Of a DNA stretch of 64,000 bases, positions 1-64,000 are shown piece by piece. The notes under the pieces are model-generated. The model did not search any database. It had not been told where the DNA came from and worked only from the letters and a program-made list of their open reading frames with translations. How positions within the stretch are numbered: the stretch's first letter is position 1; the number at the start of each line of letters is the position of its first letter. This stretch comes from Archaeoglobaceae archaeon (GTDB taxonomy: Archaea > Halobacteriota > Archaeoglobi > Archaeoglobales > Archaeoglobaceae), in contig JALWDS010000004.1 in NCBI GenBank assembly GCA_027036775.1, forward strand, positions 62,001 to 126,000, in the 5' to 3' direction. A program made the position numbers and the translations under genes.

Positions 1-201
1 GGACCAACGGATTCAGCTGGTGGAATCGTTGACGGAAAGACCTTGGAAGTATTGGTGGAGAGGGGAATAGACGTCGATGAATGCTTGAAGAATCACGACT
101 CATACAACGCTTTGAAGGTTGCGAACGCTTTGATCTTCACGGGTCCGACGAGAACGAACGTCAACTCTTTCGTTATAGCAATAGTTCCGCAAGATATTTA
201 A
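1..201 (+). CDS. Glycerate 2-kinase (MOFRL family), C-terminal fragment, truncated by window start
   Basis: Frame 1 reads GPTDSAGGIVDGKTLEVL...NHDSYNALKVANALIFTGPTRTNVNSFVIAIVPQDI*, matching the MOFRL/glycerate kinase C-terminal motif (GPTDxAG...TGPTxTNVN). Confidence 0.85.
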   Translation, partial: GPTDSAGGIVDGKTLEVLVERGIDVDECLKNHDSYNALKVANALIFTGPTRTNVNSFVIAIVPQDI

Positions 202-221
202 GTTTGAAACGGATTCTGTTC

Positions 222-455
222 ATGGCCTGTTGCAACGTCGATCCGAACAGGATGATGGAGAGGATACTCGAAAGGTTCGTGGAAAACGGTTTCAGTATAA
301 AGCTCGATGCTCTCATAACGTTCGTTAAGAGGTGTGTCGAGGAGTTTGGGGAGATAAACCTCGACGATGTCGATAACCTGTGCAACTTCGTAGATAAAAA
401 GTTTGGAGTTAGGAAGATAGAGGTTAAGCATGTAGAGAGCTACTTCAGCCCTTGA
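222..455 (+). CDS. Small hypothetical protein
   Basis: ORF 81..455; the ATG at 222 avoids overlap with the upstream kinase; no recognised family. Confidence 0.45.
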   Translation: MACCNVDPNRMMERILERFVENGFSIKLDALITFVKRCVEEFGEINLDDVDNLCNFVDKKFGVRKIEVKHVESYFSP

Positions 456-876
456 TCTTTTCGATAACCCTGACGTATTCTATTCTGGTGTGGGGATAGT
501 TGCCACTCTCGTCCTTCTCCAAAGCTTTCACCATGTCCCATATGGTTAAAAGTGCCACGCTCACACCCGTCAGAGCCTCCATCTCGACTCCCGTCTTTCC
601 TACGGATTTGACGGTGCATACTACTTTAACACCTTCATCGGCGATCTCGAAATCTAAGGATACGGAAGTGATGGGGATCGGATGACACATCGGTATGAGT
701 TCTGGTGTCTTCTTCACGGCCAAGATTCCCGCGACGTTTGACACATTCAAAACGTCTCCCTTGGGAGTTCTGTTTTCCCTTATGGCTTTAACGGTCTCCC
801 TCCTCAATCTTATAAAGCCTTCCGCCTTTGCAACCCTAACGACCTCCCTCTTTTCGGTTACGTCAACCATTCGCAT
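445..876 (-). CDS. moaC: Cyclic pyranopterin monophosphate synthase MoaC
   Basis: MVDVTEK...A.G.I.L...GDVLNVSNVAGILAVKKTPELIPMCHPIPITSV...GVEMEALTGVSVALLTIWDMVKALEKD. Confidence 0.95.
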   Translation of the reverse strand: MRMVDVTEKREVVRVAKAEGFIRLRRETVKAIRENRTPKGDVLNVSNVAGILAVKKTPELIPMCHPIPITSVSLDFEIADEGVKVVCTVKSVGKTGVEMEALTGVSVALLTIWDMVKALEKDESGNYPHTRIEYVRVIEKIKG

Positions 877-930
877 GTAGAATTCTATGCATTTAGTAAA
901 GTTTATCGTCTCCCAACTTCAAGTCTGGGG

Positions 931-1362
931 ATGAAGCTCTTCGCCTACGGAACACTGCTCGACTTGGAGAAGGCGAGTAAGATACTCAAGAAGGCTGTAA
1001 AAACAGCGAGAAAAGCCTTCTTACCAAATTACAGGATCGCTTTCAACGTTCCCTCTCCATACGGGACCGGTAACCCCAACATAGAGGAGGACGGGGATGG
1101 AGTTTGGGGTGTGGTTTACGATGTCGATGAGAAAACCATCCGACTTCTCGATAGGGTCTCTCCAAGATACGTAAGGATAGAAGTCGAAGTGATCGTTGAC
1201 GGAAAACCCGTAAGGGCCGTAACATACGTGGGGAAAGTTAAAGGGAACGTTAAACCCGACAGGTCCTGCGTGGAAAGGGTGATAAGAGGTGCAAAAGCTC
1301 ACGGTTTGCCAGAGGAATACGTAAAGGGTTTGGAGGTGTTTCTGTATGAAGGAAACGGGTGA
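931..1362 (+). CDS. Gamma-glutamylcyclotransferase (GGCT/AIG2-like) family protein
   Basis: MKLFAYGTLLD...; YGTL motif and GVVYDVDEKTIRLLDRVSPRYVRIEVEV. Confidence 0.8.
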   Translation: MKLFAYGTLLDLEKASKILKKAVKTARKAFLPNYRIAFNVPSPYGTGNPNIEEDGDGVWGVVYDVDEKTIRLLDRVSPRYVRIEVEVIVDGKPVRAVTYVGKVKGNVKPDRSCVERVIRGAKAHGLPEEYVKGLEVFLYEGNG

Positions 1363-1633
1363 AGGCGTAACCTTAAATTTGGAGGTAAAGCCCTCTTCGA
1401 AGGAGAGAAAGCTGGAGTTCGACGAGTTGAAGAAGGTTTTGAAGGTCAGCGTTAAGAGTCCACCGATAAAGGGTAAGGCTAACAGAGAACTTTTGGAGGT
1501 CCTAAGAAAAACCTTTAAAAGGGACGTTGAGATTTTGAGGGGTGAAAGATCGACCAAAAAGGTCGTGCTGATCAGAGGTGCCAAGATGGAAGAAGTTTTG
1601 TCGATTTTGAAATCCACCAAAAGCGTAAAATAA
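1346..1633 (+). CDS. DUF167 / YggU family protein
   Basis: VTLNLEVKPSSKERKLEFD...LKVSVKSPPIKGKANRELLEVLRKTF...ILRGERSTKKVVLIRG. Confidence 0.85.
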   Translation: MKETGEGVTLNLEVKPSSKERKLEFDELKKVLKVSVKSPPIKGKANRELLEVLRKTFKRDVEILRGERSTKKVVLIRGAKMEEVLSILKSTKSVK

Positions 1634-1654
1634 GTTGAGTTGAAAGTTTAAACG

Positions 1655-3085
1655 ATGGAATACATATTCGAGGATGTCGTCGTAAAACCGAGCAACGCCC
1701 CGAAGTTCATTTTGGACGGGAAGGAGATAGACATATGGAGTGAAGAGTTCGTAAACTACCATTCGAAGAGCATAGTCGATTACGTTAGGGAGTCCATACT
1801 CAGATACGAAAAGGAAGGTTTGGACCCGTTTCCCGAGATAGTCGGTAAGGGTGTGGAAAAGGAGATGGTTAAAAACGCCTTGATGAGTGGAAGCAACATA
1901 CTCTTCAGGGGTAGGAAGGGTTACGGTAAAACGACCTTCAGCAAGGCGATAGCCAAGCTTTTACCTGAGAAACTGTTGGCTGTAAAGGGTTGCAAGATCG
2001 GATGCGATCCAACACATCCAAGCTGTTTCTCCTGCAAGAAAAAACTGCTCGAAGACGACGTGGTGGAGCTTACGTGGATGCCGAGGAAGTGGATAAGGAT
2101 AGCAGGTGATCCGATGATGACCACCCGACAGCTTATAGGCGGTATAAGCATTCAGAAGATAAGGGAGGGTTACGACTTGGATCATCCCGAGGTTTTCACA
2201 CCGGGAAAGGTTTTGAAAGCTCACAGAGGTATAGCCTACTTCGACGAGCTTGGAGCTATTCCCTCAGCTCTTCAAACCCTCCTTCACGAGCTACTTGAGG
2301 AGAAGCAGATAACCACTCCAGAGGGAGACATAATTCCGATGAAGATAGATACGATAGTCATAGCTTCAACCAATCCAGCAAACTACAAGGGTGTTGCGGA
2401 TATAAAGGAACCCCTACTGGATAGAATGGAGGAGATACCAATAGGACCTCCAGAAACGCTTGAAGAGGAGATAGAGATCGGTTTGAGGAACATGAGTTTA
2501 AAGGAGGGGGCGATTCTACCAGAATGGCACCTCAGAATCCTTGCGAGGATCGTGAGGTTGGCGAGGTGTAAGGAGTGCAAGGTGTCAAGCGTAATCGAAC
2601 TTGAGCCGTCGTGCAGAGCGACCATAAAACTCTTCGATCATTTGAGAGCCTCAGCAACTCGTAAGGGAAGGGAGTGTGCTATGCTTTTAGACTACGGAGA
2701 GAACTACGAGATAGTAAAGCTGGCTCTGAGGAGTAGGATAGAGGTTGAATACGAGGACGAGATTTCCAAGGACGACGTAATCGTTAAACTGACGGAGGAA
2801 GCCATAAACAGAACCTGCAGTGAAATATACAACAGAATTCCAAGGGACGAATTCAAAGGATTGATGAACGACTTGGCAGAGTTCTGCTTCGAACCCGTTG
2901 AAGTTGAGAGGGTTGACGGTTTTGAGGACTTCGAGTATCTATACAGGACGCTCCTGCTCATAGCCAAGGATAGGGCGGAGATGAGATCCGCATTTGAAAT
3001 CCTCCTCGAATCTATAAAGAGGTGCACTGGTCTGATAGAGAAGGTCGGGTTCGGTAGGTATGTCTATGCCGGATACGAAACCTGA
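1655..3085 (+). CDS. MoxR/Mg-chelatase-type AAA ATPase
   Basis: Walker A GRKGYGKTTFSKAIAK, Walker B GIAYFDELG, ASTNPAN; followed by an overlapping VWA gene. Confidence 0.85.
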   Translation: MEYIFEDVVVKPSNAPKFILDGKEIDIWSEEFVNYHSKSIVDYVRESILRYEKEGLDPFPEIVGKGVEKEMVKNALMSGSNILFRGRKGYGKTTFSKAIAKLLPEKLLAVKGCKIGCDPTHPSCFSCKKKLLEDDVVELTWMPRKWIRIAGDPMMTTRQLIGGISIQKIREGYDLDHPEVFTPGKVLKAHRGIAYFDELGAIPSALQTLLHELLEEKQITTPEGDIIPMKIDTIVIASTNPANYKGVADIKEPLLDRMEEIPIGPPETLEEEIEIGLRNMSLKEGAILPEWHLRILARIVRLARCKECKVSSVIELEPSCRATIKLFDHLRASATRKGRECAMLLDYGENYEIVKLALRSRIEVEYEDEISKDDVIVKLTEEAINRTCSEIYNRIPRDEFKGLMNDLAEFCFEPVEVERVDGFEDFEYLYRTLLLIAKDRAEMRSAFEILLESIKRCTGLIEKVGFGRYVYAGYET

Positions 3086-4292
3086 GTGTAGGTGTTGTGG
3101 AAGTAAATCCAAGGAGATAGACGAAAATCTTGCAAGGGATTTACTATACTCTTTGTTCAATCCCTATCACAGAGAGAAGGGAAACGTTAACCCCTACGAA
3201 TTCATAAAGGAGCATTTGAAGAACGAAGAGTTGAAGCAGTTCTTCGAGAACTTCTCCTTCATGTTTAACGACATGGTTAGGGGATACAAATACATAAGCA
3301 GGTTTTGGAGCGAGAAGATCGAAGATTACGTTGAAGCAAAGAGGAAGGCTTGGGAAGACATAAAGAGGATGCTGAAGAGTGGAGATTTAAAGAGGGAGGA
3401 TTTGAGTGCGAGTGAACTTGTGAACTACTTCTACGAGGAGATACTTGAGGATTTGAAGAGGGAGGGATACGTGGAGGAGACTTTCTTCGGATACAGATAC
3501 ACGAGAGAGGCGGAAAGGGCTTTGAGTAAAAAAATCTTCCAGCTTTCTCTCCAAAACCTTAAAGGGGAAGATTTCGGTGAGCACGAGACCGAAAAGATCG
3601 GGGTTTCGAGTTTTTTGAGGGAAGAGGTTGTGGACTACGACGAATTCAAACACAGCTTTGATTCAATAGACATTCAAGAAAGCCTAACGAGGTGTGCCTT
3701 GAGAGACCCATCATTGAATTTCGACGAGAGAGATCTGGTTGCGAGGGAGAGTAGACACATGGAGAGGTGCGTTTACGTTCTGCTCATTGACGTGAGCGAT
3801 TCGATGAGAGGGAGGAAGATAGTTGGAGCTATAGAGTCCGCTTTAGCTTTGAGGAAGGTTATTAGGAAAGCGGACATGGACGAACTGCACATCATCGCAT
3901 TCAACCACGAGGTTAGAAAGATTAAGGAGGGTGAAATACTGAACCTGAGAACGAGAGGAAGAACCGATATAGGTTTGGCTCTGAAGAGGGCGAGAGAGAT
4001 AATAAAAAAGAGGAGGGGAAGTGGAGTCGTTTTTCTAATCACCGACGGAGAGCCCACTTCAAGCTACGATCCATACCTAACACCATCCATGTGTGCAATT
4101 AAAGAGGCGGAAAGGCTTAGAAAGGTGGATGCAAATTTGACTATAATAACATTAAGCCCAGAGAAGAGGTTTTTAGCTCTCTGCGACAGAATTGCAAAGG
4201 CTGTTAAGAAGTCGAACTTGGTATACGTCGAGAACCCCCTCAACCTGAAGAGGTTCTTCGTGAGGAGTTACATGAGTAGACTGAGGTTCTAA
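3060..4292 (+). CDS. VWA domain-containing protein, partner of upstream AAA ATPase
   Basis: MIDAS DVSDSMRGRK, LITDGEPTSS; overlaps the upstream AAA gene. Confidence 0.85.
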   Translation: MSMPDTKPECRCCGSKSKEIDENLARDLLYSLFNPYHREKGNVNPYEFIKEHLKNEELKQFFENFSFMFNDMVRGYKYISRFWSEKIEDYVEAKRKAWEDIKRMLKSGDLKREDLSASELVNYFYEEILEDLKREGYVEETFFGYRYTREAERALSKKIFQLSLQNLKGEDFGEHETEKIGVSSFLREEVVDYDEFKHSFDSIDIQESLTRCALRDPSLNFDERDLVARESRHMERCVYVLLIDVSDSMRGRKIVGAIESALALRKVIRKADMDELHIIAFNHEVRKIKEGEILNLRTRGRTDIGLALKRAREIIKKRRGSGVVFLITDGEPTSSYDPYLTPSMCAIKEAERLRKVDANLTIITLSPEKRFLALCDRIAKAVKKSNLVYVENPLNLKRFFVRSYMSRLRF

Positions 4293-5002
4293 ATTCTAAA
4301 CCCCGTTATCAGATCGGGCTTAATCACACCCTTAGTGATCTTAGGGACTTCGCCGACGAATCCTACGTAGTCTCCCTTCACGATCACAGCTCCAAGAACG
4401 TATCTCTTAGCTCTACTCCAAAATTCTCTCAAAACCCTTTCAATGTCCTCTCTATCGAAGTTCTCCTTTATCTCGTTGCACAGGGATGTGGCGAAAGCGT
4501 CCGCGATACAAGCATCTTTCGCAAATATCGTGCACGCGTCTGCGAATCCGAAGCTTAAGGAGTGACCTACCGTTCCGCTCGAAGTGCATATCGCATAAAA
4601 TCCTTTGCGATCGACTTCGAAACAGACGCTGTGCTTTAACGTGTAAACGCCAACGGTGATAGGCCTATCGAGATGCATGGCTACGTCACCACCGTTGTCA
4701 ACGACCACGAAACTTGCACCACTCTCAACGGCCTTTTCTACTGCGTATTGGGCAATTACACCAGCTACGGAAGCCATTGGACCTACGTTGGCCAGCTTAG
4801 ATGCTCTACACATCCTACCAACTATGAAACCCTCGCAGTCGTAGGGCTCTAAGGTTACTTGAAACAGGGGATCCTCTCTAATCTTTCTTTCGATTGCCCT
4901 CCTCGCTTCGAGTATAGCTTTAACCACCACATCGTAATACCTCTCCTCCTCGAGAAGTATCGTTACGACCGTCTCTTTGTGCTTGAACTTGAACCTCCGC
5001 AC
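4289..5002 (-). CDS. UPF0280 family protein (ApbE-like fold)
   Basis: VGPMASVAGVIAQYAVEKAVESGASFVVVDNGGDVAMHLDRPITVGVY...TSSGTVGHSLSFGFADACTIFAKDACIADAFAT. Confidence 0.85.
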   Translation of the reverse strand: MRRFKFKHKETVVTILLEEERYYDVVVKAILEARRAIERKIREDPLFQVTLEPYDCEGFIVGRMCRASKLANVGPMASVAGVIAQYAVEKAVESGASFVVVDNGGDVAMHLDRPITVGVYTLKHSVCFEVDRKGFYAICTSSGTVGHSLSFGFADACTIFAKDACIADAFATSLCNEIKENFDREDIERVLREFWSRAKRYVLGAVIVKGDYVGFVGEVPKITKGVIKPDLITGFRI

Positions 5003-5060
5003 GCTTAAACTGCATTTACGAGATAGATAAATTTAATTTCGAACGAGACTACACCGTTAA

Positions 5061-5819
5061 ATGATACCCAAGGACCATCCGAGATACGAATCGTTGGTTC
5101 TCAGGGAAAGGATAGTTGAAGGATACGAGAAAGGATTAACTGCCCTTCAGGGATTGATAGCCCACGGAAGGGGAGAAACCTTCGACTACATTTTGGGTGA
5201 GAGATCGCACGACTTTGCCTTAGAGGCTGAGAGAGTTGCTGTAGCACTGATGTTGATATCGAAAAGGCCGGTGATATCTGTAAACGGAAACACTGCGGTT
5301 TTGGTTCCTAAGGAATTGGTAAAGCTATCTAAAATTCTGAACGCACCTCTTGAAGTCAACATATTTCACTTTTCGATTGAGAGGGTTGAAAGGATAAGGT
5401 CATACCTCGAAAAGTTCGGTGCGATAGTTTATGCCAACTGCGATGCGGAGTTGAAGGGAATCAAGCACGGAAGGAGGATAGTGGATAGAAGAGGGATATA
5501 CGTTGCAGACACCGTTTTAGTTCCGTTGGAGGATGGTGACAGATGTGAGATTTTAAAAAGGCACGGAAAGAGGGTTATTGCAATAGATTTAAATCCCCTT
5601 TCGAGAACCGCAATGAAGGCGGACGTGACTATCGTAGATAACGTCGTTAGGGCTATTCCAAACATGATAGAATTTGCGAAGGATTTGAAGGGTAAGAGCA
5701 GGGATGAGCTTTTGCAACTCGTCGAATCGTTCGACAACAGGAGAATTTTGGCTGAGGCTATAAAGGCTGTGAGGGATAACCTTACTAAAATTGCCGAGGG
5801 GATTTTGAATGAAGGTTAG
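5061..5819 (+). CDS. 4-phosphopantoate--beta-alanine ligase (archaeal phosphopantothenate synthetase)
   Basis: IPKDHPRYESLVLRERIVEGYEKGLTALQGLIAHGRGETFDYILGE...PVISVNGNTAVL. Confidence 0.9.
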   Translation: MIPKDHPRYESLVLRERIVEGYEKGLTALQGLIAHGRGETFDYILGERSHDFALEAERVAVALMLISKRPVISVNGNTAVLVPKELVKLSKILNAPLEVNIFHFSIERVERIRSYLEKFGAIVYANCDAELKGIKHGRRIVDRRGIYVADTVLVPLEDGDRCEILKRHGKRVIAIDLNPLSRTAMKADVTIVDNVVRAIPNMIEFAKDLKGKSRDELLQLVESFDNRRILAEAIKAVRDNLTKIAEGILNEG

Positions 5820-6069
5820 GGTTCAACTCTTTGCAACCCTTAGAAGGTTTGGGAGGGAGTTCGAGGTTGAGGGTAGGAGTTTGGAGGAGGTTTTAAAAAG
5901 GCTTGCGGAGAAACTTGGGGAGGAGTTCTACAGGGAGGTTTTCGATGAGGAAGGAAAAATAAGGGACGACAGAATCATCACCGTGGACGGAAGGAACATC
6001 AAGGATGAAAAGCCGAGAATTAGGGAGGGGAGCGTCGTAGCGATATTTCCACCCATAGCTGGTGGTTAG
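5809..6069 (+). CDS. MoaD/ubiquitin-like small modifier protein
   Basis: MKVRVQLFATLRRFGREFEVE...VVAIFPPIAGG; terminal GG. Confidence 0.9.
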   Translation: MKVRVQLFATLRRFGREFEVEGRSLEEVLKRLAEKLGEEFYREVFDEEGKIRDDRIITVDGRNIKDEKPRIREGSVVAIFPPIAGG

Positions 6070-8012
6070 CAGAGGGGACAGAACTCCCACTTTCCATCCC
6101 TTTCAACGATCTTCAGAATTTTAACTCCGTGTTTCTCGCAAACCTTTGAAGTTACGACCAACCTCCCCTTCTGAGGTAGCGGAAGGGAGAATTTGCACCT
6201 CGGATAGTTCGAGCATCCTACGAATCTCTTTCTCGCCCTCTTTACAATTAAGGTTCCACCGCATTCTGGACAAACGCCTATGGCGTTTTTCTCTATCTCC
6301 TCTTCTCTGTCCTTCTCTATTCCGTCTCTTATCATTTCGCCAAGCTTTTCCCTGTCAACGTCCTTCAAAACCCTACTCAGAAAAACAACGGATTCCTTCA
6401 GAACGACCTTTTCATCCATCTTTCCTTCCGCTATTGCCATCATGTCCCTTTCAAGCTTTGCGGTCATATCTGGTAGAGTTATAACTTCCGCAAAACTCTT
6501 CAAAGCGTTTACAACTGCGAAGGCCAAGTTTGTGGGTCTTATCGGATTTCCGTATATGTATCTCCTCTCGTAAAGCTTCCTTATTATCTCGTGTCTCGTT
6601 GACTTGGTCCCCAACCCCAAGTTCTCCATGACCTTTATCAGAGTTCCAGTCGTGAACCTTGAAGGCGGTTTCGTCTTTTCCCTCTTCACAATTTTCTCCT
6701 CAACCTTCAAAACCTCTCCGACCTTGAAGTCTGGTAATCTGTTCTCTTCGAACTTCGAATAGTCGTAGATAAATCTCCATCCCGGAAACAGAAGGACTTT
6801 ACCAATCGCCTTAAATCCGTGCTCGAACTCTACCCTCTTCACCTCCCACCTCGCCTTCGGCGATAGCGTGGCGAGAAATCTCTTTACTATGAGCTCGTAT
6901 ACGATCCACTCGTCCCTGCTTAAATTTTCTCTATTGGCCACAGCCGTTGGGTGAATGGGTGGATGATCTTTGGTCTCCTTCTTACCTCTTGAAGGCTCTA
7001 TACCGTGTTTCAAAACGAATTTGGCAAATTCTCTGAACTCGCTGTTTAGAAACATCTCGACCAACCTCTTGAGGTCGATCGTTTTAGGATATACCGTGTT
7101 GTCAGTTCTCGGATAGGATACGTAACCTTCCATGTAGAGGTTCTCCGCTACGCTCATAGCCTTATCTGGTTTCATGAATTTGGATGCTTCTTTCAAAAAC
7201 TCCGTCGTGTTGAAGGGAATGGGTTTCTTCTCCTCAACCAAGCTCTTCTGAAACTTCGTAACCCTCAGAAACTCTACGGATTCCAACAACCTTTTGGCTT
7301 CCTCCTCGCTCTCAAATTTTCTCTTCGCGTGTATCCCCTTCACCTTTACGATAGCGTTGTAGAAGTATTTGGACTTGAAAGATCTTATCTTCTCCTCCCT
7401 TTCAACTATCAGCCTCAAAGTCGGACTTTGAACCCTACCGACGCTTATGAAATCTTTGCCTAAGCGGTTTGCAGAGAGGGACAACAACCTCGTTAGAACC
7501 GCACCCCAAAGCAGATCGACCTTGTGCCTCACCTCGGCAGATTTTGCGAGGTTTAAATCTAAGTTCGTAGGGTTGGAGAAGGCTTTTTTGACGTCCGTGG
7601 GTGTGAGTGCACTGAATTTGACCCTATCGACCTTAACGTTCGGATTTACCTTCTCCACGAGCTTAACAGCAGTAAAACCGATGAACTCGCCTTCTCTATC
7701 GTAGTCCGTTGCAACCGTAACCCTCTTAGCTTTCTTCGCAAGCTCCAAAAGCGTTTTAACGACATTCTTATCTCTAACCTTAACGACGAACTTGGACTTT
7801 AAAAGGAGTTCCAAGGGAGTTCTTCTCCAATCGTTCAACTCTTCAGGGAAGTCGTATTCCACTATGTGCCCCTTCAAACCCAAAACTATTGCACCGTTGG
7901 AGGGAGAAATGTAGTAAGGAACGTCGTTCTTTTTTAAAGTTCTAACGTCTTTAAAAAGAATTCGGGCAATCCTCTTAGCGGATTTGTCCTTCTCCGCTAT
8001 TATTAGCCACAT
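6066..8012 (-). CDS. topA: DNA topoisomerase I (type IA)
   Basis: TOPRIM-like N-terminus, DYDREGEFIG, SVGRVQSPTLRLIVERE, EGYVSYPRTDNTVYP, C-terminal zinc finger CPECGGTLIVKRARKRFVGCSNYPRC. Confidence 0.95.
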   Translation of the reverse strand: MWLIIAEKDKSAKRIARILFKDVRTLKKNDVPYYISPSNGAIVLGLKGHIVEYDFPEELNDWRRTPLELLLKSKFVVKVRDKNVVKTLLELAKKAKRVTVATDYDREGEFIGFTAVKLVEKVNPNVKVDRVKFSALTPTDVKKAFSNPTNLDLNLAKSAEVRHKVDLLWGAVLTRLLSLSANRLGKDFISVGRVQSPTLRLIVEREEKIRSFKSKYFYNAIVKVKGIHAKRKFESEEEAKRLLESVEFLRVTKFQKSLVEEKKPIPFNTTEFLKEASKFMKPDKAMSVAENLYMEGYVSYPRTDNTVYPKTIDLKRLVEMFLNSEFREFAKFVLKHGIEPSRGKKETKDHPPIHPTAVANRENLSRDEWIVYELIVKRFLATLSPKARWEVKRVEFEHGFKAIGKVLLFPGWRFIYDYSKFEENRLPDFKVGEVLKVEEKIVKREKTKPPSRFTTGTLIKVMENLGLGTKSTRHEIIRKLYERRYIYGNPIRPTNLAFAVVNALKSFAEVITLPDMTAKLERDMMAIAEGKMDEKVVLKESVVFLSRVLKDVDREKLGEMIRDGIEKDREEEIEKNAIGVCPECGGTLIVKRARKRFVGCSNYPRCKFSLPLPQKGRLVVTSKVCEKHGVKILKIVERDGKWEFCPLC

Positions 8013-8398
8013 TACTTCTCTTCTTCAATAAGAACCGCATTGATCAGCCCCTCTTGGCTCGGTCTGTTGGTAACCTTTGCGAGTCCTATCTCCGTCTCGA
8101 TTATCGCTCCCTTTGTTATAACGTTCCTCCTCGCGTAGTGAACGTGAGCGGGATTTTCGACAACACCCTTAATCTCCACCCTCACGACCTTACCCTCTTT
8201 CGGAACGTAAACGTTTGCGTATTTATCTCTTACAAGCTTGACCTTGTAGTTCCCTCCTCTAACCCTCTCTATCTTGACCTTTCTCTCTCCTATGTGTGTC
8301 TCGGTTTGAGGTCTGCCCATTTCGTATTTTCTCTTCTTCCTGTGAGGTCTGTAAAGTCCTCCGCTTGGCTTTCTCCTACTCCTTCCCTGCCAGATCAT
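8012..8398 (-). CDS. 30S ribosomal protein S8e
   Basis: [42 protein letters not shown]...[36 protein letters not shown]. Confidence 0.95.
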
Positions 8399-8439
8399 GA
8401 AGGTTGTTCTTGAGCTGTATATTTAAAAACGTTACCCAA

Positions 8440-8550
8440 CGTCCTGACCCAGCCCGAAGGGGAGTGCAAGTTTATCTTGCACACTCCCCGACCTCCCCTA
8501 CTGGGGCTTCACAGTGGAAGCTCCCGACTTTAATCGGGGGAGGAGGTCAC
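8440..8550 (+). mobile_element. Solo right end of an IS605/IS607-type element: TnpB C-terminal coding relic plus hairpin-rich omegaRNA-like right end
   Basis: Frame 8441..8533 reads VLTQPEGECKFILHTPRPPLLGLHSGSSRL*, resembling TnpB C-termini ending in GSSRL/GSPRL. Nested hairpins: GGGGAGTGCAAG-tttat-CTTGCACACTCCCC and CTCCCGA-cttta-ATCGGGGGAG, then GGAGGTCAC. Confidence 0.6.
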
Positions 8551-9086
8551 CACCAGACATCTTTAAGCCCCAGCTTGTAGGCTATCACGTTCACAGAGAG
8601 GTGGAGGAGAGGTGTTACAACTAAACCCGTAACCAAGACGTCCCACGTAAACAGTCGGTAAAAGGCTTGACATCTACTCGCGGTTAGATACGCAACTACG
8701 AGAAACGTAAGCTGATCCAGTATGGGAAAGCTCCTTCCCCTCTCAACTCCAAAACGCCTCTTGATGAAACTACCAAAGGAATCTCCGATCATGGCTCCGA
8801 AGGAGAGAAGAAAAGCCAAAGTGAGAAAGGAACCGTAGGTTAGAGACGAGTATATCCTAACGTTGATAACCCTCTCGACGAGAATTTGAACGTGTGCAGT
8901 TAACAAACCTCCAATAACTCCTCCGATGAATCCCCTCCAAGTCTTTCCGTCCCCCAAAATCCTCTTACCGTCAATGAACTTCCTGCCAAAATCTATAGGC
9001 GTTCCTCCACCGAAGATCACAGCGAAGTTGTTGGGTGTGTATGCTGGAAGAAGTAACCAGATCGTTTTAAGTATCAGCTCGATCAT
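8547..9086 (-). CDS. carS: CDP-2,3-bis-(O-geranylgeranyl)-sn-glycerol synthase (CDP-archaeol synthase)
   Basis: WLLLPAYTPNNFAVIFGGGTPIDFGRKFIDGKRILGDGKTWRGFIGG...GDSFGSFIKRRFGVERGRSFPILDQLTF. Confidence 0.95.
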   Translation of the reverse strand: MIELILKTIWLLLPAYTPNNFAVIFGGGTPIDFGRKFIDGKRILGDGKTWRGFIGGVIGGLLTAHVQILVERVINVRIYSSLTYGSFLTLAFLLSFGAMIGDSFGSFIKRRFGVERGRSFPILDQLTFLVVAYLTASRCQAFYRLFTWDVLVTGLVVTPLLHLSVNVIAYKLGLKDVWW

Positions 9087-9766
9087 CTGTATTCGTAGAT
9101 GTCGTTTCTTATAAACTTAAACTCTTCGAGCGTTCCCAGATAGTAAACGTCATCGTTTACTGCATAAACCTCCACCTCATCGCAACTAACGTCCCTCAAA
9201 ATCGGAGATATGAAGTTGCACGCCGTGATATCGCTCCCAGAAACGAGAGGTGAGAAGGCTGGGAGAACTATTATCACCCTACCTTCGTGCCTTACCCTAA
9301 GGAAGCAGTGGAAGGTGTAGGTTCCATCCAATCTCACCTTAACCGCCGGATGTTCGTGACCCATAACGATCTTTTCCGCCTCGCAATCCTTGTGTCCGTG
9401 AACGACCCTCCATCCTTCAACATCGAACTCATCTAAAAGCTCAAGCCCGAAATCCTTCAGTATGGCCCTCAAAAAGTTATCGTGATTGCCCCTAACGACC
9501 ACCACATCCAAACCCCTATCCAAAAGGTAGTTTAGCAGGGCTTTAACGTCTTCCCATTCGAGGGGCAAATTCCTACCGAACTCGTGCTTCAAATCCCCAG
9601 CTATAACAATCCTTTCAATTCCCTCAATTCTCTCAATCCTTTCGATTACGTCGTCGATCTGAACCCTAACACCGCTCAAAACGTTTTCCAACCCGAGATG
9701 CAAGTCCGCAATTATTGCGGTTCTACCGACTATCAACGCCCTCTCGGGTGTAAACTTGATATTCAC
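9083..9766 (-). CDS. Metallophosphoesterase
   Basis: AIIADLHLG, VIAGDLKHEF, VVRGNHDNF, VHGHKDCEAEKIVMGHEHPAV motifs. Confidence 0.85.
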   Translation of the reverse strand: MNIKFTPERALIVGRTAIIADLHLGLENVLSGVRVQIDDVIERIERIEGIERIVIAGDLKHEFGRNLPLEWEDVKALLNYLLDRGLDVVVVRGNHDNFLRAILKDFGLELLDEFDVEGWRVVHGHKDCEAEKIVMGHEHPAVKVRLDGTYTFHCFLRVRHEGRVIIVLPAFSPLVSGSDITACNFISPILRDVSCDEVEVYAVNDDVYYLGTLEEFKFIRNDIYEYR

Positions 9767-9784
9767 AAAAATCGAATCGATCGA

Positions 9785-10324
9785 ATGCTTATAGCGTTAA
9801 CTGGAACCCCCGGTGTTGGGAAAAGCACGGTGGCGGAGATACTTAAAAGGAGGGGATACAGAGTCCTTTCGGTAAACGATCTGGCTGAGAGGTTAAACTG
9901 CGTTGTTGGAGAGGAGGAGGGTTGCAAGATAGTTGACACCGATAAGCTTGCAAGGGAGGTTAGGAAGGTCGTTGAGGGATTGACGATAGTCGAAGGTCAT
10001 CTCTCTCACCTCCTAAGTCCAGATTTGGCAATAGTCTTAAGGTGCAATCCGATTGAGCTGAGGAAGAGATTGGAAAAAAGGGGTTGGAGCACCGAAAAGG
10101 TTCTTGAGAACGTCGAGGCTGAGGTGATTGACGTTATACTCGTCGAAGCAATAGAAAACGTGAAGGAGGTTTACGAGATAGATACCACCAACTTGAGTCC
10201 CGAAGAGGTTGCGAATGCAATCGAAGAGATATTGAAGGGGCATGGTGACAGATTTAAACCCGGAAGAGTAGATTGGATTAGGGAGGTCGGAGATCTTTTG
10301 GACGACCTTATCGGGAGGGTCTGA
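9785..10324 (+). CDS. Adenylate kinase family protein (Fap7/hCINAP-like NMP kinase)
   Basis: MLIALTGTPGVGKSTVAEILKRRGYRVLSVNDLAERL...IVEGHLSHLL.PDLAIVLRCNP; start trimmed from ORF 9584. Confidence 0.85.
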   Translation: MLIALTGTPGVGKSTVAEILKRRGYRVLSVNDLAERLNCVVGEEEGCKIVDTDKLAREVRKVVEGLTIVEGHLSHLLSPDLAIVLRCNPIELRKRLEKRGWSTEKVLENVEAEVIDVILVEAIENVKEVYEIDTTNLSPEEVANAIEEILKGHGDRFKPGRVDWIREVGDLLDDLIGRV

Positions 10325-10364
10325 GCAATAGATTTATAAATCCAAACAACCAATAACATGCAGT

Positions 10365-10456
10365 CCCGGCTTAGCTCAGCCTGGCAGAGCGCGGGCCTGT
10401 AGTCTGGTGACCGGGCAGAGAGCCCGGGGTCCCCGGTTCAAATCCGGGAGCCGGGA
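10365..10456 (+). tRNA. tRNA-Tyr (GTA) with 18-nt canonical-position intron (10403..10420)
   Basis: Acceptor CCCGGCT/AGCCGGG + A; anticodon stem CGGGC/GCCCG; loop CTGTAG|A interrupted after position 37 by tctggtgaccgggcagag; T-arm CCCGG-TTCAAAT-CCGGG. Confidence 0.9.
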
Positions 10457-10729
10457 CTAAACTTTATCAACCTTCCATCAAAAACCTTCACGAATTGAAT
10501 CCATACTTTTGGGACCGAGGATCGGCGGAGTCCTCTTAACGTCTTCTGCAAGGCTTTTCCTATAGTCTCTTCTCCTTAGGTTTGGCGTTTGGATCTTTTC
10601 TGCTCCAGATTGGTTGTTCAATCAGGATTTGGTAAGAAACAGAACGGAGATGGAAGTTACGAGTCAGCTCTATATACACCCACACTACGTCGATTTCGAA
10701 AAGAATTTTAAAATTTATCAAAAATAAAA

Positions 10730-10960
10730 TTAAATGTTGAAATCTACGTTTTCCACTTCTTGGAGGTATTTGATTACACTGTCCAGCTCCGTCGTGTTGA
10801 CCGGTATCGTGTAGTTAACGTTCGTTACGTTTGTTATTTGATTTGTTATTTGATGAGTGACGGTTGCCGTCGGTGTAGTCTTTTCGTTTGGTGTTTTTTC
10901 GCTCACGCAACCGAGCGTAATTATGGCAATCATCAACGCGAACAAAACAAACCTCTTCAT
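10730..10960 (-). CDS. Small predicted lipoprotein
   Basis: Signal MKRFVLFALMIAIITLGC lipobox followed by Thr/Asn-rich region. Confidence 0.55.
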   Translation of the reverse strand: MKRFVLFALMIAIITLGCVSEKTPNEKTTPTATVTHQITNQITNVTNVNYTIPVNTTELDSVIKYLQEVENVDFNI

Positions 10961-12165
10961 TGCAACTCACCTATCATCAGAGTTTCGTTGCCCCTAAGCT
11001 CCGAGTGAACAATCTCTTCCTCTGGTAAAGGCTTAATTACGTATTCTCCCTTACCCTCCAAGTAAACTACGCCCCTTCCCTTCACGAACATCTTGAACTC
11101 CCCTCTTGCGGACACGTTTACATCTCCCTTAGCAACGATCGAACCTTTGCCCTCGTAAGTTACCTTTCCGTTACTTTCACCGACCTTCTCGAACCCAACA
11201 ACGGTAACTATCGATTTCTCGTTGACGTCAACCTTTCCCTCTCCCTTCAAGACGACCACAACTCGTCCACTAACGCTCAGGTTTCCTTCTATCTTCGCCC
11301 ACATCTGACCCGTTTCGTTACCCAAACTTAGCCCTTTGAGTTTTTCCCTTCCCAAGCTCTTGTAAATCTCCCTTAGAGTGACGAAGGCCTGAATTAGCTC
11401 TTTCCTTGCTTCTCTTATCTCTTCCATTGCATCTTCACCTTTAACGATCTTATCCTTCGCCTCTTCAAGTAATTCCTTAGCCTTATCGACGTGTTCGAAG
11501 TATAATTTCAACAAGTCCTTCACTTTTTCAGTGGCGTTTGCTTGAACGTTCATGCCTATCATTTCAGCTCTTTCCGCTATGTCGTAGAACTTCGAAACTA
11601 CGAAGAGTTCTCCGTAAATTCTTATCTTGGGTTTGACACTAATCCAGTATTCCCTAACTTCTTTAACAGCCTTTCTCAATTCCTCTGGACTCGTAGTGTT
11701 GTTGACATTCTCAATCCTTTTCTGAAGGTTGTATATTATCCCGTTAATCTCGTTCAAAACCTCCTCCTTCGTATCGTTGGATATATTCAACGAAATCACG
11801 TTAACCTTTACGAGGTTTAAGAAGTCCACAGCACTCAACAAACCGTGAACGACGTAGAGCTTTGCGTATTCAAATCCCTCCTTGCTTCTCAATCCAAGTT
11901 TTAAGGCGAGCTGTTTAAACTTCTTGTAGTTTTTAACTTCATCCTTGAAATCTTTCGTCAAACTCCTCTCCCTCCCAATCAACTTCTTACGCTCCTCGAT
12001 CATTCTCCTCATCTTTTCCATGCGTTCCTCTTTCACTCCTTTGAATCCATGCTCGTGAACTTCGCCGACATTTTCGTGTGGTGTTTGATGTGGCATCTTA
12101 TCCGCTTTGGCCATCGCCGTTGGTATCGCTATCGCTATCAGCAACATCAATACCAACAACCTCAT
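10957..12165 (-). CDS. Secreted alpha-helical protein of unknown function (DUF5667-like N-terminal region plausible)
   Basis: N-terminal signal MRLLVLMLLIAIAIPTAMA; Lys/Glu-rich helical body; C-terminal beta-rich region (GRVVVVLKGEGKVDVN...). Confidence 0.6.
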   Translation of the reverse strand: MRLLVLMLLIAIAIPTAMAKADKMPHQTPHENVGEVHEHGFKGVKEERMEKMRRMIEERKKLIGRERSLTKDFKDEVKNYKKFKQLALKLGLRSKEGFEYAKLYVVHGLLSAVDFLNLVKVNVISLNISNDTKEEVLNEINGIIYNLQKRIENVNNTTSPEELRKAVKEVREYWISVKPKIRIYGELFVVSKFYDIAERAEMIGMNVQANATEKVKDLLKLYFEHVDKAKELLEEAKDKIVKGEDAMEEIREARKELIQAFVTLREIYKSLGREKLKGLSLGNETGQMWAKIEGNLSVSGRVVVVLKGEGKVDVNEKSIVTVVGFEKVGESNGKVTYEGKGSIVAKGDVNVSARGEFKMFVKGRGVVYLEGKGEYVIKPLPEEEIVHSELRGNETLMIGELQ

Positions 12166-12300
12166 ATCTAAAAGTTTGGAGTTGTTGAATAAATGAACTC
12201 TTTCGACAAACCGATTAGAGATACTTTAAAAAACTTTAAAAAACTTTGTTTCGCTTTATAAACAAAGCGTTAAAATCCTATGGAGTGTTGCGGTGATCGC

Positions 12301-12936
12301 ATGAGGTTGATCGCGTTGGTGTCCTTAATTCTAATAGTTTCAATTGCACCGGTGAGCGGTGCGGTGATAAGGGGTGAAATCTACTCGTGGGAATTGAAGA
12401 GAGTTAAGGCAATTGTCGAAATAAACACCACACCAAAGCAGAGGATAGTGGCCCTAAATGGTAGTTACGAATTCGAGGTTCCCTTAGGGGTTTACGAGAT
12501 TAGGGCTTACAGCATCGACGGAAACCTATTTTGTAACGAAACTGTTGTTATTAAGAACAACGGAACTTACGTGATAGATTTGATACTCTTCCCAAAGTTG
12601 GAAAACAATTTGAGTGCAACCGAACTCAACTTCCCCCTTGAAGAGAAGAGAAGTGAAACTCCTCTTTACGTCGGATTAACTCTAACCTTTCTGGCATTTT
12701 TAGTGGCCCTCATTTTCATCAAAAAAAGGAAGAGGAAGGGAGAGATTCCAGACGACTTAGAAGTAGTCTTGGAACTGATAAGGAAGTCTGGAGATAGGAT
12801 AACTCAAAAGGAGTTGAGGGAAAAGTTGGGATGGTCCGAAGCTAAGTTGAGTTTGGTTTTAACGGACCTCGAAGGAAGGGGTTTGATAGAAAAATACAGA
12901 AAGGGAAGGGGAAACGTTGTCTTTCTAAAGGATTAA
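12301..12936 (+). CDS. Membrane-anchored protein with extracellular beta domain and cytoplasmic winged-helix
   Basis: Signal peptide, VRGEIYSWELKRVKAIVEINTTPKQRIVALNGSYEFEVPLGVYEIRAYS, TM PLYVGLTLTFLAFLVALIFI, wHTH ELIRKSGDRITQKELREKLGWSEAKLSLVLTDLEGRGLIEKYRKGRGNVV. Confidence 0.8.
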   Translation: MRLIALVSLILIVSIAPVSGAVIRGEIYSWELKRVKAIVEINTTPKQRIVALNGSYEFEVPLGVYEIRAYSIDGNLFCNETVVIKNNGTYVIDLILFPKLENNLSATELNFPLEEKRSETPLYVGLTLTFLAFLVALIFIKKRKRKGEIPDDLEVVLELIRKSGDRITQKELREKLGWSEAKLSLVLTDLEGRGLIEKYRKGRGNVVFLKD

Positions 12937-12938
12937 GA

Positions 12939-13012
12939 TGGGGCCGCCGAGATTTGAACTCGGGTCACCGGCTCCCAAAGCCGGGAGGATAACCAGGCTA
13001 CCCTACGGCCCC
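12939..13012 (-). tRNA. tRNA-Pro (TGG)
   Basis: Reverse strand GGGGCCG...CCCGGCTTTGGGAGCCGG...GTTCAAATC...CGGCCCCA; anticodon TGG. Confidence 0.9.
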
Positions 13013-13065
13013 CTTTTGGAATGTCTCAGTTCGCTTAAAAAAACTATCGCAAAGAACTTTAATAA

Positions 13066-14259
13066 TTGATATCAGATCGAATTGTGAAACTCGTTCAGGA
13101 TAGCGTGCACGGCCTTTTGAGGTTGGATGACTGGATGTTGAAGATAATAGACACCCCAGAGTTTCAAAGGTTGAGGAGAATAACACAAATAGGATTTGCC
13201 AACCTCGTCTTTCCCGGTGCAAATCACACGCGTTTCGAGCATTCTTTGGGTGTCATGGAAGTTGCAAGGAGAATAGTATCGAGAATGGATGCGGATGAAG
13301 ATGAGAAGATGGAATTGGTAGCTTCCGCTCTTTTGCACGACATAGCACATCTACCTTTTTCCCACTGCAGTGAATCGGTAATCGAGAGATACTTGGGGGT
13401 CAATCACGAGAATGCTGAGATAGTGCTGAAAAGGGGTGAGATCAAAGAAGTTTTGAACGAGTTGGGATTCAACTTAAACAGGATTTTAAGGCATATCAAG
13501 GGAAAATCTGAATGCAACGTTGTTAAAGGAGATATCGATGCGGACAGAATAGACTACCTAATCAGGGATGCTCATTACACTGGAGTTTCCCACGGTGTTT
13601 TCGACGCACAGAGGTTGATAAACAAGATCGTTTTCGTCGGTAAAAAGATGGTGATAGATTCTGGAGGATTGAGGTCGGCGGAATCCCTATTGATTTCGAG
13701 ATTTTTGATGTATACAACTGTTTATCACCACCACGTTTGTAGGATAGCAAGGAAGATGTTCGAAAAGGCTTTGGAAAGCTGTATAGATGGTGGATTTATA
13801 AAGCCGATGGAGCTTTTCAAGATGGACGACTGCTCCACTTTAAACACCCTTTTGAATTCGAACGAACTTTCGAGGGAGATGGCCGAGAGACTTTTAAACC
13901 GCAAACTCTTTAAGAGAGCTTTGTATGTAGATGTGGACAGCGTTGGAGTTAATTTGAATAGAATCGACGAGAGGATAGCTGAGATGGAGATTGCTGAAGG
14001 TGCGAACGTTGACGTGAGGTATGTTATAGTTGACGTTCCTAAGGTTAGGGAGGGGGAGGAGTTTAGAGCTCAAGTTTTAATTAACGGAGATTTGAAGAGG
14101 CTTGATGAGGTCTCAGACCTCGTCAAAGCTTTGAAGGATGCGGAGAGAAGAAGTCTAAAGCTTGGAGTTTACACGTTGAAGGATTACGTTGAAAGGGTTA
14201 GAAAGGTGGCCACGAGATACTTCAACGTTGATAAGACCTATCAGCGCAAACTCTTTTGA
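13066..14259 (+). CDS. HD-domain phosphohydrolase (dNTPase/SAMHD1-like)
   Basis: LVQDSVHGLLRLDDWMLKIIDTPEFQRLRRITQIGFANLVFPGANHTRFEHSLGV...LLHDIAHLPFSH...DIDADRIDYLIRDAHYTGV; TTG start. Confidence 0.9.
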   Translation: MISDRIVKLVQDSVHGLLRLDDWMLKIIDTPEFQRLRRITQIGFANLVFPGANHTRFEHSLGVMEVARRIVSRMDADEDEKMELVASALLHDIAHLPFSHCSESVIERYLGVNHENAEIVLKRGEIKEVLNELGFNLNRILRHIKGKSECNVVKGDIDADRIDYLIRDAHYTGVSHGVFDAQRLINKIVFVGKKMVIDSGGLRSAESLLISRFLMYTTVYHHHVCRIARKMFEKALESCIDGGFIKPMELFKMDDCSTLNTLLNSNELSREMAERLLNRKLFKRALYVDVDSVGVNLNRIDERIAEMEIAEGANVDVRYVIVDVPKVREGEEFRAQVLINGDLKRLDEVSDLVKALKDAERRSLKLGVYTLKDYVERVRKVATRYFNVDKTYQRKLF

Positions 14260-15092
14260 TAGAGTTCCCTTCTCTTAGCTTCGAGCAAATCCTCCTCCAA
14301 CCCGCAGAATTTTGATGCGGATTCAACTCTAACCCCCAACTCTTCACCCCTCTCAAATACGATGCGAACCTTCTCCCTCCACTTCAAGTCCCTCAGTAGA
14401 TGATGATCAACGACCAGAGTTTTCACGTTTGTCCTTTCCAAAATCTTCGACACGTTTTCTAAAGATCTTTCCAAGAGCTCTTTACCGTAAACGTGAGGCA
14501 TGTACGTCATAGGTCCGTCCATAAAGATTACGTCTGGATTTGATTCTATCACGAACTCAACCTGTTCTTCGAGAGGGAAACCTTCGACGTCGGATGTAAA
14601 GAGGAATCTTTCGTTCTCTTCTATGAGAACCTCCAAAACGTAACCGAGTTTCGAATCATTCCCGTGTGGAACGGGTTTTGAAAAAGATATTCTCGTGTTT
14701 CCGAACTCGAACTCTTTCGAATCGGCGAAATTTATATCTCCCTCTATCAAACTCAAAAAGTGAAGTGCCCTCTTCATCTGACTCAAATTGATCTTTTCCT
14801 CAGGATGCTTTACGAATAAGACCTTATCCTTTAATATTTCTGGCTCTGAAGGGTTGTGGTGATCGTAGTGATAGTGGGTAACTACTACGATGTCTGAATT
14901 CTCGGTTTCCCTCTTTATCCTGTTCCAAAGTTCCTCCTTTCTCTTTAACTCCATTTCGTGGGGTGGTAGGCCGTATCTCTTCGGAGCCAAAGCGACGCTC
15001 GGATCGATAACGATTTTGACGTCTCTCGTTTCTACAAGAGTGCACATGCTCCTTGCACCGAAAGAGTCGAAAGCCAGAGGCCTCACTCTCAT
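14241..15092 (-). CDS. UPF0282 family metallo-beta-lactamase fold hydrolase
   Basis: PLAFDSFGARSMCTLVETRDVKIVIDPSVALAPKRYGLPPHEMEL...VVTHYHYDHHNP. Confidence 0.9.
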   Translation of the reverse strand: MRVRPLAFDSFGARSMCTLVETRDVKIVIDPSVALAPKRYGLPPHEMELKRKEELWNRIKRETENSDIVVVTHYHYDHHNPSEPEILKDKVLFVKHPEEKINLSQMKRALHFLSLIEGDINFADSKEFEFGNTRISFSKPVPHGNDSKLGYVLEVLIEENERFLFTSDVEGFPLEEQVEFVIESNPDVIFMDGPMTYMPHVYGKELLERSLENVSKILERTNVKTLVVDHHLLRDLKWREKVRIVFERGEELGVRVESASKFCGLEEDLLEAKRRELYQKSLR

Positions 15093-15141
15093 CTACAGAT
15101 GTAGCGTTAACTTTTTATTAAGTTTGATGATAGTGAAGAAT

Positions 15142-15226
15142 GCGGGGGTTGCCGAGCCAGGCCAAAGGCGGGGGACTCAAGATCCCCTCCCGTAGGGGTT
15201 CGAGGGTTCAAATCCCTCCCCCCGCA
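15142..15226 (+). tRNA. tRNA-Leu (CAA)
   Basis: GCGGGGG...CCCCCGC + A acceptor; anticodon stem-loop GGGGACTCAAGATCCCC; class II variable arm; GGTTCAAATCC. Confidence 0.9.
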
Positions 15227-15610
15227 TGTTGTCAGGTTATCTAAAAGCGATTTTGAGCGTTTTATCTACAAGCTTAAGCTATCTGGTCTTTCTACTAAAG
15301 AAGTTAAGAAGGCCGAAACGAGATTGTCTCGCTTCATTGAGCATTGTTCATACCGACCAACTTATGACGACATAATTATTTATATAAACGAATTAAAACA
15401 AGTAATCAAACAATTCTTAAAATTCATTGGAGCTAAAGAGGTAGCTAATCAAATCAAGTTACAAAAGTTCCAAAGCGGAGAAAGAGAGTAATAAAGCCGA
15501 CTCATATTCAATCTCTTTTAGCTGAAGTTGATGAGAAAATGACTAAAGAACATCTAAGGCTTAGGCTGAGGTCAGCAATACTACTTTCGGCGTATTTCTT
15601 CTCAACCTGA
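15227..15610 (+). pseudogene. Decayed tyrosine integrase (SSV-type) fragment continuous with the tRNA-Leu gene
   Basis: Frame open through the tRNA: ...GFKSLPPHVVRLSKSDFERFIYKLKLSGLSTKEVKKAETRLSRFIEHCSYRPTYDDIIIYINELKQVIKQFLKFIGAKEVANQIKLQKFQSGERE* (stop 15489..15491); +1 frame continues VIKPTHIQSLLAEVDEKMTKEHLRLRLRSAILLSAYFFST* (stop 15608..15610). Confidence 0.7.
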
Positions 15611-15672
15611 ATAGTCTGACTTTTATGTATTACATTAAAAAGCTTTTGTAGAGCAAAGCAGATAAACGCAAA

Positions 15673-16728
15673 ATGAAAGCTTCGATCATGAGAACGATAT
15701 ATTGGGAGGACAACGCTGTAAAGCTTATAGACCAAACCCTTTTGCCAGACAGGTTCGAGATTTTAACCTGTAGGAGCGTTGATGAACTCGCAGACGCCAT
15801 AAAGAGGTTATCGGTTAGAGGTGCCCCAGCTTTGGAGGCGAGCGGTGCCTACGGAATAGCTTTGGCTTGTTACGAAAGGGAATTCAAAGACGTCGATGAG
15901 TTAAAGGAGCACGTTAAGGAGAGGGCAAAGCTTTTGTCTTCAACGAGACCTACCGCTGTAAACCTCTTCTACGGAATAGAGAGGGTTTTGAAGGTGGTTC
16001 TATCTTCCAACGATGTCGAAGAGGCTAAAAAGAGGGCTTTGGAGGAGGCTGAAAAGATAGCTGAAGAGGATGTAAGGAGAAACAAGCTCATCGGGAAGTA
16101 TGGGGCTGAGCTTTTGGAAGATGGAGATACGGTTCTAACCTACTGCAACACGGGTAGACTTGCAACCGTCGATTGGGGCACCGCTTTGGGTGTAATAAGG
16201 AGTGCGATCGAGCAGGGTAAAAGGGTTAGGGTCATCGCATGCGAAACCCGACCATTGAATCAGGGTTCGCGCTTAACGTGCTGGGAGTTGATGAGGGACG
16301 GAATAGACGTGACTCTGATTGCGGACAACATGGTCGGAATAGTTATGCAGAGGAGAATGGTTGACAAGGTCATAGTTGGAGCGGATAGGATAGTTAGGGA
16401 CGGTGTTTTCAACAAGATAGGAACCTACACGGTCGCAATAGTTGCGAAAGAGCACGGAGTTCCCTTCTACGTCGCTGCACCCCTCACAACCTTCGATTGG
16501 GAAAGGAGCGTGAAGGATGTCGTTATAGAGGAGAGGAACAGAGAGGAACTTATCTACTGCCACATAAAGTGTAAAAAATCTTTCATAGCTCCGAAAGACG
16601 TTAAGGTTTTCAATCCGGCATTCGATGCAACCCCTCTAAGCTACGTCACAGCCTTTATAACGGAGAGGGGTGTCGTGTATCCACCTTACGAAGAAAACGT
16701 TCCGAAGGTTTTGGAGGGAAAGTCATGA
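15673..16728 (+). CDS. mtnA: S-methyl-5-thioribose-1-phosphate isomerase
   Basis: MRTIYWEDNAVKLIDQTLLPDRFEIL...LSVRGAPALEASGAYGIAL...ETRPLNQGSRLTCWELMRDGIDVTLIADNMVG...VGADRIVRDGVFNKIGTYTVAI. Confidence 0.93.
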   Translation: MKASIMRTIYWEDNAVKLIDQTLLPDRFEILTCRSVDELADAIKRLSVRGAPALEASGAYGIALACYEREFKDVDELKEHVKERAKLLSSTRPTAVNLFYGIERVLKVVLSSNDVEEAKKRALEEAEKIAEEDVRRNKLIGKYGAELLEDGDTVLTYCNTGRLATVDWGTALGVIRSAIEQGKRVRVIACETRPLNQGSRLTCWELMRDGIDVTLIADNMVGIVMQRRMVDKVIVGADRIVRDGVFNKIGTYTVAIVAKEHGVPFYVAAPLTTFDWERSVKDVVIEERNREELIYCHIKCKKSFIAPKDVKVFNPAFDATPLSYVTAFITERGVVYPPYEENVPKVLEGKS

Positions 16729-17591
16729 GGATTCATCCGATGTGTCCCTCTTGCCTACTTAACAGAGCATACGTTGAGAGCAGATTCGTTACGGACGATG
16801 AAGATTTGATATTCAAAGCCGTAGGAGAGGCTTTGAAGGTCTTGGCCAATAGATACTTCACGAGGGGTATAAACGCACACATCGCCACTGAGATGCACAG
16901 AAGGGTTTACGAGGTTTTGGGGGTTGAAGACCCCTACAAGATGGTTAAAGAAAAAGCAAACAGGGTTGCAATGGAAAACTTACCAGTTATAAAGGCCTTC
17001 GTAGAAAACCAGAAAGACGTTTTCAAATCTTCTGCTGTGGCATCTATAATAGCGAACACGTTCGATTACGGTGTCATGGGGCACGAAGTTGAGGATGAGG
17101 ACTTTTTGACGTTCTTCATAAGGGAGTTCAAGAGGGGTTTGAAGATAGACGATCTCGACGAGATCAGGGAGCTTTGCAGGGGAAAGGTATGCTACTTGAC
17201 GGACAACTGCGGTGAGATAGTTATAGACACGCTCTTCATGAGGGAGATTAAGAAGATTTGCGAGAGACTTACCGTCGTTGTTAGAGGGAAACCCATAATA
17301 AGCGACGCAACCCTCGAAGACGCTTTAGCTGTTGGTGTTGACAAGATTGCGGATGAGATACTCACCAACGGAAAGGGGGCGATTGGAATAATAGAGGAGG
17401 AACTTCCAAACGATACTCTGGAAAGGCTTGAGAGGGCGGATGTAATAATAGCGAAGGGAATGGCAAACTACGAAAGCCTATCGGAAAGCAGATTCAAACC
17501 CATAGCCTTCCTACTTAAGGCCAAATGCTTGCCCGTTGCGAGAGACGTTGGCGTTGACGTTGGAGATATGGTTGCCATGCTCAGACGATAA
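16725..17591 (+). CDS. DUF89 / damage-control phosphatase family protein
   Basis: MCPSCLLNRAY...CYLTDNCGEIVIDTLFM...VVRGKPIISDATLEDA...IIAKGMANYESLSE. Confidence 0.88.
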   Translation: MRIHPMCPSCLLNRAYVESRFVTDDEDLIFKAVGEALKVLANRYFTRGINAHIATEMHRRVYEVLGVEDPYKMVKEKANRVAMENLPVIKAFVENQKDVFKSSAVASIIANTFDYGVMGHEVEDEDFLTFFIREFKRGLKIDDLDEIRELCRGKVCYLTDNCGEIVIDTLFMREIKKICERLTVVVRGKPIISDATLEDALAVGVDKIADEILTNGKGAIGIIEEELPNDTLERLERADVIIAKGMANYESLSESRFKPIAFLLKAKCLPVARDVGVDVGDMVAMLRR

Positions 17592-17622
17592 GTTAAAATG
17601 TCTAATCGTTAAAATCGCTGAG

Positions 17623-18204
17623 ATGAACGAGTATAGGGAGAGGGCTTTGGTGGAACTATTCAGGGCTTTAGACGGCATATACGGCCCAAATTACGAGTGC
17701 AAATACTACCCATGCCACTTCTACGGACAGGATTGCACCTTCTGTTACTGTCCCTTTTATCCATGCCTGATATACGACTTGGGTGGAGACCTCGTCCTGA
17801 CGGAGGACGGTTACGTTTGGAGTTGTAAGAACTGCACCTACGTTCACGAGAGGGAGGTTGCAGAAGAAATCGTTTACAGACTCGGAGGTTATCCGAAGCA
17901 GAGGTTGGTTGAGGAGGACTGGTTCTTCTACAACAGGATACTTCAGGAGATGCTTTACGGGGAGGAGAGGGGAGTTTGGATGGGTGAATCTTACAACCTC
18001 ATGCCAGCAATTCTCAAAGGCAAGGAGTGCGAGGAAATCGGAGATGTCGAGTTTCTGGCCGTAACGATAGAGGATTTCGAAATAGTCGATGTCAAAAAGA
18101 TAAGGGAATTAAGCGACGCCAGCGGTGAGATATTGATACCCCTAAAGATCGGTGGGGAGCTCTACGGTATCTTAGACGGTAGGAGGGTGGTCTGCAAAAT
18201 CTAA
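17623..18204 (+). CDS. Cysteine-rich small domain (PF04071-like) protein
   Basis: YECKYYPCHFYGQDCTFCYCPFYPCLIYDLGG...VWSCKNCTYVHEREVAEEIV; start trimmed to the internal ATG. Confidence 0.8.
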   Translation: MNEYRERALVELFRALDGIYGPNYECKYYPCHFYGQDCTFCYCPFYPCLIYDLGGDLVLTEDGYVWSCKNCTYVHEREVAEEIVYRLGGYPKQRLVEEDWFFYNRILQEMLYGEERGVWMGESYNLMPAILKGKECEEIGDVEFLAVTIEDFEIVDVKKIRELSDASGEILIPLKIGGELYGILDGRRVVCKI

Positions 18205-18240
18205 GGAAAACGTAATTAACAACCTCGAAAACCTTCGGGC

Positions 18241-19032
18241 ATGTGGAGAACTTGGTTCGGTGAGGTTGAGGAGAAAAACGGCGAATACGTGGTTAAGAAG
18301 GCTGACGATTTCATAAAAGCCTTTAGAGATGCTGAAAATTTGGAGCCTCTCCCTTTCAACCTTCCAGAAGTCGGATTGAAGGTTTTCAAGTCCGTTGAAG
18401 ATTACTACAAGACCCTGAGGAGAATAGCCATTGAGGTAACGGAGGAGGATGTGGAGAGGGAGTTGAAGAGGGAAGATAGATACGTCATCCTACTCCTAAA
18501 GGCTTTGGACAAGCTCAACGAATCTATAAACATGCTTGAAGAGAAGTTGAGGGATGTGGAAGAGGTGAAGATAAGCGACGTAACTGAAGAGTTTAGGGGA
18601 ACGATTGATAGGCTCAGATCGTTGAGGAAAAAGATAGAGAAGGAAATAGAGGACATAGTAACCAAAATAGCTCCGAACCTCTCCGAAATAGCAGGCCCTC
18701 TGATAACCGCAAGGCTTTTGGAAAAAGCTGGAAGCTTGGAGAGGCTTGCTTTTCTACCGGGTAGCAAGATTCAAATTTTGGGTGCTGAGAAGAGTCTTTA
18801 CAAAGCTCTTGCAAGGATGAGGAGGGGAAAGAGGGCTAAAACTCCAAAGCACGGTATAATCTTCTTGCATCCATTCATAAGGACCTTACCGAAGAAGAAG
18901 AGGGGAAAGATGGCGAGGTTCATGGCTGCAAAGTTAGCAATAGCTGCGAGGCTCGATTACTTCAGAGGAGAGCTCGACGAGAAGTTGGCTGAAGAGGTCA
19001 GAAAGAAGTACGAGGAGTTAAGGAGGAGCTGA
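18241..19032 (+). CDS. NOP5/NOP56-family C/D box snoRNP protein
   Basis: Nop domain: ITARLLEKAGSLERLAFLPGSKIQILGAEKSLYKALARMRRGKRAKTPKHGIIFLHPFI. Confidence 0.92.
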   Translation: MWRTWFGEVEEKNGEYVVKKADDFIKAFRDAENLEPLPFNLPEVGLKVFKSVEDYYKTLRRIAIEVTEEDVERELKREDRYVILLLKALDKLNESINMLEEKLRDVEEVKISDVTEEFRGTIDRLRSLRKKIEKEIEDIVTKIAPNLSEIAGPLITARLLEKAGSLERLAFLPGSKIQILGAEKSLYKALARMRRGKRAKTPKHGIIFLHPFIRTLPKKKRGKMARFMAAKLAIAARLDYFRGELDEKLAEEVRKKYEELRRS

Positions 19033-19124
19033 AACCTTTTTCAAAGATTTTTTCAAATACCTAAACAACCCCTTCAGTGAGGTCAACGTTAACACCCCTA
19101 CTTTAAACCGCGTGAGGTGAGGAG

Positions 19125-19484
19125 ATGCGGGGTTTGATAGTCAGAGAGCCCTACGCTTCAATGATAGTCAAGGGGTTGAAGGTTTGGGAGATTAGAAGGA
19201 GGAGAACGAACGTGAGGGGAGAGATATACATAGTGAGCAGAGGATACGTCTTAGGAAAGGTCGAACTCGTTGACGTCTTGGGGCCTTTCACCGTAGAAGA
19301 GCTTTTAAATTACGAGGAAAAGCATAGAGTCAGTTACGAAGACCTCGAGAGCTATGCTAAAGGCTCTAAGCTTTACGCTTGGGTTTTTGAGAGAGCGAAG
19401 GAGTTCGAAAAACCCTTGAAAGTTAGTATTCCCAAGGGGGCGCAGATATGGGTTAGGTTGGATAAATTTGAAGAACAAATCTGA
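19125..19484 (+). CDS. ASCH/PUA-like domain protein
   Basis: LIVREPYASMIVKGLKVWEIRRRRTNVRGEIYIVSRGYVLGKVELVDV. Confidence 0.8.
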   Translation: MRGLIVREPYASMIVKGLKVWEIRRRRTNVRGEIYIVSRGYVLGKVELVDVLGPFTVEELLNYEEKHRVSYEDLESYAKGSKLYAWVFERAKEFEKPLKVSIPKGAQIWVRLDKFEEQI

Positions 19485-19496
19485 AAATTTCCAGTT

Positions 19497-20453
19497 ATGA
19501 GGGTTATTGCGTTTGTGGGTTTACCTTTGAGTGGAAAGACTACAGCATCTAAGGTCGCTGAGGAGATGGGAATTCCAGTTGTTTGCATGGGAGATGTTGT
19601 TAGGGAAGAGGCTAAGAGGAGAAACCTTCCTTTAACCGATGAGGTTCTTGGTAAAATTGCAAGCGAGTTGAGGGAGAGAGAGGGAATGGATGCGATAGCC
19701 AAGAGGTGCATCCCTCTGATAAGGGAGAGGGGTAGAGATGTGGGGGTTGTTGTGGTCGATGGTGTGAGGGGGATAGCTGAAGTTGAGGCTTTCAAGAGAG
19801 CTTTTGACGACTTTATTCTCATAGCGATAGAATCCCCATTGGAGTTGAGGTTTCAGAGAGCCATAAAGAGAAAGAGGAGTGATGACGTAAAAACTATTGA
19901 GGAGTTGAAGGAGAGAGATGAGAGGGAGCTTTCTTGGAACTTGGGAAAGGCTTTGGAGATAGCGGACTTTACTATTGAAAACACGGGAAGTTTGGAGGAT
20001 TTCAAGGACAAGATTAGGGGAATTCTCGAACAGTTGGCTAAGAAGGTTGAAATTGAGATAGAAACCAAGGTGAACCCGACTGAGGATATGGATAAGGTCG
20101 TTCAAGCTGTGAAAAACCTGTTTCCAGATGCGGATGTAACTATTGAGGGAGAGAATCTTAAAGCTAAGGCTTGGGATTTGAGGAAGTTCAGGGATTTGTT
20201 GAGGAGGCAGAGAATTTTGGATACCGCAAGAACGGAACTTTTGAAGGGTAAGAGCGATAACGAAACAACAGTGTTTTTAAACAAGCAGACCGCATACGTA
20301 GGTAAGGTCAATTTCACAGATGAGAACGCTATTCTCTCACCCATAAGGGTCACGTTCAAGCTCTACGGTATCCCATTTGGTAAGTTCTTGGATTACGTTG
20401 CTCCTCAAACCAAGGCTGGAAAACCCATAAGGGAGGTCGATAGACTGATCTAA
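19497..20453 (+). CDS. UPF0200/UPF0201 fusion: NMP-kinase-like P-loop domain plus UPF0201 domain
   Basis: MRVIAFVGLPLSGKTTASKVAEEMGIPVVCMGDVVREE...; C-terminal VEIEIETKVNPTEDMDKVVQAVKNLFPDADV...DTARTELLKGKSDNETTVFLNKQTAYVGKVNF. Confidence 0.9.
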   Translation: MRVIAFVGLPLSGKTTASKVAEEMGIPVVCMGDVVREEAKRRNLPLTDEVLGKIASELREREGMDAIAKRCIPLIRERGRDVGVVVVDGVRGIAEVEAFKRAFDDFILIAIESPLELRFQRAIKRKRSDDVKTIEELKERDERELSWNLGKALEIADFTIENTGSLEDFKDKIRGILEQLAKKVEIEIETKVNPTEDMDKVVQAVKNLFPDADVTIEGENLKAKAWDLRKFRDLLRRQRILDTARTELLKGKSDNETTVFLNKQTAYVGKVNFTDENAILSPIRVTFKLYGIPFGKFLDYVAPQTKAGKPIREVDRLI

Positions 20454-20483
20454 AATTATTTATTCTTGAGCATACCTTAAATG

Positions 20484-20556
20484 GGGCTCGTGGGGTAGGT
20501 GGAAATCCTGAGGGGCTTCGGACCCCTCGACCCGGGTTCAACTCCCGGCGAGCCCG
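20484..20556 (+). tRNA. tRNA-Arg (TCG)
   Basis: GGGCTCG...CGAGCCC + G; anticodon stem-loop AGGGG-CTTCGGA-CCCCT; GGGTTCAACTCCC. Confidence 0.9.
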
Positions 20557-20572
20557 CTTTCGGAGGTGAAAC

Positions 20573-21097
20573 ATGGAGAATCTGGTTAAACTCATGTTCG
20601 AACTGGGAACTTTGAAATTAATTCCTCGCTCGGGATGGTTCAAGGTCGGAATAAAAAATCCGGAGAGCGTTGCGGAGCACAGCTTTAGAACAGCCTTCAT
20701 TTCCGCCCTCATAACCTACTTGGAAACTAAGGACTTCGATAAGGCTTGTAGAGCTTGTTTATTGGGTTTGATACACGACATGGGTGAATCGAGGTCCTTG
20801 GATTTGCATAAGTTGGCGAGGAGATACGTTAAGTTGGAGAAAGAGCCTTTGGAAGATCAGTTAAAAATGCTACCAGAGGACTTTAAAGAGAAGTTGGAGG
20901 AATCTATGAACGAGTTGATGGACTTCGTCAAGGATGCTGATCAGATGGAGCTTCTCCTCCAATCCAAGGAGTATTCCGAAAGTTATCCGTCGGCAAAGCT
21001 CTACACGAAAAACCTGAAGTTTAAGACCGAAACAGCAAAGAAGTTGGCTGAAATCGTTGAAAAATCGGATTGGAGGTGGTGGTTGGAGCTTGAGTAA
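20573..21097 (+). CDS. HD-domain protein (YfbR/HDDC2-like)
   Basis: LIPRSGWFKVGIKNPESVAEHSFRTAFISALI...LLGLIHDMGESRSLDLH. Confidence 0.85.
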   Translation: MENLVKLMFELGTLKLIPRSGWFKVGIKNPESVAEHSFRTAFISALITYLETKDFDKACRACLLGLIHDMGESRSLDLHKLARRYVKLEKEPLEDQLKMLPEDFKEKLEESMNELMDFVKDADQMELLLQSKEYSESYPSAKLYTKNLKFKTETAKKLAEIVEKSDWRWWLELE

Positions 21098-21569
21098 GTT
21101 TTTGTGCGATAGAATGCTTGGAAAACTTGCAACATGGCTTAGATTGTTTGGCTACGATACACTATACGCTGGTGATTTGGAAGTTGAGGGGGATGAGGAC
21201 TTCTTTTTGATAAACGAGTTTAGGGACAGAATTCTGCTAACGAGGGATAAGGAGCTTTACAACAGAGCTAAGGGATTGAGACCGGTCTTTTTAATAAAAT
21301 CGGATAGACTTGAGGGTCAATTGAGGGAACTTAAAGCTTTGGGAATTAGGTTCGAGCTCAAGATGGATAGGTGTAGCGTGTGCAACACTCCTCTGAGAAA
21401 ACCCACGAGGGAAGAGGCTTTGGAAGTGATGAAGAGAGAAGGGATTAAAGAGGATTTGGCTGAGAAGTTTGATCTCTGGTATTGCGAGAGATGTAAAAAG
21501 CTCTACTGGATGGGTGGACATTGGAAGAACATGAAGAGGTTCCTGAATGAACTGGAGAGAGATAATTGA
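21093..21569 (+). CDS. Mut7-C RNAse domain protein
   Basis: KFLCDRMLGKLATWLRLFGYDTLYAG...LLTRDKELYNRAKG...CSVCNTPLRKPTREEA...WYCERCKKLYWMGGHWKNM; exact start uncertain. Confidence 0.85.
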   Translation, partial: SKFLCDRMLGKLATWLRLFGYDTLYAGDLEVEGDEDFFLINEFRDRILLTRDKELYNRAKGLRPVFLIKSDRLEGQLRELKALGIRFELKMDRCSVCNTPLRKPTREEALEVMKREGIKEDLAEKFDLWYCERCKKLYWMGGHWKNMKRFLNELERDN

Positions 21570-22182
21570 AACGATGGAAAGAATCGGAAGAGAGAGAAAT
21601 GCACCAGTTTATCAAAAGGATTTAAGCAACGAGTTTGAGGTTTTGGTTTCAGCCTTGCTCAGCACGAGGACGAGAGATGAGCAAACTCATAGGGCGGTGG
21701 AGAGGCTATTTTCAGTCGTTAAAGGCCCGGAGGACTTACTAAAGCTTTCAGAAGAGGAGATAGAGGAGTTGATCAAGCCAGTCGGTTTCCATAAGGTTAA
21801 AGCGAGGAATTTGAAGAGGATTGCGGAAATTATCGTTAGAGATTACGAAGGAAAGGTTCCAGAAGAATTTGATGAGCTGTTGAAGTTACCGGGTGTTGGG
21901 AGGAAGGTTGCAAATATCGTTTTGGCTCACATGGGGAAACCCGCTATAGCTGTTGACACACACGTTCACAGGATAGCGAATAGGTTGGGTTTGGTTAAAA
22001 CGAAAAAGCCCGAAGAGACCGAGGAGGAATTAAAAAAGATCGTTCCAAAGGAGTTGTGGGGAAAATTGAACAAAGCCTTCGTCGGTTTCGGTCAAACCGT
22101 TTGCAAACCCCTAAAACCCATGTGCAACGATTGTCCCTTTAAAAGCTTTTGCGAATACTTTAAGAACTTGAAGGAGAAGTGA
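21547..22182 (+). CDS. nth: Endonuclease III
   Basis: FEVLVSALLSTRTRDEQT...LPGVGRKVANIVLAHMGKPAIAVDTHVHRIANRLGLV; C-terminal FeS CX6CX2CX5C. Confidence 0.95.
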   Translation: MNWREIIETMERIGRERNAPVYQKDLSNEFEVLVSALLSTRTRDEQTHRAVERLFSVVKGPEDLLKLSEEEIEELIKPVGFHKVKARNLKRIAEIIVRDYEGKVPEEFDELLKLPGVGRKVANIVLAHMGKPAIAVDTHVHRIANRLGLVKTKKPEETEEELKKIVPKELWGKLNKAFVGFGQTVCKPLKPMCNDCPFKSFCEYFKNLKEK

Positions 22183-22186
22183 TGAC

Positions 22187-22603
22187 ATGTTAAGCTACGA
22201 GGAGTTGCTTGAAAGGGCCTTCAGAGAGTTACCTAAAAAGAAGGTCGTCAAATCGGAGAGGTTTGAGATTCCAAAGGTTAGGGTTCAAAGGGAAGGAAAC
22301 AGGACTATAGTTAAGAACTTTTCACAGATTGCAAAAACTTTGAATAGGGCTGAGGAACACCTCTTCAAGTATCTCGTCCGATCTCTTGGAACGGCGGGAT
22401 TTTTAGAGAGCGGTAGGCTCGTTTTGCAGGGTAAATTTACTCAGGAGGAGATACAGAAAGAGATTGACGATTACACAAGGAGATACGTTATATGTAGGGA
22501 GTGCGGAGCGCCAGATACGGAAATAATAAAGGAGGAGAGAGTTCTAATGATAAGGTGTTTGGCCTGCGGTGCCAAATATCCCGCAAAGGGTCTGCACATT
22601 TAA
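22187..22603 (+). CDS. Translation initiation factor IF-2 subunit beta
   Basis: ERFEIPKVRVQREGNRTIVKNFSQIAKTLNRAEEHLFKYLVRSLGTAGFLESGRLVLQGKF; C-terminal zinc ribbon CRECGAPDTE...CLACGAKYP. Confidence 0.95.
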   Translation: MLSYEELLERAFRELPKKKVVKSERFEIPKVRVQREGNRTIVKNFSQIAKTLNRAEEHLFKYLVRSLGTAGFLESGRLVLQGKFTQEEIQKEIDDYTRRYVICRECGAPDTEIIKEERVLMIRCLACGAKYPAKGLHI

Positions 22604-22607
22604 TTTT

Positions 22608-23789
22608 TTAGAAGTCAGTCATGATTCTAAACTGATCCGTGTCGGGTTTTTTTAGTGCACTGAGAAACCTCCTTACCGCACCTTCAACATCTTTAGCTCT
22701 GGTTATGGCTCTGCCAACTATTAAGATGTCCGCCCCAGCTGAAATCACTTCTGGAACGTTTTCCTCCCTAATTCCTCCAGCTACGGCAACCAAAACGTTA
22801 AACTTCTCCTTCACGGGCTTTGCCAAATGCCAAGGGGGTTTTGCCTCCTCCTCATCGATAGCCCTATGAAGTTCCACCACATCTGGAAAGACCCCTCTTT
22901 CCTTAATCTTCTCCAACCTCTTTATCGGGTCTTCAACTCCCAGCATGTCCACTATTGCGTAGATTCCAACCTTCTGAGCCTCCTTGATTCCTTCAACGAT
23001 CGTTTTTAAAGGAGCTAAGCCAGAAATGACCACACCGTTGGCCGTAGCATCTACGGCCATTCTCGCCTCAAGCTTTCCGACATCCAACGTCTTGAAGTCT
23101 ATTATGTAGAACGCATGTGGTTTAATTTCTCTCATCTTCAGAACCACATCAGCACCGTATCTTTTGGCCAAGGGAGTTCCAATCTCGTATATTATGTGAT
23201 CGCTCTCTGGAATCTTCCTTAAAACGTTCAAAACCTCATCCAAACTCGTCAAATCGAAAGCAATTTGTAAATACGGCGGATCCCACAGCTTAGTCAGCTT
23301 CCATCCCACGTGAGGATGAACTGCCCTATCCTTCTCCCATAGAACGGTATCGACATCTGGAAATCCGCTCATAGCCCTCTTTATCGCCAACTTCGTTGCG
23401 GAGTAGTTGTAGTAGTATATCTTGTTCTTATCCCTCGCCTTCGGGTGTATGAAGACGCTCACTATTATCACCAAATCCTCAGCCATCTCCTTCGGAATTA
23501 TACCCTCTTCAACCGCATCCGCAATGGCTTTAGCAACTCCCGCTTGGGCCGGGCCGAAAACGAGTTCAGCCTGCTCCAAAGTCTTGACAGTAACTTTAGG
23601 AACTATTACGGCTGGCGGTTTGGTTATAAGATTCGGTCTAAGAACAGCCAAAAGTGGTGTGTGGCCAGCCGAAAGCTGTGACAATGCGTTTGCAAAAGCC
23701 TGACCAACTACACCGTTTTTCTCTCCAATTATCAAGTCTACATGTGCAACCTCGTAACCCTTACCGACCAAAGCCTCTCCAATTCGCAT
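22608..23789 (-). CDS. Bifunctional formaldehyde-activating enzyme / 3-hexulose-6-phosphate synthase (Fae-Hps)
   Basis: Fae: GEALVGKGYEVAHVDLIIGEKNGVVGQAFANALSQLSAGHTPLLAVLRPNLITKPPAVIVPKVTVK; Hps: LQIAFDLTSLDEVLNVL...HAFYIIDFKTLDVGKLEARMAVDATANGVVISGLAP. Confidence 0.95.
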   Translation of the reverse strand: MRIGEALVGKGYEVAHVDLIIGEKNGVVGQAFANALSQLSAGHTPLLAVLRPNLITKPPAVIVPKVTVKTLEQAELVFGPAQAGVAKAIADAVEEGIIPKEMAEDLVIIVSVFIHPKARDKNKIYYYNYSATKLAIKRAMSGFPDVDTVLWEKDRAVHPHVGWKLTKLWDPPYLQIAFDLTSLDEVLNVLRKIPESDHIIYEIGTPLAKRYGADVVLKMREIKPHAFYIIDFKTLDVGKLEARMAVDATANGVVISGLAPLKTIVEGIKEAQKVGIYAIVDMLGVEDPIKRLEKIKERGVFPDVVELHRAIDEEEAKPPWHLAKPVKEKFNVLVAVAGGIREENVPEVISAGADILIVGRAITRAKDVEGAVRRFLSALKKPDTDQFRIMTDF

Positions 23790-23884
23790 GGGCGAAAGTT
23801 ATGCGTTCACATTTAAGGTTTTCTTAATGGCACAACTTTTTTATCGTTACCGATTTAAAGTTTTTAATGCAGAAGGGGAGTGCA

Positions 23885-24076
23885 ATGGAGATAATTTTTC
23901 TCGTAGATGAGACTGAAGAGGGATACGTTGCACGGGCATTAGGACACTCTATCTACACCCAGGCGGATAGTTTGGATAAGCTAAAGGAGATGGTGAAAGA
24001 TGCAGTTGAATGCCATTTTGATGAGGGAGAGAGACCAAAGATAATTCGATTGCACATAGTTAAGCAAAGGTTATAA
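23885..24076 (+). CDS. HicB-like antitoxin, single-domain
   Basis: MEIIFLVDETEEGYVARALGHSIYTQADSLDKLKEMVKDAVECHFDEGERPKIIRLHIV; no C-terminal DNA-binding domain. Confidence 0.75.
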   Translation: MEIIFLVDETEEGYVARALGHSIYTQADSLDKLKEMVKDAVECHFDEGERPKIIRLHIVKQRL

Positions 24077-24118
24077 TGTTGCATTCGTAACATTTGCAAA
24101 GTCAAAAGCTTTATAAAT

Positions 24119-24166
24119 GGCTCTCCGCTACTAATGTAACAAAAGTCACGAAAGTTGCGGAGAGCC
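24119..24166. repeat. 10-bp perfect inverted repeat GGCTCTCCGC...GCGGAGAGCC around the hicA start
   Basis: GGCTCTCCGC 24119..24128; GCGGAGAGCC 24157..24166; 28-nt loop. Confidence 0.9.
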
Positions 24167-24391
24167 AGAACGGAGGAACTGGCTAAACTTCTTAGAAGAT
24201 TCGGTTACGAAATTGCGAGACAAACGGGGAATCATATTCGTCTTACTACCCATTTAAAGGGTGAACATCATATAACAATTCCTCGACATAAACCACTCAA
24301 AGTCGGAACTCTCAACTCAATCCTTAAGGACATTGCCAACCATTTGGGTATTGATAAGAGAAAGCTCATTGAAGAGTTATTTGGCAAATAG
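24155..24391 (+). CDS. HicA-like toxin (TTG start)
   Basis: AKLLRRFGYEIARQTGNHIRLTTHLKGEHHITIPRHKPLKVGTLNSILKDIANHLGI. Confidence 0.85.
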   Translation: MRRARTEELAKLLRRFGYEIARQTGNHIRLTTHLKGEHHITIPRHKPLKVGTLNSILKDIANHLGIDKRKLIEELFGK

Positions 24392-24398
24392 CTCAAAA

Positions 24399-24890
24399 TT
24401 AAATTACTTTAACGAGTTCCTCACCTTCAAGGACGAACAGTTCGAAACCCAACTCCTTGGCCTTCGATTTAGCTCTTTCATCCTCTTTGGAAAGGGCGAA
24501 AATTACTCTCAACTTTCTATTCGCAAATACGGGATACCTTTTGGCGATTTCAAGTTTTTTCGCCACAACGTCCATTTTTTTCAACGCCCTCCTTGCATCG
24601 GTCTCTATTTCTGCTATTATCACTTCCCCCTCCCTTATTATCACCAAATCTGGCCTAAAACCAAGTTTGGATATCCTAGTCCCTCCCGATTCCACATACA
24701 CGTTGCCACCAAACGTTTCCATCAGCTTTCTTCTTATGTAACTGTGCTCAAATCCTTCCGAACCAACCTTTTCACCGTGCAGTGCAATTTTCAAGCTCTC
24801 TATCGCGTTCTCAATAGCTTTACTCTTTAAATCTTTGTTAATGTCCTCAAGCTCTTTCAAAATCCTCTTCAACCTCTCATGGACTTGCAT
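24399..24890 (-). CDS. Putative restriction-endonuclease-fold protein, cotranscribed with mutS
   Basis: GFRPDLVIIREGEVIIAEIETDARRALKKMDVVAKKL resembles a PD-(D/E)xK core, but the last motif position is E rather than K; overlaps the 3' end of mutS by 22 bp. Confidence 0.45.
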   Translation of the reverse strand: MQVHERLKRILKELEDINKDLKSKAIENAIESLKIALHGEKVGSEGFEHSYIRRKLMETFGGNVYVESGGTRISKLGFRPDLVIIREGEVIIAEIETDARRALKKMDVVAKKLEIAKRYPVFANRKLRVIFALSKEDERAKSKAKELGFELFVLEGEELVKVI

Positions 24891-27325
24891 CTTCTCACTA
24901 TCCTATCCAACACCACGAGGGCCTGAACAGGAGTTAGGCTGTTGACGTCTATGCTCGAAATCTCGTCTATCAAACTTCTATCCACTTGAGCGTTTAAGGA
25001 GTTGTAAACCTCGTAGGCCCTCTCAACAACCTCCTTGGGCAAAACCATTTCAGCTATCTTTATTCCGTAGCTCTCCTTACAGGCACCTCTCTTAATTTTT
25101 CTGTCGAACTCCAGCGTTTCCCCTTCGATTATGCGGAAGTGGTAGTTTTTAACACCGTCCAAAAGGTTTTCGAGTTCAGAGAGTTCGTGGTAGTGAGTCG
25201 CAAATAACGTTTTTGCCCCTATCTTGTGTATGTATTCCACTATGGCCCAAGCCAAGCTCAATCCGTCCTTCGTTCCGGTGCTCTTACCCACCTCGTCGAG
25301 CAAGATCAAGCTTCTCCTCGTGGCGTTTCTCAAAATCTGCCCCACCTCAGCTATCTCAACCATGAAACTGCTGTATCCTCTCGTTATGTCGTCAACTGTC
25401 CCTATCCTCGTAAATATCCTATCGACCACACCTACAACCGCATACCTTGCTGGAACGAAGCAACCGATTTGAGCCATTATAGTTATTAAGGCAGTCATTC
25501 TCAAGTAAGTTGACTTCCCGGCCATGTTCGGCCCAGTTATTATAAGAATTCTGCTGTCCTTCGTAAGCGTTACGTCGTTCGGAACGAACTTCGTAGTTAG
25601 TTCAACCGTCGGATGCCTTCCATCTTTAATTATTATTTCACTCCCATCGTTTACTTTTGGCTTAACGTAGTTGTATAAAACCGATATCTCGGCAAAGGTG
25701 GAGAGAACGTCAAGCTCCGCAACTTTGTGGGCACATTCCCTTATCTCCTCAACCCTCTTAGCAACCTCCTCCCTAACCTCGTTGAAAAGCTCATACTCCA
25801 AAGTCTTTATCCTCTCGTCGCAGGCTAAAATCTTCTCCTCTATCTCTTCAAGCTCCGGAATTGTGTATCTTTCGGCGTTCACGAGGGTTTGCTTTCTCTT
25901 GTAGTGTTTCGGAACAAACTTGAGCTTCGATTTGGGAACCTCTATGTAGTAACCCATCACGGTGTTGTAACCCACTTTCAGCTTATCTATGCCAGTTGAT
26001 CTCCTTTCCCTCTCCTCCAAATCCCTTATGAACTTCTCGTGATTTCTCTTTATCTCTCTGAGCTCGTCCAAATCCCTCGAATATCCTTCCCTTATTATTC
26101 CGCCCTCCTTCAAATTTAAAGGTGGATCGTCAACTATCGCCCTATCTATGAGATCAACCAAGTCCCTCAAAGCTTTCAAACCCTCAACAATCTCCCTCAA
26201 CTTTCTCGACTTGAAGCTGAAGTCCTTTAACCTCTCAACGGCCTTTAAGGAATTCTTCAAAGCCACCAAGTCTCTCGCGTTGGCCCTTCTGTATTCGACC
26301 CTGCTGACTATCCTTTCGAGGTCGTATATCTCCTTTAAAACCTCCCTCAAACTCTGTCTGAGAAAGCTCTTCTCGTAAAGCTCCTCGACAGCCTCAAGCC
26401 TACTTTCAATTTCGTCAACGTTTAAAAGTGGTCTCTGTAACCATCTCTTCAAAAGCCTGCTACCCATTGCGGTCACGGTTTTATCCAAAACCTCCATCAG
26501 AGTCCCTCTCCTGCTACCGTCTATCAAGTTCCTGAATATCTCCAAGTTCTTCAGCGTTGTAGAATCGAGGATCATGTAGTCCCTGCTCACATACTTCTGA
26601 AGCCTTATTGAAAGCTCTTTAACGAGTAGGTTGTCCTTAACGTATTTTAAAGCGGAACCGCATGCTTTGATACACTCCTCCTCCAAATCCAGCCTATCGA
26701 AATCCTGAACGCACTCCCTCAGTATCTCCAAGCATTTCCTCAGAGAGTAGTAATCCTCACCCAAAGTGTGAACCACGTTAACGTGCTTTTTCAACTCCTC
26801 GACATTTTCAAATCCCTCGGGAACTATGCACTCCACTGGTGAGAACTTCAGAATTTCCGCTATGACGTCGTCAAAGCTCTCAATTGCGGTCGTCAGAAAC
26901 TCGCCAGTTGAAACGTCTATGAACGCTACACCGTAAATTCTCCCCCTATATATAGACATCAAATAGTTGTTCTCCTTGGTCAAAAGCTCCTCCTCTATCA
27001 GAGTCCCGGGAGTTATAACCCTTACAACCTCCCTCCTTACCAAACCCTTAGCTTTGGAAGGGTCTTCGACCTGCTCGCATATTGCAACCTTGTATCCCTT
27101 CTCTATCAACCTCTTTATGTAGGGAAATACCGCGTGGTGAGGAACTCCAGCCATTGGATGCTTCTTATCTCTCGAAGTAAGAACTATACCGAGTTCCTGA
27201 GACGCAATTTTTGCGTCTTCGTCGAAAAGCTCGTAGAAGTCACCAACTCTGAAGAATAGTAGTGCGTCCTTGTATCTCTCCTTTATCCTATAGTATTGTC
27301 TCATCATTGGAGTTAGGCCTTCCAT
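24869..27325 (-). CDS. mutS: DNA mismatch repair protein MutS (MutS1 type)
   Basis: LTPMMRQYYRIKERYKDALLFFRVGDFYELFDEDA (FxE mismatch motif), Walker A ITGPNMAGKSTYLRMTALI, LILLDEVGKSTGTKDGLSLAWAIVEYI, LFATHYHEL. Confidence 0.97.
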   Translation of the reverse strand: MEGLTPMMRQYYRIKERYKDALLFFRVGDFYELFDEDAKIASQELGIVLTSRDKKHPMAGVPHHAVFPYIKRLIEKGYKVAICEQVEDPSKAKGLVRREVVRVITPGTLIEEELLTKENNYLMSIYRGRIYGVAFIDVSTGEFLTTAIESFDDVIAEILKFSPVECIVPEGFENVEELKKHVNVVHTLGEDYYSLRKCLEILRECVQDFDRLDLEEECIKACGSALKYVKDNLLVKELSIRLQKYVSRDYMILDSTTLKNLEIFRNLIDGSRRGTLMEVLDKTVTAMGSRLLKRWLQRPLLNVDEIESRLEAVEELYEKSFLRQSLREVLKEIYDLERIVSRVEYRRANARDLVALKNSLKAVERLKDFSFKSRKLREIVEGLKALRDLVDLIDRAIVDDPPLNLKEGGIIREGYSRDLDELREIKRNHEKFIRDLEERERRSTGIDKLKVGYNTVMGYYIEVPKSKLKFVPKHYKRKQTLVNAERYTIPELEEIEEKILACDERIKTLEYELFNEVREEVAKRVEEIRECAHKVAELDVLSTFAEISVLYNYVKPKVNDGSEIIIKDGRHPTVELTTKFVPNDVTLTKDSRILIITGPNMAGKSTYLRMTALITIMAQIGCFVPARYAVVGVVDRIFTRIGTVDDITRGYSSFMVEIAEVGQILRNATRRSLILLDEVGKSTGTKDGLSLAWAIVEYIHKIGAKTLFATHYHELSELENLLDGVKNYHFRIIEGETLEFDRKIKRGACKESYGIKIAEMVLPKEVVERAYEVYNSLNAQVDRSLIDEISSIDVNSLTPVQALVVLDRIVRRCKSMRG

Positions 27326-27378
27326 CCCGAGTGGAGTTTACCGAAGTGTATAAAATACCGATGATTTTTAAAGCGTTT

Positions 27379-27831
27379 TTATAATTTAAGAGTCATTCTG
27401 AGCCACCTACCCACCACTCCCCTCTCCTCGAATCCGAACCTCTTGTAGAATTCTATCGCCCTGAGATTTCCAACACCCACCCAGAGTTCAACAACATCTC
27501 TATTTCTTTCTCTGGCGTAATTCAACGCTCTCTCCATTAAAGCGGTCCCAATCCCCTTTCCCTGCCACTTCGGATGAACGAATATCTCGTGAATTTCCGC
27601 CACCTCTTCGCCTTCGAAAACGCTGAACCAGTTGCAATCACACGCGATAAATCCAACAGGATTGTCAGCGACGTATGTAAAAAATCCGTTTGGATCTCTC
27701 TTTAAAAGCCATCTGAAATACCATTTAACGTCCTTCTTGCTCGTGTATGCGTATTCCTCCAAACCTCTGTAAGCCTCTACGTAAACTTCTACGAAGTGTT
27801 TCTCGTCATCCTTCGTGACCCTTCTTATCAT
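27379..27831 (-). CDS. GNAT family N-acetyltransferase
   Basis: EEVAEIHEIFVHPKWQGKGIGTALMERALNYARERNRDVVELWVGVGNLRAIEFYKRFGFEERG. Confidence 0.9.
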   Translation of the reverse strand: MIRRVTKDDEKHFVEVYVEAYRGLEEYAYTSKKDVKWYFRWLLKRDPNGFFTYVADNPVGFIACDCNWFSVFEGEEVAEIHEIFVHPKWQGKGIGTALMERALNYARERNRDVVELWVGVGNLRAIEFYKRFGFEERGVVGRWLRMTLKL

Positions 27832-27904
27832 TGAGGCCTAAAGTTACGATTTGTTAATCAAGTTTTACCTCCAAAACTTTTAACACGAATCGCAACTCCG
27901 TAAC

Positions 27905-28888
27905 ATGGACGCGTTGAAGTTACTCAAAGAGCTCGTAGAAATTGAGTCTGAATCGGGAGAAGAGGATGAGATCGTGAGTTATCTGATTGAAATACTCTAC
28001 GAGTTTGAGCCCGTTGTCTTTGAGAAGTACAACACGAAGAACGTTCTCATAAATCAGAATGCTGATCTTTGGATCGTTACACATGTAGATACGGTTCCCG
28101 TGAAGAGAAAGTTCGAGTTCGATGGAGTTTACGCCTACGGAACGGGGTGTTGCGATGCGAAGGCGAGCGTGACCGCAATAGTGTTGGCTTTAAACGAGAT
28201 AGAGGATTTGAACTTCGGTATCGCCCTACTTTCGGATGAGGAGGAGGGGGGTTTGGGTTCCAGAGCGATCGTTGAGGAGTTCAAAAGGAGAAGGGCAATA
28301 GTAATGGAGCCTACGGAACTGAAGATTGCGAACAGACACTACGGTTGTTTGGAGATAGACGTTGAGTTCTTAGGTAGCTCCGCACACGGGGCCTATCCAG
28401 ACATGGGTGTGAATGCGATAGAAAAGGCAATGAAGGTCGTGAACGAGTTAAAGAAAATGGGTTTGTGCTTGATTCAGAGAATTGAGGGTGGTAGCTACGA
28501 ATACGTCGTTCCGGACAGGTGTTCCGTTAGGATCGATTTCGTAATCCCTCCAGAGGTCAAAGTCGATGAATTCGAAGAGAGAGTTCTGAACCTCTTGAAG
28601 GGCGAAAACTGCACTGTGGTTGAAAAAGCTCAAGGTTTCGTTAGCGGTGATGTTGTAAAGTTGTTGGAGATGGCCTTTGATAGAGCTGGATTGCCCATCG
28701 CTTACGGGGAAATGAGGTCTTGGACGGATGCAATAAACTTTAGAGAGGCTGGATGGGATGTCGTCGTTTTTGGTCCGGGAGAACTTCACCTCTGTCACAC
28801 GGAGAGGGAGAGGATAAGGATAGACGAAATCGTTAAAGCCAAAGATGTTTTGACCGCTTTGAACGAGATCATTCGAAGTAACTCTTAA
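27905..28888 (+). CDS. M20 family metallopeptidase (LysK/ArgE-like)
   Basis: VTHVDTVPV, YAYGTGCCDAKASVTAIVLAL, LSDEEEGGLGSRAIVEEF, EPTELKIANRHYGCLEIDVEFLGSSAHGAYP. Confidence 0.88.
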   Translation: MDALKLLKELVEIESESGEEDEIVSYLIEILYEFEPVVFEKYNTKNVLINQNADLWIVTHVDTVPVKRKFEFDGVYAYGTGCCDAKASVTAIVLALNEIEDLNFGIALLSDEEEGGLGSRAIVEEFKRRRAIVMEPTELKIANRHYGCLEIDVEFLGSSAHGAYPDMGVNAIEKAMKVVNELKKMGLCLIQRIEGGSYEYVVPDRCSVRIDFVIPPEVKVDEFEERVLNLLKGENCTVVEKAQGFVSGDVVKLLEMAFDRAGLPIAYGEMRSWTDAINFREAGWDVVVFGPGELHLCHTERERIRIDEIVKAKDVLTALNEIIRSNS

Positions 28889-31800
28889 CGTCGTACGTTT
28901 TTCTGTATATCTCGCTCTTCATCATTTTTTCAATAAACTCTTTTGTTCTAACATACTTATCTTTCTTGTAACTCCATTCAGGATGCAGTTTTTTCCACTC
29001 CTCCCAGCTGTAACTGAATTCTGGCTGAATTTTATCTCTGTAAAACTCGGGTATAACGTTGAAGGCACAGAACGGAACTACTCTTCCATCTGGCATTCCG
29101 TAGTGTATGACGCATCTCTCGGTTCTCTCCACGTCGTAGTTGTATTCGTCTTGGAAGTGCATCATTCCCAAGAATAGTGCTCTCTTGTGGAACTCTCCCA
29201 AGGCATCGTAGTTTCCGTGAAGGAGCGCGTTTTTGATCAAGTTAAGGACCTTCAAACTCTTCGGGGCTTTTGACTCGTCGTAGAACTTCTTTAAGAATTT
29301 CACGACCAAATCCGCGGACACCTTCATCCTTCCAAACCTCCCAATGTCCTTGTTTTTAATCTCCTCCGCCTTCTCCGCCAGATACTCCGCAAATCCGTCG
29401 ACATCTATGAACCTCGTTATAGGAATAACCCTGCCGTCATCCAGAAACACGTAGGTCGCACAACCGCAAGCGAAGTGGGACGTCATGTAGTAACGCCTGC
29501 CCAAGAAGGCGTCGAAGAACTTGGCAATGTATCCAGCGACTGGAACGGGATACCAGTCTTCGATCGCTATCGCCCCGTTCGTCTGATCCTCTATCAGTTT
29601 TAAAGCCCTCGGAATGGTTATTCTGAACATGGCCCTCTCCTCCTTCGGAACCCTTCCCACCATCGATACGGGCTGGAAGTTCACACCCCTGACGATGTCT
29701 ATGTGATTCAAGCCGAAGTTGATGATGTCACCCAGTTCGGAATCGTTTATATTTCTTATGAGGGTCGGAACCAAAACCAAACCCGGGCCGTTCGTATCTC
29801 TGATGTTTTTGAATATCAGAGGTATCTCCCAGTGGTTCTTCCAGTTCGTTATTGGGGTTACACCGTCAAAGCTCAGGTAGATCGTATTAACGCCCGCATC
29901 CCTTATAGCCTTGACGAGATCGATATCGAAGGCCAGCCTTATTCCATCGGTGTTGAGCTGAACGTGATCGTATCCCTCTTCTCTTGCAATTTTAATTATG
30001 TCTATCAAATCGTCTCTCAAGGTCGGTTCTCCTCCAGTTAGTTGGACTGCGTTGCAAGGCGGGTTCTCCTCCTTGGCCCTTCTGAGCATCAGCCTAATCT
30101 GGTCGAGGGTAGGTTCGTAGATTGGCTGTCCCTCCTTTGCGTAGAAGAAACAGTTGCTTATCAGAATTCCATCCGATGCAACGAACGCGTGGATTTCATC
30201 GACCTCCAAATCGTAAACGTATCCTTCGTAGTGATCGAAAGAAATCTCCTTTATAGGATCGATGTAGAAATCTCCCAACCTCTCAACTCTCGCATTTTTC
30301 CTCCTACTTAAGCCCTTAAGCTTTTTCCTATGTCCCTCCCTCAAGTCCATCATGTTTACGAGTTTGACCATGTCTCTTCCAGATACGTAAAGCTTGTAAA
30401 GTCCGTTGGACTCATGAATTCTTGAAAGTATTCCAAGAGATGCCAGTAGATAGGAAACGTCCCTTATTAAGTCCCTTGAAACGCTTGCATATCCAAAGCT
30501 CAAATGCCTCTCTCCTTTTCCGTTTCCATTGAACAAACCGCTGAGCAAAGCTTTTTTAGACTCTAACGGAAAGTTCAAGAACTGTTTGGGTAGCCTCTTG
30601 TTCTTAACACCCTCTGGAATTTCAAAAACGTATTTAAATATGAGCCTGAAAAGCCTACTGCCTATAACTATCTGCTTTGCTTTTCCTTCCCATTCTATGC
30701 CGTAAGGTAAACCAAGTTTCTCAAGGATGGAAACGATTTCCCTTTCGACATCCTCATGGGCGACTGTAATTCTCAGGTCTTTGCTTGTGTAATGTCCATC
30801 TGAAACGAAGTAGCCTATAAGCTTGGCAAGTTCTGGCGTGATTTCAATTTTAGAAGGAATTTCGTAGGGAGTTGCGTCTCTACCGAGTCTAAATTCTCCA
30901 TCAACCTCGCTTAAATCGTAAAAACATTTGAGGGGAATTGAATTGGCGTGTCTCCAATGGTAAATCTTTTCTCCGTAAACATCTTTCAACCCCGACAGAT
31001 TAAGATCTTCAATACCTCTAACGAACGTTTTCGCCTTCTCTTCCTCTGGTAAAACCTTAAATTCCTCTATTAGGTTTATTTCACTTAAACTCGTGTTTTT
31101 AAAGTTCCATAAAGCTATCAACTCGTCACCAACTTCTAATTCCTCGGCTCTCTTTAAAATGATCTCACCGTTTTCACGGACGAAAAATCTATGCTCTGGA
31201 GTGGTTCTTACTATCCTTCCACTCTTAGTCTTTATTTTAATGATTTTACCTGAGTATCTCCTTCTGAAGAATTTGTTCACTTTCCTCCATTCCGCTTTAC
31301 CATTCCTGAACGTTAAAACGAACATGTCGTTTGGAATTGCGTATTCCCCTTTAATTCCCTCAAACTCGAACTTATATTTAAAATCTAAATTTTTAACTAT
31401 GTCTTCGATTTTCATCAACCTCATGTTCCTTCCAGATTTGAAAAGTAGAAACTCGTCTCCCGGTAGGCAATACCAGCAACTCAAGTTGCAACGATTTGTT
31501 ACGACTATATTTAAAAGACAGGTGTGGGAGTAATGTCTCTTGCACAGACCGCATTCGAAGGGACAGTTGGCCCCACCGCTTTCAACGTGGTAGTTCTTCA
31601 AAACCTTCTCCTTGAAATGCCACCTCCTAAACCTCTCGAACGTTTCCAAATCCTCGTAGTAGAGTTCGGTTATAAGTCCTTCGGGACACTTCTTAGTTAT
31701 CCAAACCTTCCCATCCTTCTCCCAAACCACGGCGGGAACGACCTTCCTACTTTCCGGACATAGTGATTTCGTTCTGTGGGGGAGGGGTTTACCGTAACCG

Positions 31801-31964
31801 ACACTCGCCTTCCTTAAAAGCTCCTCAAAATCTCTTTCAGTTATTTCGGGATACCTAACCAGATCATCCTCTTTTATCTTGCTCGTTAAATATTTAAATT
31901 CCTTCGCACCCGTTGGAACTCCAGTGTAAACAAAATCCATGAAAATAAAACCCCCCGAAAGCAT
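28869..31964 (-). CDS. Radical SAM tetraether lipid synthase-like protein (Tes / GDGT-MAS family) interrupted by an in-frame intein
   Basis: Exteins join to CNLSCWYCFFYAKEG (radical SAM CxxxCxxC), VQLTGGEPTLRDDL, LNTDGIRLAFD, CGCATYVFLDDGRVIPITRFIDVDGF, RCVIHYGMPDGRVVPFCAFNVIPEFYRDKI. Confidence 0.9.
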   Translation of the reverse strand: MLSGGFIFMDFVYTGVPTGAKEFKYLTSKIKEDDLVRYPEITERDFEELLRKASVGYGKPLPHRTKSLCPESRKVVPAVVWEKDGKVWITKKCPEGLITELYYEDLETFERFRRWHFKEKVLKNYHVESGGANCPFECGLCKRHYSHTCLLNIVVTNRCNLSCWYCLPGDEFLLFKSGRNMRLMKIEDIVKNLDFKYKFEFEGIKGEYAIPNDMFVLTFRNGKAEWRKVNKFFRRRYSGKIIKIKTKSGRIVRTTPEHRFFVRENGEIILKRAEELEVGDELIALWNFKNTSLSEINLIEEFKVLPEEEKAKTFVRGIEDLNLSGLKDVYGEKIYHWRHANSIPLKCFYDLSEVDGEFRLGRDATPYEIPSKIEITPELAKLIGYFVSDGHYTSKDLRITVAHEDVEREIVSILEKLGLPYGIEWEGKAKQIVIGSRLFRLIFKYVFEIPEGVKNKRLPKQFLNFPLESKKALLSGLFNGNGKGERHLSFGYASVSRDLIRDVSYLLASLGILSRIHESNGLYKLYVSGRDMVKLVNMMDLREGHRKKLKGLSRRKNARVERLGDFYIDPIKEISFDHYEGYVYDLEVDEIHAFVASDGILISNCFFYAKEGQPIYEPTLDQIRLMLRRAKEENPPCNAVQLTGGEPTLRDDLIDIIKIAREEGYDHVQLNTDGIRLAFDIDLVKAIRDAGVNTIYLSFDGVTPITNWKNHWEIPLIFKNIRDTNGPGLVLVPTLIRNINDSELGDIINFGLNHIDIVRGVNFQPVSMVGRVPKEERAMFRITIPRALKLIEDQTNGAIAIEDWYPVPVAGYIAKFFDAFLGRRYYMTSHFACGCATYVFLDDGRVIPITRFIDVDGFAEYLAEKAEEIKNKDIGRFGRMKVSADLVVKFLKKFYDESKAPKSLKVLNLIKNALLHGNYDALGEFHKRALFLGMMHFQDEYNYDVERTERCVIHYGMPDGRVVPFCAFNVIPEFYRDKIQPEFSYSWEEWKKLHPEWSYKKDKYVRTKEFIEKMMKSEIYRKTYDVKSYFE
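30153..31469 (-). mobile_element. Intein (439 aa) with LAGLIDADG homing endonuclease domain
   Basis: N-terminal CLPGDEFLLF; block B TTPEHRFFV; LAGLIDADG-like LIGYFVSDGHY and LLSGLFNGNGKG; block F YVYDLEVDEIHAFVASDG; C-terminal ILISN|C. Confidence 0.95.
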
Positions 31965-31976
31965 AAAGTTTTTTCC

Positions 31977-33536
31977 TTAACTTAGCACATCCCTAACGAT
32001 TACGTAAACCGCCGAGTCGACCTCATCTCTAACATCGAAATCCGCCTTTTCCCCCTTTAAAGCCTTCAAAATTACCCTTCCCCTCTCACCGCACACAACG
32101 TTACCGATCTGCCTCTTTATCCCGAAGTAAACCTTTCCGATAACGCTCTTCAGAACGAAAACGTCTCCTGCAAAATCTTCCAACTTCAAATTCTTTGCAA
32201 TCTCCTCAGCCTTGTCGAAGGCGTGCATGTAGTTTATCGCGTTCGTTCCGAAGTTTCTGAATACGAGAAATCCCAGAGCTCCGGCCTTCATGTAGTGTTC
32301 CATCGCCTCCTTCAACCTACCTTCCCTCTCCAAGATCTTGGCCTTTAGGAAGTAGTATTTTGCCTTCAAGTCCGGAGAAACCTCTTTAATTTTCTCTATC
32401 ATCGATAGAGTCTCCTTGGCCCTTTCGATTTTCTGGGTTGATACGTATAGGGAGGAGAGGTTGTTCAAGACTGTTGTGACTCCGTTAACGTCGTTCAGCT
32501 CGTTGTAGATTCTCAAAGCTTCCTTGTAAAATTTCTCCGCCTTTTCAAAATCCTTCGCCCTCGAATAGACGTAGCCCAAGTTGTTCACGATACTCGCAAC
32601 TGCCCTCATCCTCTCTCTATCTCTCTTAGCTTTGGAATGCTCCATCCTTAGAACGTCCATCAAACAGCTCTCAGCCTTACCGTAATCCCCCAAATCCAAG
32701 TAGAGAGAAGACAGAATCAGAAGAGCTTTTTCAGTTATTTCCTCATCCCTCCCGTAAGATTTGGCAATCAACTCCTTCAATTCTCCTTCGGCCTTCTTGT
32801 AATCGCCCTTGACGTAGTGCAGGTTTGCCAAGTTAAGCAGGACTCCCAAGTATCTCCTGTCGTTCTCATCGTAAAGCTTTAAAACCATGTTGTAGTAACG
32901 TTCCGCCTCTCTATACTTTTTGATTACCATGTAGAGGTTTCCCAGAGTCCCCAAAAGCTTGTCCTCCTCTTTAACCTTTCCTATGAGCTTTTCACCCACG
33001 AATATCAGCTTTTCGACACACCTGTGCCTACCGTATATCTCGTTGGCGCACCTCATGAAGAGTTCGAACGCCCTATCGTAATCTCCAACCATTACGTGGT
33101 GATAGGCCTTTTCAGCCATAACGTCTAAGCTTTCCTCGAAGTGGGAGTAGTATTCCAGAGCCTTTCTGTGATGACCTTCGGAGTTTTCCCAAATCAGGTC
33201 CTTAAGAGTTGAATCCATCACCATGTGGTTGTTTCTGACTTCAACCAAACCCAGATCGACGAAATCCCTAATCTTTTCGACGTCGTAAACCTTCTTCGCA
33301 ACCTCCAAGTCGATGGGCAAATCTATTACGGCCAACTCCTTCAAAACCTTCAAACCCTCACCGAATTTATCTTTTAAAACGTCCAACAACCTATCCCTTA
33401 TCTTTTTTTCAAAGTCCAAGTCTATCTCAATCCTTTCTCCCCTATCTATCGCCCTTTTAACCCTCTCTTCGGTCTCCTTTAAATAATCCAAGACGTCCCT
33501 CGCACCCAAAACTTCGGCAAGTTTCGCGTAATTCAT
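31977..33536 (-). CDS. Tetratricopeptide repeat protein
   Basis: Multiple TPR units, e.g. VNNLGYVYSRAKDFEKAEKFYKEALRIY, LLNLANLHYVKGDYKKAEGEL. Confidence 0.85.
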   Translation of the reverse strand: MNYAKLAEVLGARDVLDYLKETEERVKRAIDRGERIEIDLDFEKKIRDRLLDVLKDKFGEGLKVLKELAVIDLPIDLEVAKKVYDVEKIRDFVDLGLVEVRNNHMVMDSTLKDLIWENSEGHHRKALEYYSHFEESLDVMAEKAYHHVMVGDYDRAFELFMRCANEIYGRHRCVEKLIFVGEKLIGKVKEEDKLLGTLGNLYMVIKKYREAERYYNMVLKLYDENDRRYLGVLLNLANLHYVKGDYKKAEGELKELIAKSYGRDEEITEKALLILSSLYLDLGDYGKAESCLMDVLRMEHSKAKRDRERMRAVASIVNNLGYVYSRAKDFEKAEKFYKEALRIYNELNDVNGVTTVLNNLSSLYVSTQKIERAKETLSMIEKIKEVSPDLKAKYYFLKAKILEREGRLKEAMEHYMKAGALGFLVFRNFGTNAINYMHAFDKAEEIAKNLKLEDFAGDVFVLKSVIGKVYFGIKRQIGNVVCGERGRVILKALKGEKADFDVRDEVDSAVYVIVRDVLS

Positions 33537-33566
33537 GAAAGGCTTTGGGTAGGGGGTTCAAGAAAG

Positions 33567-34358
33567 TTACGCTCTGAAGACGATTCCAGCGTAACCTACA
33601 ACCTCGCTCATAGGTTCGACGTCACCGCTCGTTGAATAGTCTATCAACTCCGCAAAACCGTTGTAGTGCTTTGAGTATATCATTGCTACGGCTATCGCAC
33701 CGTAACCGCAAACGCTCGCTTGCATCCTGTAAATCGTATCGTAGAACTTCGAGACGTCCATGGACAAAATCGCCTCTATGACAACTCTATCCCTCCTCCT
33801 GCACTCCTCGTCTGGTAGGTAGTGGTGCATGTCAGAAGATGCTATAACAACGACATCCTTACCAGTTTCCTCCTTGGCAGTGATGATCTCTTCAGCGACC
33901 TCTTTGGCAGTCTCCTCATCCTGCATACCCAAACATATGGGGACTATCTTGAAATCCCTACCCATGTTTATGAACTGTAAAAACGGAACTTGGACTTCCA
34001 ACGAGTGCTCGTATCTGTGTGCGGTTTCATCCAAATCTATTATCCTCTTGGGCAACGCCTCAACGAACTCCCTATCGACCTCAACCTCCCCCAGTGGGGT
34101 TAACCATGTATCAGTTGACAAAGCTACTGGTGAACCGTATCCCGTGTGATTAGGCCCGACTATGACGTAGGTTTCAACCTGAGGTATTAAGGAGTAAACC
34201 CTTCCAGCGGTTCTACCGGAGTAGATGTAACCCGCGTGAGGTGAAACGCAGGCTACAACCGAATCGTCTGGATGATAGTCCACGAACTCCCTAAGCATTG
34301 CCAAAAGGGATTCCCTGTTCGAGGGATAGAACATACCAGCCACCGCAGGTCTCCTCAT
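33567..34358 (-). CDS. MEMO1 family protein (AmmeMemoRadiSam B)
   Basis: MRRPAVAGMFYPSNRESL...CVSPHAGYIYSGRTAGRVY...IVGPNHTGYGSPVALS...IASSDMHHYLPDEECRRRD. Confidence 0.95.
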   Translation of the reverse strand: MRRPAVAGMFYPSNRESLLAMLREFVDYHPDDSVVACVSPHAGYIYSGRTAGRVYSLIPQVETYVIVGPNHTGYGSPVALSTDTWLTPLGEVEVDREFVEALPKRIIDLDETAHRYEHSLEVQVPFLQFINMGRDFKIVPICLGMQDEETAKEVAEEIITAKEETGKDVVVIASSDMHHYLPDEECRRRDRVVIEAILSMDVSKFYDTIYRMQASVCGYGAIAVAMIYSKHYNGFAELIDYSTSGDVEPMSEVVGYAGIVFRA

Positions 34359-34391
34359 GAACTTATTTAAATTCGAGAGGATATAAACTTG

Positions 34392-34823
34392 ATGCTCTCG
34401 AAGTTGGGTGATGAGGGAAAGAGGAGGGCGATGTGGATTTTAAAGAGGCTCGGCCTGAGCGATGAAGACGGGATCGAACCAAAGCTTGAGTCTGAATCTT
34501 TGAGTGACGAGGAGATAGAAACCTTCGACGAAGTCGAATACGCTTTGAGCATGGATTTCGAGTTTGGATACGGAGTTGCCATTAAGGCCATCAGGAGGTT
34601 GGTTGAGCTGAAGAGGTATAGGAGCGCCCTCTACGTTTGCGAAATGATAAACGACGAGATAATCAGGAGGGAGATTCTGAAGAAAGGAATGAGATACTAC
34701 GAAAGCGTTGGAGACTTCAGATTGGCATACGAGTTTGCGAGGATGTTGGGAGATGAAAGAAAGGAGATATACAGAAAGCTATACGAACTCTACATCAAGG
34801 TCCGTGGTAGAGGAAGTCCGTAA
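34392..34823 (+). CDS. Hypothetical helical protein
   Basis: ORF with codon usage consistent with its neighbours; no family recognised; convergent 29-bp overlap with the next gene. Confidence 0.55.
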   Translation: MLSKLGDEGKRRAMWILKRLGLSDEDGIEPKLESESLSDEEIETFDEVEYALSMDFEFGYGVAIKAIRRLVELKRYRSALYVCEMINDEIIRREILKKGMRYYESVGDFRLAYEFARMLGDERKEIYRKLYELYIKVRGRGSP

Positions 34824-35508
34824 TTCTCTCCACATCCATGTCCTTCATCCTCTCCTTTACAGCCCTCTCGACCCCGCTCGCTTCGAAATCCAAGTCTTCA
34901 AATGAAACGTCCAAACCTCTGGTGTCTATCAGTGCAAAGCTCGGACTTTCGGCAATTCCCAACGCACCCGGACATGCTATCTTGCCGTGAATGGTCTCCG
35001 CAATAAACCTCTCGTAACCTCCGACGACGACCATCTCATACTTCCTGAAAGGGGCCAATATACTTTCGTAGTAGCTTGAAGGCTGATTCGGTTTGACAAA
35101 TCCGTTTATAGGATCGAAGGGGCTTCCGTAAACGAACAGAATTTCGTTATCCCCCCACTTCTCAGCCAAAAAGCTTGGAACCTCGTTCCTCAACCACTTC
35201 CTTCCGTCCCTTCCCAACCGATCCCAGTTCCACTCTACAATCTTCCTCTCGAATTCGTCAAGACTTTTCTTCTCCTCCTCGTCCATCTCGTGCCACTCCG
35301 CAATTAAATGATCGATCCTGCCCCTCACCGCTTTGATGTCGTTTTCAACGATAGTTTCGTAGGTTTCCCTTGGGAAGGGCATGTATCCGAAGACACCCAA
35401 AACGTATATGGCCTTTAAGTCGTAGTTCTCCTTCAACCTTTCGACCCTCTCCAAGAGGGCATTTAAAGCGACGACGTTCCCTTGAACGTTCGAAGCTACG
35501 ACGATCAT
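34795..35508 (-). CDS. Metallophosphoesterase-like protein
   Basis: MIVVASNVQGNVVALNALLERVERLKENYDLKAIYVLGVFGYMPFPRETYETI...VRGRIDHLIAEWHE; resembles the YfcE fold, but the metal-site residues look altered (SNVQGN instead of SDIHGN). Confidence 0.6.
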   Translation of the reverse strand: MIVVASNVQGNVVALNALLERVERLKENYDLKAIYVLGVFGYMPFPRETYETIVENDIKAVRGRIDHLIAEWHEMDEEEKKSLDEFERKIVEWNWDRLGRDGRKWLRNEVPSFLAEKWGDNEILFVYGSPFDPINGFVKPNQPSSYYESILAPFRKYEMVVVGGYERFIAETIHGKIACPGALGIAESPSFALIDTRGLDVSFEDLDFEASGVERAVKERMKDMDVERITDFLYHGP

Positions 35509-35523
35509 GAAGGAAGTGGGCGT

Positions 35524-36366
35524 TTAGTATATAAGCCTTTGTATGGGTATTATCAGTATGTCCCTCGCCCCAACCTTCTTCAACCTCTCGAGGACTTCGA
35601 AGAGCTTGTCCTCGTGAACGACGACGTGAACGGCCAACATGTCTCCGTCTTCGACCTTCATAACCGTAGGCCCCTTCAAACCGGGAACTATCTTCTTAAC
35701 GTCTTCGAGTATGTTGGAGGGAACGTTCATCATGAGATACATCATACCCTTAGCGTTCAAAACGCCCCGAATAGAGGTTACCAGAGCCTTGACTTCGAAC
35801 TCGTTAACGATGTCTCTGTTGGCTATTAAAACAGCTTCAGTTTCCAAAACCTCCTCAACCACCCTGAGGTTGTTCACCCTAAGCGTCGTTCCTGTTGAAG
35901 TGAGATCGAGAATGGCATCCGCTATTCCTATGTAGGGTGCGTTCTCACAAGCACCGCTAACCTCAACTATCGTAACGTTTAAACCCCTCTCTCTAAAAAA
36001 TCTCTCCGCAACGTTTCTGAATTCCGTAGCTATCCTCTTACCATTTAAATCCTCCAAAGATTTTACGTCCGAATCCATAGGAACGGCAACGACGAGCTTG
36101 GCCTTACCGAAACCGAGCTTGAGAACGACCTCAACGTCAACTCCAGACTCAACAACCATGTCGTAACCGGTGATACCCACATCTGCCGATCCGTTGGCCA
36201 CGTAGTGGGGTATGTCTCTGGCTCTCGCAAAGAGAACGTTTATCCTCGGATTGTTCGTTGGAACTATCAACCTCCTCTCCGAACTCTCCACCTTTATTCC
36301 CGCCTCCCTCAAGAGCTCCAAGGAGGGTTCGCTAAGCCTACCCTTGTTTGGTATGGCTATTATCAT
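35524..36366 (-). CDS. hisG: ATP phosphoribosyltransferase (HisG long form)
   Basis: MIIAIPNKGRLSEPSLELLREAGI...RARDIPHYVANGSADVGITGYDMVVESG...DAILDLTSTGTTLRVNNL. Confidence 0.95.
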   Translation of the reverse strand: MIIAIPNKGRLSEPSLELLREAGIKVESSERRLIVPTNNPRINVLFARARDIPHYVANGSADVGITGYDMVVESGVDVEVVLKLGFGKAKLVVAVPMDSDVKSLEDLNGKRIATEFRNVAERFFRERGLNVTIVEVSGACENAPYIGIADAILDLTSTGTTLRVNNLRVVEEVLETEAVLIANRDIVNEFEVKALVTSIRGVLNAKGMMYLMMNVPSNILEDVKKIVPGLKGPTVMKVEDGDMLAVHVVVHEDKLFEVLERLKKVGARDILIIPIQRLIY

Positions 36367-36374
36367 CCGATCAC

Positions 36375-37574
36375 CTAAAAGACGTCTATCTCACCGTTTA
36401 TCACCATATCCGTTACCTTTGTCACGTTGTCCAACCAACCTTCAGCGATTTCTACGGCTTTTTTCTCCATTCTTTCAACGCTGTATCCCTTTTTGGGTAT
36501 TATCTGAATGTCCAAAGCCTTAGGTTCGTTTATGGGCCTTCCTATCTGACTGAGTATTTTCACGTAAACCTCCTCAATTCCCTCAATACTCTCGTAGCAG
36601 TCCTTGGCTATAAGGTTTGCCAGAATGTTGTATATCTTTCCGACGTGGTTTATAGGATTTTTACCAGCCGACGCTTCCATGCTCATTGGCCTGTAAGGAG
36701 TTATCAGACCGTTGCACCTGTTTCCCCTTCCAACGCTACCGTCGTCACCGCATTCAGCCGAAGTTCCCGTTACCGTCAGGTAAACGCAACCCCTCTCGTA
36801 GTCGTCCGCGGTGTTCACGTTTATCTCCACCTCCCTTTCGGTGTATTCCCTCACGATATCACTCAACCAATCCTTCAAAGCGTCCTTGACAGCAACGTAG
36901 TCCTTTATGCTGTCCAAATACCTATCGACCATAGCACACGCGATCGTTAGGGTTATCTTGTCCTTCTCCCTCAAACCCATGACCTTGACGTCCTCCCCAA
37001 CGGCCTTCTCCTCCCTCCTAAACTCTTTGTATATCTTCCTCTCAACGTTGTAAACTATCTTTTCAGTTTCCGTAAAAGGTGCAAAACCTATTCCAAAAGA
37101 AGTATCATTGGCGTGAGGAACTTTACCGCTCCTCCTCATGAAGACGTCTTGCAAATCGGTGCTACCCTCCCCTATCCTAACGTCAAATATGACGTCCTCC
37201 TCGGGATTCAAATTGGCCATGGCCCTTCTTATGTAATCCTTCGCAGCCTTCAAAGCTATCTTATCGGTTGGAATCCAACTCCCCTCAAATTCCTTTGTGG
37301 CTCTGCCGACGAGAAGTATGTAGATAGGTTTTATTATCTCCCCACCACCGAAGGAGGGTTTGGACTTTCCGGCGACTATCTGGGTTTCATCGGTGTTGTG
37401 GTGTAAAACTACGCCGAACCTCTTTATGTATTCTCTGCTTAAAGCTCTGCTCATCGATTCCGCAATTCCATCGGCCAAAGTATCGGGATGACCTATCCCC
37501 TTTCTCTCAACGATCTCGACCTTTTGCCTTTCTACTGGAATCTGGTTGAGCTCTTGAACGTAGATGTTTCTCAT
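36375..37574 (-). CDS. mat: Archaeal methionine adenosyltransferase
   Basis: [39 protein letters not shown]...[21 protein letters not shown]...[44 protein letters not shown]; start trimmed from ORF 37766. Confidence 0.95.
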
Positions 37575-37653
37575 AACCCTTCCGCTCTCGAAAAGGGATA
37601 TAAGCTTTAAGGTTTTCGTAACAAATTTATAACGATTTATAACGACTGAGCCC

Positions 37654-39384
37654 ATGAGTATATTCGAGGAGTTCGTGGAGATGTCGAAACTCGAAGACAA
37701 CGAGAAGGAGGAAAGGTTGAGAGAGTTCTTCGAAAGGTTGAACAAGATGAATTTTGAGGAGTTCAATTGGGCGGACGAAGTCTTTGAGGGTATTCACGTT
37801 AAGAGGGATGGTGACAGGATCGCACTGCATTGGGTCGATCTCGAGAGTGGGGAGGAGAAGGAGTTTACCTATAGAGGTTTTGCAAAGATTTCGAACGGCA
37901 TCGTGAACTTTCTTAGGGAAAACGAAGTAGATAAAGGTGAATTCCTGCACTTCATGCTCCCCTTAATCCCAGAAGTTTGGTTCTGTCACTACGTGGCGGT
38001 TAAGGGGGGATTCATAGGAGTTCCGAACGCCAACATACTGAGGGAGAGGGACTTGGAATACAGATTCAAGGTCGCTAAACCTTCTGCAATAGTTGCGGAC
38101 GAAGATTCTGCAAAGGTCATAGACGAGGCTTTAAAGCTTGCAAACGTGAAACCGAAGGTTAAGATAGTTGTTGGGGATAGAGATGGCTGGGAACCCATAG
38201 ATTCAATAGAGCCGAAAAACTGTGAGGGTGCAAGGACAAAGGCTGACGATCCGATATTCTGCTTCTTCACGTCCGGAACGACCGGTTTACCTAAGGGGGT
38301 AATTCACACAGCGATCAGCTATCCAGTTGGACATCTCTCAACCGCATACATGATAAACATTAAGCCGAACGACGTTCACAACAACTTGAGTGCCTCCGGA
38401 TGGGCGAAGTTCGCTTGGAGTTCCTTTTTCGCACCCTTCATAGTCGGGGCAACTGTTTTGGGTTTGCACTTCAGGAAGTTCAATCCGGAGAGGTATTTAG
38501 AGGCCATAGACAGTTACGGAGTTAGCACATTCTGCGCTCCACCCACCGCATGGCGAATGTTCATGCTCGTTGACGTTAAAGGTAAGGGATTGAAGTTCGA
38601 AAACCTTAGGGAGGTCGTTTCCGCTGGAGAACCTCTAAATCCGGAGATAATAGCGAAGTGGAAGGAGTGGACAGGAATAGAAATCAGAGACTTCTACGGG
38701 CAAACCGAAAGCACCGCAATGATAGGAAATCCGCCTTGGTTCAAGGGGAGGATAAAGCCCGGCTCCTTCGGAATTCCGACGTTCATGTATGACGTGGTTC
38801 TGCTCGACGACGATTTAAACGAGATCAAAGAGCCTAAGGTTGTGGGGCACATAGCGGTGAGATTGAATAAGTGGAGACCCATAGGATTGTTTAAAGGTTA
38901 CTTCGGTAACGTGAGGGAAGACGCATTCGTTGGAGATTACTACCTAACCGGTGACAAAGCCTACTTCGACGAAGACGGCTACTGGTGGTTCGTTGCGAGG
39001 GCTGACGACGTTATAAAGACCTCAGATTACAGGGTCGGGCCCTTCGAAGTTGAGAGCGTTCTGCTTGAGCATCCTGCGGTTGCTGAAGTTGCGGTTGTTG
39101 GAAGTCCAGACCCGATAAGGTGGCAGGTCGTAAAGGCCTTTGTAGTCCTAAAACCCGGTTACAAACCATCGAGGGAGTTGGCTTTGGAGCTTTTCAAGCA
39201 CTGCAAGAACATTCTCGCGAAGTTCAAAATTCCGAGGATAATAGAGTTCGTCGATTCCCTACCGAAGACGATAAGCGGAAAGATAAAGAGGAAGGAGCTC
39301 AAGATGATGGAGGAGGAGAGGAAGAAGAGAGGTGAAATAGGGGAATACGAATACTTCTACAAGGACTTTCCCGAGTTGAGGTGA
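37654..39384 (+). CDS. Acyl-CoA synthetase (ANL superfamily, medium-chain-like)
   Basis: [23 protein letters not shown]...[16 protein letters not shown]...[50 protein letters not shown]...[12 protein letters not shown]. Confidence 0.92.
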
Positions 39385-39388
39385 TTTT

Positions 39389-41029
39389 ATGCCCTACAGG
39401 AATTTTGAAAACTTTTGGGTCTTGCTGAACAGAATAGCAGGTGAAAATCCAGATAACCCAGCAATTCTCTTCGACGGTAAAGAGATCAGCTACTCCGAAC
39501 TCTTCGACAAGGCAAACAGGTTGGCGTATGCTCTTTTCAAGATGGGAGTAAGAAGAGGGGACAAAATAAGCCTTTGGATGCAGAACACACCGGAGTGGGT
39601 GATAACTTGGTGGGCGGTCCCGATGATAGGGGCGGTGATAGTTCCAGTCGATCACTGGTACAGGGAGATAGAGGCCAAGCACATAATCGGTCACTCGGAT
39701 TCGAAAGTTGTGATAACATACCGCTCCTTCGGAAAGTGGGACTTCATATCGATCTTGAAGAAGATTAAGGATGATTTACCGAAGCTTGAAAACGTCGTGT
39801 CCGTTGGTGAATCCGAAAGGATAGACGGAATGGAGTTCGACGATCTTCTGGAGATGGGAAAGGGATGGAAGAAGGATGAGGACTATCTCGAATACGTTAA
39901 AAGCGTCAATCCAGATGACGTCTGTTTGATACTCTACACCTCTGGAACGACTGGAACTCCCAAGGGAGTTATGCTTTCTCAATTCCAAATAATAAAGAAC
40001 GCCTACGATCAGGGGGAAAACTTGAGAGTCACAAACAAGGACAAGCTGGTAGTTCCAGTTCCCTTCAGCCACTGCTTCGGATGCGTTATGTCCATAACTC
40101 TCATGGCCTGTTTTGGAGGTGCCATTGCTCCTCTCTTGGTTTTCAACGAGAGAACCGCTTTGGAAACGATAGAGAGGTATGGTTGTACAATGATTCACGG
40201 AACTCCTACAATGTTCAACAGAGAAATTAAGCTCTTTAGGGAGGAGAAGTTCGACACCTCAACCCTGAGAACTGGAATAATGGCTGGAGCACCTTGCCCA
40301 GAGGACTTGATGAGGGCGGTAATGAACGAGATGGGTGCCAACTTGTGCATAACCTACGGTTTGACAGAGGCGTCACCGGGAATAACCATGACCAGCTTGG
40401 AGGACAGCATAGAGGACAGGGTTAAAACGGTAGGAAAACCCCTACCAGACATAGAGGTCAAGATAGTGGATGACAACGGGAGGGAGGTTCCAAGGGGTGT
40501 CGTTGGAGAAATAGTATGCAGAGGTTACAACGTCATGAAAGGCTACTACAAAGCTCCAGAACTGACGGCAAAAACCATAAGGGACGGTTGGCTCTACACC
40601 GGAGATTTGGGGGTTATGGATGAGAGGGGATACGTAACGTTTAAGGGGAGGAAGAAGGAGCTCGTGATTGTTGGAGGTTACAACGTCTATCCGATTGAAA
40701 TAGAGAGCTTCATAAGACAGTTCGAGAAGGTTCACGAAGTTGCAATCGTTGGAGTTCCAGATGAGGATTTGGGTGAAGTTGTAGCATGTGCGGTAATTCC
40801 GAAGGATGGAGTCGATCTTAAGCCTGAAGAGATAGTGGACTTCTGCTACGGTAAAATCGCAAGTGCTAAAGTTCCGAGATACGTTTACGTAACCGATTCT
40901 CTACCAGTTAGTGGAAGGGGGAAGGTGCAGAAGTTCAAACTCGTCGAGATACTCAAGGAGAAGATAGAAAGGGGAGAGCTGAAGAAGGTCGTTCCTACCG
41001 CTTTGAAGGAGAGGCAACATTTTAATTAA
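39389..41029 (+). CDS. Long-chain fatty acid--CoA ligase (ANL superfamily)
   Basis: LILYTSGTTGTPKGVMLSQFQII...ITYGLTEASPGITMTS...WLYTGDLGVMDERGYVTFKGRKKELVIVGGYNVYPIEIE...GRGKVQKFKL. Confidence 0.92.
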   Translation: MPYRNFENFWVLLNRIAGENPDNPAILFDGKEISYSELFDKANRLAYALFKMGVRRGDKISLWMQNTPEWVITWWAVPMIGAVIVPVDHWYREIEAKHIIGHSDSKVVITYRSFGKWDFISILKKIKDDLPKLENVVSVGESERIDGMEFDDLLEMGKGWKKDEDYLEYVKSVNPDDVCLILYTSGTTGTPKGVMLSQFQIIKNAYDQGENLRVTNKDKLVVPVPFSHCFGCVMSITLMACFGGAIAPLLVFNERTALETIERYGCTMIHGTPTMFNREIKLFREEKFDTSTLRTGIMAGAPCPEDLMRAVMNEMGANLCITYGLTEASPGITMTSLEDSIEDRVKTVGKPLPDIEVKIVDDNGREVPRGVVGEIVCRGYNVMKGYYKAPELTAKTIRDGWLYTGDLGVMDERGYVTFKGRKKELVIVGGYNVYPIEIESFIRQFEKVHEVAIVGVPDEDLGEVVACAVIPKDGVDLKPEEIVDFCYGKIASAKVPRYVYVTDSLPVSGRGKVQKFKLVEILKEKIERGELKKVVPTALKERQHFN

Positions 41030-41048
41030 ACCCCTCAACCTTTATATC

Positions 41049-42194
41049 GTGAAAGAGATTAGGGCGAGTAAGGTTTCAGCTCTGGCAAACCTATTTTTAA
41101 CAGTGGCGAAGGTTTTAGCGGGAATACTCGTCAACTCTACCGCTCTAATTGCGGACGGAGTCCATTCACTCATAGACGTCTTAGGTTCAATACTCGTATG
41201 GATAGGAATAAGGGTTGCGAGCAAACCACCGGATGAGCTCCACCCCTACGGTCACTTCAAGGCGGAAAGCTTGGCCGAGCTTTCGGTCGGAATAATCATC
41301 TTGATATCCGCCTTGGCAATAATTCACGAAGCGATAACGAGTTTCTTAGAGATGTCAACTCCAGAGTTCGAGTTCTACGCCCTACTCGTGGCTCTAATTT
41401 CGGCTATGGTTAACGAACTTCTGGCGAGATACAAGATAAAGGTTGGAATTGAAACCAAATCGTCATCTCTCGTCGCTGAAGGAAAGCATTCGAGAGTCGA
41501 TGTCCTGTCTTCCATTTCGGTTTTTGTGGGCTACCTCTTCGCGGGATTTGGTTACTGGTGGGCAGACCCCTTAATCGCGATAGTTGTTTCAGTTCTTATA
41601 ATTCAGATGGGCGTTGAGATTTTGAGGAATGCTGTCAACTCCGTAATGGATAGGGTCGATCCAGAGCTCGCTCTGAAGGTTAAATCCGCGGTCGAGAGAA
41701 TTGAGGGCGTTGAAGGTGTCGAATTCGTCGGGGTTAGGGGAACTTGGAAGGCTAAAATAGTAGAGGTTCACGTCAACATCAATCCCGGCATGAGTGCGGA
41801 AACCATTGACGTTCTCGAGAGGGAGATCGAGGAAAGGGTGAAGAGCACGGTGTCGAACGTCGTTAGAGTCGTTACGGTCGTTAAGGTGAAAAGGCCAATG
41901 GTTGTTGCGATTCCAGAAGATGGGAAGGGAAACTACACCGGTGAGCTCGACTCACCCTACTTCACCGTGATAGATTTCAACGCCAAAAGGAGATTCAGAA
42001 TAGAGAATCCACACGCAAAAGCGGAGAAGAGAAAGGGATACCTGATAGCCGAACTTTTGAGCAGGCACGGTGTCAACGTGGTAGTCTTGAGGAAGGTGGG
42101 TGTCGGTGCAAAGTCCCACTTGAGGAGTAGGGGGATTTTGATCAGATTCGAAGAAGGTAAGACCGTTGAAGATGTCGTCAAAAGGTTAGCGTAA
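41049..42194 (+). CDS. Cation diffusion facilitator family transporter
   Basis: SALANLFLTVAKVLAGILVNSTALIADGVHSLIDVLGSILVWIGIR...HPYGHFKAESLAEL. Confidence 0.93.
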   Translation: MKEIRASKVSALANLFLTVAKVLAGILVNSTALIADGVHSLIDVLGSILVWIGIRVASKPPDELHPYGHFKAESLAELSVGIIILISALAIIHEAITSFLEMSTPEFEFYALLVALISAMVNELLARYKIKVGIETKSSSLVAEGKHSRVDVLSSISVFVGYLFAGFGYWWADPLIAIVVSVLIIQMGVEILRNAVNSVMDRVDPELALKVKSAVERIEGVEGVEFVGVRGTWKAKIVEVHVNINPGMSAETIDVLEREIEERVKSTVSNVVRVVTVVKVKRPMVVAIPEDGKGNYTGELDSPYFTVIDFNAKRRFRIENPHAKAEKRKGYLIAELLSRHGVNVVVLRKVGVGAKSHLRSRGILIRFEEGKTVEDVVKRLA

Positions 42195-43490
42195 GTCCAG
42201 TATCCTCTTAGCCTTCCCCTCAAACCTTTCAAGCGTCCCCTTTTCGACCAATTCGACGTTTATCCTTATCCCTATCTCCTCCCTCAAAGCCCTCTCTATC
42301 TTGCTTTTAATCTTCTCCAGATCTTTCAACTCCCCGGTGAAGAACTCTTCCTTTATTTCGACTCTAACTGTAATCTCATCCAAGGCACCCCTTTTGGTCA
42401 AGACTATCTGGTAGTTGTCTCCAACCTCCGGAATCCGCATCAAAACGTGCTCTATCTGTGAAGGAAACACGTTTATACCTCTAACTATCATCATGTCGTC
42501 CGTCCTTCCAAGTATTCTGTGTATCTTTGGATGTGTCCTTCCGCAACTGCACTCGTCTGGCATGATGTATGTTACGTCTCCAGTCCTGTACCTTATAAGC
42601 GGTAAAGCCTCTTTGGTTAGGGGTGTCAAAACGAGTTCCCCCTTCTCCCCCTCACTCAAAACCTCTCCGGTCTCCGGATCAACTACTTCGACTATGTAGT
42701 GGTCTATCCATATATGCAGACCGTTCTGCTCTTCGCATTCGAAGGCAACTCCCGGGCCGTTCATCTCGCTCAACCCGTAGCTGTCAAAAGCCTTCAATCC
42801 AAAGGCGTCTTCCAGCTTTCTCCTTAAAGATTCGCTCCAAGGTTCCGCACCGAAGCAACCGATCTTCAAACCCAAGTCGCTTGGATCGATGTCCATAGAT
42901 TCCGCAACCTCCTTTATGTGCAAAGCGTAGCTTGGAGTGCAGTGAATTGCTGTCGTTCCAAAATCGAGCATGAACTGAATCTGCCTCTTGGTGTTTCCAG
43001 TTCCAGAAGGAATAACCATGGCACCTATCCTTTCCGCACCGTAGTGAAAACCCAATCCTCCGGTAAAGAGGGTGTAACTTACCATGTTTTGAAAAACGTC
43101 TTTCTTCCTTATCCCGGCCATGTAGAGACAGCGGGCACAGAGGTTTATCCAGTTCTCCAAATCCCTTGCGGTGTATCCAACGACCTTCGGCTTTCCAGTT
43201 GTCCCGCTTGACGTGTGAATCCTTACTATCTCTTCCTTTGGAACCGCGAAGAGTCCGAAGGGATAGTTTTCCCTCAAATCCTCTTTCGTCGTGAAGGGTA
43301 GCTTGGAAACGTCACTCAAACTTCTGATGTCTTCTGGGTGAACACCCATCTCCCTAAACTTCCTCCTGTAGAATGGAACGTTATCGTAAACGTGCCTAAC
43401 AACCCACCTCAACCTCTTGAGCTGGATGTTTTCAAGCTCTCTTCTCGGTAAAACCTCCTCCCTCTGCCAGTATTTTTCGGAGTATGGCAT
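42186..43490 (-). CDS. paaK: Phenylacetate--CoA ligase family protein
   Basis: LRENYPFGLFAVPKEEIVRIHTSSGTTGKPKVVGYTARDLENW...GAMVIPSGTGNTKRQI...DSYGLSEMNGPGVAFEC...GRTDDMMIVRGINVFPSQIE. Confidence 0.93.
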   Translation of the reverse strand: MPYSEKYWQREEVLPRRELENIQLKRLRWVVRHVYDNVPFYRRKFREMGVHPEDIRSLSDVSKLPFTTKEDLRENYPFGLFAVPKEEIVRIHTSSGTTGKPKVVGYTARDLENWINLCARCLYMAGIRKKDVFQNMVSYTLFTGGLGFHYGAERIGAMVIPSGTGNTKRQIQFMLDFGTTAIHCTPSYALHIKEVAESMDIDPSDLGLKIGCFGAEPWSESLRRKLEDAFGLKAFDSYGLSEMNGPGVAFECEEQNGLHIWIDHYIVEVVDPETGEVLSEGEKGELVLTPLTKEALPLIRYRTGDVTYIMPDECSCGRTHPKIHRILGRTDDMMIVRGINVFPSQIEHVLMRIPEVGDNYQIVLTKRGALDEITVRVEIKEEFFTGELKDLEKIKSKIERALREEIGIRINVELVEKGTLERFEGKAKRILDLR

Positions 43491-43501
43491 GTTTTCAAAG
43501 T

Positions 43502-43526
43502 GTCCGTTAGATATTTATCGTTTTGC
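43502..43526. repeat. 25-bp direct repeat, copy 1
   Basis: gtccgttagatatttatcgttttgc, identical at 44054..44078. Confidence 0.95.
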
Positions 43527-43527
43527 A

Positions 43528-43728
43528 ATGATAGTTCACGCTATGAGGAAAGTGGAGTGCATCTACGAGAAAGGTGTTTTAATACCGTTGGAGAAGCTGG
43601 ACATTCCAGAAAGGTCGATAGTAGTTTTGAACATAGAGGAAGTGAGAAGATTGGACGATATGAAGTTGCATGGATATCTGAGGCTTTTGAGAGAGGGAGA
43701 AGATGCAGAAGAGCTCTTTGAATTATAA
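43528..43728 (+). CDS. DUF104 (AF2212-like) antitoxin family protein
   Basis: MRKVECIYEKGVLIPLEKLDIPERSIVVLNIEE; start could be 43543. Confidence 0.8.
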   Translation: MIVHAMRKVECIYEKGVLIPLEKLDIPERSIVVLNIEEVRRLDDMKLHGYLRLLREGEDAEELFEL

Positions 43729-44052
43729 GAAGGTGACATAATCGTCCTTACGGATTTGATAGGTAAAAAGCTCAGACCCGTGCTCGTTCTAAGTTCTGAA
43801 GAGTTAAATAGCATGTCTGCAGATTTGATAGTTGCGAAGATCAGTTCTTCCAGACATTTGCCAGACTTTGAGGTTGAAATAACCCCGAACAATCTCTAAT
43901 ATGGAAAACTCAAGAAAACGAGTTACGTTCACCTTCACTCGATATTTACGGTGGAGAAAAATTTGGTGCTTAAAAAAGTGGGAAGACTAAAACCTGAAAA
44001 GGTAGTTGAGGTTAAGAACGTCACCAAAAGGGTGTTTAATCTCGAGGATTGA
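43718..44052 (+). pseudogene. MazF/PemK-like toxin remnant with frameshift near the start and internal TAA
   Basis: LNYKK / GDIIVLTDLIGKKLRPVLVLSSEELNSMSADLIVAKISSSRHLPDFEVEITPNNL*YGKLKKTSYVHLHSIFTVEKNLVLKKVGRLKPEKVVEVKNVTKRVFNLED*; TAA at 43897..43899. Confidence 0.75.
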
Positions 44053-44053
44053 A

Positions 44054-44078
44054 GTCCGTTAGATATTTATCGTTTTGC
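44054..44078. repeat. 25-bp direct repeat, copy 2
   Basis: gtccgttagatatttatcgttttgc, identical to 43502..43526. Confidence 0.95.
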
Positions 44079-44091
44079 CAAACCTGTCTGT

Positions 44092-44784
44092 ATGAAGTTG
44101 CTCGTTTGCGGAAAGGGTGGTAGCGGGAAAAGCACCTTAACAGCTTTAATTGCGAAATCTCTGGCGAAGAGAGGTTACAAGGTTTTGGTCGTCGATGGAG
44201 ACGAATCCAACCTCACGCTTCACAGACTCTTGGGTTTGGAAAAGCCGAAGGAATTTAAGGAGATGTTCGGCGATAGAAGGAAGGTCTTCGAGGGCGTTAA
44301 AAACTTGAAGATTGAGAGAATTGAAGACATTCCAAGCGAGTTCGTATCAAAAAAGGATGGAATAATGCTTATGAGTGTGGGAAAAATCCACCACTTCGGT
44401 GAGGGATGTGCATGCCCCATGGGTGTCCTGCTTAGGGAGTTTTTGAAGGGTTTGAAGTTAAATGAGAATGAGTTCGTTATAGTAGATGCCGAAGCTGGGA
44501 TGGAGCACTTCGGAAGGGGAGTTGAGGAGGGTTGCGACGGGATAATAGTGGTCTTAGACCCAACATACGAATCCAAGCTCATGATGGAGAGGATAAAGTC
44601 CATGGGTATTGGAAAACCGATCTACTTCGTTCTGAACAAGTTCGACGAGAGGTTTAAAGAACTTCTCGACTTTGATGTCGATGTTAAAATTCCCTTCAAG
44701 GAGGAGATATTCGTTTCGTGCATGAAGGGGGAGGAGCTTAAGGAGATTGATGAGATAGACGAACTTTTGAAGAAGCTGATTTAA
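44092..44784 (+). CDS. CooC/MinD-like P-loop ATPase (nitrogenase/CODH accessory type)
   Basis: MKLLVCGKGGSGKSTLTALIAKSLAKRGYKVLVVDGDESNLTLHRLLG...GEGCACPMGVLLREFLKGL...EFVIVDAEAGMEHFGRGVEEGCDG. Confidence 0.92.
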   Translation: MKLLVCGKGGSGKSTLTALIAKSLAKRGYKVLVVDGDESNLTLHRLLGLEKPKEFKEMFGDRRKVFEGVKNLKIERIEDIPSEFVSKKDGIMLMSVGKIHHFGEGCACPMGVLLREFLKGLKLNENEFVIVDAEAGMEHFGRGVEEGCDGIIVVLDPTYESKLMMERIKSMGIGKPIYFVLNKFDERFKELLDFDVDVKIPFKEEIFVSCMKGEELKEIDEIDELLKKLI

Positions 44785-44829
44785 TTTTTAAACCGAATGA
44801 GTTATAAACGTTCGTTTTAAAGGAGATTT

Positions 44830-47121
44830 GTGGAAATCAGAGGACTGAGTGAGGAGGAGGCTAAGAGAAGGCTTGAGAAATACGGATACAACGAAATTGT
44901 CGAAAAGAAGAAACATCCCATTTTAAAGTTCCTCTCATACTTCTGGGGACCCATACCGTGGATGATAGAAATCGCCTTGATTCTTTCCGCACTCGTGAAA
45001 CACTGGGCGGACTTCTACATAATACTCGTTTTGCTTGTAGTCAACGGAGTTGTAGGTTTTTGGCAGGAACACAGGGCTGAAAATGCAATAGAGCTTTTGA
45101 AAAGGCGTTTGGCTTTAAACGCAAGAGTTTTGAGGGACGGGGTTTGGAAGGTAATTCCCGCAAGGCTTTTGGTTCCCGGTGACATCGTCAGGGTTAGGAT
45201 AGGCGACATAGTTCCTGCGGACATCGAGATTTTGGAGGGTGAGGGGGAGTTCGACGAATCCGCTTTGACTGGGGAATCTCTGCCCGTTTCTAAAAAGGCT
45301 GGAGATACGATTTACTCCGGTTCAATATGCAAGAGGGGGGAGGTTGTAGGTGTAGTTAAGGCTACGGGTGAGAACACCTACTTTGGCAAGACAGCAAAGC
45401 TCGTCGAGGAAGTTGAGACTACGAGCAGATTCCAGAAGGTGGTCATAAAGATAGGCGATTACCTCATAGTTCTGGCGGTTGCGGTGATTTTGGTAGTTAT
45501 TCTGTTTGCGGTTAAGAGGCACGAAAGTCTGTTGGAGATTTTGAGGTTTTCTCTCGTTTTGATGGTCGCAGCAATTCCGGCTGCACTTCCCGCCGTTTTA
45601 TCTGTGACGATGGCTGTTGGGGCAATGAACCTCGCGAGGAGGGAGGCGATAGTAAGGAAGCTGGTTGCAATAGAGGAGCTGGCTGGGGTTGACGTTCTGT
45701 GTTCGGACAAAACTGGAACTTTGACCGAGAACAGGTTGAGGGTGGGAAAAGTTATCGCCTTCGGATTCAGCGAGGAGGACGTTTTGAAGTTCGCCTCTCT
45801 GGCATCTGAGGGAGGAGATGCTATAGACGATGCTATACTTGAAAGGATGGACGTCAGGAAGGAATACAGAATCCTGAAGTTCATCCCTTGGGATCCCGTT
45901 AGGAAGAGGAGCGAGGCGTGGGTTGAGGGGAGGGAGGGTAGGTTTAAGGTCACGAAGGGAGCTCCCCAAGTCATATCGGAGTTGACGGGTTTCGATTTGA
46001 GCGAGCACGTTGAAAGGTTGGCTGAAGAGGGTTACAGGGCTATAGCTGTTGCCGTTGATTTTGGAGAAGGTTGGAGGGTCGTAGGTTTGATTCCCCTATA
46101 CGATCCTCCACGAAGTGATTCGAAGGAGACTATCGAGACTGCGAAGAGAATGGGAATAGAGGTCAAGATGGTTACGGGCGACCACGTGGCGATAGCGAGG
46201 AGAATTGCCGAAGAGCTCGGTCTGGGGAGGTATATAGTCAGTGCGAAGGAGCTGATGAACAAGAGGTATTCCGAGCTTGCGAGGATAGTTGAAGAGGCAA
46301 ACGGTTTTGCGGAGGTTTTTCCAGAGCACAAATACGTGATAGTTGACGCCCTGCAAAAGCACGGCCACATAGTTGCAATGACTGGTGATGGAGTCAACGA
46401 CGCTCCCGCTTTGAAAAAGGCGGACGTGGGAATTGCCGTCTATAACGCAACTGACGCAGCGAAATCGTCAGCGGATATAGTCCTATCCAAACCCGGGATA
46501 TCCGTCATAATAGATGCGATAAAGGAGAGCAGGAGGATATTTCAGAGGATGCAGAGTTACGCAATCTACAGAATCGCTGAAACGATTAGGGTTCTCTTCT
46601 TCATAGCTCTTTCCATCATAGTTTTCAACTTCTACCCAGTTACAGCAACGATGATCATACTCTTGGCACTCTTAAACGACATCCCCATACTTTCGATAGC
46701 CTACGACAACGTGATATACTCCAACAGACCTGAGAGATGGAATTTGGAGCAAATTCTGATAGTGTCAACCGTTTTGGGGGTTACGGGATTGGTTTCGAGC
46801 TTCGGATTGTATCTCTGGGCGGTTTACGCTGGAATAAACCACGAAACTCTGAAGACCTTCATGTTCCTGAAACTTGCAGTCGCTGGTCATCTGACTATCT
46901 TCGTTACGAGAACGAGGGGTTTCTTCTGGAGCGTAAAGCCCGGTAGGCTTTTGTTCTGGAGCGCTGTGGGAACGAAGTTAATTGCGACGGTGTTTGCAGT
47001 TCTGGGCATATTCATGGCACCCATAAGCGTTCAATACGCAGTCTTGATCTGGCTCTACTGCTTGGCGTGGTTCTTTATGGAAGATATCGTTAAGGTTTGC
47101 TGTTACAAAAGGTTGCACTAA
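44830..47121 (+). CDS. P3A-type plasma-membrane proton-efflux P-type ATPase
   Basis: DESALTGESLPVSKKAGDTIYSGSICKRGE...DVLCSDKTGTLTENRL...MVTGDHVAIARRIAEELGLG...MTGDGVNDAPALKKADVGIAVYNATDAAKSSADIVL. Confidence 0.95.
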   Translation: MEIRGLSEEEAKRRLEKYGYNEIVEKKKHPILKFLSYFWGPIPWMIEIALILSALVKHWADFYIILVLLVVNGVVGFWQEHRAENAIELLKRRLALNARVLRDGVWKVIPARLLVPGDIVRVRIGDIVPADIEILEGEGEFDESALTGESLPVSKKAGDTIYSGSICKRGEVVGVVKATGENTYFGKTAKLVEEVETTSRFQKVVIKIGDYLIVLAVAVILVVILFAVKRHESLLEILRFSLVLMVAAIPAALPAVLSVTMAVGAMNLARREAIVRKLVAIEELAGVDVLCSDKTGTLTENRLRVGKVIAFGFSEEDVLKFASLASEGGDAIDDAILERMDVRKEYRILKFIPWDPVRKRSEAWVEGREGRFKVTKGAPQVISELTGFDLSEHVERLAEEGYRAIAVAVDFGEGWRVVGLIPLYDPPRSDSKETIETAKRMGIEVKMVTGDHVAIARRIAEELGLGRYIVSAKELMNKRYSELARIVEEANGFAEVFPEHKYVIVDALQKHGHIVAMTGDGVNDAPALKKADVGIAVYNATDAAKSSADIVLSKPGISVIIDAIKESRRIFQRMQSYAIYRIAETIRVLFFIALSIIVFNFYPVTATMIILLALLNDIPILSIAYDNVIYSNRPERWNLEQILIVSTVLGVTGLVSSFGLYLWAVYAGINHETLKTFMFLKLAVAGHLTIFVTRTRGFFWSVKPGRLLFWSAVGTKLIATVFAVLGIFMAPISVQYAVLIWLYCLAWFFMEDIVKVCCYKRLH

Positions 47122-48425
47122 AATCCAAGCTTTTTGAACTTCAAAGGCAACTTGCCCTTCTCCAACTTCTTCATCTTCTTCATGACGCTCTTTATGGTCC
47201 TGTAATACTTCAAAAGCTCCTTCACGTCTTGAGGTGTTGTTCCACTACCAATCGCAATCCTCCTAATCCTTGAGGAGTCTATTATCTTCGGATTTAATAG
47301 CTCTTCTTCCGTCATCGAGTCCATTATAACCTTGAACTTCTTCATCTTCTCCTGAGTCATCTCCATTACGCTGTCGTCAACCTTCAAACCGAATCCAAAT
47401 GGTAGGAGTTCGAAAATCTTCTTTATCGGCCCCATCTTCTGCATCGCTTCGATCTGCTTGTAGATATCTTTGAGGGTGAACGTTCCCTTTATGAACTTCT
47501 CGGGCTCCAAATCCTCCTGCCTTGCAATTCTCTCAACCTTCTCTATCAGAGCCTTTATGTCACCCATCCCGAGCAAACGGGAAACGAATCCAGCTGGATC
47601 GAACCTCTCAAAGTCCTCTACCTTCTCACCGGTCCCTATGAAGGCGATCGGAATTCCTATCTCTCTCGCAGCCGACAATGCTCCACCACCCTTAGCGGTT
47701 CCGTCGAACTTCGTTATGATTATACCGTCTATTCCTATAGCCTCGTGAAAAGCCTTAGCCTGCTTAGATGCAAGTTGTCCTATCGCAGCATCTAAGACCA
47801 AGAGCTTGTAATCTGGATTCGCAACCTTGGCTATTTCGATCATCTCGTCTATGAGCTCCTTCTCTAAAGCGTGCCTCCCAGCGGTATCTATTACTATCAT
47901 GTCGTAATCTTTCAGCTTATTCAAGGCGTTCTCGACTATCTTTACCGCATCCTTTTCGTTCTTCTCACCGTAGAAAGCTATTCCGTAGCTTTCGGCCAAC
48001 TGTTTCAACTGTTCGTATGCGGCAGGTCTCCACGTGTCAGCACAGACTACCGCTGTCCTCAAGCCCTTATCTTTGAAGAACTTTGCGAGCTTTGCCGCTG
48101 TTGTCGTTTTACCGCTTCCCTGCAAACCGACGAGCATTATCTTAGACCTTTTGAGAGGAATCTCCAAACCCTCTCCAATTCCCTTCAAGAGCTCCTCGTA
48201 AACGATCTTTATTACGTGCTCCTTCGGATTCAATCCCTCCAAAACCTCCTCGCTCAAAGCCCTCTTCTTTATGGCGTCGCTGATCTCTTTAACGTGCCTA
48301 ACGTTTACGTCCGCCTTAATCAAAGCCCTCTGAATGTCCCTAACTATCTCCTCAACCAAAGCCTTATCTACGGTCGTTGATCTCGTTATCTTCCTTACAA
48401 CCTCCTTGAGCGATTCGAGTGCCAT
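47118..48425 (-). CDS. srp54: Signal recognition particle protein Srp54
   Basis: MLVGLQGSGKTTTAAKLAKFF...TAGRHALEKELIDEM...ITKFDGTAKGGGALSA...M-domain. Confidence 0.95.
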   Translation of the reverse strand: MALESLKEVVRKITRSTTVDKALVEEIVRDIQRALIKADVNVRHVKEISDAIKKRALSEEVLEGLNPKEHVIKIVYEELLKGIGEGLEIPLKRSKIMLVGLQGSGKTTTAAKLAKFFKDKGLRTAVVCADTWRPAAYEQLKQLAESYGIAFYGEKNEKDAVKIVENALNKLKDYDMIVIDTAGRHALEKELIDEMIEIAKVANPDYKLLVLDAAIGQLASKQAKAFHEAIGIDGIIITKFDGTAKGGGALSAAREIGIPIAFIGTGEKVEDFERFDPAGFVSRLLGMGDIKALIEKVERIARQEDLEPEKFIKGTFTLKDIYKQIEAMQKMGPIKKIFELLPFGFGLKVDDSVMEMTQEKMKKFKVIMDSMTEEELLNPKIIDSSRIRRIAIGSGTTPQDVKELLKYYRTIKSVMKKMKKLEKGKLPLKFKKLGF

Positions 48426-48459
48426 CGTTTTAAATTGACTCGACCTTTTATATCGTTTT

Positions 48460-49212
48460 TCAAAGCCCGGTTGGACAGTCTATAAATGTAACATCTACAT
48501 CAAACTCCTGTCCCACGACCTTCATGAGGGCCTTAACGCCAAAGGTTTCGGTCGCGTAGTGCCCAGCAAAAACGACGTTTACTTCACCCTCCTTTGCCAA
48601 GTGGTATATGCTGTGATCATGCTCACCCGTTAAAAACAGATCTATTCCCCTCTCTATGCCTTCATCCAAAGCGAATCCTCCCCTTCCCGAAACGACTCCA
48701 ACCCTTTTGACCTTTTCACTGCCGAACCTCAGAACCGTTAAATTGGGATTTATCCTCTCGCCAATCAACTTCAAAACGGAATCCAAAGACATGGCTTTAT
48801 CGTATGTGCCGATGTAACCTATCTCTCTACCCTGATAAACTCCGAAGCCTTCAACCGGCTCCAAATCCAAGTTTTTGAGGATTTGAGCGTTGTTTCCTAT
48901 CGAAGGGTGTGCATCTAAAGGCAAGTGAACCGCGTAAAGGGAAATTTCGTTCTTCAGAAGGAATTCGAGCCTCCTCTTAACTATTCCCCTAACGTATTCT
49001 ATCCCACCCCATATCAGCCCGTGATGGACTACTATCATATCCGCCCCAATCTCCTTAGCCTTCTCAAACACATCCATGCAGGCATCGACAGCAAAAGCAA
49101 CTTTGTTGACCTCCTTCTTTCCCTCAACCTGAAGCCCGTTTTTCGATTTGTCCTGCCACTCGTCAACCTTCAAGAGTTCGTTCAAGAAATCCACAATTTC
49201 GAAAAGCTCCAT
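48460..49212 (-). CDS. Nif3-like dinuclear metal center protein
   Basis: NGLQVEGKKEVNKVAFAVDACMDVFEKAKEIGADMIVVHHGLIWGG...HLPLDAHPSIGNN...LTGEHDHSIYHLAKEGEVNVVFAGHYATETFGVKAL. Confidence 0.93.
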   Translation of the reverse strand: MELFEIVDFLNELLKVDEWQDKSKNGLQVEGKKEVNKVAFAVDACMDVFEKAKEIGADMIVVHHGLIWGGIEYVRGIVKRRLEFLLKNEISLYAVHLPLDAHPSIGNNAQILKNLDLEPVEGFGVYQGREIGYIGTYDKAMSLDSVLKLIGERINPNLTVLRFGSEKVKRVGVVSGRGGFALDEGIERGIDLFLTGEHDHSIYHLAKEGEVNVVFAGHYATETFGVKALMKVVGQEFDVDVTFIDCPTGL

Positions 49213-49216
49213 GACA

Positions 49217-50308
49217 TCACCTCAAAACACCCAATTCCGAAAGCCTTTCGGGAAGATATACGTCAGTTACGAAACTCAAGCCGTATTTGGCTAAGGCCTG
49301 TTGTTCCGACTTTCTACCCAACTCAAGCTGGAGTTTTACTTCCCTTCTCCAGAAATCGCTGTCGAAACGGGGATCGGAAAGAATGGAATTCAAAGCTCTT
49401 ACGTCCTCATCGGTTAGCCTGTCCGAAGGTAGCTCGTATTTCAGTATGTCCGAGGGTCTAATCCCGACGAAGAGAGCAGAGGGGGTTGCAAGGTATTCCG
49501 AAAGGTGGGCGGATTTTATGGAACCGTAAGCAACGCTCGCGTAAATTCTATAGCTCCAAGGGTCCCCATCCGTAAAGACAACGATAGGCAAACCCAACTC
49601 CGAATTCAACCTCTTTAAAAGTCTCCTCGTGCTCCTCGCGGGTTGTCCCTTTAGGTGAACTATTACGGCGTTGTAATCCTCGTCGAATCCGTTCTCGACC
49701 AATCTATCTCTCATACCTCCCGTTTCAATGGCTATGACAAAATCAGCGTTGCACTCCAAGAATTCCAAGTTGTCAACGTTCGTAGGGATTTGATATCCTG
49801 CCTCGCCAACGTCGTCTCGGCAGTGTATTTCCCTTACTCCCCTCCTCGTTCTCTCCCTAATCTTTACATCTCCGAAAACCGTAGCTCCGTCCTCCTCGGG
49901 CCTAACGTTGAAAGATTCCCTCTGCAATCCAGTTAAAATTTCCAAATCCTCTATCAATCTGTCGCTTTCAACCTGCTCCTTAAACTTCGCAATCCCCCAG
50001 TTTTCGGATATGTAGTATATCTCCCTCAAAGTTGAAGACCTGTTTTGAGTCAACTGCTCCTTTAGAAAACCTACGAGGTAAAGCGTCTTCAGAATCTGAT
50101 AAGCTCCCTTAAGCGTTTTGGCGGACCTTACGGATTTCCTGTCACCGTAAACCCAAACCTCGCTCTCCTCTTTGAACTCGATGTTTCTCTTGGTTCTCGT
50201 AGTTATCTCAATTTCTGGAATTTCACCCCTTTTGATCTGATCGTAAACGCATTCTACGATCTTCAAAAGCTCCGTTAAAGCACTCACATCAAATCGTAGG
50301 ATCGGCAA
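49217..50308 (-). CDS. top6A: DNA topoisomerase VI subunit A
   Basis: [33 protein letters not shown]...[73 protein letters not shown]. Confidence 0.95.
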
Positions 50309-50321
50309 AATTTAAAAATTT

Positions 50322-50993
50322 CTAATAGCCGTGAAAAAGCCGATCTCCAAGAAATTCCGGCAGACCAGCCTTTACAACAGCGTCGTAAACCTCCTGGATG
50401 TTGTATTTAACCCTCTTAAGTTTTATCTCGTTCTTCTCGGTGTCGTATATTGCAAAGGCTGAATCTGGATTTCCATCCCTCGGCTGACCAACGCTACCGG
50501 GATTTGCGAAGAACAAACCCCTATGCCACTTTACGAATTGGATGTGCGTGTGACCAACAACGACGTTTTCCTCCAAGTCTTCGAGAATGTATTCTATCCT
50601 CGGATCGTCTGGAAAGATGTATTCTTCAATTATCCTCAAATCTTCAGCTGGCATACCGTGGCAGATCAGAAACCATTCCGTTTCCAACTTTAACGGCAGT
50701 TCAGAAAGCCAATCCAAGTTTTCCTCTTTCAAGTTTTTCCTCGTCCATTCTCCAGCTATTCTTGCATACTCGTTGAATCCGAAGAAGTCCCCAGTAACTA
50801 CAGCGTAATCGTGGTTTCCCATAACGCATTTAACGTCGTTATCCCTCAAAATCTCTACGACTTCGTTTGGAAATGGATAATATCCTACAACGTCTCCAGC
50901 ACAGTATATTTCATCGCAATCGTTTAGACTTTTTAAGACTTCCTCCAAAGCCACTAAGTTTCCGTGGATGTCTGAAATCAGTCCTATCTTCAT
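50322..50993 (-). CDS. YfcE/MJ0936-like metallophosphoesterase
   Basis: MKIGLISDIHGNLVALEEVLKSLNDCDEIYCAGDVVGYYPFPNEVVEIL...CVMGNHDYA...VVGHTHIQF. Confidence 0.9.
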   Translation of the reverse strand: MKIGLISDIHGNLVALEEVLKSLNDCDEIYCAGDVVGYYPFPNEVVEILRDNDVKCVMGNHDYAVVTGDFFGFNEYARIAGEWTRKNLKEENLDWLSELPLKLETEWFLICHGMPAEDLRIIEEYIFPDDPRIEYILEDLEENVVVGHTHIQFVKWHRGLFFANPGSVGQPRDGNPDSAFAIYDTEKNEIKLKRVKYNIQEVYDAVVKAGLPEFLGDRLFHGY

Positions 50994-51003
50994 GTTGAGG
51001 GGT

Positions 51004-51555
51004 TTAACATACTGTAATAGAATCTTCCGCAACGATCGAACCTTTATATATGATAGCAATTTCGATTTTGTCTCCTTTTATCAACTTTACACCTTCCTTT
51101 TTTATTCTGAAACCTACGGTTTCCCCTTGACTCCAAATACCGTCCGATTTGTAACCTATCTCTCCTAAGTATCTGCTGTAATGGTTCGGATTTTCGTCGA
51201 TTAGATCGTCTCCTACGACGGAGTCATCGGGCAGTTTGTTGATTCCAACACCGAACTTCCAAGGGAAGTTTTGAAGGGTGCAAGACTCAACCTTACCACC
51301 GTGAAGGACTGTTAACAAAATCTTAACATCCTTAACCTTCAAAGGATCGCCGGCAACGTGTCTTAGAATTACCACTTGGTCGTGGTATATTTTCCCATTT
51401 CCCTCAGTGACTTTATCTATTTTTATTTTCACAAAGGTTGGCTTTGAGACCTCAAAATCGCCAACGTAGTGGAACGCTACGTATGCAAATGAAAAGGTTA
51501 ATGCGAGAATTATGGTCACCTGCAGAACTTGACTAACTCCTCTCGACGATTTCAT
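51004..51555 (-). CDS. Type IV pilin-like / secreted protein with class III-like N-terminus
   Basis: MKSSRGVSQVLQVTIILALTFSFAYVAFHYVG: short basic leader, G then hydrophobic stretch. Confidence 0.6.
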   Translation of the reverse strand: MKSSRGVSQVLQVTIILALTFSFAYVAFHYVGDFEVSKPTFVKIKIDKVTEGNGKIYHDQVVILRHVAGDPLKVKDVKILLTVLHGGKVESCTLQNFPWKFGVGINKLPDDSVVGDDLIDENPNHYSRYLGEIGYKSDGIWSQGETVGFRIKKEGVKLIKGDKIEIAIIYKGSIVAEDSITVC

Positions 51556-52207
51556 ACTTCGTCAAGTTGAAGTCCTCGGCCTTACCCAACTCTATGTTCT
51601 TCAGAGCGGTAACGATAGAGGCCTTGTATTTTGGAATATCTATCTCCGCTTTGATCGGAATACCGTTGTTCACGTAAACCCTAACCTTAACCCAACCCAA
51701 AAGCGGATCGTTTAATTGATACTCGTATGCGTCGCAACTTACGGACGTGTTGTTGAACTGCACCTCCTTCTTACCTAAATAGGTAACGTTTTCCGCCTTT
51801 TTGATGGAGTCAACGACGGTTTTCATCGTTACTATGGGTAGGCCTTCGTATCTGACGATGGAGTTGAGGGGTTTGAACCTGTAAACGTAGTTTGACACCG
51901 TAGGCATGAAGACGTAGTATTCGCCACCTTCGTCAATCAAAACGGCGTTTGTTATTGCCCTTTTCAGCCTAACATACATCGGATTTTCGCAAGTCGTTTT
52001 CAGGTCCTTAAACCTCACGATCGTTTTGTTACCCAAAACGTCCAGAGTAAAGGTGTAATTGACTTGGCAACCCATTATCTTTAGGGAATAGCTGTCCGCC
52101 CTGAAGTTGTCGGGTAGGTTTGCATTGAGAGAGTGGCTCAATTTGCTCGTGGTTTGAATGCAAAAACAGAGAGAAATTGCAAGTAGCAACACCGCAAGCT
52201 TTCTCAT
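51533..52207 (-). CDS. Predicted lipoprotein (LolA-like fold possible)
   Basis: MRKLAVLLLAISLCFCIQ lipobox; beta-rich YSLKIMGCQVNYTFTLDVLGNKTIVRFKDLK. Confidence 0.55.
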   Translation of the reverse strand: MRKLAVLLLAISLCFCIQTTSKLSHSLNANLPDNFRADSYSLKIMGCQVNYTFTLDVLGNKTIVRFKDLKTTCENPMYVRLKRAITNAVLIDEGGEYYVFMPTVSNYVYRFKPLNSIVRYEGLPIVTMKTVVDSIKKAENVTYLGKKEVQFNNTSVSCDAYEYQLNDPLLGWVKVRVYVNNGIPIKAEIDIPKYKASIVTALKNIELGKAEDFNLTKYEIVERS

Positions 52208-52288
52208 GGTTGTTTATGGTTAAAAAGTTTTGATATAGTTTTCGATTGGGGGAAATCTTTAAATATTTAAGGTTATATAATATTTATT

Positions 52289-52591
52289 GTGAAGTGGAGG
52301 TTCGTGATTCCGGTGCTCGTGATGGGAATGCTATTGGGTAACGTGCACGTCTCAAAGTTCAATCCGCTCTCGGAAGACTCGAACGGCAACGGTATTCCAG
52401 ACATCCTCGAAGGACACGTCTTAGTTTACAGCTTCGTCGTTCCAGTGGTTGCGACTTGCACCATTACCGCTTTGATATTCTACGTAGCCTTCGCCTCGGA
52501 ACACGTGTTGAAGGAGGGCAGAGATTACAGGGGCAACATCGACTTGATCGTGAAGGTTTTCAAGTCCAAGTATAGGGAGGTGATCGTATGA
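52289..52591 (+). CDS. Small membrane/secreted protein with TSP3-like Ca-binding motif
   Basis: NPLSEDSNGNGIPDILEGHV, then TM VYSFVVPVVATCTITALIFYVAFA. Confidence 0.6.
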   Translation: MKWRFVIPVLVMGMLLGNVHVSKFNPLSEDSNGNGIPDILEGHVLVYSFVVPVVATCTITALIFYVAFASEHVLKEGRDYRGNIDLIVKVFKSKYREVIV

Positions 52592-52839
52592 GGGTGTGGG
52601 CTATTTTCGGTCTGTTTTTGATTTTGTGTGCGGTCGGTGTCGTTTTGGCTAAATCGATTAATAACGTGCTTTCCGAAGATGCAGACGGTGACGGAATGCC
52701 CACCATTGTCGAAAAGGCCGTTGGAACCAATCCCAACGATCCGTTGAGCTGTATTACTGTTAAAGGAATTAGCTACGTTGAAAGCAATAACACCAGTATC
52801 TTGATTGAAGTCGCCAACGTGACCGTGGGAGGTGGGTGA
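52588..52839 (+). CDS. Small secreted protein with TSP3-like Ca-binding motif
   Basis: Signal MRVWAIFGLFLILCAVGVVLA; NVLSEDADGDGMPTIVEKAVGTNPNDPLS. Confidence 0.65.
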   Translation: MRVWAIFGLFLILCAVGVVLAKSINNVLSEDADGDGMPTIVEKAVGTNPNDPLSCITVKGISYVESNNTSILIEVANVTVGGG

Positions 52840-55800
52840 AGATGAAGGGGTTTAAAATTTTCGTCTTTGCAATGATAACGATTGCACTGTTAATTCCGGC
52901 GGTTTACGCCGAGCAGGTTAAGTTGGGAGTGGACATTTATCCCCAAAGCGTTTACGAGGGTGGAACGGCAAAGGTTTCGATAAACGTTAGCGGTGCGTCG
53001 GAAAGCCAAGTTCAAACGATACCCGTGGACGTTATGCTCGTAATGGACTGCTCTGGCTCGATGTATAGATACGGTAACATAATAAGCGGACCTTACAACG
53101 TCACCCTGAAGACGAGTTGGAGGAAGATCGGAGAGTTCAGATTAAACAAAACCTCGAACGTCGAAGTGATGTTGCAGACCCTACCGGGCAGAGGTCTGGG
53201 TGCGGATTGGTATGTCGAACCTTACGACCTATTCGAAGTTTACCTAAAGAACAAGGATGAGGGTTGGACAACACCGATAGGTTACGGATACTCCGTAGTT
53301 AGATACATCGATGTTCCACCGGGGAACTACGAGGTTTACGCAAAGCTTTACTACTACGATAGATACTATACACAGCCGAACAGAGTTTTCGCAATTGAAC
53401 TACCTCCAGTAAGAATCGACTCCGCGAAGCAATCCGCAAAGGCTTTCGTTGATATACTGAAGGACAACGACAGAGTTGGACTCGTCAGGTTTGGTGAAGG
53501 GGCAAGCCTCTTGGTAGGTTTAACTTCGAACAAGAACTACGTTAAAAGAAAGATCGATAGACTCTACCCAGATGGCGGAACGCCGATGGGCGACGCCTTA
53601 AAGCTGGCCATAAATCATCTGATAAAGAGGGGTAGAAGCAACGCAGTCAAAGTTATACTACTATTCACAGACGGTTGGTGGAACGAAGGTTGCAATCCGA
53701 TCAAACAGGCTTACAGAGCTAAGAGGAAAGGTATAATAATCTACACGATCGGATGGGGCGCGGTAAACGATGCGGAACTCAAGAAGATTGCGGAAATAAC
53801 TGGCGGTAAATACTACTACGCCACGACGAGTGAGGAGCTACGGAGCATATACGAAAAGCTGGCAAAGAGGTTGTCGAACATAACAGCCAAGAACGTTAGA
53901 GTTGAGGTTAACTTAAACAACAACGTAGAATACTCGAATCCAAGCGTAAAACCAAGCGGTAACGGTCTCGTTTGGGATATCGGAACTCTATCTGAAAACG
54001 AAACTTGGAACGTCAGCTTCAACGTTAAACCGTTGGTCGATCCAAACACACCTACGACATACAACATAGGCGATGTAGTCGTCAGTTACAGTTGGAACGG
54101 TAGGAGTATGGTGGTATCAAAACCGTTACAGCTGACGGTCATACCCGTTAAACCGGAGAGTATAGTTGCAGAAGCTAACAGGACTACGATAAACGAATTA
54201 GAGACAGTCAGGATAAACGTCTCGGTTTTCACGAACGAGGAGTTGAGCGGTAAGGTCGCTGTAAGGCCCAAAGTGTTAAACGTCAACGGCGGTGAGTTTA
54301 CGGTGTTCATATTCGATACCAACGTAGATACGGGCACGATAACGATAACCAAGATAAACGGCGAGAGCGTTAACGTGAAGCCCCTCTGGGCGAAGAGATG
54401 TAGGATCAAGACGATTGCAAAGTTCGACAGAAGTGACGTAAGGGATTATCTCAGCGTAGGATACAACACGTTCACCGTAAGCTGGAGAGATGCGGAAGGT
54501 AACTACCACGAGGGCAGTGCTACGGTGAAGGTCGTAAACAATAATCAGCACGGATGCAACTGTCACAAGAAGTGGTCCAAATTCGAATTGAGCGGTGAAA
54601 GATACAACTTAACTTGGAGTTCTTCAGAAGAGCTCAACGATACGAATACGAAATACGTTAACTTCAACTTCGACGAGGAAACTCTAACCGGAACTCTCAT
54701 CTGGACTCCGAGTCAGGACTTCGTGAAGCATCCCAAGACCAGCGATAGCGTGACGTTCACATTCTACTTGAAGGACGAGAACGGCAACGTTTTGAACAGC
54801 ACGAGCGTTACGATAACGATTAACGACGTCAACAGAAAGCCGATTGTAGAAATTACTCCGAAAACGGTTACGGTAAACGAAGGGGAATCGATGACACCCG
54901 TAACGATAAAGGTCAATGATGAGGACGGAGACAACGTAAACGTTACTGCGGAGAACTTGCCAGACTGGGCCAATATAGCTAAAGTAACCGCTACAACTTG
55001 GGAAATTACGGGAACCCCAAGCTACGACGATGCTGGAGAATACGCAGTGACGATTAAGGTCAGCGACGGCATCGATACGATAACGGAAGGTGTCAATATT
55101 ACGGTCAACAACGTAAATAGACCGCCGATAATAGATGAAATCGAAGGTAAAACTGTTTACAACGAAACGGAGACTGTTAAACTGAAGATAATAGCACACG
55201 ACCCAGATGGAGACACCATAACCTACGGTAAGAATGTGACGTTTGGAACCATGAACGGTAACGTGTTCACGTGGACACCGAGCTACGACTTCGTAAGGCA
55301 TCCAGATAGAAGTAAAACGGTTACGATAACGTTCACCGTTAAGGACAAATACGGAGCTGAGAACAGCACGAGCGTTACGATAACGGTTAACGACGTCAAC
55401 AGAAAGCCGATTGTAAGGATCACACCAGACAAGAGCGAAGTAAACGTGAGCGAAAACGTTACGTTCACGGTTCAAGTAATCGACTTGGACAACGACGCGA
55501 TGAAGGTCACGTTAGATTTCGGCGACGGTAAAGTCAAAACCATGCAGTTACAAAACGGTAGCGTAGAAACGTTCCAGCACGCATACGATAGCGAAGGTAA
55601 ACACACGGTTAAACTGACCGTCGATGACGGATTCGGTGGAATCAACGAAACCAACGTCACGATAACGGTCAATAAGCCCAAAGAAAACGGTAGTAATGGA
55701 GGAGGTTCTGGCGGAGGAGGCAATGGAGGTTCAACTCCACCGTCTCTTGACAACGTGAAACCGTTTATCTCTGGTAGTGGACCCTACGTCGGAGAGCCGA

Positions 55801-56129
55801 TCTACATCTACATCATAAACGAGACATACTACAAGGAGCAGGAGCATAAGGATGAGTTCAGCAACCTCAAGGGAGCCATCAAGATTTACGTGAACGTAAC
55901 TGACGTAACGAGTGAAAACGCCGAAAAGTATTACGTAAACGTTACCGTGAACGGAGTCGAAATCTACAACGACACATTGGAGGGATTGATCGACAATCAC
56001 TACTTAAAGACCGTATTCGTTCCGATGAAACCCATAAGATACGACGTATGTGCGAACATATTCAACTCGACAAAGGTAGTCGATAGCGGTTGCACAAACG
56101 TCTCGGTTGGAGTTAGGAAGGTAACCTAA
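52836..56129 (+). CDS. Large VWA-domain adhesin with cadherin-like/Ig and PKD repeats
   Basis: Signal peptide; MIDAS VMDCSGSM, LFTDGWWN; repeated NRKPIVEITPKTVTVNEGES...VKVSDGIDTITEGVNITV units; PKD-like VTLDFGDGKVKTMQLQ...HTVKLTVDDGFGG. Confidence 0.88.
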   Translation: MKMKGFKIFVFAMITIALLIPAVYAEQVKLGVDIYPQSVYEGGTAKVSINVSGASESQVQTIPVDVMLVMDCSGSMYRYGNIISGPYNVTLKTSWRKIGEFRLNKTSNVEVMLQTLPGRGLGADWYVEPYDLFEVYLKNKDEGWTTPIGYGYSVVRYIDVPPGNYEVYAKLYYYDRYYTQPNRVFAIELPPVRIDSAKQSAKAFVDILKDNDRVGLVRFGEGASLLVGLTSNKNYVKRKIDRLYPDGGTPMGDALKLAINHLIKRGRSNAVKVILLFTDGWWNEGCNPIKQAYRAKRKGIIIYTIGWGAVNDAELKKIAEITGGKYYYATTSEELRSIYEKLAKRLSNITAKNVRVEVNLNNNVEYSNPSVKPSGNGLVWDIGTLSENETWNVSFNVKPLVDPNTPTTYNIGDVVVSYSWNGRSMVVSKPLQLTVIPVKPESIVAEANRTTINELETVRINVSVFTNEELSGKVAVRPKVLNVNGGEFTVFIFDTNVDTGTITITKINGESVNVKPLWAKRCRIKTIAKFDRSDVRDYLSVGYNTFTVSWRDAEGNYHEGSATVKVVNNNQHGCNCHKKWSKFELSGERYNLTWSSSEELNDTNTKYVNFNFDEETLTGTLIWTPSQDFVKHPKTSDSVTFTFYLKDENGNVLNSTSVTITINDVNRKPIVEITPKTVTVNEGESMTPVTIKVNDEDGDNVNVTAENLPDWANIAKVTATTWEITGTPSYDDAGEYAVTIKVSDGIDTITEGVNITVNNVNRPPIIDEIEGKTVYNETETVKLKIIAHDPDGDTITYGKNVTFGTMNGNVFTWTPSYDFVRHPDRSKTVTITFTVKDKYGAENSTSVTITVNDVNRKPIVRITPDKSEVNVSENVTFTVQVIDLDNDAMKVTLDFGDGKVKTMQLQNGSVETFQHAYDSEGKHTVKLTVDDGFGGINETNVTITVNKPKENGSNGGGSGGGGNGGSTPPSLDNVKPFISGSGPYVGEPIYIYIINETYYKEQEHKDEFSNLKGAIKIYVNVTDVTSENAEKYYVNVTVNGVEIYNDTLEGLIDNHYLKTVFVPMKPIRYDVCANIFNSTKVVDSGCTNVSVGVRKVT

Positions 56130-56160
56130 AAATTAAATTTTTAATATTTTTAATTTATTT

Positions 56161-56826
56161 TTACCTCACCGAAACGTTACAAAAGGTCACTATGCCGTTT
56201 TTCAACGAAATCTCCAGAGTTTTACCATTCTGCTGAACGTTGAAATCCAAAGAACGTTTAAAAGCTTTGAGCAAACCATCGTCTTCAAAAGTTATGTTCA
56301 CGCTTGCCACGTTTTTAACACTGCGCGAGCATCCCTCGTTCTTTATAAGAATCTGTTTCAATCCGCTGAAGGCCAAGCTTCCCGAGACGTTTACAATTCT
56401 AACGTAGGACCTGGACCCGTTTAAGAAAGGGGGCTTGGTTACCGCAATGCAATCGTTACCGAAGCATTCCACGACCGTCCCCAAAACTAAGTAAATCCTA
56501 TCGTTCCCCATTCGATAGACCAAAGCGTTTACGTCGTAATTTTTAGAGTCGAAGCTGATGTTTCCTACTTTCTCCGTGTAAACGACTCCCCTCTTAACGT
56601 TCAAGTTCACGACCTTTTCGGGCGTTACGTTCGTCGATGCGGATAGAAAGATATCTTTGAGAACTAAGAATTCACCCTCCATGACCTTGAAGTTGGCGTA
56701 GTTTTCGTAGTCGTTTATCCTCGGCATGGCCTCCATGTATATGACGCTGAGCAGGAACGCTATCATTCCGAAGAGGAGTATGTATCCGTAGATTTCAGAA
56801 ACTCCTACCTGCTCACGTTTATCCAT
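56161..56826 (-). CDS. Prepilin-like protein (pilin cluster member 5)
   Basis: MDKREQVGVSEIYGYILLFGMIAFLLSVIYMEAM class III-like leader. Confidence 0.65.
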   Translation of the reverse strand: MDKREQVGVSEIYGYILLFGMIAFLLSVIYMEAMPRINDYENYANFKVMEGEFLVLKDIFLSASTNVTPEKVVNLNVKRGVVYTEKVGNISFDSKNYDVNALVYRMGNDRIYLVLGTVVECFGNDCIAVTKPPFLNGSRSYVRIVNVSGSLAFSGLKQILIKNEGCSRSVKNVASVNITFEDDGLLKAFKRSLDFNVQQNGKTLEISLKNGIVTFCNVSVR

Positions 56827-57197
56827 AGCACACCTACCCCCGTGTAGTTCAAACTCGAATTCAACTCACTCTTTATACCGCTCATGTAAACGCAAAAACT
56901 GTTTACGCCAATCACGCAAACGCTTTCGTTCTCGTATTTCACATCGTAAGGTTCCCCTGCGATCTGACTCGGAACGATCATCCTATAACTTAAAGATACG
57001 TTGTGAGGTAGAAATACGACCGCACCGAAGAGGTTGTTCGCAACCGCGTTTGCAACGTCGTTCGTTCCCGACTGAAAGGTTATAGACCTCCCGACTTCGT
57101 CGAGAGTGTTGCTCAAACTCTTGACGGAGAAGTAAAGCATGGAGAGCATCATTAGGGCTATGATTAGAAATATTATAACGCCCTGCCCCCTACCCAT
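56805..57197 (-). CDS. Prepilin-like protein (pilin cluster member 4)
   Basis: MGRGQGVIIFLIIALMMLSMLYFSVKS. Confidence 0.65.
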   Translation of the reverse strand: MGRGQGVIIFLIIALMMLSMLYFSVKSLSNTLDEVGRSITFQSGTNDVANAVANNLFGAVVFLPHNVSLSYRMIVPSQIAGEPYDVKYENESVCVIGVNSFCVYMSGIKSELNSSLNYTGVGVLWINVSR

Positions 57198-57201
57198 CCG
57201 A

Positions 57202-57585
57202 TCACCTCGAAATCAACTTGTTGTTAAACGTTACGTTCAAGTTCACCGTTCTGAGCGAACCGTTTATGTGGAGTATGCTTACGCGTTGAGCCAAAGTTTC
57301 GTTGTAAAACGTCAAATTTAGGTCGTATCCGTGTCTCGCAAATATTTCGGAGAGGTATTCCGATAGTTTTTCGTTGTTTTTCGTGTAGTTCCAATCTCCG
57401 TGTTTGTAGGACCTCGCGATCTCGTGAAAGATCATCCTTATCTCGTAGTAGGGTATGTTAATTCCTTTGGAAACTTCGTATCCCGACGTCATCACCTCGT
57501 TCAAGTAGATGGAGAGCATAACCACCGTAAACGAAAAGATCAAGGCGAAAGTCAAGAAAAGCTGACCCTTAGACGAACCAAACAT
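57202..57585 (-). CDS. Prepilin-like protein (pilin cluster member 3)
   Basis: MFGSSKGQLFLTFALIFSFTVVMLSIYLNE. Confidence 0.65.
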   Translation of the reverse strand: MFGSSKGQLFLTFALIFSFTVVMLSIYLNEVMTSGYEVSKGINIPYYEIRMIFHEIARSYKHGDWNYTKNNEKLSEYLSEIFARHGYDLNLTFYNETLAQRVSILHINGSLRTVNLNVTFNNKLISR

Positions 57586-58015
57586 ACAGCCTCACCTCGT
57601 AAACGGAATCGTTAACTATCAAAACGGTAAAACTCGAAACGACATCACCGTTTCTGGGTAGTGGATATCCTGCGGAACATACCTTTCTGTAATTGTCGCT
57701 CACGTTGAATACCGTTAGGTTCGTTCCTATCGAGAGGTTTTCGAGGAGGGGGTCAGATAAGTTGCCTTTGAAGTAACCTTTAAGGCCGTTCCAATTCTTG
57801 TGCCTGATGTAGTAGGTCAATATGCTTTCGGAACTATTGTTCTCTATCGTTAGAAGCGTTAGTATGTCGTCCGCATACTTCTTCAGCTGAAGGTTTCTGT
57901 AGTTGGAAATTCCGCTCTTGGGGTTAGGTATGGACATCGCGACGAACAGGGTGGTCAGTATTATTACGGAAGCTATTATGGCCTCAAGGGTGTGAACCTG
58001 CCCCCTACCAGACAT
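57569..58015 (-). CDS. Prepilin-like protein (pilin cluster member 2)
   Basis: MSGRGQVHTLEAIIASVIILTTLFVAMSIP. Confidence 0.65.
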   Translation of the reverse strand: MSGRGQVHTLEAIIASVIILTTLFVAMSIPNPKSGISNYRNLQLKKYADDILTLLTIENNSSESILTYYIRHKNWNGLKGYFKGNLSDPLLENLSIGTNLTVFNVSDNYRKVCSAGYPLPRNGDVVSSFTVLIVNDSVYEVRLYVWFV

Positions 58016-58745
58016 AGACCACCAACCTCCTTAGGGAAGTAGAGTTTAGGCAGTTCATCGAGCCTTTGTCCAAACACTCGTAGTATTCCCTGTCCAAAAC
58101 GACCAACCTCTCAAATTTGGCAACTTCCCCGTAGCTTGGGATTGGATAGCCAATCTGACACGTGGATTTACCACACTTACACACCGTCCCGTTTAAATAT
58201 CTCAAGGAGATGTTGTAGCGGTAGTAGGTGGAGTTCAGGGTTAGGAGTATGGATAAGTTCCTCAAGAGCTCCTCCCCGCCTTGACCTCTAAACCTATTGC
58301 TGGCGCTCCACCAAGAAATGTTGAAGAAATTTTCGACCTTGGTTTTGTTCAAGACGTTCGGATTGCACCTCTCGTAACTCGTGTAAATTCTGTAGGGATC
58401 GGCCAATCCTATCCTCTTTATCGTCGTGTTTATTTCGTAGTCTTTACCTATCGCATCGTACCAATCCTCCGATGAAGAGTTTATAGACCCATTTACCTCC
58501 CAGTCCGCGCTGAGGGTGGCGTTATACTTTCCTGTGGTTTTGTTGTATCTTATGTTCGTCAAGTTCAATCCCGCGTCTTCGGACAGAAGCGTGGAAATCC
58601 TGTATGCACATCCGTATATGTCGAACCTTCCGTAGTGCGGTGTGAAGGCTGAGATGGCACTGTAAAAGGCGAAAGTCGTTACGAGTATGAACACGCCGAT
58701 TGCAATTACAAAATCAACCGAATACTGCCCTCTATTGTTCCACAT
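58005..58745 (-). CDS. Prepilin-like protein (pilin cluster member 1)
   Basis: MWNNRGQYSVDFVIAIGVFILVTTFAFYSAIS. Confidence 0.65.
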   Translation of the reverse strand: MWNNRGQYSVDFVIAIGVFILVTTFAFYSAISAFTPHYGRFDIYGCAYRISTLLSEDAGLNLTNIRYNKTTGKYNATLSADWEVNGSINSSSEDWYDAIGKDYEINTTIKRIGLADPYRIYTSYERCNPNVLNKTKVENFFNISWWSASNRFRGQGGEELLRNLSILLTLNSTYYRYNISLRYLNGTVCKCGKSTCQIGYPIPSYGEVAKFERLVVLDREYYECLDKGSMNCLNSTSLRRLVVYVW

Positions 58746-58785
58746 CTCAAGCGTCTTCTTACGGTTTGATAACGGTTTCGCAAAC

Positions 58786-58794
58786 GATATATAT
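58786..58794 (+). promoter_or_regulatory. Putative TATA box for the pilB operon
   Basis: gatatatat 22 bp upstream of ATG 58816 in the divergent intergenic region. Confidence 0.4.
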
Positions 58795-58815
58795 TCTTGG
58801 AGTTAGATAACTTCG

Positions 58816-60477
58816 ATGTTTTTTGGAAAGAGAAAGAAGAAGGCCTTGGAGGTTGCTGAAGGTGACATAAGCCCCAAACTCGTTGAAGGTGTTGATTACT
58901 CTAAGATAATAGAGCCGGATGAGGGTGTTGAAGGTCTACTTAAAGAATCAAAACTGATAGCCAAGTTCGGTTCTCCAGACGAGCTTTTGGATTTTAAGAT
59001 ACCTCACGGTTACGAGGAGATTGAAAGTTACTGGGTCAACAAACCCTTTGCGATGGTCAAGATACTTTACAACGATTACAGAAACGAATACCTATACTAT
59101 TTAATCGAACCCAAGCTCGACAAGGGAGAAAAGATAGTTTTAGAGGAGATAAAGGAGATTATAAAGAAAAAGATACTCTACGGAAACGTCGACGGTGAAG
59201 ACAAATACGAGGTGATAGAGGAGGTCTTAAACGAAACCCTCGAGGAATACGATTTAAAGATAGGTAAGGCACTCTTTTCGAAGTTCTACTACTACATCGT
59301 CAGGGACTTTTTGGGTTTCTACAAGATAGACGGTATAATGAGGGACCCATACGTTGAGGACATCTCGTGTGACGGTTGGAACGTTCCGATATTCGTTTAC
59401 CACTGGAACTACGGTAACATTCAAACCAACGTGAAAATGGCGAGAGGTGAGCTCGACTCCTTCGTAATTAGACTCGCACAGAGAAGCGGAAAGCACATAT
59501 CCGTCTCAAATCCTATAGTGGATGCGACGCTACCAGACGGTTCGAGAGTGCAATTGACCCTTGGAAAGGACGTTACCGCGAGGGGTAGCACCTTCACAAT
59601 TAGAAAGTTCAAAGAGATACTTATAACCCCCGTTGACCTCGTGAGGTGGGGAACGTTTTCGGTTGAGGAGATGGCCTACTTTTGGTTGGCGGTCGAAAAC
59701 GGTAAGAGCGTTCTGTTCGTTGGTGGAACCGCAAGCGGTAAGACGACTTCTCTGAACGCAGTGGCTCTTTTCATACCGTTAAATGCCAAAATTGTCACGA
59801 TTGAAGACACGAGGGAGTTGAAGCTGATACATCCGAACTGGATTCCATCCGTTACGAGGGACACCTTCACCGAAGACGAAAGGGGAAAGATCGAGATGTA
59901 TGATCTACTAAAAGCGGCCTTGAGGCAAAGACCGGAATACATACTGGTCGGTGAGGTTAGGGGTAAGGAGGCTCTAACCCTGTTCCAAGCCATGTCTACG
60001 GGACACACGACGATGTCCACGTTTCATGCTGATTCGGTAGATGCAGCCATACACAGACTTGAGTATCCTCCCCTAAGCGTTCCGAGGTCGATGATATCAG
60101 CCTTGGATATAGTGAGCGTTCAGGCTCAAACCTTCGTCGGAGGGAGGAGGGTCAGGAGGAATCTAAAGATTTCGGAGATCGTCGGCATAGATCCGGTGAC
60201 GAAGAACATCAAAACCATGGACGTATTCAGTTGGGATCCTTCGGTCGATCAACACAGATTCCTCCTGCACGACCTCTGGTCTTCAAAGGTCATGAGAGAG
60301 ATAATGGAATTCAAAGCTTGGAGCAAAGAGGAGCTTGAAAGGGAGTTCGAACTGAGAAAGGTTATACTACAGAGTTTGGCTGAAAGGGGAATATCGCCGA
60401 AGGAGTTCGTGGATTTCATAAAAGCTTTTAACGCCAACAGAGAGAGGGCTTTGAAGGCTTATGAGATTAGCATATAG
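58816..60477 (+). CDS. Type II/IV secretion system (PilB/ArlI-like) ATPase
   Basis: LFVGGTASGKTTSLNAVALFIP, IVTIEDTRELKLIHPNW, RQRPEYILVGEVRGKEALTLFQAMSTGHTTMSTFHADS. Confidence 0.95.
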   Translation: MFFGKRKKKALEVAEGDISPKLVEGVDYSKIIEPDEGVEGLLKESKLIAKFGSPDELLDFKIPHGYEEIESYWVNKPFAMVKILYNDYRNEYLYYLIEPKLDKGEKIVLEEIKEIIKKKILYGNVDGEDKYEVIEEVLNETLEEYDLKIGKALFSKFYYYIVRDFLGFYKIDGIMRDPYVEDISCDGWNVPIFVYHWNYGNIQTNVKMARGELDSFVIRLAQRSGKHISVSNPIVDATLPDGSRVQLTLGKDVTARGSTFTIRKFKEILITPVDLVRWGTFSVEEMAYFWLAVENGKSVLFVGGTASGKTTSLNAVALFIPLNAKIVTIEDTRELKLIHPNWIPSVTRDTFTEDERGKIEMYDLLKAALRQRPEYILVGEVRGKEALTLFQAMSTGHTTMSTFHADSVDAAIHRLEYPPLSVPRSMISALDIVSVQAQTFVGGRRVRRNLKISEIVGIDPVTKNIKTMDVFSWDPSVDQHRFLLHDLWSSKVMREIMEFKAWSKEELEREFELRKVILQSLAERGISPKEFVDFIKAFNANRERALKAYEISI

Positions 60478-62374
60478 GCTGTTCGGAGAGTCTTTCAAAA
60501 AGAGAAAACACGAGTTCGCATACTTCGAGAAGATTTTGAAGTCCGCAAGGATTCCAAAATCCTACGACGTTTACTTGGCCGAAGCGAAGTTTTACAGTAT
60601 TATTCTGGGTGTGGTCGGTTTAACGCTTGGACTCTTCTTTTATTCCCTATTTCTCAACAAGATAGTATCGAAACTGACGAAAACTTATGCCGTAAAAAAT
60701 CCGAGTTTGCCGATTTCGGTGCCAATATCGGTGAATTTACCCATACCCAACGCACCCGCGCTGAAGTTTACGATTTCGGACGTTCTCGCTCAAATAATTT
60801 TTGCGATATTCATGTTCTTCCTCTTCTACTACCTAACCTTCTCACTCTTCAAGCTTTACCCTTCAATGAAGGCGGACGACAGAAAGAGGGCGATCAACAG
60901 AATGCTACCCTACGCGGTAAATTACATGTATGCTTTGAGCAAAGGCGGTGTCGGAATTATACAGATAGTTCAGGCACTTGCGAGACACAAAGACGTCTAT
61001 GGAGAGGTTGCAAACGAATTCGCTTTCGTTGTGAACCTAATGGAGTATTTTGGATACGATTTCCATTCAGCTATGACAGAACTTTACGAAATAACACCGT
61101 CCGACACGATGAAGGAGTTCATAGCAGGCTTGATAACAACTATAGACAGCGGAGGAGATGTAACCGTTTACTTGGCTCACAAGTGCGAACAATACGTCGA
61201 AAAGAGCAAATCCGAACAAAAGAGCTTCATAGAAACCTTGGGGCTTTTGGCCGAAAGTTACGTGACCATAGCTGTAACCGCACCACTGTTTATAATAATA
61301 CTTCAAAGCATAATGCTCGTTATAGGTAGCGGTAACCTTAGGGACCTTTACGGCGTTACATACGTTCTGATACCAGCATCATCCGCATTCTTTGCATTTA
61401 TAGTTTATCTTCTGACTCCAAAAGAGTTTAAAGTCGCTGAGAGCGTCGAAAAGAAGAAAGAGGAAAAAACAGAGTTGCACGTCGAAGAGGGCAGAGAAAT
61501 TTACGAGAGATTTAAGAAGGCTAAGGCGAGAAGGGAAAGTGTAGAAAAGCTAAAGTATCCTTTAAGAACACTCCGCGAAAATCCGACTTACGTCTTGGCA
61601 GTATCCATACCCGTATCTGCCCTCTACGTTTTCCTTCTATTAAGAACCTTTAGACCCGATTTCCTCATAATAACCGCCGTAATAATTGCCCTGTCACCTC
61701 TGGCTATCCTTCACGAGGCAAAGAAAAGGAGAGAGAGGATAATAAAGGATCAGATACCCGAAGTCTTAAAGGGGCTTGCGAGCGTTACGGCAACAGGTGC
61801 AACTTTACAGCAAGCAGTTGACATAGTTGCTGAATCTGGCAGTGGATACCTATACGACGAGATAAAGAGAATGAAGAAGAGCGTTGAGTGGGGGGCGGAT
61901 TTAATTGAGGCTTTTAGGGACGTTGCGAGGAACTTGAAAATTCCTTCTCTGACAAGGGTTGTAACCATTTTAACTGACGTTCTAACGATAGGAGGTGATA
62001 TAACCGAAACTCTTCACGTTTGCAGTAGAGATGCGGAGCTTGAAAGGAGTTTGGTCAGAGAGAGGAGGTTTAGCATGTTCATATACCTCGTAATAATATA
62101 CGTCTCCTTCTTCACCTTCGTTGGGATAATGGTCGTTCTGTTTACAAAGCTCTTCCCAAAGTTCTTCGAGATGTCAACGACGACTGTCAGCTTTATGAAG
62201 ACCAAGGTTGACAAAGATACGCTCGTATGGATACTAACTCAAGCCATGATACTTCAGGCCATATTTTCGGGCTTGGTTGCGGGTATAATGGGTGAAGAGG
62301 ATCCGAGTTCGGGAGCAAAACACACCATAGTTATGCTCGGAGTCGTTTTGGCAATCTTAATGTTTATTATATAA
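60461..62374 (+). CDS. Type II secretion system F family (PilC/TadC-like) membrane platform protein, two T2SSF domains
   Basis: INRMLPYAVNYMYALSKGGVGIIQIVQAL... and QIPEVLKGLASVTATGATLQQAVDIVAESG repeats; multiple TM segments. Confidence 0.93.
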   Translation: MRLAYRLFGESFKKRKHEFAYFEKILKSARIPKSYDVYLAEAKFYSIILGVVGLTLGLFFYSLFLNKIVSKLTKTYAVKNPSLPISVPISVNLPIPNAPALKFTISDVLAQIIFAIFMFFLFYYLTFSLFKLYPSMKADDRKRAINRMLPYAVNYMYALSKGGVGIIQIVQALARHKDVYGEVANEFAFVVNLMEYFGYDFHSAMTELYEITPSDTMKEFIAGLITTIDSGGDVTVYLAHKCEQYVEKSKSEQKSFIETLGLLAESYVTIAVTAPLFIIILQSIMLVIGSGNLRDLYGVTYVLIPASSAFFAFIVYLLTPKEFKVAESVEKKKEEKTELHVEEGREIYERFKKAKARRESVEKLKYPLRTLRENPTYVLAVSIPVSALYVFLLLRTFRPDFLIITAVIIALSPLAILHEAKKRRERIIKDQIPEVLKGLASVTATGATLQQAVDIVAESGSGYLYDEIKRMKKSVEWGADLIEAFRDVARNLKIPSLTRVVTILTDVLTIGGDITETLHVCSRDAELERSLVRERRFSMFIYLVIIYVSFFTFVGIMVVLFTKLFPKFFEMSTTTVSFMKTKVDKDTLVWILTQAMILQAIFSGLVAGIMGEEDPSSGAKHTIVMLGVVLAILMFII

Positions 62375-63152
62375 TTTCTTTTAATATTTTATTCATCTCC
62401 TCAGCTTTCTCCTTTAAAATCTCCAAAGCCTTCTTCATTACGGTCCTAACTGGTAAAGCCCCAGTCCCCTCAACAACGAAGAGGTAGTTTTCTGTTTCCT
62501 CAATTCTTATCGCGTTTTCTTCGCAAACCTTTACGCATTCCATGCACATCGAACAATCCAAAACGTTTGAAACCTTTAACTTACCGTCCAACTTCAAAAC
62601 ACCTCTTGGGCAGGCCTTTACGCACTCACCGCAGTTTTTGCAGTTCTCGTTGACGACGATGTTCGGAACAATCTTGTAGTAACAGGCCGAAACAGGTTGA
62701 TACTTCGCGTGCTCCCTTCCAGTCCCCAACCTCGCAACGGCCTCTATCATCAACTGCTGGCCCTCGTAGAGTTCGACTATGGGTATGCTGTCGTAAACCG
62801 GTTTAACTTCGGGGTCTTCGGAGATCAGATCCCCAGAGTATACGACCTTTGGCCCTTCAACGTTCAACCTAAACGAAATCTGGCAGTTTGGGCAACCTTC
62901 ACCGTTACAAACGCACCTCTCTGGCATGTTGAACCTCTCGAGATCGGTTTTTATGGGTATGAGACCTATCCTGTGTGCTATTATTTCGTCGTAAAGGTAG
63001 GATGTGTTCATGTAAAAAACAACGTAATCCACGGCCATGGTGGGGACTAAGCTCTTCATAGCCCTTCTAAAGGAGTTTGCAAAGGCGATGGGTGCATCTC
63101 TGAGTATGAACCTCACCTTCAGGTCGTTCTCCTCAAGTATCTCCACCTTCAT
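62367..63152 (-). CDS. rpoD: DNA-directed RNA polymerase subunit D with ferredoxin-like domain
   Basis: RFILRDAPIAFANSFRRAMKSLVPTMAVDYVVFYMNTSYLYDEIIAHRIGLIPIKTDL; CKNCGECVKACPRGVL and CSMCMECVKVCEENAI. Confidence 0.95.
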   Translation of the reverse strand: MKVEILEENDLKVRFILRDAPIAFANSFRRAMKSLVPTMAVDYVVFYMNTSYLYDEIIAHRIGLIPIKTDLERFNMPERCVCNGEGCPNCQISFRLNVEGPKVVYSGDLISEDPEVKPVYDSIPIVELYEGQQLMIEAVARLGTGREHAKYQPVSACYYKIVPNIVVNENCKNCGECVKACPRGVLKLDGKLKVSNVLDCSMCMECVKVCEENAIRIEETENYLFVVEGTGALPVRTVMKKALEILKEKAEEMNKILKEII

Positions 63153-63165
63153 GTTTCACCAAAAA

Positions 63166-63558
63166 TCAAACTCTTCTACCTCTCTTCCCACCGGGTGGTC
63201 TCGTTCCGTCGTGCGGGATCGGTGTGACGTCCTCAATTCTGCCTATCTTGAGTCCGGCTCTCGCCAGAGCTCTTATCGCAGCTTGAGCTCCCGGACCGGG
63301 GGTTATGTGCTTGTTACCTCCCGGTGCCCTCACCTTTATGTGAACACCCTCAATCCCCTTCTCCTTGGCTATTTCAGCAGCCCTTAACGCTGCCTGCATC
63401 GCCGTGTAGGGATTACCTTCATCTCTGTCCGCCTTAACTATCATTCCACCGCTGACCCTTGCAATCGTTTCGCTTCCAGTTATGTCCGTAATCGTGATGA
63501 TCGTGTTGTTGTAACTGCTGAATATGTGGGCTATACCCCACCTACCCTTCTTAGCCAT
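63166..63558 (-). CDS. 30S ribosomal protein S11
   Basis: [51 protein letters not shown]...[13 protein letters not shown]. Confidence 0.97.
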
Positions 63559-63563
63559 TTAGA

Positions 63564-64000
63564 TCACCTCGCAAAGGGGGAATTTGGATAGAATCCAATC
63601 TTGGTTTCCTCATCCCTTTCAACTATGTAGCTTGGAGACGTAACCCTCCTACCGTCTACAGCTATGTGACCGTGGGTTATGAGCTGTCTCGCCTGCTTTA
63701 TTGTCCTTGCCAAACCCTGCCTGTAAACTATCGTCTGCAACCTCCTCTCAAGGAAGTCTTCAACGGTCAGGTTTAGGATGTCGTCCAGAGTTGCTTTCTC
63801 TTCGAGAACACCCATCCTTATCAACCTGTTTATCACAGCGTTGGCCTTCGCCCTCGCAATCTCACCCTCCTTACCCGGTAGGTTCACCTTGCTGAGCAAA
63901 TCCCTCGCCACCCTCCTATACTTCCTAAGTATGTTTTCAAACCTCCAAAGCTCCCTCTTGTTCCTCAAACCGTATTTGATCAGAAGCTGAGCTTCCCTCT
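63564..64000 (-). CDS. 30S ribosomal protein S4, 5' end truncated by the window
   Basis: Frame continues to the window end: [39 protein letters not shown]... Confidence 0.93.

Follow-up and report, generated by a model that had tools for sequence, protein, structure and literature searches.

A 115-bp insertion between carS and rpS8e of an Archaeoglobaceae archaeon, probably a non-autonomous IS200/IS605-family element derived from a TnpB-side right end

The window analyzed here is a stretch of 64,000 nucleotides from an Archaeoglobaceae archaeon (contig JALWDS010000004.1), whose assembly comprises ~1.53 Mb in 48 contigs. Three genes follow one another on its minus strand in the order carS, rpS8e and a long topoisomerase-like ORF, and the closest named relatives of carS belong to Archaeoglobales. 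The region between carS and rpS8e contains the features listed below.

8012–8398, minus strand: rpS8e, host flank, on the same strand as carS
8418–8429: TATA-like TATATTTAAAAA between rpS8e and the element, counterpart of the TATA-like box in the empty sites
8432–8435, plus strand: target tetranucleotide TTAC, the left cleavage site, present in both empty sites; would-be TAM of a cognate TnpB
8436–8550, plus strand: probable non-autonomous IS200/IS605-type (PATE-like) insertion, a 5′-truncated omegaRNA region plus right end (from the empty sites and Rfam HgcC)
8444–8449, plus strand: CTGACC, 5′ half of an omegaRNA-type pseudoknot, forming 5/6 pairs with GGTCAC (8545–8550)
8456–8459, plus strand: GAAG, candidate left guide at the base of the left hairpin, a weaker assignment than at the right end
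8459–8489, plus strand: left subterminal hairpin GGGGAGTGCAAG-TTTAT-CTTGCACACTCCCC
8504–8533, plus strand: TnpB-like C-terminal codons, GLHSGSSRL plus stop, as in the tnpB right ends of G042
8517–8520, plus strand: right guide GAAG, immediately 5′ of the hairpin and complementary to TCAC under the IS608 rule
8521–8540, plus strand: right-end hairpin CTCCCGA-CTTTAA-TCGGGGG
8547–8550, plus strand: right cleavage site TCAC, the element end, whose complement gives the carS stop TGA, not TAA
8547–9086, minus strand: carS (CDP-archaeol synthase, a name taken from an earlier note), host flank and orthologue probe
8551–8570, plus strand: would-be omegaRNA guide, antisense to the carS 3′ end, placed as in the ISDra2 reRNA (PMC8612924)

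The edges of the insertion are fixed by empty sites in two genomes of the same genus, where rpS8e directly follows carS without the 115 bp (G001, also L092, and G002, L038). On the plus strand, the empty site reads TTAC^CACC in both genomes (the caret marks the junction), and the occupied site reads TTAC^CCAACG...GGAGGTCAC^CACC, with the element terminus GGTCAC preceding CACC. The window flanks, once joined, align across the junction with both empty sites. Alignment with G001 and G002 shows that the TTAC target is kept as the left flank, that the right end is TCAC and that a target duplication is absent; the insertion is clean and lineage-specific. Because TTAC and TCAC share AC, the junction is ambiguous by 2 nt, and 8436–8550 was chosen by the IS605 rule. 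IS608 likewise inserts 3′ to TTAC, with a preference for TTAC^C (PMC5934647). The earlier note on this DNA had described a stranded IS605/TnpB right end of ~110 bp at 8440–8550. Its description of the sequence is accurate, but the extent is corrected to 115 bp, and the term stranded is only partly apt, as the whole segment behaves as a single precise insertion. The comparison of the carS 3′ end with relatives, which the note had proposed, found the site empty in both same-genus genomes; instead of conservation at the same locus, both have the carS–rpS8e pair without the element.

As the note had also stated, the stop codon of carS (minus strand, 8547–8549) lies within the element boundary. The carS terminus is ...GATGTGTGGTGG TAA in G001 and G002 and ...GATGTCTGGTGG TGA here, the TGA being supplied by the element. 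The TATA-like TATATTTAAAAA at 8418–8429 may, in principle, fire on either strand. The proposal of a bidirectional terminator between convergent-side genes loses its premise, since carS and rpS8e are in tandem on the minus strand and not convergent; the insertion is also absent from the relatives.

Subterminal hairpins are present at both ends of the element (8459–8489 and 8521–8540), and both lead to GGGGGAGGAGGTCAC, which ends at 8550. RNA folding of 8436–8555 is better than that of shuffled sequences (z −3.5, with 1/200 as good). Folded alone as DNA, the left hairpin gives a z of −5.4 and the right hairpin, modestly better than shuffles, a z of −1.2. The ends of IS608 are recognized via a guide tetranucleotide located 5′ of each hairpin (AAAG/TTAC and GAAT/TCAA; PMC5934647). 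Read from these two cases, the rule would be that guide base 1 pairs with site base 2, guide base 2 with site base 1 and guide base 4 with site base 4, and the combination of GAAG and TCAC at the right end fits this rule. The same code extends to the relatives. Seventy-four right ends were gathered from the fetched loci, of which 46 were kept at <85% identity, and 43 of these have a GANN guide. In 38/43 of the deduplicated right ends, the fourth guide base forms a Watson-Crick pair with the terminal base (permutation mean 13.3; 0/20,000 shuffles reached 38), a count inflated by kinship among the right ends, although each of the three terminal bases is represented many times and in different families of the phylum. 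The pairs seen are GAAC with TCAG, GAAG with TCAC, and GAAT or GATT with TCAA. A separate class of right ends terminating in TCAA (L026/L003, L031, L035, L073 and L074) has GAGG before the hairpin, a misfit to the code, and a perfect TTGACC/GGTCAA pseudoknot.

The left end of the element is a poor match to known left ends. Pairing of TTAC with the GAAG beside the left hairpin requires a G.T wobble, the expected guide being AAAG. Another candidate, AACG at 8438–8441, is an exact fit to the code for TTAC; it was rejected, being 2 nt from the cleavage site and having no adjoining hairpin. The left hairpin occupies the place of omegaRNA stem 2 in relatives, its position relative to L078 and L070 having been judged by eye.

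The TnpB-like tail and strong hairpins described in the note are present, and the tail is shared with tnpB-linked right ends: those of the family member G042 encode ...KPSLNAGSSRL plus stop from the same GGAAGCTCCCGACTTTA DNA. Homologous right ends linked to tnpB were found in G025 (L078), G158 (L169) and G042 (L015 and L016). The best full-length DNA matches are both in G025, namely the tnpB right end L078 and the tnpB-less copy L070 (nhmmer E of 0.008 and 0.009, respectively). The tnpB of L078 has an 80% identical relative in G158 (L169), in which the RNA is sense at the tnpB 3′ end, and the G025 element has a broken tnpA upstream of its tnpB. The note's identification of an IS605/TnpB right end with omegaRNA-like structure is supported by the empty site, the TTAC and TCAC ends and the GAAG code, and is also backed by the tail shared with G042 and the tnpB-linked right ends of G025 and G158.

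Near copies within the host genome, which the note had proposed to look for, were not found: a DNA search returned only the element itself, and a DNA search of 149 relatives gave nothing beyond short right-end matches. The host genome does have numerous sister right ends, some linked to tnpB and others not, and it has tnpB genes whose catalytic motifs are intact. A search at E 1e-30 found no L078-type TnpB there, and TnpA (PF01797, Y1 transposase) was not found either, in an assembly that is cut at IS copies; one Y1 transposase is present in the same-genus genome G002. Two tnpB copies that are 95% identical (L007 and L009, on contigs C46 and C27) are both cut by contig ends. Since tnpB copies are cut in this way, the assembly may lack tnpA or a full element, and the absence is uncertain.

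A pseudoknot is seen in the relatives, in which the six terminal bases next to the flank pair with the loop of the first hairpin. Loop and tail change in a compensatory manner (CTGACC/GGTCAG, GTGACC/GGTCAC, TTGACC/GGTCAA and GTGAGC/GCTCAC), and pairing is complete (6/6) in 21/46 right ends, compared to 6.4 for shuffled tails, with a maximum of 12 in 300. The scaffold of the window element is incomplete. Stem 1, which displays the loop in L078 and L070, has no 5′ arm here, and the outermost of the six pseudoknot pairs is C.C. A complete omegaRNA would thus be unlikely to form from this element, as the 5′ arm of the loop-presenting hairpin has been lost.

The Rfam model HgcC (RF00062) matches 8462–8562 with 34.3 bits and an E of 6.5e-6, below its gathering score of 50. 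Other Rfam matches in the region (Yfr1, NEAT1_2, ceN65 and ceN89) have E of 3.9 or more and were taken as chance. The function of HgcC, an archaeal RNA family, is still an open question in the literature (PMC5732400). In Thermococcus kodakarensis, three HgcC RNAs begin within transposase genes in the sense orientation, and one HgcC RNA of Pyrococcus furiosus runs antisense to such a gene (PMC4247193). HgcC-like matches occur in 63/295 genomes of the phylum, and many of these sequences are IS605 right ends, often beside tnpB. Most of the 24 readable loci (of 25) from the phylum search end in a hairpin followed by GTCA[N]; nine have a sense tnpB just upstream, and one (L150) has an antisense tnpB. 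At L007 and L009, the models of HgcC and haloarchaeal sot0042 (RF02656) overlap on the tnpB right end, both below threshold, and sot RNAs are regarded as omegaRNAs (PMC12558985). The phylum-wide picture suggests that the HgcC family consists of transposon ends.

Canonical, high-scoring HgcC sequences have a different arrangement, being antisense at the tnpB 5′ end (L024/L002, L075/L111 and L080/L106), next to tnpB genes whose motifs GVD[LF]G, E and DLNAS are intact. The left end, TCAC...GAAG-hairpin, contains the tnpB 3′ end in L106 and L111, where HgcC terminates at TCAG with the guide GAAC. In the elements that were examined, tnpB is directed toward the left end and HgcC toward the right, and a TATA-like box (TTTATAA or similar) is located ~28 nt upstream of the HgcC RNA start, in the tnpB start region. 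The antisense order is also seen in L003/L026 and, in another family, in L150. Most HgcC-like places in the host genome have no full tnpB within 1.5 kb. In several solo copies outside the window (among L017–L023), tnpB is deleted apart from vestiges of its start, and the left end is kept together with a complete HgcC that has promoter-like sequence. The canonical layout departs from the usual one, in which the omegaRNA is found at the 3′ end of tnpB. We tentatively propose, at somewhat less than even odds, that HgcC is the omegaRNA of IS200/IS605 TnpB elements, with a canonical branch divergently transcribed from its own promoter. Solo copies, the window element among them, would then be derivatives that have no tnpB, and some might act in trans for a TnpB. 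A literature search of incomplete coverage found no joint treatment of HgcC and TnpB, and novelty is unproven. The identity of HgcC with omegaRNA is our inference; the right-end code and pseudoknot in common open the function of HgcC to direct test.

We interpret the 115 bp as a non-autonomous IS200/IS605-family element of the PATE type that arose from an IS605-type transposon, namely from its right end on the tnpB side (probability about 0.9). It shows the traits of this type, with subterminal palindromes and without terminal inverted repeats, a target duplication or a transposase gene. Most of the 3′ omegaRNA scaffold region of the parent right end is retained, and transposition would presumably have proceeded as a single strand, with TnpA, the Y1 transposase, acting in trans. 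The element may have moved in its present 115-bp form; alternatively, a longer one inserted at TTAC, and its core was deleted afterwards at the site. The latter course is a real possibility, if not the favored one: the leftmost 8 bp do not resemble the other left ends observed and directly abut the interior of omegaRNA stem 1, and deletions down to terminal-only elements are documented in Haloquadratum (PMC3119063), but a hairpin and an adjacent GAAG stand where a left end needs them, so that a transposase might accept the short form as it is.

Two further readings give the sequence a present role. A working solo omegaRNA would be transcribed from the plus strand and, with the guide at 8551–8570, direct a TnpB acting in trans to cut the empty carS allele, whose repair would restore the element. 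The 3′ scaffold and pseudoknot halves are in place, tnpB genes with intact catalytic motifs reside in the same genome, a TATA-like box is just upstream, and the guide, tested over its first 17 bases (8551–8567), has its own site as its sole genomic occurrence within 2 mismatches. The missing stem 1 arm, the C.C pair and the failure to find the closest cognate TnpB type in the genome nonetheless make this reading improbable; a working guide RNA is unlikely from an omegaRNA that is 5′-truncated in a genome where no cognate TnpB was found. The note's suggestion that the right end might still yield a small RNA is weakened by the same features. The strong, G+C-rich hairpins and the weak HgcC match could also indicate a regulatory element of the host, a terminator, or an HgcC RNA gene of the chromosome that is not a transposon end. 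The empty sites in both same-genus relatives contradict this, and with the precise insertion signature and tandem genes they leave it a very slight chance, lower still than that of a working solo omegaRNA.

The non-autonomous element is most likely inert, its RNA function probably lost. Current mobility is not expected, as neither TnpA nor a cognate TnpB was found in the genome, unless these lie in assembly gaps. At present, the element would be a passive passenger that has swapped the carS stop from TAA to TGA and widened the carS–rpS8e spacer, with the end of the CarS protein and the TATA-like box of rpS8e apparently unchanged by the insertion. It is a fairly ordinary IS605 derivative, a real remnant of mobile DNA, and a clean case, with two empty sites and exact boundaries, of a TnpB right end that lacks its nuclease. 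Its wider interest lies in tying the HgcC RNA family to the TnpB system; if the divergent tnpB/HgcC pair is expressed as it looks, an omegaRNA would be made independently of tnpB mRNA processing.

The closest known counterparts are the PATEs of Haloquadratum walsbyi (PMC3119063), which are also IS605-related, lack terminal inverted repeats and target duplications, carry near-terminal palindromes, are too short for a transposase and occur even where TnpA is broken. The window element differs from them in host group and sequence, and in a right end that keeps a recognizable omegaRNA scaffold and TnpB tail codons. It resembles IS608 in its TTAC^C target and in the pairing of guide with cleavage site, and ISDra2 in that the reRNA/omegaRNA of the latter derives from the right end and takes its guide from the flank. 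Unlike both, it has neither tnpA nor tnpB, is 115 bp long and has TCAC with GAAG instead of TCAA with GAAT. The likeness to HgcC (RF00062) consists of the covariance-model match, the same terminal hairpin, the GGAGGTCA[N] end and the CTGACC loop motif; the element is, however, below the gathering score and without the 5′ stem arm, whereas canonical HgcC sequences here end in TCAG with the guide GAAC. The sotRNA/omegaRNA model of haloarchaea (RF02656) overlaps HgcC in the sister elements L007 and L009, but does not match the window element.
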